Source: Microbacteriaceae bacterium (lineage in GTDB: Bacteria; Actinomycetota; Actinomycetes; Actinomycetales; Microbacteriaceae). Taken from it: a DNA stretch of 33,861 nt. Each line of letters opens with the position of its first letter. Within the stretch, counting starts at the first letter, position 1. Positions 1 to 33,861 of the stretch are shown here, in pieces. The notes below the pieces were generated by a model that saw only the letters and a program-made list of their open reading frames with translations, was not told where the DNA came from and ran no database searches. The stretch is taken from contig JAIOXB010000005.1 in the NCBI GenBank assembly GCA_021741825.1, forward strand, positions 1-33,861. Direction: 5' to 3'. The position numbers and the translations under genes were made by a program.

Positions 1-1182
1 TTCAAGCGTCGTTGGGTCCGTTACCAAACGGTAGGGAACAACGTTGTAAACGGTACGCGTGATGTAGCTTGTGTAACCATTTGTGATGTAGTCCGGGTTG
101 ATCACGAGGTTCGCCCCAGAGCCGCTGGTTGGTACGACACCATTGAGGGTTCCGATTACCGCTCCGAAACGAACATCGGTGACGCCTTCAATTCCCTTGG
201 CCATCGCAATCCACTTCGGAATTGAGAACGGAGTGATGGCTCCAGGGTTTCCGTCGACAGCAGCACCACTGTGCTCCTGCACCGAAATACCGGTGTAGTC
301 CGCTGCTGATGTGAAGGTATTGTCTCCTCCGGAAACATCGCCCGCGTCTCCGGCTACGAAGGCCTTACGCTCGACACAGTTCGAAACGGAACTGCCGAAC
401 TTGGCACCAGACTTACCCTGCCAGAAGTCGCCGGTTCCCGACCCAGCTTGGGGAAGGTAGGCACGAATACGCGTAGAGGTCTCGCCATCGGCCAAGGTGT
501 AGCTGTTGTCTACGAGTTTGGTTTCTGCGCCAGTCTTGGTGATGATGCGAGTCGCAGCACAGTTGTAGATTGCCCACAGAGAGCTTGGTGTGACTCCGCT
601 ACCATTTGCGGCATCGGTCGAAGAACCAACGGTCAGCGCAGGCATCACCGAGTCATCGGAGACTGCATAACCCATTGCGTCTTTTGCAAATGGGACATAG
701 GCAACGACGCCACCCTCAACGACCGTGGGGCCGGAAGAGGAGCGCGAGTACTGGAATTGGCCAACAACATTATTGGCGCCAGCCACTGTTGACCACGAAC
801 CTGCAGAACCGCTGAAAGGAGTGCAGGTTTCTGAGTCATCTGCGCCGATTGCCACATTGAGGGCCTTGAGTCCGTTGCCGGAGCCGTTGGGACGACAAAT
901 CGCTGTGTTCCCATTTGACTTGGTCTGAATAGTCCCGGCAGCGTTCGCGTCGTAGGAGGCGAGCTTCCAATCACCGTTGTTCGACACTCGACCAATCGCA
1001 ATCTGAAGACCGTTCATGACATCCTGCGTGGTGTCCGAACCGACGCCGGAGAGTTGTCCGTACAGGGACTTCGCGCCGTTTGCAATCGGATCGGCTTGTG
1101 CGACGGGCGCAACAAGCCCGCCGAGAAGTAGTGCGGTGAGACCAGAGGCCGCAGCCAACTTGGTCGTCAACGAGAATTTCAT
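1..1182 (-). CDS. Secreted PstS/PBP-like substrate-binding protein, 3' end truncated by window edge
   Basis: Open minus-strand frame from ATG at 1182 to window start: MKFSLTTKLAAASGLTALLLGGLVAPVAQADPIANGAKSLYGQLSGVGSDTTQDVMNGLQ. Sec signal peptide, then a 'GVGSDTTQDVM' start resembling PBP-like phosphate-binding proteins. Missing from ORF track because no stop lies inside the window. Confidence 0.8.
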   Translation of the reverse strand, partial: MKFSLTTKLAAASGLTALLLGGLVAPVAQADPIANGAKSLYGQLSGVGSDTTQDVMNGLQIAIGRVSNNGDWKLASYDANAAGTIQTKSNGNTAICRPNGSGNGLKALNVAIGADDSETCTPFSGSAGSWSTVAGANNVVGQFQYSRSSSGPTVVEGGVVAYVPFAKDAMGYAVSDDSVMPALTVGSSTDAANGSGVTPSSLWAIYNCAATRIITKTGAETKLVDNSYTLADGETSTRIRAYLPQAGSGTGDFWQGKSGAKFGSSVSNCVERKAFVAGDAGDVSGGDNTFTSAADYTGISVQEHSGAAVDGNPGAITPFSIPKWIAMAKGIEGVTDVRFGAVIGTLNGVVPTSGSGANLVINPDYITNGYTSYITRTVYNVVPYRLVTDPTTLE

Positions 1183-1305
1183 TGTTTTCCTTTCGTGGGT
1201 GCGCCCCGGACCTGAACCCAGTTCCGTGGCGGTGTGATGGAGTCCCATCTCACATTCCCAATGTTCATTCCCCAAGGTAAATAGCAGTCGAACTCGACGT
1301 TAACG

Positions 1306-3831
1306 CTAGAGGGATTTTGCCTTTCGAATTAGGGTTCGTCCACCCGCAATCATGGGAATTCCGAAGCACAATGCTGACAACATTGAATACCGCAACGCGG
1401 ACGATGGATCGCCAGGAAACTTCCCAGTTGCAGCAGCCGAAGCTTCCGTGACAGGTGTTCCGAGGTTGTCAGTTGGTAATGTCGGGGACACTGTCGTGTC
1501 AAAATCAGTGGACTCTGACGCCAAGTGTTCAGGACAAACAGGATTCGATACTTCTGCAGAAATTTTGCCGATTGCACTCTTTGTCTGTGCGACTTGCGCG
1601 TCATCGAGTGGGACATAACCCACCGGGATTTCACCCTCTCCATTTCCGATGGTTTGACCATCGTTGGCGATGTGCGACAACAGGCCTTTGAAGGACTTGA
1701 GCTCGCCAATCGACGAACGACACACGTCCACCGCGGCATACGTCAGTGTCGCAAGGGGGTACGACTCCTCTTTGGCTAATGTCGCGGTTGAGACCTTCAC
1801 ACCTACGACGTTGGATTCGACAAACTCGGACACAGCTGAATCAATCGATGCGGAATTTGCTTGGACAGCCTCACCACTTGGATTGATGAGTTTTGCCGTC
1901 GAGAGGCCCAATCGTTCCGCAGTCGCAAGATCAGTAACCGTGAGCATGAATCGGCGCCCTAGAAGTTGCGAACCGCTTGACACAAATGCTGCAGGCGAAC
2001 GACCGGTGTCCCAAAACGTTTTGGTTCCTGGTTCTCCGCGAAATGCGCGAACACCACCGTCGTGGAGATCATGTACATATGGCCGAAGTTCGAAAGTTCC
2101 GAAACCAGGTTCCGGGACGGTATCAGATTCCCTGAAGGTTGCCGTGTCGGCTTTGGGGAATGAGTTGATTGTTTCGTCGTTGTCGATGTCGAGAGTTTGG
2201 TAGTTCCGGTTAACTACCATTCCCCAATCGTCCGCAATCCCATCCAGGAAGGCCTTTGCGTCGGCGTCAGCCTTAACGTAATCCCACAACTGTGCGAACA
2301 CATCTTCGTTACCAATCGGCACCATCAAACCTGCAGGCTCCGCACCATTGACGAACTGATCAAACTCTGGGTTTAGTTCAAGGAACTCGGGGTCGTGGCG
2401 CAGATTCAGGGCATTCGTGGCCAGATAGGAAAGTCGCTCCCCGCCCGCAACATCGGCTTTATACGACTGAGTCAACAGTTTTGCCACTAATCGAGGATTC
2501 AACGTCATTTCCGTGACCTGTTGTCCATCTTTGGACTCGAGAGGGTAGCCACCTTTAATGAAGTAATTGATGTTGAATGCGATTGTCAACGCAGATTTCA
2601 CAGCGGGAGCGTAGACGACCGTTGAATCTCCCACTTCGATTGAGGAGAGCGGATTATCGACGAATGCGAGTCGAGCCGCCCCATCTGTATCACTAACAAT
2701 GTTTCGTCTTGATTCTGCATCGCCGATCATCGAGAATCCAAAGACAGACTTCTTCGCGCACATTGCCGATTGCCATGACGAGAATGCAGGGGTCACCAAC
2801 TGATTGCCGGTGGTACGCAATTCATCAGCCCCGATGGGGCAGTTGGATTCGACGCTCCGGAAACTAAGCGGAAACTCGAATCGGTTGTCCCAGTTCGACT
2901 GAGACAGCGGCGAGCCCGACAAACGGCCGTTGACGCCGTCAAGAAAGTTTTCACCCGAAGCAGTAAATTCACCGCGAGGCACGACAACAAGCCAACAATC
3001 GCGAATCTCGCCATCCGCCTGCGGGGATCCGCACCCTAAGTGAGGCGCCTCCACGACGGTCTGAATCTCGAACGTTGCTTCTCCAGTTCCATTTGAGGTG
3101 GTTCGAGCCCCAGAGATTTCATTGGTCGATGTAGCGTCAAAGAAACGCTCGACATCGTGAGTAGTTTGTCCATCCGGATAAAGCGTGTTTGGTGCTGTTT
3201 CAAACGGCACGGAATAGGTGTATTCGTACTCCCCCAAGGGCGGGCGGATAGCGAATTTGCCGGTGTAGTCCTGGATAGGGTCTTCACCTTCAAATCCGAG
3301 AGATCGAGTCATGGCATTCGAACCCAATAGCGAAACGTTGGCTCCAGTCGCTGCACCAAATTGACATCTCGCCGGGTCGGCCGAGCCACTCCCGTCGTCC
3401 CAACATTGCATAATTTGCATAAAGTTCGACGCAAGTTGCTGAGCCGACGTTTCGACACCACCGTTCCAGGTGACTTTGACAGCCTGATAGCTAAGGTCCT
3501 GCACCTGGCTTACAGATACCTGGAGGTTTTCAAAGAGCGAATAGTTGGGTGCGGCATTGTCACGAACAGTGTCGAGCCAGTCGATTGTCATCGATCCGTC
3601 GGAGTTGACGCGCGGCGTTCGAGAGGCCTGTCGCGATACGGGCTCTGCTGCCGGCTCTGTTGTCGGCTCGACCGTCGGCGTATCCGTGGGGAGAACCCCG
3701 ACGGTTACATCGCCTTCCGCGGCGTATGCCGAGGTGACGGCCATTCCTCCGAAAAACACTCCGAGCCCCAAATCGGTGAGCAGCAGCACTGCGAGAAATC
3801 GTGTTCGTTTCGGCGGTCGGCGCTCTGACAT
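1306..3831 (-). CDS. Large secreted, C-terminally membrane-anchored PBP-like protein of unknown function
   Basis: ORF track 1306..3984; more likely start is ATG at 3831 (MSERRPPKRTRFLAVLLLTDLGLGVFFGGMAVTSAYAAEGD, signal peptide), just after the pstS stop. Pro/Thr/Glu linker near the N-terminus and a hydrophobic C-terminus (LRYSMLSALCFGIPMIAGGRTLIRKAKSL). Confidence 0.75.
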   Translation of the reverse strand: MSERRPPKRTRFLAVLLLTDLGLGVFFGGMAVTSAYAAEGDVTVGVLPTDTPTVEPTTEPAAEPVSRQASRTPRVNSDGSMTIDWLDTVRDNAAPNYSLFENLQVSVSQVQDLSYQAVKVTWNGGVETSAQQLASNFMQIMQCWDDGSGSADPARCQFGAATGANVSLLGSNAMTRSLGFEGEDPIQDYTGKFAIRPPLGEYEYTYSVPFETAPNTLYPDGQTTHDVERFFDATSTNEISGARTTSNGTGEATFEIQTVVEAPHLGCGSPQADGEIRDCWLVVVPRGEFTASGENFLDGVNGRLSGSPLSQSNWDNRFEFPLSFRSVESNCPIGADELRTTGNQLVTPAFSSWQSAMCAKKSVFGFSMIGDAESRRNIVSDTDGAARLAFVDNPLSSIEVGDSTVVYAPAVKSALTIAFNINYFIKGGYPLESKDGQQVTEMTLNPRLVAKLLTQSYKADVAGGERLSYLATNALNLRHDPEFLELNPEFDQFVNGAEPAGLMVPIGNEDVFAQLWDYVKADADAKAFLDGIADDWGMVVNRNYQTLDIDNDETINSFPKADTATFRESDTVPEPGFGTFELRPYVHDLHDGGVRAFRGEPGTKTFWDTGRSPAAFVSSGSQLLGRRFMLTVTDLATAERLGLSTAKLINPSGEAVQANSASIDSAVSEFVESNVVGVKVSTATLAKEESYPLATLTYAAVDVCRSSIGELKSFKGLLSHIANDGQTIGNGEGEIPVGYVPLDDAQVAQTKSAIGKISAEVSNPVCPEHLASESTDFDTTVSPTLPTDNLGTPVTEASAAATGKFPGDPSSALRYSMLSALCFGIPMIAGGRTLIRKAKSL

Positions 3832-3833
3832 GA

Positions 3834-5414
3834 CTATCGAACCTTCCGTGCGGCATAAGTGACGACTACGGGCGGAACAACAACGATGAGAACCAACACG
3901 ATGATGACGCTGAGGATGATCCAGTTCGTCGCCGCCCAACCATTTGAGGTCGTAGCTACAGGGATTGCTTTCACGTTGGAACACACGCCCGTGTCGACGT
4001 CACAAGTAGTCGGCCCTGTTCCCATGGTTCCACCCATGACGCCGCCGCCGGTCGTTCCAGTTCCTGTTGTGCCTCCGGTGGTTCCTGTAATCGTTGTGCC
4101 GGTCGTCGTTCCCCCTGAGGTCGTGCCCGTTGCGCCACCGGTGCCCGCGGTGCACTGCTCGACACCCTTTTTGTCACAGGCGTCCGGCATGGGTGCGTTC
4201 TTGGCTAGCGTGTTTTCGCCCGATGCCGAGAACGTCGGGTTGTTGCACTTGGCAATGTTGATCTTGGAGGTGTCCGCACCCGGGATTTTCGAGACCTGCT
4301 CAAGGCCTACCTTGACAAGGTTCACAGGAAGAGGGGAATAGCCGAGCACTTCTGCTTGTTGTTGGCCCTCACACAAAAAATAGTTCGAAAAAGCCGCAAG
4401 GGTTCCGCCCTTGGCGGCAGTAAAGGAGGCCTGTTCCGTCGTGGGGACGATGATGTAGGAATAGGACGACAGCGGGTATGCGCGGGCGTCCTTGCTGTTG
4501 TAGACCCCACCGAGCTCTTGCGTCAAATACATCGATGAGTTTTTGTTTTGGTTGATTTTTGCTCCGAGGAGACCGACCGCGACGTTGGAAGCGGTCGGTT
4601 CAACGTAGTAGTTCGCATCGTTGAGGATCTTCGCGACGGGGAAATTGGTCTTTAGAGCGTAGGAATACTCGACGTACGTGATGGTTCCTTCGTTGGCTTT
4701 CTGGGCAACATACCCCGAGACACCTTGAGAACCAGGCTGTGCGACCATGCCGGACTTCGTGGGGTAGAACGACGTCTGACCGCATTCATTGCGACCGACC
4801 GCGTTGCAGTAGTTGTTCCACAAAGACGTGTACTTGGTTGCCATCCACAGCGTGAATTGGGCTGTCGAACCAGAACCGTCCGATCGAACTACGGGAACGA
4901 CGGCGCGATCCGGGAGCGTGATGCCGGGGTTATCGGCGGCAATCGCCGCGTCATTCCACTTCGTGATGACGCCCGTGAACATCTTGGTGACGACGTCACC
5001 TGAAAGTCGGAGGTTAGTGATTCGGTTTCCACCCGATGTCAAGTTGTACATGAACGCCGTTCCACCTGCGACGATTGGGATATAGACGAATGGGCGCGTT
5101 GGCAGTTCATCCACAACACCGTTGTCCTTGAGTCCATAGGGCGTTTCGGAAACGCCGAAGTCAACAGTTCCACCCTTGAATTGGTTGCGCCCGTCAACCG
5201 AACCGGTCGACGCGTAGTTGACGCTCATGCCGTACTGCTTGACGTTTCGACGCCACTGGTCAAGCGCATTTGCGCTCCATGACGAGCCCGCACCCGAGAT
5301 CGGCACGTAGTCGGCAGCCACGGCAGCGGTTGACCCACCCGTAACGATGATGGCCGTCAAGAGGAACGCCAGTAATGCGCGGACGGACGATACAAATTTT
5401 TGGCGAGCGTTCAC
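3834..5414 (-). CDS. pstS: Phosphate ABC transporter substrate-binding protein PstS with Gly/Thr-rich linker and C-terminal TM anchor
   Basis: GTG start at 5414 overlapping the pstA stop (GTGA). AADYVPISGAGSSWSANALDQWRRNVKQYGMSVNYASTGSVDGRNQFKGGTVDFGVSE is typical PstS; RSDGSGSTAQFTLW motif present; C-terminal WIILSVIIVLVLIVVVPPVVVTYAARKVR. Confidence 0.9.
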   Translation of the reverse strand: MNARQKFVSSVRALLAFLLTAIIVTGGSTAAVAADYVPISGAGSSWSANALDQWRRNVKQYGMSVNYASTGSVDGRNQFKGGTVDFGVSETPYGLKDNGVVDELPTRPFVYIPIVAGGTAFMYNLTSGGNRITNLRLSGDVVTKMFTGVITKWNDAAIAADNPGITLPDRAVVPVVRSDGSGSTAQFTLWMATKYTSLWNNYCNAVGRNECGQTSFYPTKSGMVAQPGSQGVSGYVAQKANEGTITYVEYSYALKTNFPVAKILNDANYYVEPTASNVAVGLLGAKINQNKNSSMYLTQELGGVYNSKDARAYPLSSYSYIIVPTTEQASFTAAKGGTLAAFSNYFLCEGQQQAEVLGYSPLPVNLVKVGLEQVSKIPGADTSKINIAKCNNPTFSASGENTLAKNAPMPDACDKKGVEQCTAGTGGATGTTSGGTTTGTTITGTTGGTTGTGTTGGGVMGGTMGTGPTTCDVDTGVCSNVKAIPVATTSNGWAATNWIILSVIIVLVLIVVVPPVVVTYAARKVR

Positions 5415-6676
5415 GAGGGTTCCTTCGCGTTGAGAGTGCGTCGACGTGCGATCGACGTGAGGGTGCGGGCAGTTTTGGCGAACCATCCGAAGAACTCGGC
5501 GCGGCGAATTCGCGCACGTGCCGACTTTTCGGGGGTCATGCCACCGATGATTCGGGCGATGACGAAAAGTGCAAGGACGAGAAGCATGAGCACAGCCGCG
5601 GTACCAAAACCTCGGGCGATCATCGTCGGTTCGGGCGACTTCACAAACTGGAAGATTGCAAGAGGGAGCGAGATCATCGGGGATTCGAGCGGGTTAACGT
5701 TGAGCTCGGCGGTGAATCCCGAAGTCAACAGAACCGGTGACGTCTCGCCAATTCCACGGGCTGTAGCGAGAATGATTGATGTCGTAAGACCGGACCGCGA
5801 TGTGGGTAGGACGACGTTCCAGACGGTCTTCCATTGAGATGCGCCGAGCCCAATGGACGCTTCTTTGAGCGTTTGAGGTACGAGACGCAACACGACATCA
5901 GCGGATCGAATCATGATGGGGAGCATCATGACGCTGATCGCGAGCGAGGCCGCGAGGCCCGATTTCGGAAGCCCGAACATCAGGATTGCAGTAGCGAAAA
6001 TGAACAAACCGGCAACGATTGAGGGGAGCGCCGTCATCGCTTCAACAATGGTGCGAACGAAACGAGAGAAACGGCCTGGGATTTCGTTCAGATACACAGC
6101 GGCGGCGATTCCGAGCGGGATCGTGATTGCCAGCGCAATCGCGATTTGGATGAGCGATCCCGCGATAGCGTGCGCCACACCACCGACGCTGAGAGGGTCA
6201 AGTGGTCCTGCTAGCCCCATGTCTTCCGTGTAGAAGGTGAGGTACGGCAGCGCCTCGGCACCGCGACCGATCACGAAGACGATGACGAAGATGAGGACCG
6301 AGAAGAGGAGTACGGCAACGCTCGTGACCAAGACCGCGATGAGGCGATCCATCACGAAGGTCTTGGTGTCGTCGATTGACACGAGGAGCGCGTACAAGCC
6401 CACGAACGTCAGGTACCACACCACGAAGAAAGCGATTCCGCCGGTGATGGGGGCGACCTGGGTCGCGAGAACGATTGTCAGCGCGAACGCAGCAACGGCC
6501 GCTCCCAGAATCGACAGAAGGTCGCCGATGCGAATTCCACCCAGTGTTCGCTTGGGTTCAACACCGACGAATTCCCCACGCGGGTGAATCGTTGTGACCT
6601 TTGCCGACGGGCGCTTCTTGCGTGATACGCCGACGAGAGCGTTGGTGCTTACGGGGGCCTTCGTGGTCGTTGCCAT
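5411..6676 (-). CDS. pstA: Phosphate ABC transporter permease PstA
   Basis: Polytopic permease with EAA-like loop (IGLGASQWKTVWNVVLPTSRSGLTTSIILATARGIGETSPVLLTSG); ATG overlaps the pstC stop. Confidence 0.9.
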   Translation of the reverse strand: MATTTKAPVSTNALVGVSRKKRPSAKVTTIHPRGEFVGVEPKRTLGGIRIGDLLSILGAAVAAFALTIVLATQVAPITGGIAFFVVWYLTFVGLYALLVSIDDTKTFVMDRLIAVLVTSVAVLLFSVLIFVIVFVIGRGAEALPYLTFYTEDMGLAGPLDPLSVGGVAHAIAGSLIQIAIALAITIPLGIAAAVYLNEIPGRFSRFVRTIVEAMTALPSIVAGLFIFATAILMFGLPKSGLAASLAISVMMLPIMIRSADVVLRLVPQTLKEASIGLGASQWKTVWNVVLPTSRSGLTTSIILATARGIGETSPVLLTSGFTAELNVNPLESPMISLPLAIFQFVKSPEPTMIARGFGTAAVLMLLVLALFVIARIIGGMTPEKSARARIRRAEFFGWFAKTARTLTSIARRRTLNAKEPS

Positions 6677-7653
6677 TAGGACGCTGCCCCCGATCGCGAC
6701 CGAGCGACGACGATTGATGCGCCGAAGTTGACGATGAGGGTCATTGTAAAGAGCGCGAGGCCCGCCGCCATGAGGGCCGACAGTCCCATCTCAGTTGACT
6801 CGCCGTAACGAAGGGCGATGAGCGCCGCGACGGACGATGCACCGTTTTGCAGGATGTTCGGCTGGATGACGAAGACAGGCGAGATGATCATGTACACCGC
6901 GATTGTCTCGCCCAGGGCGCGACCGAGACCGAGCATCGTTCCACCGATGATTCCGCCCTGGCCGAACGGAAGGACGACGTTGCGGATCATTGCCCAGCGG
7001 GTCGCACCGAGTGCCAGAGCGCCCTCGCGTTCACCGACGGGAGTCTGCGAGAACACTTCTCGCATGATGGACGTGACAATGGGCGTGACCATAATCCCGA
7101 CGACGATTCCGGCGATGAACGTCGATGACGTGTAGACCGTCGTTGTGGCGAGCGGGTCGGTTGGGTCGACCCCCGTCACGCCGAGCCCGGGAATCCAGCC
7201 GAAGTATTGCGAAATCCAGCGCGAAACCGGAACGATCGCCTGCTGAAGAAAGAAGAACCCCCACAGCCCGAAGACGACGGAGGGAATTGCGGCCATGAGG
7301 TCGACAATCGACACGAGAAAGCTGCGAAGTTGCCTGGGTGCATATTCGGTGATGAACAGTGCGGTTCCCAGCGAGAGCGGAAGCGCCACGATGATCGCGA
7401 CTGTGGCGATGAGGATAGTTCCGACGATGACGGCGGCGATACCGAACTTACCGGCGTCGGGTTCCCATGCCTGTTCGGTGAAGAAGCTCCACCCCGCCAT
7501 ATTGAGCGCCTGCGCCGCGCGATAACCGAGGAATGAACCGACCAGCACCATGATGATGAGCACCACAGAGCCGCCCGCGCGAATGACTCCGCGGAAGACC
7601 TTGTCGCTTCCATCACGAATGATGGTGAGCTTGCGTGGTGTGTCGGTGAGCAT
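6676..7653 (-). CDS. pstC: Phosphate ABC transporter permease PstC
   Basis: FITEYAPRQLRSFLVSIVDLMAAIPSVVFGLWGFFFL and ALGATRWAMIRNVVLPFGQGGIIGGTMLGLGRALGETIAVYMI are PstC signatures. Confidence 0.92.
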   Translation of the reverse strand: MLTDTPRKLTIIRDGSDKVFRGVIRAGGSVVLIIMVLVGSFLGYRAAQALNMAGWSFFTEQAWEPDAGKFGIAAVIVGTILIATVAIIVALPLSLGTALFITEYAPRQLRSFLVSIVDLMAAIPSVVFGLWGFFFLQQAIVPVSRWISQYFGWIPGLGVTGVDPTDPLATTTVYTSSTFIAGIVVGIMVTPIVTSIMREVFSQTPVGEREGALALGATRWAMIRNVVLPFGQGGIIGGTMLGLGRALGETIAVYMIISPVFVIQPNILQNGASSVAALIALRYGESTEMGLSALMAAGLALFTMTLIVNFGASIVVARSRSGAAS

Positions 7654-7710
7654 GAATCCGTTTCCTCAAGGTGTCAGGCGCGACGGAAGTCGCACAACAA
7701 TGCTGGCTCA

Positions 7711-7732
7711 ACGAGGTAAACGGAGGGTGAAC
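7711..7732 (-). promoter_or_regulatory. Putative PHO box (tandem 11-nt direct repeats)
   Basis: Minus strand reads GTTCACCCTCC GTTTACCTCGT, two adjacent 11-mers starting GTT(C/T)ACC, about 58 nt upstream of pstC. Resembles actinobacterial PhoP PHO-box repeats. Confidence 0.6.
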
Positions 7733-7754
7733 GGTGACACTGCCGAACAAAAAC

Positions 7755-8543
7755 TTAGTGTCGGGAGGAATCCGACTTCATGAGGGTTTTTGCGACGGAA
7801 ATCAGCATTCGACGGGGAACAAACCGTCCTGCCATCGCCATGACGCGATTGGAGGATCCGACGATGACGCTGGGCGGCGGGGATTTTGTATCAAGGGCCG
7901 ACATCGCGGTGGCGACAACTTGCGAAGGAGTCATGAGTCCACCCGACATCGCGCGCCCGCCGGCGACGTCGAAAAATTCGGTTGCCGTTCCGCCGGGCGA
8001 GACGGCGAGCGCCGTCACACCCGTTCCCTGCAACTCGCCCCACAACGCTTCGGTGAACGACAAAACATAGGCCTTCGTCGCGGCATAAACCGACATGTTG
8101 GGAACGGGTTGATACGCGGCGGTTGACGCGATGTTGATGATTGTTCCACGGCCACGTTCGATCATCGGCGCGACGAACAATCGTGAGAGTTGCGTCAAGG
8201 CGGTGATGTTGACGTTGATCTCGTCGGCCATGCCGTCGAGATCTTCGGCGGCGAATGCGCCGATGTGGCCCCACCCCGAATTGTTGACGAGCACGTCGAT
8301 TGGGGTTTTCCCGACAGCGGTCGCGAGTTTTTTCGCAGCGCCCGGTACCGAGAGGTCCGATGCAACCACACGCACGCTTACCCCGTGAGACGCAGTGATT
8401 TCTGCGGCCAGCGCATCCAGTCGATCGGTTCGTCGCGCAGCGATGACGAGGTCGTGTCCGCGCGATGCGTATTCGCGGGCGAACACCGCGCCGATCCCGC
8501 TGCTCGCGCCGGTGATGAGTGCTGTTGGTCGTTTTTCTGCCAT
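7755..8543 (-). CDS. Short-chain dehydrogenase/reductase family oxidoreductase
   Basis: TALITGASSGIGAVFAREYASRG (TGxxxGIG), NNSGWG, YAATKAY (YxxxK). Confidence 0.92.
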   Translation of the reverse strand: MAEKRPTALITGASSGIGAVFAREYASRGHDLVIAARRTDRLDALAAEITASHGVSVRVVASDLSVPGAAKKLATAVGKTPIDVLVNNSGWGHIGAFAAEDLDGMADEINVNITALTQLSRLFVAPMIERGRGTIINIASTAAYQPVPNMSVYAATKAYVLSFTEALWGELQGTGVTALAVSPGGTATEFFDVAGGRAMSGGLMTPSQVVATAMSALDTKSPPPSVIVGSSNRVMAMAGRFVPRRMLISVAKTLMKSDSSRH

Positions 8544-8628
8544 TTCGTCAGTCTAGTGACCGCTGCGATTCGGCCCGCCGTCGAGAAACAATCTCATTAA
8601 ATAACCGAACTCATGTTAGTATTTTGCC

Positions 8629-9375
8629 ATGGGAAGACCGCCAAAAGGAACTCGGCCAGTAACCGACCCGTCGTTGACGGATGATTTTTGGCGGGACCTC
8701 ACCGGACAATCCGAGCCAGCACAGCGGGACCAATTCCTGTGGCTGTCGATTCACCTCGTCCGTGAACTCGGTTTGAATCAGTTCAAGATCACGACGGTCG
8801 CCAAAATGCTCGGGTATTCGGTGGCGATGGTCAATCACCATTTCGGGTCACGCGACGGGCTCATTGCTGAATGTGCCGAGCGAGTGCACCAGAACTACTC
8901 GCTCGAACTAATTGATGCAACCGAAGCCGCAGAGCGCAACCCGCGAGCCCGGCTCGAGGCGTACATCAGGGCCCGTGTGGTTTGTGGTCGACAGCTTGGG
9001 GGCTGGACGCAGGTTCTCAACTACCCCTACCACTCCTTCGAATCGCCAGCCATCGCAATCTCGCGATCAGGCGACTCGTTTGAGAACAGTTTCTTCCGGA
9101 ACCTGACGTACATCACCCAGTTGGTGCTCGACTTACAACAGGGGACCGTCTCGGACACGCGTCCCGATCGGCACGCGTTCGCGACCGAGATCATGAAACG
9201 CAACCCCGTAGCGATTTTTCACGCGGCGAATATTGGTACCGCAACTGCCGGGGCCGTGATGTGGATGTCGGGACGAATGGATGTCCTCACGCAACCTCAA
9301 GAGATTGTGGATCTCGCGAACGCGGCCCTCGAATGGCAGGTTGGCCACTTGGTCGACAGCATTCCCGTTCCCTGA
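8629..9375 (+). CDS. TetR/AcrR family transcriptional regulator
   Basis: N-terminal HTH: LGLNQFKITTVAKMLGYSVAMVNHHFGSRDGLIAE. Confidence 0.85.
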   Translation: MGRPPKGTRPVTDPSLTDDFWRDLTGQSEPAQRDQFLWLSIHLVRELGLNQFKITTVAKMLGYSVAMVNHHFGSRDGLIAECAERVHQNYSLELIDATEAAERNPRARLEAYIRARVVCGRQLGGWTQVLNYPYHSFESPAIAISRSGDSFENSFFRNLTYITQLVLDLQQGTVSDTRPDRHAFATEIMKRNPVAIFHAANIGTATAGAVMWMSGRMDVLTQPQEIVDLANAALEWQVGHLVDSIPVP

Positions 9376-9429
9376 ATCCCGTCACCGGTGCGCAACAATA
9401 GACGTACAACCCGGTGAAAGGACTCGACC

Positions 9430-9816
9430 ATGGTCGCCGACAAGCGTATTTCCTCTGGTGGCCCGTGGGAGGACAGCATTGGCTATTCCCGCGCCACCGT
9501 GGCTGGTCCGACGGTCCACGTCTCTGGCACAACAGCCACAGTGAACGGTGAACTTCAGCACGCCGGAGACGCATACGGGCAGACACAGGTTGCCCTGGGC
9601 ATCATCGCCAATGCCCTAGCCGAGGCCGGGCATTCGATTAATGACATCGTCCGCACCCGAATGTTCCTGGCCAACGCGTCCGACATGGATGCCGTGGGCA
9701 AGGCGCACGGAGAGATGTTCGGCTCTATCAAACCCGCCGCGACCATGATCGCCGGTCTTGAGTTCATCAATCCAGAAATGCTCGTCGAGATCGAGGTTGA
9801 CTCGTATAAGGCGTGA
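9430..9816 (+). CDS. RidA/YjgF family protein
   Basis: Full-length 128 aa with VRTRMFLANASDMDAVGKAHGEMFGSIKPAATMI and a C-terminal EIEVDSYKA motif. Confidence 0.9.
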   Translation: MVADKRISSGGPWEDSIGYSRATVAGPTVHVSGTTATVNGELQHAGDAYGQTQVALGIIANALAEAGHSINDIVRTRMFLANASDMDAVGKAHGEMFGSIKPAATMIAGLEFINPEMLVEIEVDSYKA

Positions 9817-9873
9817 CAATCGATACGTCAAACACCAGGTGAGGGAAATTTGGGTGCTGATAGGCTCAACCAC

Positions 9874-11736
9874 GTGACTTCGAGGACCTTAAAGTTGCCG
9901 ACGTGGCTTGGCAAAATCGGCCGAATCGATGGCGACGATAGAAGGTTCGTGATTTTCACGAGCATTGCGGCGTACCTCGGCATTTCGGTCATCTACAACA
10001 TTGCCCAATACCAATCCTTGGGCGCGGCTCGCGTGACGGTGGCAGCACTGCTATTCGTCGCACTGTTCATCTGCTTTTTTGCTGTGAGTCACCGCGGGGA
10101 ATCGTGGCGTTTTCCGCGTCCTCAGAATTTTTGGGCCGGGCTGTGGATTCCACTCGTGACACTGTTCGCGTGGATGTCCAGTTTCCCGAGTGGCGAGCGA
10201 TTTCAGGAATACTATCCAGCGTTTCCGCTGAATTCGATCGACTCTGGGGGGCCGATTGGTCGGGACACGGTGTTCCATGAAACGCTGATTCAGAGCATCA
10301 TGAGTTTCGGATACCCGAGCACGGGGCTCAACGATGTTCCGCTCTTGGTTTATCACACGCTGAGTCACTACACCGAATCCGCGATTCTCTTGATTTCCGG
10401 TCTTGAACCGCTCGACAGTGCGGGTCTTTTTTTCGACCTCAAGGTCGTTCTCATCGTCGCGAGTATCGTGTTGTTGCTCAGCGCGGCGACAAAAGACCGC
10501 TCCTTTACGACATTTGTCGTTGCCGTCATCGTGGCAGTTCCCGCCTTGACCTCCCGCTGGTTAATCACGTGGTCGTTGGCGCTCTGGTTGACAACATTCA
10601 TTTTGATCGCCACGGCTCGTTTCAGCCACCGTGCGATCACGTCTGCAGCGCGTCCGACCGGGGCCACCCTGGTCGGGCTCGGCGTCATCGGTGTTGCACT
10701 GTGTTTGGGGAAAATTTCGTCCGGGATGATTTACATTCTTGTCGTCGGCATACACCTGCTCATCTCGCACGGCCGAGACAGACGTATTTACCTGCTGGGG
10801 ACGTCCTGGCTCGTGTTTCTCGTCATCTACGGTTGGCAATTCGCACGCGACCGAACGATTGTTCCCGCCGAGGATGGATTTTCCGTGTGGAATGGCATCA
10901 AGTCAGTTGCCAAAATGATCCTCCTCAACGGCAAATTTCCGCAATACACGCAAGACCTTTACGTGCTTGGTGGTGTAATCATCATCACCTGGGTCCTTTA
11001 CCGGCGACGATCGACCGTCGCCCTGGCGCTTTCGCTCGCAACTGGTTTCGCGGGAATTTGCGTACTCCAATTCCTAGGAACAAACCCCCACGATGTGCGC
11101 TACTTCGCCCAAGCGCTGTTTTTCGTTGTACTTCTCTTCACCGTTCTCGAAATTCTCTCAATCACCCCCACCGCGTCCCTCGCAAAGCCAATCACCAACG
11201 CAGTCTTTCGTCGTTGGTCATATGTCGCGTTCGTTGGCGTGCTGGCAATTGCCGTGACGGGAATCGGACGAGCTCCACTTGATGTTCTCACGTCATCTCC
11301 CGCCTCAATCATCAAACCTTTCTCTGACGTGCGGCCAACGAATGACGCGACGAGCCCGCGGATAGAAGAATTTAGGCACGATCTGAAATCATTCATGGAA
11401 TCTGAGGGCCTCAACAAGCGCAACAGCCTGCTGTTTATCCCGAGTGAGGTCTGGCCAGATTTGTCGGCACGTTTGGCCGAATCCGACTCTCTCAAGGCGG
11501 GAAAATCGTGGTCGCACCCGTTTGTCATTTACGCGGCCACCGGAGTCCCCTTGCTCAACGGAATTGTCGCGTGGGAGGACTATTACGGGTTCTCGGCTTA
11601 TTCCGAACGCAATGTGGTGATTCCCGCCGCGCAACTTTCGATTTCAGACCCTTGTCGTTTTGGGAAGACAATCATCGTCGTTGGGAAATGGCATCCTGCC
11701 GCTTTCTCGACACAGTGCGGAGCGTCCGGTGAGTAA
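9874..11736 (+). CDS. Polytopic membrane protein, unknown function (possibly glycosyltransferase/surface glycan-associated)
   Basis: About 620 aa with many hydrophobic segments. ORF track starts at a TTG (9850); in-frame GTG at 9874 is more plausible. Translationally overlaps gtrA-like gene. Confidence 0.7.
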   Translation: MTSRTLKLPTWLGKIGRIDGDDRRFVIFTSIAAYLGISVIYNIAQYQSLGAARVTVAALLFVALFICFFAVSHRGESWRFPRPQNFWAGLWIPLVTLFAWMSSFPSGERFQEYYPAFPLNSIDSGGPIGRDTVFHETLIQSIMSFGYPSTGLNDVPLLVYHTLSHYTESAILLISGLEPLDSAGLFFDLKVVLIVASIVLLLSAATKDRSFTTFVVAVIVAVPALTSRWLITWSLALWLTTFILIATARFSHRAITSAARPTGATLVGLGVIGVALCLGKISSGMIYILVVGIHLLISHGRDRRIYLLGTSWLVFLVIYGWQFARDRTIVPAEDGFSVWNGIKSVAKMILLNGKFPQYTQDLYVLGGVIIITWVLYRRRSTVALALSLATGFAGICVLQFLGTNPHDVRYFAQALFFVVLLFTVLEILSITPTASLAKPITNAVFRRWSYVAFVGVLAIAVTGIGRAPLDVLTSSPASIIKPFSDVRPTNDATSPRIEEFRHDLKSFMESEGLNKRNSLLFIPSEVWPDLSARLAESDSLKAGKSWSHPFVIYAATGVPLLNGIVAWEDYYGFSAYSERNVVIPAAQLSISDPCRFGKTIIVVGKWHPAAFSTQCGASGE

Positions 11737-12139
11737 TCGCGAAGCACCGGAATCTTTGCGTTTCCTGGCGGTGGGCGCGTTCAACACGCTGCTTGGCTTC
11801 GGTGCTTTCGCCCTGATTCAATTTCTCATCGGGGCCTGGATTGGCGAGGTTCTGGTTCTCGTTCTCGCTCACATCTCAGTGTCCACCATTGCGTTTTTTC
11901 TGCATCGCCGTATAACGTTTCGAGCCCACGGAAATCTGGTGATTGATTTTGTGCGCTTCCAGAGCGTGTACATCATCCCCGTCGGCATCAACCTCGTGGT
12001 TCTGCCACTACTCGTTCGGGTCGCCGGAATGAACGTTTATCTCGCTCAGGGAATAATCACGATTTTTAGTGTGGTCGTGAGCTATTTCGGTCACAAGTAC
12101 TTCTCGTTCCGCCGTAAGGGACCACCGAAACCTCAATAA
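11729..12139 (+). CDS. GtrA family membrane protein
   Basis: GTG at 11729 gives VSNREAPESLRFLAVGAFNTLLGFGAFALIQFLIG...SVVVSYFGHKYFSFRRKG; four-TM GtrA pattern with terminal (H)KYFSFR. ORF track start 11660 is likely too early. Confidence 0.87.
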   Translation: MSNREAPESLRFLAVGAFNTLLGFGAFALIQFLIGAWIGEVLVLVLAHISVSTIAFFLHRRITFRAHGNLVIDFVRFQSVYIIPVGINLVVLPLLVRVAGMNVYLAQGIITIFSVVVSYFGHKYFSFRRKGPPKPQ

Positions 12140-13074
12140 TCGACGGTGCTATCCGCGACAAACCCGATCGGTTCCGCACGCAACGAAATGTAGATGCGCA
12201 AAATGTATTCGCCGATAACGCCGACCAGCATTGCGATAATCCCGAAGCCGAACAGGATTAACGAAAAAAGGCTCGCAAACCCTTCGGGCCAATTGGGGTT
12301 TGACAGCTTCTCCGAGATAATCCACACGATCATCGATAACGACGCGACCAGGAACATTCCTCCGAAAAAGATGGCCATGCGCAGTGGCACAATCGAGTTG
12401 TTGAAGATTGCTTCAACGCCCAGTTTGAAAACCTTGCTGAGCGGGAACTTGCTCTCGCCCGCCACTCGCGCCGCGCGCTCGTATTCAATACCGACGCTCT
12501 CAAATCCCATTCCCGCAATAGTGCCGCGGATATAGGGCCGAGGGTTGTTCTGTGCCAGCAACGCCGTAATGACCCGGCGGTCCAGCAGGCGGAAATCGCC
12601 CGCGTCGCGAGGAATCGGGTGCTCGCTCAGCCGGTCAATCGCCCAATAGCCAACCGATCGAATCATCCCGTTGACCGCGCCTTCTTTGCGGGCGCGACGA
12701 ACTCCGTAGACGACCCGAGCGCCCTTCTCCCACTCCGCAAGGAATGTGGCAATCAGTGAGGGCGGGTCCTGCAGGTCCGCATCAATCTGAATGACGGCGG
12801 CGCCCGACGTGAACGAATAGTTCATGAGGATTGACTTCTGGAACCCGATGTTGCGGGTGAAACGAAAACCCTTCACGCGCGAATCTGACTTTGCCATGCG
12901 CTGAATCATGGGCCACGAATCGTCCGTTGAATGATTGTCGGTGAAAACGAATTCGAAATCGAACCTGCGCGACAACGATTTCGCTACCGAAACCAGTTCC
13001 GTGTAGAGGTTTTTCAGGTTCTCTTGCTCGTTAAAGACCGGAATCGAGATACTGACGAGGCGATTGCTGCTCAC
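12133..13074 (-). CDS. Glycosyltransferase family 2 (GtrB/DPMS-like with C-terminal TM)
   Basis: VSISIPVFNEQENLKNLYTELV, FVFTDNHSTDDSW, IQIDADLQDPPSLI; two C-terminal TM segments. GTG start. Confidence 0.92.
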   Translation of the reverse strand: MSSNRLVSISIPVFNEQENLKNLYTELVSVAKSLSRRFDFEFVFTDNHSTDDSWPMIQRMAKSDSRVKGFRFTRNIGFQKSILMNYSFTSGAAVIQIDADLQDPPSLIATFLAEWEKGARVVYGVRRARKEGAVNGMIRSVGYWAIDRLSEHPIPRDAGDFRLLDRRVITALLAQNNPRPYIRGTIAGMGFESVGIEYERAARVAGESKFPLSKVFKLGVEAIFNNSIVPLRMAIFFGGMFLVASLSMIVWIISEKLSNPNWPEGFASLFSLILFGFGIIAMLVGVIGEYILRIYISLRAEPIGFVADSTVDY

Positions 13075-14009
13075 TATTTCTCGTTCCGTTCGTTCTCGGG
13101 CGATTTCATCGCGAAAGCTTGGTGCATGTAGTCGACGACCCCTGTGATTGGTTCACGGAAACTCACGCCCGCCAATTCTACGGTGGGAATCTCTCGTGCC
13201 TGGAAAACCTCATTCGGCGCGGAAGCGATGGCCCCGATGTTGAGAAGATCCGTGCGGTCAAAGCTCGAAAAAATCGATTCGGCGAGGACCCTCAGTTGCA
13301 CGGGCATTCCGTGGGAAATCGTGACCCATCGCGACGGGCGTGTGGCCGAGAGAATGTTGAGCGCTTCGACGAGATCGTCAACGTGGTGATATTCGCGAAG
13401 TTGTTCGCCGGAAGACATGTCAAACGACTTTTCCGCAACGAGCGCATCGAGAATCTGCCCCAAAAACATGTGCGGCTGCGGAATCGCGGCACCGTAGACG
13501 GTGTGGAAGCGAACATGCATCGCGTCGACTCCCGAATCTGCGGCATCGTCGACGAGTTCCGCAACCGCTCGCTTGGATTCGAGGTAAGGATTTGTGCTCG
13601 GACCGAGTGACTCGAGAGCTGTTCCGTAGGTTGTCACCGCAAATCCACTGGACTTTGCGACATCCAGCACTGTTCCGGGAAGGGTTACGTTGACGGCGGT
13701 CACGACGTCAGTACTAGACCGCGGGTCCGTCACAGCGGCGAAAAGATGAACGTTTTTCGGGGCAACGGGAAGTGAGTCGACAAACCGTTCAAACGCTGAC
13801 CCATCGGTGTCGGCAAGCCACAATTCGATGTCCTGACGGCCCGCCACGATGAATTGTTCGTGAGGGTTGGCGGCAACGAATCGCTGGGCAATCCGTGACG
13901 AACCGCCGATAATGAGTTGCACGACAATCGATCCAATCAGTCGCTCAGCGGAGGGAGTCTCCAGCCTGTCTGACACTAGACTTGCAATATTGTTGAGCAT
14001 ATCGGACAT
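13074..14009 (-). CDS. NAD(P)-dependent epimerase/dehydratase (extended SDR), candidate CDP-sugar reductase/epimerase
   Basis: IIGGSSRIAQRF nucleotide-binding region, YLESK (YxxxK), LREYHHVDDLVEAL. Start at 14009 has an upstream GAGAAGAAG SD on the minus strand. Confidence 0.75.
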   Translation of the reverse strand: MSDMLNNIASLVSDRLETPSAERLIGSIVVQLIIGGSSRIAQRFVAANPHEQFIVAGRQDIELWLADTDGSAFERFVDSLPVAPKNVHLFAAVTDPRSSTDVVTAVNVTLPGTVLDVAKSSGFAVTTYGTALESLGPSTNPYLESKRAVAELVDDAADSGVDAMHVRFHTVYGAAIPQPHMFLGQILDALVAEKSFDMSSGEQLREYHHVDDLVEALNILSATRPSRWVTISHGMPVQLRVLAESIFSSFDRTDLLNIGAIASAPNEVFQAREIPTVELAGVSFREPITGVVDYMHQAFAMKSPENERNEK

Positions 14010-14025
14010 GCTTCTTCTCACATGA

Positions 14026-14823
14026 ATGAATAGTGCAGGTGACATCATCAAGGCAGTGATTCTCGCGGGAGGCCTCGGGACCCGCATTAGCGAAGAAACA
14101 TCGACTCGACCGAAACCCATGGTCGAGGTCGGGGGGATGCCGATTCTGTGGCACATCATGAAGATGTACTCGCACCACGGAATCAACGAGTTCATCATTT
14201 GCCTGGGATACAAGGGCTACGCGATCAAGGAATACTTCGCGAACTATTTCCTCCACACCTCGGACGTGACGATGGACCTTTCGGACAATTCGATCGAGGT
14301 CCACCACCGTTACACCGAGCCGTGGAAAGTCACACTCGTGGACACGGGTGAAGCGACAATGACCGGTGGCCGGTTGAAGCGAATTCGCTCGTATCTCACC
14401 GCCGGAGAGCCCTTCTGCATGACCTACGGTGACGGTGTCAGTGACGTGGACATCACCCAGCTCATCGCTCACCACACATCAGCGGGACTGGACGCCACCC
14501 TCACCGCGACTATTCCACCGGGTCGATTTGGCGCGCTCGACCTTGCGCCAGACGGCCGAGTCAACGCTTTCCAGGAAAAGCCCGACGGGGACGGCGGAAT
14601 GATCAACGGCGGCTTTTTCGTCCTCGACCCCAAAGTGATCGATTTGGTCGACGGCGATGACACGGTGTGGGAGCAGGGTCCGCTCGAGAAACTCGCCAAA
14701 TCCGGGCAATTGTCGGCATTCACACACACGGGGTTTTGGCAACCGATGGATACGCTTCGTGACAAGAACTATCTTGAAGCGCTCTGGGCCAAGGGAGAAG
14801 CGCCGTGGAAAACCTGGGCGTGA
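14026..14823 (+). CDS. rfbF: Glucose-1-phosphate cytidylyltransferase
   Basis: [70 protein letters not shown]; near-canonical RfbF. Confidence 0.95.
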
Positions 14824-15890
14824 CCGCCGATTTCTGGTCGGGAAAGCGCGTTTTTCTGACCGGACACACAGGTTTTAAGGGCAGCTGGTTGGCCGTCTGG
14901 TTGCACAAACTCGGCGCAGACGTGACGGGCTTTTCGCTCGAGCCAAACACGCAGCCGAATCATTTCGAGGCGCTGAAACTCGACTCTGCCATCACGTCGA
15001 TTCTGGGCGACATTCGAGACCTCGAACACCTTCGGTCATCGATGGTCGCGGCGAATCCCGACATTGTCCTGCACCTCGCGGCGCAACCGCTCGTTCGCGA
15101 GTCGTTCGACAACCCCATCGACACCTACGCGACCAACGTGATGGGTACCGCGAACGTTCTCGAATCGGTTCGCGATTGCCCGAGCGTCAAATCGGTCGTG
15201 ATGATCACGACCGACAAGGTCTACGAAAACAAGGAATGGGAATGGGGTTACCGCGAAGACGACCGTCTCGGCGGCTTTGACCCCTATTCGAACAGCAAGG
15301 CCTGCAGTGAACTCGTCACCGCGTCATACACTCAGTCTTTTTTCAACTCGGACGACTACGGCACCCACGGAGTCGCGATTGCGACCGCTCGAGCCGGGAA
15401 TGTTTTCGGCGGCGGAGACTGGGCGAAAGACCGCCTGATTCCCGACCTTGTTCGCGCGCACGCGGAAAAAGTGGCTCCGGTGATTCGCTACCCCGGTGCC
15501 GTTCGTCCGTGGCAGCACGTGCTCGAGCCACTGAGTGGTTATCTTGCCCTCGCCCGCGCCTTATATGAACACGGCCCGCGGTTCAACGGCGCCTACAACT
15601 TCGGCCCCCGAGACACCGACGCACAGACCGTCAAAACAATCTGCGAGATCGTCACGGGAATTCTGGGTGACGCGCAGAAGTGGGTGTTGGACGACGCGGT
15701 CAATCCCCACGAGGCGGGCCATCTCAAACTCGATATCTCGAAGGCAAAGGCACGACTCGGCTGGGAGCCAAAAACCAACCTCGACCAAGGCCTGACGCTT
15801 GCGGGTGAGTGGTACAAGAACTTCGCTGCGGGAACAGACGCGATGGAGTTAACACTGCGTGATATCGCAGCGTTCGAGGTGCTTTCCTAG
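14805..15890 (+). CDS. rfbG: CDP-glucose 4,6-dehydratase
   Basis: [76 protein letters not shown]; overlaps rfbF end. Confidence 0.95.
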
Positions 15891-15910
15891 CAATCTCGAT
15901 TTGACCTGAA

Positions 15911-15940
15911 CTGACGATCCCGAGAACAACTCGCCGTCAG
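15911..15940. terminator. Possible hairpin between convergent rfbG and TauE gene
   Basis: CTGACG-atcc-CGAG-aacaa-CTCG-c-CGTCAG: nested outer and inner stems in the convergent intergenic region; no clear T-tract. Confidence 0.3.
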
Positions 15941-16683
15941 AAGAGGAGAGTCACACCGCGAATGAGGGTGGCGACCGATCCCAGGATTGCGAGCCACGTT
16001 ATCGCGTTGCTCGTGCGTTCGAGCGAGAGCTTTCGTGAGATCAGTTCTCCGACGAGGAGACCGGCCCCCAGAGCCCCCAGCAACACGATCCACGAAATGA
16101 GCGAATACGACGGCAGTGGAATCGAGCCGCCCCAGGTCTTGAACAGGAGCGAGCCTCCGCTCATCATGATGAGGAGGGGCTGAATCGTCGGGATGAACCT
16201 GTCCGGCGGCCACCTTTTCAGATTGCGGAACACGACCAAGGGTGGGCCGCCGATCGATGCGACGGCGTTCAGGAACCCGGACGCCAACCCGGTCAGAGAC
16301 GCGGGAATGAACAGTGACTGTGTCGACGGCAGCGGAGGGGACTTCACCGTGATGATTACCGCGAGTAACAACACGAACCCGATTCCGACCTCCAGAAAAG
16401 CCGGATCGACCTCCTTCAGGAACGACACCCCGAGCCAGATTCCCAGCGCACAGGGAAGAAACATCGGCAGGATTATGTTCCATTCGATGTTCCGCCAGTT
16501 CAGAAACATCGCCAATCCTGCCGCAGGCAGACCAAGCAGGTTCATCAACAAGACGCCTTCGAACGGTCCTACGGCGATGATCGCCAGCGGAGCCGCCGCC
16601 AAAGCGAACCCCATACCCGTAGCACGTTGAGCAATTCCTCCCATGGCAACCGCCAGCAGCAGGAGCCATGCGTAATCGATCAT
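15937..16683 (-). CDS. TauE/SafE family sulfite/anion exporter-like permease (copy A)
   Basis: IAQRATGMGFALAAAPLAIIAVGPFEGVLLMNLLG and ASGFLNAVASIGGPPLVVF. Confidence 0.87.
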   Translation of the reverse strand: MIDYAWLLLLAVAMGGIAQRATGMGFALAAAPLAIIAVGPFEGVLLMNLLGLPAAGLAMFLNWRNIEWNIILPMFLPCALGIWLGVSFLKEVDPAFLEVGIGFVLLLAVIITVKSPPLPSTQSLFIPASLTGLASGFLNAVASIGGPPLVVFRNLKRWPPDRFIPTIQPLLIMMSGGSLLFKTWGGSIPLPSYSLISWIVLLGALGAGLLVGELISRKLSLERTSNAITWLAILGSVATLIRGVTLLF

Positions 16684-17699
16684 CAGAGGTGCGTGACCTC
16701 CGCAGCCAGAGGGGCGAGGAAAGTCGTGGCCGTCTCGTGGAGCACTTTGCCGAGTTCGGCGTTGTCCAGACCCATCACTCTCTCTACTGTCTGAACCGGG
16801 TTCATGTCCGCCATGTCGAACGGGTAGTCGCTTCCCAGGAAAACTCGATCCGCACCCATTCGGTTGATCAACAGGGCCAGCGACTGATCGTCGTGAGTGA
16901 GCGAATCGAACCAGAAATGCTTCAAGAGAGTGGAAGGCGCGACAGGAAGATGAACCTTGGGCTCTGGTCGAGCCGCCCAGCCGTGATCGAATCGTCCGAT
17001 TTGATAGGGCAGGAAGCCGCCACCGTGCAGCAGTCCGAACCGAAGACGTGGGTGCCGTGTCAACACCCCCCCGAACATGAGCGACCCCGCCGCGAGCGTC
17101 GTGTCGGTCGGGTTTCCCACGAAGTTGTGCAGATAGTGCGCCTTCATTCGGCCGGTTCCCTCAACCACGTCGTGGGGATGAAGGACAATTGGCATTCCGG
17201 CCAGCGCGATGGCCGCCCAGATTGGATCGAGTTCTGGCGCATCGAGATTGACTCCGGCGACGTTCGTGGCGAGTTCAACCCCAACCACATGAGGTGATTG
17301 TGCCAGTCGGGACAGTTCCGCGATCGCGAAATCAGCGCTCTGCATCGGAAGCGTTGCAAGGACAACGAACCTGTCCGGGCTCGCCTCTGCCATCGCAATC
17401 ATCGAATCGTTGTGGCTGGCGGCGACGAGCGCTGCAAGTTCAGCGTCAACGTGATAGTTGAAGTGTGTCGGGGGGACACTGAGCGCTTGAACGTCAATTC
17501 GCATCGCATCCATGTCCTTGATGCGCGCTTCGTGGTCGAACATTCCGATTGGCATCGGTCCACTCCGGCGTCCGTCTTCATAGACAAACGTGCAATTCGA
17601 GCCGTCCAGTTCGATGCGAGGCGCTAGTTGCGGTGCTTCGCTTTTCATCCTCTCGATGTGATCGGCAGGAACGGTGTGGGCATGTACGTCAATGGTCAT
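16683..17699 (-). CDS. Amidohydrolase family protein (ACMSD-like metal-dependent hydrolase/decarboxylase)
   Basis: MTIDVHAHTVPADHIERM (HxH), LHPHDVVEGTG, GLLHGGGFLPYQIGRFDHGW, FLGSDYPFDMADM. Confidence 0.88.
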   Translation of the reverse strand: MTIDVHAHTVPADHIERMKSEAPQLAPRIELDGSNCTFVYEDGRRSGPMPIGMFDHEARIKDMDAMRIDVQALSVPPTHFNYHVDAELAALVAASHNDSMIAMAEASPDRFVVLATLPMQSADFAIAELSRLAQSPHVVGVELATNVAGVNLDAPELDPIWAAIALAGMPIVLHPHDVVEGTGRMKAHYLHNFVGNPTDTTLAAGSLMFGGVLTRHPRLRFGLLHGGGFLPYQIGRFDHGWAARPEPKVHLPVAPSTLLKHFWFDSLTHDDQSLALLINRMGADRVFLGSDYPFDMADMNPVQTVERVMGLDNAELGKVLHETATTFLAPLAAEVTHL

Positions 17700-18537
17700 T
17701 TTTCTCCAAGTCAGGGCGGGATACTGCAGTGGATCTCCAGAAGACGATTCTCTTCTCTGCGAAGGAAATCAGCAGATACGCACTGACTCCAATCACCAGG
17801 AAGCACAGAATAAGAACCCAGGCGGCGGGGGTGTCGTAGCTCGAGCGATACCTCAACAGCAAGAAGCCAAGGCCCGCGTCCGCCCCGACAAACTCCGAGA
17901 CGATTGCACCGATGATTGCGGTTGTCGCGCCGAGTTGCAAACCGCCAAAGATAACGGGCAGCGCAGAGGGAACTCGCAGCTTCAACAGTGTCTGGAGTTT
18001 TGATGCTCCGAGTGACTGCATGAGGGAAACGCTGTTTGCGTTGGCTAGCGACAACCCGGACAGCGTCGTGATAAACACGGCGTAGAAACACGCAATGGCC
18101 GCCTGCACCGCCTTGCCCTCAATTCCGAAACCGAACCACGCGATGATCAGCGGGGCGATGATGACGGTCGGAACTGCTTCCAGCGCGCTGAGCGCCGGAA
18201 GATACGCGGCTCGAAGAACGCTCGATGACCCGAGCAACAATCCGAGAAGGAAACCAACCGCGGCACCCAGGGCGAATCCGGCAAGTGTCTCGATCAACGT
18301 TCGAGAGGCGTGGATGCCAAAGGTTTCTGATCCCAACACGCGTGGAATCGATGTCAGAACGGCTTCAGGCCCTGGCAAAAGAATGGGATGCAAGACTTCG
18401 AGCTGTGTCACCACGAACCAGACAAGGAGGATTGCCGGGAAGAGCGCGGCGGTTATCCAGTAGGGCGATACCTTCCTGCGCTTCTTTTGAGGGTCGAGTA
18501 GCGTCGCCTGTGCGCCGCTTGTGGCTGCTGTGCTCAT
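17689..18537 (-). CDS. ABC transporter permease (SsuC/TauC-like)
   Basis: BPD-type permease with LGASKLQTLLKLRVPSALPVIFGGLQLGATTAIIGAIVSEFVGADAGLGFLLL; ATG at 18537 overlaps upstream stop. Confidence 0.88.
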   Translation of the reverse strand: MSTAATSGAQATLLDPQKKRRKVSPYWITAALFPAILLVWFVVTQLEVLHPILLPGPEAVLTSIPRVLGSETFGIHASRTLIETLAGFALGAAVGFLLGLLLGSSSVLRAAYLPALSALEAVPTVIIAPLIIAWFGFGIEGKAVQAAIACFYAVFITTLSGLSLANANSVSLMQSLGASKLQTLLKLRVPSALPVIFGGLQLGATTAIIGAIVSEFVGADAGLGFLLLRYRSSYDTPAAWVLILCFLVIGVSAYLLISFAEKRIVFWRSTAVSRPDLEKNDH

Positions 18538-19367
18538 GACTTTTTGCCTCGCTCGCTCTCGGACCAAAAGACCGCTTTTCTTTCAAGCACATCCATGATC
18601 GACACCAATGACACCGCGATGGTCAGAACCACGGTGATGACAGCCAGCGTCAAGGGCATGTTCAACTGAATAGAGAATTCCTTGACCAGTTTGCCGAGAC
18701 CGTTTGATGCGGACGACAAAATCTCGGCCACTAGGACACCGGTGAACGAGAGCAGCATTGCGTGCTTCATGCCCACCAAGACGATCGGCACGGCTGAAGG
18801 CATTTGCAGCTTGCGGAACAACTGCACACGCGTTGCGTTGAGCGACCGCATGAACGTGAACTCCGCAGCGCTGGGAAGTGAAAGTCCGACCATCGTGTTG
18901 ATCCAGACCGGGAAGAAGCAAATGGCGACCGCGATGGCGATCTTGCTTTCAGGTCCGAAGCCCAGCGCCCCGATCAGGACGGGAGCTAAGACGATTTTGG
19001 GAAGGGCTTGAAGCGCGATTGCATAGGGCGTGATGGCGGTGCGGACAAATGGAGAAGTCCCCAGCACGACGCCCATGGTGATTCCGAAGGCCACACCAAT
19101 CGTCCAGGCGATCAACACGGACGACAGGGTACTGGCCAAATCCTCCCACCAATACCCTCCAATAATGAGCTGCCCGAGCCCCCAGATTGTGTCGGACACC
19201 GTCGGGATGAGAACGCGATTTAGCACACCGAGGGTCGGAAGAATTTCCCACAGAGCCAGGAAGACCACGAGCGTGACGGTACCGACGATGACCGATTGTG
19301 TCGTGGACTTACTCTGTTTTCTGAGTTCTTTGCCGCGAGACCGGACGTCGGCAGCGGTGGAGGTCAT
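18534..19367 (-). CDS. ABC transporter permease (SsuC/TauC-like), second paralogue
   Basis: LNATRVQLFRKLQMPSAVPIVLVGMKHAMLLSFTGVLVAEILSSASNGLGKLV; polytopic. Confidence 0.88.
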   Translation of the reverse strand: MTSTAADVRSRGKELRKQSKSTTQSVIVGTVTLVVFLALWEILPTLGVLNRVLIPTVSDTIWGLGQLIIGGYWWEDLASTLSSVLIAWTIGVAFGITMGVVLGTSPFVRTAITPYAIALQALPKIVLAPVLIGALGFGPESKIAIAVAICFFPVWINTMVGLSLPSAAEFTFMRSLNATRVQLFRKLQMPSAVPIVLVGMKHAMLLSFTGVLVAEILSSASNGLGKLVKEFSIQLNMPLTLAVITVVLTIAVSLVSIMDVLERKAVFWSESERGKKS

Positions 19368-20140
19368 GCCAGGCCTAACATTTCGCGAGCCTGGACCACG
19401 AGCTTGGTGAACTCTGGGCGCCCATAGAGCTCGGGCTTACGCGGCCGCTCAAACGGAACATCGATGACTCCGATGAGGCGGCCCGGTCGTGCACTCATCA
19501 CGGCGATTCGATCCGACATGAACACCGCCTCGCTGATGTTGTGCGTGACCAATACCGCGGTCGATCCCGAGTGGCTTTGAAGCCGCAAGAGCTCTTGGTT
19601 CATTGTCTCGCGGGTGAATTCATCGAGAGCACCGAAGGGCTCATCGAGAAGGAGAAGTTTCGGGTGGTGAATGAGCACGCGACAGAGCGCAGCACGCTGC
19701 TGCATTCCACCCGACAATTGCCACGGATACGATTTGGCGAATTCTGTCATGCCGACCATCTCCAAAAGCTCTTCGGCTTTCGCAACATAGTCCTTTTTGT
19801 TCAAGCCAAAGACTTCGATCGGGAGAAGAACGTTTTCAATCGTTGTCCTCCACGGGAACATGACCGCTTGCTGGAACATCATGCCGATGTCTCGGCGTGG
19901 CTTTGTCATTTCTTCGCCGGCGATCGTGATTATTCCCTCGGAGGCTTTCAGCAAACCGCCCATGATGTTGAGGGCGGTCGACTTACCGCAACCACTGGGA
20001 CCCAGGAGGGAGAGAAACTCCCCCTCCCGGGCCTCAAGGTCAAGGCCACTGAGCGCAACGATTTCATTGCTACCCGACTGGTACTTCTTAGAGACACCCT
20101 CTAAGCGGACCAGTACTTTGGAATCGTTATTCTTTGGCAT
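19364..20140 (-). CDS. ABC transporter ATP-binding protein (SsuB/TauB-like)
   Basis: Walker A GPSGCGKST, signature LSGGMQQR, Walker B LLLLDEPFGALD. Confidence 0.95.
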   Translation of the reverse strand: MPKNNDSKVLVRLEGVSKKYQSGSNEIVALSGLDLEAREGEFLSLLGPSGCGKSTALNIMGGLLKASEGIITIAGEEMTKPRRDIGMMFQQAVMFPWRTTIENVLLPIEVFGLNKKDYVAKAEELLEMVGMTEFAKSYPWQLSGGMQQRAALCRVLIHHPKLLLLDEPFGALDEFTRETMNQELLRLQSHSGSTAVLVTHNISEAVFMSDRIAVMSARPGRLIGVIDVPFERPRKPELYGRPEFTKLVVQAREMLGLA

Positions 20141-20165
20141 TTCAGCGGCCTTTCGTTTGTACTAG

Positions 20166-21233
20166 TTAGTAGTTCGCTGCGTCTGATTCGACCCGAGCGC
20201 GGTCGAAGTCATTGGCAACACTGAGGTAATCGGTGTTGAGGAACACCGACAGATCGACGTCTTGAGCGTTGTCAATCGTCGACGCGATGAGAGCCAAGAA
20301 CGCGCTGGTTCCGGCCTCGTTGTGTGCACCGTACGCCGCTGAATCCGCGGGTGGCACCTGGGTGAGCGACAGCGCGAAGCGCAATCCACCCTGAGAGATG
20401 CCATCCATGTTTTCTTCGAACGCAGCCGGGATTACTTCCTTCAACATTCCAATACATGCTTCATTGTTTTGGAGGCAGAAGTGCGTTCCCATCGCGGTGC
20501 CCTTGGCAAAGAGACCCCATGCATCGCCCTTTTCTTCGAGCTTTGCGCTCGTCGTGATGATTCCACGAGCCGGGAATGTCTTGAACTCGGCAGGAGTCAG
20601 GTCAACCAGGTTCAAACCCTGAGTCTGCAACGCGAAGATGTCGTTGTACGCGGTTGAGTAGGCATCAACGTTTCCGCCTTCAATCGCAGCAAACGTCTCT
20701 GGTCCACCGTCACCGATTGGGATCAGGGTAGCGCCAGTGATGGGGTCGATTCCTTCATTGATGAGTGATGCCTCAAGGAAGGAAACCTCGCCGCCACCGG
20801 GTTCCGAGATACCGATGTTCTTGCCAGCAAGACCAGCGATGCTCGTGATACCTGAGGATTCCGGAGCGAAGATACCGAAAATCGCACCGGTCGAGTAGGT
20901 GTAGAGGTTGATGAGGTCAAGACCAACAACAATTCCTTCACCGACAGCGGGCATCGATGGGTTACCCGCATCGATGTTGCCAGCGACGAGCTGTTCCACA
21001 ACGTCGCCACTACCGCCAACTGCTTCGAACGTGACATCGAGTCCCAATTCGTCGTAGTAGCCGAGTTCAGACGCTGCAAGCCAGCCCCACCATTCAGCAG
21101 TGAAGGTGTCGCCGGATGCCATGCCCATAACGATTGAAACTTTCTCGGTAGGGGCGGCTGGAGCACACGCAGAAAGAGCAAAGGCGCCAACGGCCAAAAT
21201 CGCCATTGAGCCAAGCCGTCTCGTTTTGTTCAT
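20166..21233 (-). CDS. ABC transporter substrate-binding lipoprotein (NMT1/THI5-like)
   Basis: Start ATG at 21233 (SD AAGGAG upstream): MNKTRRLGSMAILAVGAFALSACAPAAP with lipobox; EWWGWLAASELGYYDELGLDVTFEAVGGSGDVVEQLVAGNIDAG. Confidence 0.9.
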   Translation of the reverse strand: MNKTRRLGSMAILAVGAFALSACAPAAPTEKVSIVMGMASGDTFTAEWWGWLAASELGYYDELGLDVTFEAVGGSGDVVEQLVAGNIDAGNPSMPAVGEGIVVGLDLINLYTYSTGAIFGIFAPESSGITSIAGLAGKNIGISEPGGGEVSFLEASLINEGIDPITGATLIPIGDGGPETFAAIEGGNVDAYSTAYNDIFALQTQGLNLVDLTPAEFKTFPARGIITTSAKLEEKGDAWGLFAKGTAMGTHFCLQNNEACIGMLKEVIPAAFEENMDGISQGGLRFALSLTQVPPADSAAYGAHNEAGTSAFLALIASTIDNAQDVDLSVFLNTDYLSVANDFDRARVESDAANY

Positions 21234-21293
21234 TTGTTTCTCCTTATGATGGTTTTTAGTTTTCTTTCTGTACCTTTTCATACCGAACCCGAT

Positions 21294-21310
21294 ATCTCGC
21301 GATGCGAGAT
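21294..21310. promoter_or_regulatory. Perfect 7-bp inverted repeat upstream of the ABC transporter operon, candidate operator
   Basis: ATCTCGC-gat-GCGAGAT in the AKR/SBP intergenic gap; contains TCTC-N7-GAGA. Confidence 0.5.
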
Positions 21311-21320
21311 TGTGAGCCCC

Positions 21321-22262
21321 CTAGGTGCGAACCTCTGCAACGATCGCGGAGATTGCCACTAAGTCTTCGGTGGATAACACGGCATCTGCTGCTCGGGTGT
21401 TGTCCACTACCTGTTGGGGGCGAGAAGCCCCCGTGATGACGCACGAAACTGAGGATTGGCGAAGGATCCACTGGATTGCCGCAACCAGTGGGTCGTAGCC
21501 CTCGGCGATGAGAGCGGACACGATGTCTTTCGCGAGATTTTTGTCCTCGTCGCTGAACCAGTCCTGATAAAGCTTGATGGTCGCGAGCCTGGTGTCTTCC
21601 GGGTCCGCTTTTCCGTGCTGGTACTTTCCCGTGAGCAAACCGCTCGCCAGTGGATAGTAGGGCACAAACGCCGTTCCCGTCGCCTCGCAGAAATCGAATA
21701 CGCCGTCCGTTTCCGAACCCGTTCGGATCATCGAATACTCGTTTTGGACGGACACATATTTTGCGAAACCATTTGCGGTAGAGACGTCGTGGGCTTCTTT
21801 CAATTCAGCGGCCGTCGCGTTCGAGACACCGATTTCTCGGACCAGTCCCTCGAGGACCAGGTCATTCAATGCGCCGAGGGTTTCCTCGAGCGGAACCTTG
21901 GGGTCCGGCCTGTGCAGCTGATACAGGTCGATGTAATCAGTGCCGAGCCGAGTAAGGCTTCCCTGAACCGCCTTGCGAATCCAGTCCGCCGACGCGCCAC
22001 CGCTCTCTGGTTGGTCGGGCAACACCAAACCAAACTTGGTCGCAACGATGACGCTGCTTCGCTTGGATTTGATGGCCTCGCCGAGGAAAGTCTCTGAACG
22101 TGTCTCGCCGTACTTGTCCGCGGTATCGAAGTAATTGATCCCGCACTCGAGAGCGACATCAACGATTTCCTGAGTCGCTTTTTGGTCCAGTCCGCGGCCC
22201 ATGTTGTTGCAGCCGATACCCAGTACTGACGAACTGAGTGAACCGATTGTTCGCAGCATCAT
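21321..22262 (-). CDS. Aldo/keto reductase
   Basis: Start at 22262 overlapping the thiolase stop (ATGA): MMLRTIGSLSSSVLGIGCNNMGRG; YFDTADKYGETRSETFLGEAI; TDYIDLYQLHRPDP; EIGVSNA. Confidence 0.92.
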   Translation of the reverse strand: MMLRTIGSLSSSVLGIGCNNMGRGLDQKATQEIVDVALECGINYFDTADKYGETRSETFLGEAIKSKRSSVIVATKFGLVLPDQPESGGASADWIRKAVQGSLTRLGTDYIDLYQLHRPDPKVPLEETLGALNDLVLEGLVREIGVSNATAAELKEAHDVSTANGFAKYVSVQNEYSMIRTGSETDGVFDFCEATGTAFVPYYPLASGLLTGKYQHGKADPEDTRLATIKLYQDWFSDEDKNLAKDIVSALIAEGYDPLVAAIQWILRQSSVSCVITGASRPQQVVDNTRAADAVLSTEDLVAISAIVAEVRT

Positions 22263-23401
22263 GATGGCTCCTCGTTTCCGAGAATCGCCGTGGCGTGTGA
22301 GGCCAGGGTCATCCCCATTCCGTGGACGAGAGACAGTTTTGCTCCGTCGTGTTGTCGAGCGCCGGCCGTGCCGCGAAGTTGTGCCACGGCCTCGATCATG
22401 AGGAACATCGACAGCATTCCCGGATGCGAGAAGGACAGGCCTCCGCCGTTGGGGTTCAACGACAATTCCCCGCCGGGCGCGAGGCGACCGTTCTCGACAA
22501 ACGACCCGCCTTCGCCCTTTGCGCAAAAACCAAGGTCCTCCATCAGAATCAGCAAGCTGATAGTGAATGCGTCGTAAACGTGGGCCGTATCGATATCGGC
22601 AATTCCAACCCCGGCTTGTTCGAATGCGCGCTTGGCCGAAACCGACGCCCTCGTGCTGGTGAAATCGGGCATTTGCGAAATGTTGCGGTGGTTTTGCGCT
22701 TCACCGGTTCCCAGTACCCACACGGGTTTCTGCTTGAGCGATCGCGCCCGTGCCCCCGAGGTGACGACGATTGCGCCCGCACCATCCGTGACAAGGCAGC
22801 AATCAAGTTTGTGTAACGGTGACGCGACGATTCCTGAACTCAAAACCTCGTCGACCGTGAGCGGCGTGGGGTACGGGGCTTCTGGGTTGAGCAACGCCCA
22901 CTCCCGCGCCGAGACAGCGTATTGGGCCAACTGCTCGCTCGTGGTTCCGAACTCTTTCATGTGCCGGTGAGCAATCATTCCGAAAGCGCCGACGGGGTGA
23001 ATGAGGCCGTACTGCTGCTCGTACACCGACTGCTCCGCCATGCTGACGAGCTTTCCTGCATCCGTTCGTTGCGTGCTTCCGTAGACAATCAGTGCGACCT
23101 CGCAAAGACCCTGGTTGATCATGGCGACTGCGTGGCCCAGATGCTGAACAAAAGAACATCCGCCGGTTGACGTCGAGTCAACAACGTTGGGCGAAAGCCC
23201 CAGATATTCGGCCATGGTCAAGGTCGGCATCGCGTAGTAGGACGACGACGAAAAAACTGCGTCGATGTCAGACATCTGCAAACCGGCTTCTTCAACCGCG
23301 CGTTTCGCAGCTAGGGCGGCTAACCCAACAGGAGACCTGTCAGTGGTCTTGAACGTATCGATCTGGGCGGCGCCCACGATAGCGACTGACTTATCGGCCA
23401 T
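22259..23401 (-). CDS. Thiolase family protein (SCP-x/lipid-transfer-type acetyl-CoA acetyltransferase-like)
   Basis: MADKSVAIVGAAQIDTFKTTDRSPVGLAALAAKRAVEEAGL; VDSTSTGGCSFVQHLGHA; NPNGGGLSFSHPGM; adjacent DUF35 partner. Confidence 0.9.
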   Translation of the reverse strand: MADKSVAIVGAAQIDTFKTTDRSPVGLAALAAKRAVEEAGLQMSDIDAVFSSSSYYAMPTLTMAEYLGLSPNVVDSTSTGGCSFVQHLGHAVAMINQGLCEVALIVYGSTQRTDAGKLVSMAEQSVYEQQYGLIHPVGAFGMIAHRHMKEFGTTSEQLAQYAVSAREWALLNPEAPYPTPLTVDEVLSSGIVASPLHKLDCCLVTDGAGAIVVTSGARARSLKQKPVWVLGTGEAQNHRNISQMPDFTSTRASVSAKRAFEQAGVGIADIDTAHVYDAFTISLLILMEDLGFCAKGEGGSFVENGRLAPGGELSLNPNGGGLSFSHPGMLSMFLMIEAVAQLRGTAGARQHDGAKLSLVHGMGMTLASHATAILGNEEPS

Positions 23402-23804
23402 GTGACACCTCCATTCGGAAATGCACAACCGGGTGCTCGTTGTCGGGGTGTTCAATTTCGGCGACCACCGGCAAACCGATGCTGATCGCCTCGGGTTCCG
23501 ACCCGACGAGATCGGCCATCATCCGATAGCCCTCCTCGAGATCCACCATGACGATCGTGTACGGAACCTGGTCTTCGAGCGCCGGGTTTCCCGCGCGATA
23601 CTGCGTGGTGAACGAATAGATGGTGCCTCGCCCAGAACCTACGCGCGATTCAATGTCGTCACTGTGGCAGTTCGGGCACAGTGTTCGCGGGTAAAAGTGC
23701 GATGTCGAACAAGCCAGGCAGAAACCGTAGGTGAGGTTTCCGTCGGCGAGCGCCGAGAAATACAGTTTCTCCTCGCCGCGAGGCGCGATCTGTGGGCGGG
23801 TCAT
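23391..23804 (-). CDS. Zn-ribbon/OB-fold DUF35 protein, thiolase partner
   Basis: CLAC...CPNC zinc ribbon followed by GRGTIYSFTTQYRAGNP...VPYTIVMVDLEEGYRMMADLVG; overlaps the thiolase gene. Confidence 0.9.
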   Translation of the reverse strand: MTRPQIAPRGEEKLYFSALADGNLTYGFCLACSTSHFYPRTLCPNCHSDDIESRVGSGRGTIYSFTTQYRAGNPALEDQVPYTIVMVDLEEGYRMMADLVGSEPEAISIGLPVVAEIEHPDNEHPVVHFRMEVSHGR

Positions 23805-24883
23805 TTCACTCCCACCCCACTCAACGCGGCGATCGCCTGCGAAATTGCGTCGCCGACTTCAGTTGTCGAGGAGTTACCGCCCAAATCCTTGGTCAGCGTT
23901 TGTCCTTCGCGAGTCACGTGGTTGATTGCCTCGGCGAGGAGCTCCGCTGCAGCGCTTTCCCCGAGGTTCTCGAGCATCATCACCGCGGACCACACCTGAC
24001 CGATCGGGTTCGCGATGCCCATTCCCGCGATATCCGGGGCCGAACCATGAACAGGTTCGAACAGTCCCGGTCCGCTGTTGGGGTTGATGTTTGCGGATGG
24101 CGCAACACCGAGGCTTCCGACGACGGCAGCACCGATGTCGCTCAAAATGTCGCCGAAAAGATTCGACGCAACAATCACGTCCAGCGTTTGGGGGTGGCTG
24201 ACAAGACGCGCGGCCAGCGCATCGACGTGCATCGACTGCCAACTCACGTCCGGATAGTCGGTCATGACGTCCTCAACGACCTCGTCCCAGAACGTCATCG
24301 AGTGAATGATTCCGTTTGACTTGGTCGCTGAAATAAGCGTCTTCGAACGTCGCGACGCGAGCTCCGCAGCGAACCGGACGACCCGCTCGATTCCCACGCG
24401 GGTGAAGACTGCTTCTTGCACAGCAACTTCTCTGACAGTTCCGCGGTTGAATCGCCCACCGACCTCGCTGTATTCGCCCTCGGTGTTTTCGCGCACAATC
24501 CGGAAATCAATCTGTGGAACCGGGTCGCGCAACGGCGACTCGATTCCCGGCAAAAGCGTCACGGGGCGAAGGTTGATATAGAGGTCAAACTCACGTCTGA
24601 TCGGGATGAGCAACCCCCACAGTGAGACGTGGTCGGGAACACTCGGCCAACCCACGGCGCCAAGGAAGATCGCGTCGTGGGCGGCCAAGGTCTGAAGCCC
24701 GTCGTCGGGCATCATCGTTCCCGTGGTTAAGTAACGCTCGCAGGACCAATCCAGCTCGGTCCAGTCCATGGTGAATCCGTGTATTTGTGCCACTTCGTTG
24801 ACGAGTTTTTGGGCAACGGGAACTACCTCGCAACCGATTCCATCTCCTGGAATCGTCGCGATGCGGTAGCTCGTGGTTGCCAT
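23801..24883 (-). CDS. Isocitrate/isopropylmalate dehydrogenase family, tartrate/D-malate dehydrogenase-like
   Basis: YRIATIPGDGIGCEVVPVAQKLV; PDHVSLWGLLIPIRREFDLYINLRPVTLLPG; VRENTEGEYSEVGGR; NLFGDILSDIGAAVVGSLGVAPSANINP. Confidence 0.9.
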   Translation of the reverse strand: MATTSYRIATIPGDGIGCEVVPVAQKLVNEVAQIHGFTMDWTELDWSCERYLTTGTMMPDDGLQTLAAHDAIFLGAVGWPSVPDHVSLWGLLIPIRREFDLYINLRPVTLLPGIESPLRDPVPQIDFRIVRENTEGEYSEVGGRFNRGTVREVAVQEAVFTRVGIERVVRFAAELASRRSKTLISATKSNGIIHSMTFWDEVVEDVMTDYPDVSWQSMHVDALAARLVSHPQTLDVIVASNLFGDILSDIGAAVVGSLGVAPSANINPNSGPGLFEPVHGSAPDIAGMGIANPIGQVWSAVMMLENLGESAAAELLAEAINHVTREGQTLTKDLGGNSSTTEVGDAISQAIAALSGVGVK

Positions 24884-24896
24884 GATGTGTCTCTCG

Positions 24897-25892
24897 TTAC
24901 TTGATCGCCATCGGGTTCACCGGTGAGCCGACGCCCTGGGTGATGACGAGTGGGGGTGCGCAGAAGAAGAAGTCGTACTGGCCGTCCTCGGCGCAATCCG
25001 CGGCGAGCTCTTCGAGGTCGAAGATTTCGCCGATCCAGAGTCCCATCGCCACAATGAATACACAGTGCAGTGGCTGGAACACATCGGGGGTTTCATTGGG
25101 GAGCACTTCGGCACCCCACGTGTCCGTTGCAATTCCCGCGACATTCGAGTCGTAGACCCACGAGATCGCATCGAGGCCGAGGCCCGGAGCACTTCCACCC
25201 GCGTAGTCACCCCAATTACCCTTGCGTTCGCCCATTTGACCCGTGCGGATCAAGACGAAGTCGCCTTCCTTGATGGTGACACCGTGGGCGGCCGCACAGT
25301 CGGTGAGGTCTTGAGAGGTGATGGCATAACCCGGCTCGAGGAATTCGACCTTCTTGAACCGAGCGACGTCGAGCAACACTCCGCGCCCCGCGATTTGATC
25401 GCGCGCGACAGTGATTGCTCCTCGTTGAGCGCCCTTGCTGCTGATGGTGTTGGCGGCAACGCCGTTGTACATTTTGTCTTCAAAGAGGATGTGCGCCAGG
25501 GCGTCCCACTGAGTTCCCGACTGCAGAGGCATGATGATCATGTCGTCGGTTCCGCGGATGTGCCTATCGCGTCCACCGTAAAAGTCGTCAACAATTTGGC
25601 CCGAAACGATGTCTCCGCCGTCTCGGAACATCAAGTGAATCGGATTGAATCGCCCGAGGCCGCCGGTCTGAGGCCCGTTCGAGTCGACGGGGAGTCCCAT
25701 CGAGATGCGTTTTCCGGACCGAATCGAACTCGCTGCGTCGCGAACAATGTCGGGCGTGAGGAAGTTGAGCGTTCCGAGCTGGTCATCCTTACCCCAACGT
25801 CCCCAGTTGCTGTATTTCTTCGAAAGCTCGCGAACGGTCTCTACGCTCGGCTTTCCGGGTACGGGGGCTACTACCTTCGATTGATCAGTCAT
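24897..25892 (-). CDS. Cyclase family protein (PF04199, kynurenine formamidase-like superfamily)
   Basis: NWGRWGKDDQLGTLNFLTPDIVRDAA; MPLQSGTQWDALAHILFEDKMYNG; metal-site-like motif. Confidence 0.88.
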   Translation of the reverse strand: MTDQSKVVAPVPGKPSVETVRELSKKYSNWGRWGKDDQLGTLNFLTPDIVRDAASSIRSGKRISMGLPVDSNGPQTGGLGRFNPIHLMFRDGGDIVSGQIVDDFYGGRDRHIRGTDDMIIMPLQSGTQWDALAHILFEDKMYNGVAANTISSKGAQRGAITVARDQIAGRGVLLDVARFKKVEFLEPGYAITSQDLTDCAAAHGVTIKEGDFVLIRTGQMGERKGNWGDYAGGSAPGLGLDAISWVYDSNVAGIATDTWGAEVLPNETPDVFQPLHCVFIVAMGLWIGEIFDLEELAADCAEDGQYDFFFCAPPLVITQGVGSPVNPMAIK

Positions 25893-25919
25893 GGGGTCTA
25901 CTTTCTATGATTCGGGTTA

Positions 25920-27518
25920 CTAGGATTTCGTTGCGTGTGGGCGGGTGACTCCGAGGTCAACGCGAGTTCCGAGTGAATAGTCACCCGAACGGAGTCGGTG
26001 CTTTTCGATCTTTGCCGTTGGCGTTTTGGGGAGCGCGTCCAGCACCTCGACGTATCGAGGAATTTTGAAAAAGGCAAGCCGTTCCTGCGCCCACTCGATG
26101 ACTTCCGCGGGATTCACGTCGTGGCCGGGCTTGGGAACCACGAACGCGAGGATGTCCTCATCAGTAAGTTCGGAGGGAACGCCGATGACCGCGGATTCCA
26201 TGACATCGTCGTGACTGTTGAGAACGAGTTCGACCTCGAGTGACGACACGTTTTCTCCACGTCGGCGAACGATGTCCTTCATTCTGTCGACGAAGTAATA
26301 CCAACCGTCCTCGTCCATCCACGCGCTATCTCCGGTTCGCAACCAACCGTCACTGAGAACCTGATTGGTTTTCTCTGGGTCGCGGAAATAGCCGAGCATC
26401 ATTGCTTCGTTTCGGAGAACCAGTTCGCCCACTTGGCGTGGCGGCTGGCGGTTACCGTTCTCGTCAATGACCATCACCTCGGTCGGCTTCAGCTCGGGGC
26501 TCGGGTGGCTGCGAGGAAGACCCATCGACGCGGCGCGGCGCGGTTGGTCGAGTGGTTCCAACAAACCGAATGTGGTTTCGCTCATGCCGAACCCGGAAAC
26601 ACAATCCAGGTTGAAGCGTTCTTGAATCTCCATACGCACATCGTGAGGCAGCGCGGGAACCCCATACGCAACGCGAACCTTGTGGTCTCGGTCTTCCGGC
26701 CCTGGGGCTTTCTTCGACAGAATCACGGTCATCGCGCCGATGAAATTGAAAACCGTGACGCCGTGGCGTTTGACGTCTGGCCAGAACTTCGATGCACTGA
26801 AGCGGGCGGCGAGAACTAGTGCTCCCTGAGCGCCAATCGCCCCCATCGTCGAGTACGCCTGCGAGTTGATGTGGAACAGGGGAAGGCACGCGTAGATGCG
26901 ATCGCCCTTCTCCATACCCATCCAGTGGGCGTAGGCCTGTCCCGTGAGCACATAGTTCTTATGGGATTGCATGACGGCCTTGGGAAGACCGGTGGTTCCC
27001 GAGGTATAGATCAAGCTGATGAGGTCGTCGCCCACAACCGTCACGTCGGGGACCTTTGCCGGCATGGACTCTTTGCTCGCCATGAATTCGTCATACCCAT
27101 CGACGTTTCCCAGCGTGAGAACCTTTTTCAAACGAGGAACGTCCTGAGCGACTTTGTCAAAGACCGCCATGTGTTCCTGACCGACGAGCGCAAACTCTGA
27201 CTGGGAGTGATCCACGAGATAGGCGGCTTCTTTTGCCTTGAATCCCGTGTTGATCGCAACCAACACTCCGCCGATTTTTGCTAAACCGAGCCAGGCGTAC
27301 AAGAATTCGGGCGAGTTGTCCACCATGAACGACACGCAATCCCCGTGCCTTACTCCGAGTGAATACCAGAGAGCGGCTGCCTGATCCACGTGAAAATTAA
27401 AATCGACGTACGAAACGACTTGCTCTTCCCAAATCAGGAACGGATCGTTCGGGTTGGCTTCCACCGCGCGCTCCAAAAAGTTCCGAAGTGTGTAGTCGCT
27501 GAAGTCGTGGGTTGACAT
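25920..27518 (-). CDS. AMP-dependent acyl-CoA synthetase/ligase (CaiC-like)
   Basis: LISLIYTSGTTGLPKAVMQSHKN; DGWLRTGDSAWMDEDGWYYFVDRMKDIVRRRGENVSSLEVE; PKTPTAKIEKHRLR. Confidence 0.93.
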   Translation of the reverse strand: MSTHDFSDYTLRNFLERAVEANPNDPFLIWEEQVVSYVDFNFHVDQAAALWYSLGVRHGDCVSFMVDNSPEFLYAWLGLAKIGGVLVAINTGFKAKEAAYLVDHSQSEFALVGQEHMAVFDKVAQDVPRLKKVLTLGNVDGYDEFMASKESMPAKVPDVTVVGDDLISLIYTSGTTGLPKAVMQSHKNYVLTGQAYAHWMGMEKGDRIYACLPLFHINSQAYSTMGAIGAQGALVLAARFSASKFWPDVKRHGVTVFNFIGAMTVILSKKAPGPEDRDHKVRVAYGVPALPHDVRMEIQERFNLDCVSGFGMSETTFGLLEPLDQPRRAASMGLPRSHPSPELKPTEVMVIDENGNRQPPRQVGELVLRNEAMMLGYFRDPEKTNQVLSDGWLRTGDSAWMDEDGWYYFVDRMKDIVRRRGENVSSLEVELVLNSHDDVMESAVIGVPSELTDEDILAFVVPKPGHDVNPAEVIEWAQERLAFFKIPRYVEVLDALPKTPTAKIEKHRLRSGDYSLGTRVDLGVTRPHATKS

Positions 27519-29228
27519 TTACTTCGCCAGGCCCTTTGGCAGAGCGATGGAGGAGCGTTCCGTTGTTCCCTTTGGCGCGACCGCGCCGATGTCGGTAACA
27601 ACGTCGATGAGAACGGGGCCGGGCGTCTCGTGTGCTTGCTGCATCGCGGACTCCAATTGGCTTGCCTTGGTGACGCGAATTCCCTTGACGCCAAAACTTT
27701 CTGCGACGTCCGCCATGTTGACGTCGTCGAAGTGCCAGAGTTCTGCGTGTTTACCGTGAAGCGTGCCTCCATAGGCCGGAAGGTACGGGTTGATCTCTTG
27801 ATTGAGTGAACGGTTGTCGTTCACCACAAAGGTCACGGGGACCTGCCAGCGGGCGGCGGTCTCGAGCTCGCTCAAGTGGTAGTAGGCACCACCGTCGCCC
27901 GTGAAGACCACAACCGGAACATCGGGTCGCCCGATTTGAGCGCCTATCCCTGCGGGCAGCGCCCAACCGAGGGATCCCGCCGCTCGCAGATAGGTCTGTT
28001 CCGGTTTGGTCAAATCAAGATGAGCGGCTGTCCACATTCCCGCGTGCCCGGTATCGGAAACGACCATTGCGTTGTCGGGCAATAGGTTCGAGAGTTCACC
28101 AACGAGCAATTCGGGTCGCATCGGGTCGACGTTCTTGTCCATAACCGACTCGAGGCTGTCCCGCCATTCTTTTGCAACTGCCCGAGTCCACTCCGCCCAG
28201 GTCTCGTACTTGTTGGCTGGTTGATCCCACGCCTTGATGAGTTCGGTCAGAGCAAGACGGGCGTCCGAAACGACTCCGATGGTGTTCTTGTATTGATTAC
28301 CCACTTGTTCGGGGCTGATGTCGAAGTGCACAACGCGTGTGTCAGGGTGCGGAACCTGCCAGGTCAACGTGACTTGGCTTCCGGTTTGGCTTCCAATGAA
28401 AATCACCAGGTCCGCTTCGAGAACGACCTGGTTCGCGCTCTTCCGGGCATACAAGCCCGGAGTTCCGACCGACAGCTTGTGGTCGGCCGGGAACACATCT
28501 TTCGAGTTGAGCGAGGTCGCCACCGGAATCCCGGATCGTTCGGCGAAAGCGACCAACTCTGCGCCCGCCCGTGACCATCGAACTCCACCGCCCGCGACGA
28601 TTACCGGACGCGAGGATGCGGTGATTGCTGCGAGAGCCACGGCGAAGGCCTCTGGGTCCGGTGCTGTTCGGTGTAACGGCACTTCGTAGTTGTTGGAGTA
28701 GACCGCGGCCTCGATGTTCTGGGCTTCGATCATGTCACCCGTGTGACCAGCCAACTCGAGGTGGGTTGGACCGGGCCTACCGCTTGTTGCGTGGCGCAGG
28801 GCGGTGTGGAGCATGTCCGGAAGACGTTTCACATCAAGAACCTGGCCCGAATACTTGGTGACGGGCTTGAACAGCGGGAAGTCTTCGATTTCCTGGTAAT
28901 AGTTGCGTCCCCGGCTCCACTCGTACGGACCTCCGGTCAGGGCCAGAACAGGAGAGTTGGCGAGGTAGGCGTCCCGCAGGCCGGCAGCAAGGTTGGCGCC
29001 GCCGATGTTTTGAGCCGCACAGACACCCGGTCGGTTGGTGGCACGGGCATATCCGTCGGCCATGTACGCCGTCGCTTTTTCGCCGTGAGCCACGATTCGC
29101 TTGATGTTGGTTTCGTTCTCCATCGTGAAGAGCGTGTTCGTGAGAGCCGTGGGGACAAGGAAGATCGCGGTTACTCCGCACGCGTCGAGCGTCCGAGAGA
29201 GATATTGTGCTCCGGTTACGGTATCCAT
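27519..29228 (-). CDS. Thiamine diphosphate-dependent enzyme (acetolactate synthase large-subunit-like)
   Basis: AHGEKATAYMADGYARATNRPGVCAAQNIGGANLAAGL; GDGGAYYHLSELETAARWQVPVTFVVNDN (ThDP-binding GDG...N motif). Confidence 0.92.
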   Translation of the reverse strand: MDTVTGAQYLSRTLDACGVTAIFLVPTALTNTLFTMENETNIKRIVAHGEKATAYMADGYARATNRPGVCAAQNIGGANLAAGLRDAYLANSPVLALTGGPYEWSRGRNYYQEIEDFPLFKPVTKYSGQVLDVKRLPDMLHTALRHATSGRPGPTHLELAGHTGDMIEAQNIEAAVYSNNYEVPLHRTAPDPEAFAVALAAITASSRPVIVAGGGVRWSRAGAELVAFAERSGIPVATSLNSKDVFPADHKLSVGTPGLYARKSANQVVLEADLVIFIGSQTGSQVTLTWQVPHPDTRVVHFDISPEQVGNQYKNTIGVVSDARLALTELIKAWDQPANKYETWAEWTRAVAKEWRDSLESVMDKNVDPMRPELLVGELSNLLPDNAMVVSDTGHAGMWTAAHLDLTKPEQTYLRAAGSLGWALPAGIGAQIGRPDVPVVVFTGDGGAYYHLSELETAARWQVPVTFVVNDNRSLNQEINPYLPAYGGTLHGKHAELWHFDDVNMADVAESFGVKGIRVTKASQLESAMQQAHETPGPVLIDVVTDIGAVAPKGTTERSSIALPKGLAK

Positions 29229-29252
29229 CAGACTTCCTTGTCTGTTTAAGCC

Positions 29253-29271
29253 TGTCTCATATAATGAGACA
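29253..29271. promoter_or_regulatory. Palindromic operator candidate in the iclR / ThDP-enzyme divergent region
   Basis: TGTCTCAT-ata-ATGAGACA, perfect 8-bp arms, overlapping a TATAAT (29260-29265) preceded by TTGTCT (29238-29243) with 16-bp spacing on the + strand. Confidence 0.65.
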
Positions 29272-29410
29272 CAGTCTTATTTCTTCGAGCATACAACTTT
29301 TCGACGAGTTTGACCAGAGTGTCTCGAGTCGTTGCCAATTTGTTACCAAACACCGAATCGGGGCCGAAGGGAAAATAGACTGATGCTCGTTGAGCGGGAA
29401 GGATGAGCAC

Positions 29411-30220
29411 GTGACGGAACCTGAGGCGACGCCGCCCGTCGGCGCTAGTGGGGTTCTCGGTCGCGCAATCGAACTCATCGAACTCGTCGCAGCCGAGAAC
29501 AACGGGCTCGGTGTTCGCGAGGCCGCACGACTCAGCGGAGTTGATCGCAGTGCCGTCAGCAGAATCATGAGTCAGCTGGAAAAATCTGGGTACGTCGAGC
29601 AGGACCAAATTCGAAAGCTGTATTTCCCCGGTCCGAAACTTTTCTCACTGGCATCAACCCTCGTCGAACACGACAGCCTCTGGAAAGCAGCGGAACCCTT
29701 CCTTAATGAGCTGGTGCAGAGGTTCAACGAAACCTGTTACCTGTCCGTTCGGGTTCGCGATGAACTCGTCTTCCGCGGCAAGGTCGATTGCAATCACACC
29801 ATCAAGTACGTGATTGAGCTGGGAAAGCCATTCCCCTGCACATCCGGGGCCGCCGGCACGGCGATCTTGTCGGGAATGTCAGAAGACGCCAGCAATCAAA
29901 TCCTCAACAAAGGTTTTGCCCAATACACCGAACTCAGTTTTTCGTCCACGAAGGAATACCAAGAGCAACTCCGTATCGATAGGAACCTCGGCTACTCGTA
30001 TTCCCCTGGCCGATGGGTCAAGGGCGGTTCGGGTGTCGCGTCCCCCTATTTCAATGCGGCTGGTGAGTGCGTGGGTTCGATCACACTGAGCTGCCCGAGT
30101 GATCGTCTCGCTGGAATTTCCATCACGGAAGCCGGTGCTGCCGTCCGTGATGCCGCTCACGGCTTATCGCGCCGACTGGGTTACCTGGGCGATTGGGATG
30201 GCTGGTCCGCGGTCGCCTAA
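29411..30220 (+). CDS. IclR family transcriptional regulator
   Basis: Likely GTG at 29411 (ORF track TTG 29390): LGRAIELIELVAAENNGLGVREAARLSGVDRSAVSRIMSQLEKSGYVEQDQ; C-terminal IclR effector domain (GKPFPCTSGAAGTAILSGM). Confidence 0.92.
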   Translation: MTEPEATPPVGASGVLGRAIELIELVAAENNGLGVREAARLSGVDRSAVSRIMSQLEKSGYVEQDQIRKLYFPGPKLFSLASTLVEHDSLWKAAEPFLNELVQRFNETCYLSVRVRDELVFRGKVDCNHTIKYVIELGKPFPCTSGAAGTAILSGMSEDASNQILNKGFAQYTELSFSSTKEYQEQLRIDRNLGYSYSPGRWVKGGSGVASPYFNAAGECVGSITLSCPSDRLAGISITEAGAAVRDAAHGLSRRLGYLGDWDGWSAVA

Positions 30221-30225
30221 AAACT

Positions 30226-31002
30226 TCACGGGTTCGATGCACCGCGAACGCGGTCGATAAACGTTGAGATGAGCTGTGCGACCTCGCCGGGGTTCTCGAT
30301 CGGAAACAAATGCCGCGCTTGTGGGATTTCGACAAACTCGCCCCGCGGAACCAACTCGCTGAGATCGCGCGCCTGATCCAGCGGGACCACCTCATCCCGT
30401 TCCGCGGCGATGACGAGCACGGGCACGGAAATGTGCCGCGCGGTCTGTGTTCCATCAAAGCCCCCGAGAGCCTCGGCGCACAGCGCGTACGATTCACCGT
30501 CGACGCTGCCCAAACTGTCGAGAGCCTTGTTTACGTCTCCGGAGTTGCTTTCGACGAACTCGTCGGTGAACCATCGCGATTGAGCTGCTTCTTTCATGAC
30601 GGTCGTCCCCGACGTGCGTGCAAGTTCCGCTCTGCTCTGCCATATCGCCGCGTCCCCCATCGTTGCCGCCGCAGCCATGACGACTACCGCAGAGTCGCCG
30701 GACAGCGAGCGGGCAATTTCGAGAGCGATAGTTCCGCCGATGGAAAGCCCGATGACAACAACGCGTTCGGCGTCTCGAGCGTTGTTCTTCAGGTACTCGA
30801 GACATTCGTCTGCGAGGTCGGTGATGGAAAAAGAACGGTCTGCAGGCGAGTTGTCGCCGTGTCCGGGAAGTTCGACGAACACGTTGGACCAGTCATCGAG
30901 GACGGACGGCATTTCCGCCCACATACGTGATTGTTGCCCGAGGGATGGAATCCACATCGCTATCTTTTTTCCGAGGTCACCGGAATGTCTAAAACTCAGC
31001 AT
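30226..31002 (-). CDS. Alpha/beta hydrolase (3-oxoadipate enol-lactonase-like)
   Basis: FVELPGHGDNSPADRSFSITDLADECLEYL; VVVIGLSIGGTIALEIA nucleophile elbow (GLSIGG); ARHLFPIENPGEVAQLI. Confidence 0.88.
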   Translation of the reverse strand: MLSFRHSGDLGKKIAMWIPSLGQQSRMWAEMPSVLDDWSNVFVELPGHGDNSPADRSFSITDLADECLEYLKNNARDAERVVVIGLSIGGTIALEIARSLSGDSAVVVMAAAATMGDAAIWQSRAELARTSGTTVMKEAAQSRWFTDEFVESNSGDVNKALDSLGSVDGESYALCAEALGGFDGTQTARHISVPVLVIAAERDEVVPLDQARDLSELVPRGEFVEIPQARHLFPIENPGEVAQLISTFIDRVRGASNP

Positions 31003-31096
31003 CGATCTGCCTCTCTCAATTGCGCTCTGCCGGAGTGCCCTATGGTGGTGAAATCATCGCCGTGATGATCCCGATGGCACGGAGAGGCAGTCAATC

Positions 31097-31828
31097 GTGT
31101 TCCTGGTTGTCGCACTTGGCATATTAGTAGGTGCCATTGCGCAGCGCGTTGCGGGAATGGGATACGCACTCACGCTTGCTCCGATTTTGGTCCTGACACT
31201 CGGCCCCTTCGAAGGGCCGATGGTGGTGAACATTGCGGGAGCGCTGTCGTCAGCGTTGGTTTTCCTACAAAGCAAAAAATCTGTTGACTGGAAACAATTC
31301 TGGATTCTCTCGATTCCCGCGGTGATTGTCATCATTCCGAGTGCGTTTTTCAGTGTCGCCTTCAGCGGGCCGCTGTTGCAAATCGGCATCGGCGTGATTC
31401 TTATTTTTGCGCTCGGGACGTCTCTCGTGGCGGTGAAGTCCGATCGATTTCTTCCTCGGGGAGGCCTCGGGGTTCTGTTTGGAGCGAGTTCAGGTTTCAT
31501 GAGTGCAACCGCCGGGATCGGCGGACCAGCAATGGGGGTCTACGCAATTTTGACGGGTTGGGATCAAAAATCTTTTGCCGCAACCCTGCAGCCGTATTTT
31601 GTCACCCTTGGGGTGACCTCGTTCCTGTCTAAATTTGCCGCGTCCGGCACGTTACCGGACCTGTCCATCTGGTTGTGGGTGGGCATTGCGGCGCTCACAG
31701 TAGTTGGCTCGTGGTTGGGGATTTTTCTTCAGAAATACGTGTCGGTTGAATTGGCTCGATTGAGTGTCATCATCATTTGTTTCACGGGCTCACTGGCGGC
31801 CATCATCGACGGTGTGCTTGACCTTTAG
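31097..31828 (+). CDS. TauE/SafE family sulfite/anion exporter-like permease (copy B)
   Basis: GTG start; GAIAQRVAGMGYALTLAPILVLTLGPFEGPMVVNIAGA; ASSGFMSATAGIGGPAMGVYAI. Confidence 0.87.
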   Translation: MFLVVALGILVGAIAQRVAGMGYALTLAPILVLTLGPFEGPMVVNIAGALSSALVFLQSKKSVDWKQFWILSIPAVIVIIPSAFFSVAFSGPLLQIGIGVILIFALGTSLVAVKSDRFLPRGGLGVLFGASSGFMSATAGIGGPAMGVYAILTGWDQKSFAATLQPYFVTLGVTSFLSKFAASGTLPDLSIWLWVGIAALTVVGSWLGIFLQKYVSVELARLSVIIICFTGSLAAIIDGVLDL

Positions 31829-31897
31829 AAACCGTTCAAGCAAACCGAAACCTTCCGATTCGTCGCAGCCGCAATGCTCTCTGGATAGGATTCGCTC

Positions 31898-33754
31898 ATG
31901 CTCATGGAAACTGCGATCGCGCGTCACGGGTTCGCGAATTTCCGAGAACTGCATCGGTGGTCGATTGAAAATCCCAACGATTTTTGGCGCGAGGCGTGGG
32001 ATGAATTGGGAATCGTCGGCGAGCGAGGGGATCGGACGAGTCACGGGGACGGTTTCGAAGAGACGGAATGGTTTCCCGACGCGCGACTGAATATCGTTGA
32101 CACCCTTTTGTCAGGGGATTCGTCGTTCAACGCCGTGATTGCGCACGCCGAGGACTCACCGCGATTTTCGCTCACTCGAGGTGAACTTCGGGAGCACGTT
32201 GCTGCGTGCGCGGCGGCTCTTCGAGCCTCGGGAGTTCAGGTCGGCGACAGAGTCGTGGCGTGGACGCCGAATGTCGTCGAAACAGTCGTTTTCGCCCTCG
32301 GTGCCCTGTCCATCGGCGCCGTCGTCAGCACAGCATCAACGGATTTTGGTCCCGCCGCGCTGGTTGATCGGTTCGGCCAAATCGAACCGACGGTCCTTCT
32401 TACGGCGTCGTCCTACATCTATGGCGGCAAAGAAGTCCTCCTTGCCGAATCGATCGCACAGGTGGTCAGTGAGTTACCGACGCTCACGACCGTCGTTGTC
32501 ATTGGCGGCAGTGACGCGCACCCGACGTGGGAGAACTGGCTTGCCCCGCATCGAGGCAGCGAATTAGATCCAACCCCGCTTCCGTTCAATCACCCGGGCT
32601 TCATCCTGTTTTCGAGCGGGACAACGGGACGCCCCAAATGCATCGTCCATTCTGCGGCGGGCGTTCTGTTGAAAGTTCTGAGTGAACAGGGATACCATCT
32701 CGATGTTCGTCCAGGCGACACAATGCTGTACGCGACCACGTGCGGTTGGATGATGTGGAACTGGCTGGTGTGCGGGCTCGGTCGCGGAGCGACGATTGTG
32801 CTGTGCGACGGCAGCCCCGGGTATCCCGATATTTCTCGATTGTGGGCGATCACTCGTGCGGAACGCCTGACGTTCCTCGGCGTTTCCGCCGCGCTGATTG
32901 ATTCGTGGCGCCGCGCCTCGCTCGAGCCCCGACACGATTTTGACGTTTCCACGCTTCGAACGATCGCGTCCACCGGTTCACCGCTCGCGGCGTCCGGCTA
33001 CGACTGGGTGGCCGACGCGGTGTCCCCCGATGTGCGCGTTGCGTCCATCGCGGGGGGTACTGACCTGTGCGGTTGTCTCGTGCTGGGAGTAGACACCGAG
33101 CCCGTTGTCCGGGGCGAAATTCAGGGGCCAGCACTGGGGCTGGACGTTACGGTTCTGCGGTCGGATGGGACCGAGGCCGACGTGTCCGAAGAAGGAGAAC
33201 TGGTGTGCAGAACGCCGTTCCCGACCGTGCCGCTAACGTTCTGGGGGGACACCGACGGTTCGCGGCGTCACAGCGCCTACTTCGATCGATTCCCCGGATT
33301 GTGGGCCCACGGCGATTACGCGAAACGAACCCCGTCGGGTGGGTTCGAGATTTTGGGCCGATTGGACGCGACCCTCAACGTGAAGGGGGTTCGAATCGGA
33401 ACCGCGGAAATCTATCGCGTGGTCCTGTCCATTCCCGGTGTGCTGGAAGCGATGGCGATCGAACAGCCCGATGGCGACGATGCGCGCGTTGTGTTGTTCG
33501 TGGTGCTCGAACAACACCTCTCTGCCGAGCTGGATGGGCTGATTCGAACAACGCTCCGGACTCAAGCGAGCCCAAGGCACGTCCCCGCGATCATTGTCGA
33601 GGTTCCCGAACTGCCTCGAACTCGCAGTGGCAAGATGACCGAACTGGCGGTCGCCGACATTGTGACTGGCCGCCCAGAGCGTGACACGTCGTCGCTCGCT
33701 TACCCCGAATGTCTCACGTGGTTTCGCGAGTGGGCCGCCGCGTCTACGTCGTAG
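31898..33754 (+). CDS. Acetoacetate-CoA ligase-like AMP-forming enzyme
   Basis: FRELHRWSIENPNDFWREAWDELGIVGERG; PGFILFSSGTTGRPKCIVHSAAGVLLK; LWAHGDYAKRTPSGGFEILGRLDATLNVKGVRIGTAEIY; LPRTRSGKMTELAV. Confidence 0.88.
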   Translation: MLMETAIARHGFANFRELHRWSIENPNDFWREAWDELGIVGERGDRTSHGDGFEETEWFPDARLNIVDTLLSGDSSFNAVIAHAEDSPRFSLTRGELREHVAACAAALRASGVQVGDRVVAWTPNVVETVVFALGALSIGAVVSTASTDFGPAALVDRFGQIEPTVLLTASSYIYGGKEVLLAESIAQVVSELPTLTTVVVIGGSDAHPTWENWLAPHRGSELDPTPLPFNHPGFILFSSGTTGRPKCIVHSAAGVLLKVLSEQGYHLDVRPGDTMLYATTCGWMMWNWLVCGLGRGATIVLCDGSPGYPDISRLWAITRAERLTFLGVSAALIDSWRRASLEPRHDFDVSTLRTIASTGSPLAASGYDWVADAVSPDVRVASIAGGTDLCGCLVLGVDTEPVVRGEIQGPALGLDVTVLRSDGTEADVSEEGELVCRTPFPTVPLTFWGDTDGSRRHSAYFDRFPGLWAHGDYAKRTPSGGFEILGRLDATLNVKGVRIGTAEIYRVVLSIPGVLEAMAIEQPDGDDARVVLFVVLEQHLSAELDGLIRTTLRTQASPRHVPAIIVEVPELPRTRSGKMTELAVADIVTGRPERDTSSLAYPECLTWFREWAAASTS

Positions 33755-33861
33755 TTGCGACGGGGCCGGTGGTTCCTCGAACCACCAGGGTCGCCGATAC
33801 GTGTTGACGGTTTGCCGGTGCGGTGCGGTCGTCGATTCGATGGAGCATGTGTTGGGCCGCG
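33744..33861 (-). CDS. C-terminal fragment of a LacI-family transcriptional regulator, truncated by window edge
   Basis: Minus frame from 33860 down: AAQHMLHRIDDRTAPANRQHVSATLVVRGTTGPVATTT*, typical LacI C-terminus (L.R......P......LVVRGTTGP). Not in ORF track. Confidence 0.7.
   Translation of the reverse strand, partial: AAQHMLHRIDDRTAPANRQHVSATLVVRGTTGPVATTT

Follow-up and report, generated by a model that had tools for sequence, protein, structure and literature searches.

The stretch of DNA analysed in this study (hereafter the window) is 33,861 nucleotides of a Microbacteriaceae genome (contig JAIOXB010000005.1, positions 1 to 33,861), in which the gene for an IclR-family regulator lies next to a long minus-strand run of catabolic and transport genes, as follows.

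29411..30220, plus strand: iclR regulator gene (HTH_IclR and IclR_C domains; a GTG start is suggested by an upstream GGAAGG)
27519..29228, minus strand: gene for a ThDP-dependent enzyme of the acetolactate-synthase-like superfamily, the first gene of the catabolic run
21321..27518, minus strand: catabolic genes for an acyl-CoA ligase, a cyclase, a tartrate-dehydrogenase-type Iso_dh protein, an OB/zinc-ribbon protein, a thiolase and an aldo/keto reductase
15937..21232, minus strand: genes for a binding protein, an ATPase, two permeases, an amidohydrolase and TauE, close-packed with the catabolic genes

The transporter is an importer of the SsuA/NMT1 type. From 29228 down to 15937, the minus-strand genes are separated by gaps of no more than 27 bp, except for 88 bp ahead of the binding-protein gene, and we found neither a promoter-like nor a terminator-like match in this 88-bp gap. 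Thus, the transporter and catabolic genes, taken in a preliminary description of the locus as two transcription units, probably form a single close-packed unit in the window. Elsewhere in the window, a hairpin, GGTGGTTCCTCGAACCACC, occurs at 33768-33786, 14 bp past the stop codon of an acetoacetyl-CoA-synthetase-like gene, and is perhaps a terminator. A perfect palindrome with 11-bp arms, TCGGTCGTGATGATCACGACCGA, lies at 15192-15214 within a sugar-nucleotide dehydratase-like gene.

The preliminary description had drawn attention to two dyads sharing the string TCTC-N7-GAGA, and had proposed them as IclR operators that join transporter and catabolic genes into one regulon. These dyads and the elements surrounding them are listed below.

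29253..29271, no strand: first dyad, TGTCTCAT-ATA-ATGAGACA, corresponding to boxes 1 and 2 in the 'group 1' arrangement of the literature
29266..29278, no strand: boxes 2 and 3, GAGAC-ACA-GTCTT, the RAGAC-N3-GTCTY core in the 'group 2' arrangement
29254..29278, no strand: candidate three-box IclR-type operator, GTCTC-ATATAAT-GAGAC-ACA-GTCTT on the plus strand
29238..29265, plus strand: promoter-like TTGTCT-16-TATAAT facing iclR (a consensus match only)
21294..21310, no strand: second dyad, ATCTCGC-GAT-GCGAGAT, an intercistronic inverted repeat, possibly an mRNA hairpin or a chance occurrence

Both dyads are located where they had been placed and have perfect arms (8-3-8 for the first and 7-3-7 for the second). 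The former is in the gap that separates iclR from the ThDP gene, and the latter upstream of the transporter, inside the 88-bp gap between the aldo/keto reductase and binding-protein genes, both on the minus strand. Nevertheless, the shared string is not confined to these sites. A count over the full window recovered four matches, two at the dyads and two intragenic (14394 and 16046). Dinucleotide shuffles gave an expectation of 0.69, and two of 100 shuffles reached four. As 24 copies were found in the 0.95 Mb of the own genome, where a control pattern occurred 7 times, TCTC-N7-GAGA is not specific to operators. Perfect dyads are also common in the window, which has 39 whose arms are 7 bp or longer and whose spacers do not exceed 11 bp. 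Intergenic DNA makes up ~6.6% of the window, and two of four matches would be intergenic by chance with p ~0.02; this weak enrichment is accounted for by one real site. The string alone is thus poor evidence, and the question has to be decided by comparison with relatives. By phylogenetic footprinting, the dyad at 29253 is distinguished from chance as a candidate site, whereas for the dyad at 21294 neither the counts in the window and genome nor the orthologous loci of relatives gave evidence beyond chance.

A close orthologue of the regulator was found in three of 200 genomes of the family, the own genome aside, and in one further genome of the order. The IclR orthologues are 53-57% identical and the ThDP orthologues 65-67% identical, and in loci with these orthologues iclR is divergent from the ThDP gene. 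Genome contigs scanned with the IclR protein alone yielded no match; an alignment of ThDP proteins, run against contigs from 84,980 species, yielded 20 named loci. Nine of these loci have the operon, whole or in part, namely those of Yonghaparkia, Marisediminicola, Glaciibacter, four Mycolicibacterium/Mycobacterium genomes and two Actinomycetota MAGs (L056 and L057 apparently duplicate L048 and L046). L046, L047 and L048 share a conserved gene order that begins with the ThDP enzyme and continues through acyl-CoA ligase, cyclase, Iso_dh, OB protein and thiolase to a variable gene; the transporter's binding protein, ATPase and two permeases come next, and then the amidohydrolase, with TauE after it in L046 and L048. 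No iclR orthologue was found in the three other genomes of the same genus that we examined, and the operon therefore looks accessory; it was perhaps acquired horizontally into this small genome.

A three-box array occupies the same place in all 12 loci with the operon (the window and 11 other Actinomycetota loci). Read on the strand of the ThDP gene, the window's array is AAGAC-TGT-GTCTC-ATTATAT-GAGAC, and its general form is RAGAC-N3-GTCTY-N7-RAGAC. Three 5-bp boxes alternate in direction, boxes 1 and 2 forming GTCTY-N7-RAGAC and boxes 2 and 3 forming RAGAC-N3-GTCTY, so that the middle box is shared; the starts of boxes 1 and 3 are 20 bp, or two helical turns, apart. The array was defined on five of the 12 sites, the window included, and was found ahead of the ThDP gene in 7/7 held-out loci (L055, L058, L059, L061, L062, L063 and L067). 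Even in the Mycolicibacterium loci, where iclR sits elsewhere within the operon region, the array heads the ThDP gene. When 85 columns were aligned on the site, only 12 bases were invariant (AGAC, GTCT and AGAC). These bases are fixed by the search pattern itself, and what is informative is therefore that the array is present at every operon locus and that its surroundings have no invariant position. Distant ThDP homologues that lack the operon and have upstream sequence present bore no three-box site.

The comparison also revises the motif. No relative has TCTC-N7-GAGA, regarded earlier as the conserved core, at the site between iclR and the ThDP gene; boxes 1 and 2 read GTCTT...AAGAC, GTCTC...AAGAC or GTCTT...GAGAC there. 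The shorter string is the form that boxes 1 and 2 happen to take in the window, a local accident, and it omits precisely the outer G and C of the boxes that are conserved. RAGAC-N3-GTCTY, to which a third box is added at the catabolic head, replaces TCTC-N7-GAGA as the operator motif. A search of the 200 family genomes for the exact 19-bp palindrome, with one mismatch allowed, returned only unrelated singletons, because the arms in relatives are GTCTT/AAGAC. The 13-bp core scores 15.7 in the window under a model built without the window, and maxima over 200 shuffles averaged 11.3, with the highest, 22.5, reached once. As the core alone is not rare, the case is made by the three boxes together with their conserved position. 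In the 0.95 Mb of the own genome there is no further match to the three-box pattern beyond 29254-29278, and of the 196 family genomes that have no close orthologue of the regulator, 11 contain the array, a background-like level. We dropped as circular a hypergeometric value of 2e-5 for four family genomes, since those genomes had helped to define the motif. Other RAGAC-N3-GTCTY matches in the own genome were considered as regulon members and rejected: long open frames run across all of them, and none is three-box.

Being conserved across related bacteria, the palindrome beside iclR is very probably the operator of that regulator, and the part of the original proposal that concerned this gap is upheld at the level of sequence comparison. 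The regulator itself belongs to the IclR family (HTH_IclR 50.4 bits and IclR_C 85 bits; Pfam cut-offs 22 and 24). Short GTCT/AGAC inverted repeats serve as operators in other families as well, and the array might be a real operator of a regulator of a different family, such as GntR. We regard this as highly improbable, for iclR adjoins the array in the Microbacteriaceae-type loci, the Mycolicibacterium genomes keep iclR in the operon region with related motifs beside it, and the three-box alternating geometry is one described for IclR-family sites (PMC8222616).

The array at 29254-29278 has its centre 38 bp ahead of the ThDP start. TTGTCT-16-TATAAT, which agrees with the consensus at 10/12 bases, is the only promoter-like match there (one found, 0.2 expected), and its -10 hexamer, TATAAT, is the spacer of the palindrome; from a -10 so placed, iclR would be autoregulated. 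Directly ahead of the ThDP start codon, at 29229-29244, lies a small dyad, CAGAC-TTCCTT-GTCTG, with the AGAC/GTCT letters at another spacing, which is possibly an accessory box.

At the transporter head, the relatives and the window must be considered separately. Upstream of the orthologous binding-protein gene, RAGAC-N3-GTCTTGAC is present in seven relatives, including four Mycolicibacterium or Mycobacterium genomes (the seven are L056, L057, L058, L059, L061, L062 and L076). This site consists of boxes 2 and 3 without box 1, the same pair that forms the core at the catabolic head, and overlaps a -35-like TTGACW (ending TTGACA or TTGACT). In L046 and L048, it is located at the stop codon of an MBL-fold gene. 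In genome G217 (L076, 3699-5000), the transporter genes form a block of their own, apart from the catabolic operon and on the other side of iclR, and this block has kept its own RAGAC-N3-GTCTT site. In Mycolicibacterium, the interval from iclR to the ligase gene contains weaker operator-like matches (19208 in L061; 20245 and 20400 in L062), which suggest a third regulated head. As relatives carry the same core at both heads, the proposed single regulon, with each head under its own operator, is right for the group; in the window, however, the 21294 dyad is no copy of that core.

The transporter-head site is missing in the window, where no sequence ahead of the transporter gene scores above -2.0 for the core and no RAGAC-N3-GTCTT over TTGAC is present. 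It is also absent from L047, and only a degenerate remnant (AATAAACAATGTCTGGT, score 5.2) precedes the transporter gene in L063. The window's aldo/keto reductase gene (21321-22250) fills the slot between the thiolase and binding-protein genes that is occupied by an MBL-fold gene in L046, L047 and L048, and also in L063, judged by its sequence. This stretch is therefore not orthologous, and the non-orthologous swap may have removed the second operator.

Could the dyad at 21294 nonetheless be a diverged operator of the same IclR, with the 17-bp geometry of boxes 1 and 2? It has the same TCTC-N7-GAGA spacing and perfect arms, and it precedes the transporter gene, as an operator does in relatives. 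However, it reads ATCTC in place of GTCTY and so lacks the G of GTCT, invariant in 12/12 three-box and 7/7 transporter sites; its third box is missing; and its score for boxes 1 and 2 is 2.3, a background level, against 18.7-28.9 for true sites. Moreover, relatives use the other pair, RAGAC-N3-GTCTY, at the transporter head, and it lies further upstream there. We therefore consider this reading very unlikely.

Alternatively, the dyad may act in RNA, as an intercistronic hairpin that, within one long transcript, determines how abundant or stable the transporter portion is. Binding-protein genes often require more transcript than the genes upstream of them. The dyad lies 10 bp past the stop codon of the aldo/keto reductase gene, and the minus-strand RNA folds with -13.8 kcal/mol (z -3.98 over 36 nt), but this 36-nt piece was chosen post hoc, and z is only -1.72 over 106 nt. 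There is no T-run, a terminator was not called, and L047 has no comparable dyad (arms of at least 6 bp) just upstream of its binding-protein gene. This function is conceivable, although we lean against it. That the dyad arose by chance, or is the site of an unrelated factor, seems somewhat better than an even bet: a window with so many perfect dyads of this size could well yield one here, and TCTCGC-N3-GCGAGA does not recur in the 0.95 Mb of the own genome, whereas its position in a short gap, in a window so largely coding, speaks for something more.

Taken together, we hold with considerable confidence that the IclR-family regulator encoded next to 29254-29278 uses this site as its operator and that the transporter in the window is reached by read-through, not through an operator at 21294. 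Read-through from the ThDP promoter at 29254 is likely because the transporter belongs to the same close-packed minus-strand run, with no promoter or terminator match in the gap. Dimers or tetramers of IclR would bind 29254-29278, covering the -10 of iclR and the ThDP promoter and repressing both divergent units, until binding of a pathway metabolite releases the protein. Repression is the direction we propose because the site overlaps promoter-like sequences, and activation by IclR instead is possible.

The relatives raise a more speculative idea, namely that a single IclR recognises its box in either of two geometries, as the full three-box array at the catabolic head and as an N3 pair alone, over the -35, at the transporter head. 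We put this forward tentatively and think it rather unlikely. If it is the case, the two geometries could represent natural alternative dimerisation, or graded control in which uptake and catabolism open at different inducer levels, and the loci would offer a clean system for how IclR proteins dimerise on three-box sites. With the array, an IclR regulator that exceeds the cut-off of no characterised regulator model acquires an operator and a regulon that can be tested. The regulon spans Microbacteriaceae-type genomes and Mycolicibacterium, and links an SsuA/NMT1-type importer to a catabolic operon.

Among characterised regulators, the closest NCBIfam equivalog model is BhcR (NF045644), which aligns over almost the full length of the protein; with 131.5 bits against a cut-off of 350, the regulator is not BhcR. 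It also falls outside the PcaR/PcaU/PobR subfamily (TIGR02431, 106.3 against a cut-off of 284.75). Suvorova and Gelfand (2021; PMC8222616) describe IclR-family half-sites in two arrangements, and predict three alternating boxes, with one pair in each arrangement, for 32 orthologous groups; for PcaU, binding has been tested and requires the third, extra box. The present array matches those sites in its alternating boxes, with one pair at group 1 and one at group 2 spacing and the shared-box geometry found in 12/12 loci, and the position of its centre falls within the common range of -20 to -80 given there. The box GTCTY agrees with the consensus GKTYC of that survey except for its third base, C instead of T. 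The transporter heads of the relatives have the group 2 pair only, unlike the three-box sites of the survey. The operators of PcaU, PobR and HmgR, as summarised in the survey, have another box sequence and serve another pathway. The IphR operator of Comamonas E6 (GTCTCATCAGAC plus the half-site ATGGAC) likewise combines a GTCTCAT...AGAC box with an extra half-site, but its arm spacing is much shorter and its genes are different, and the comparison is one of operator sequences (PMC8222616).
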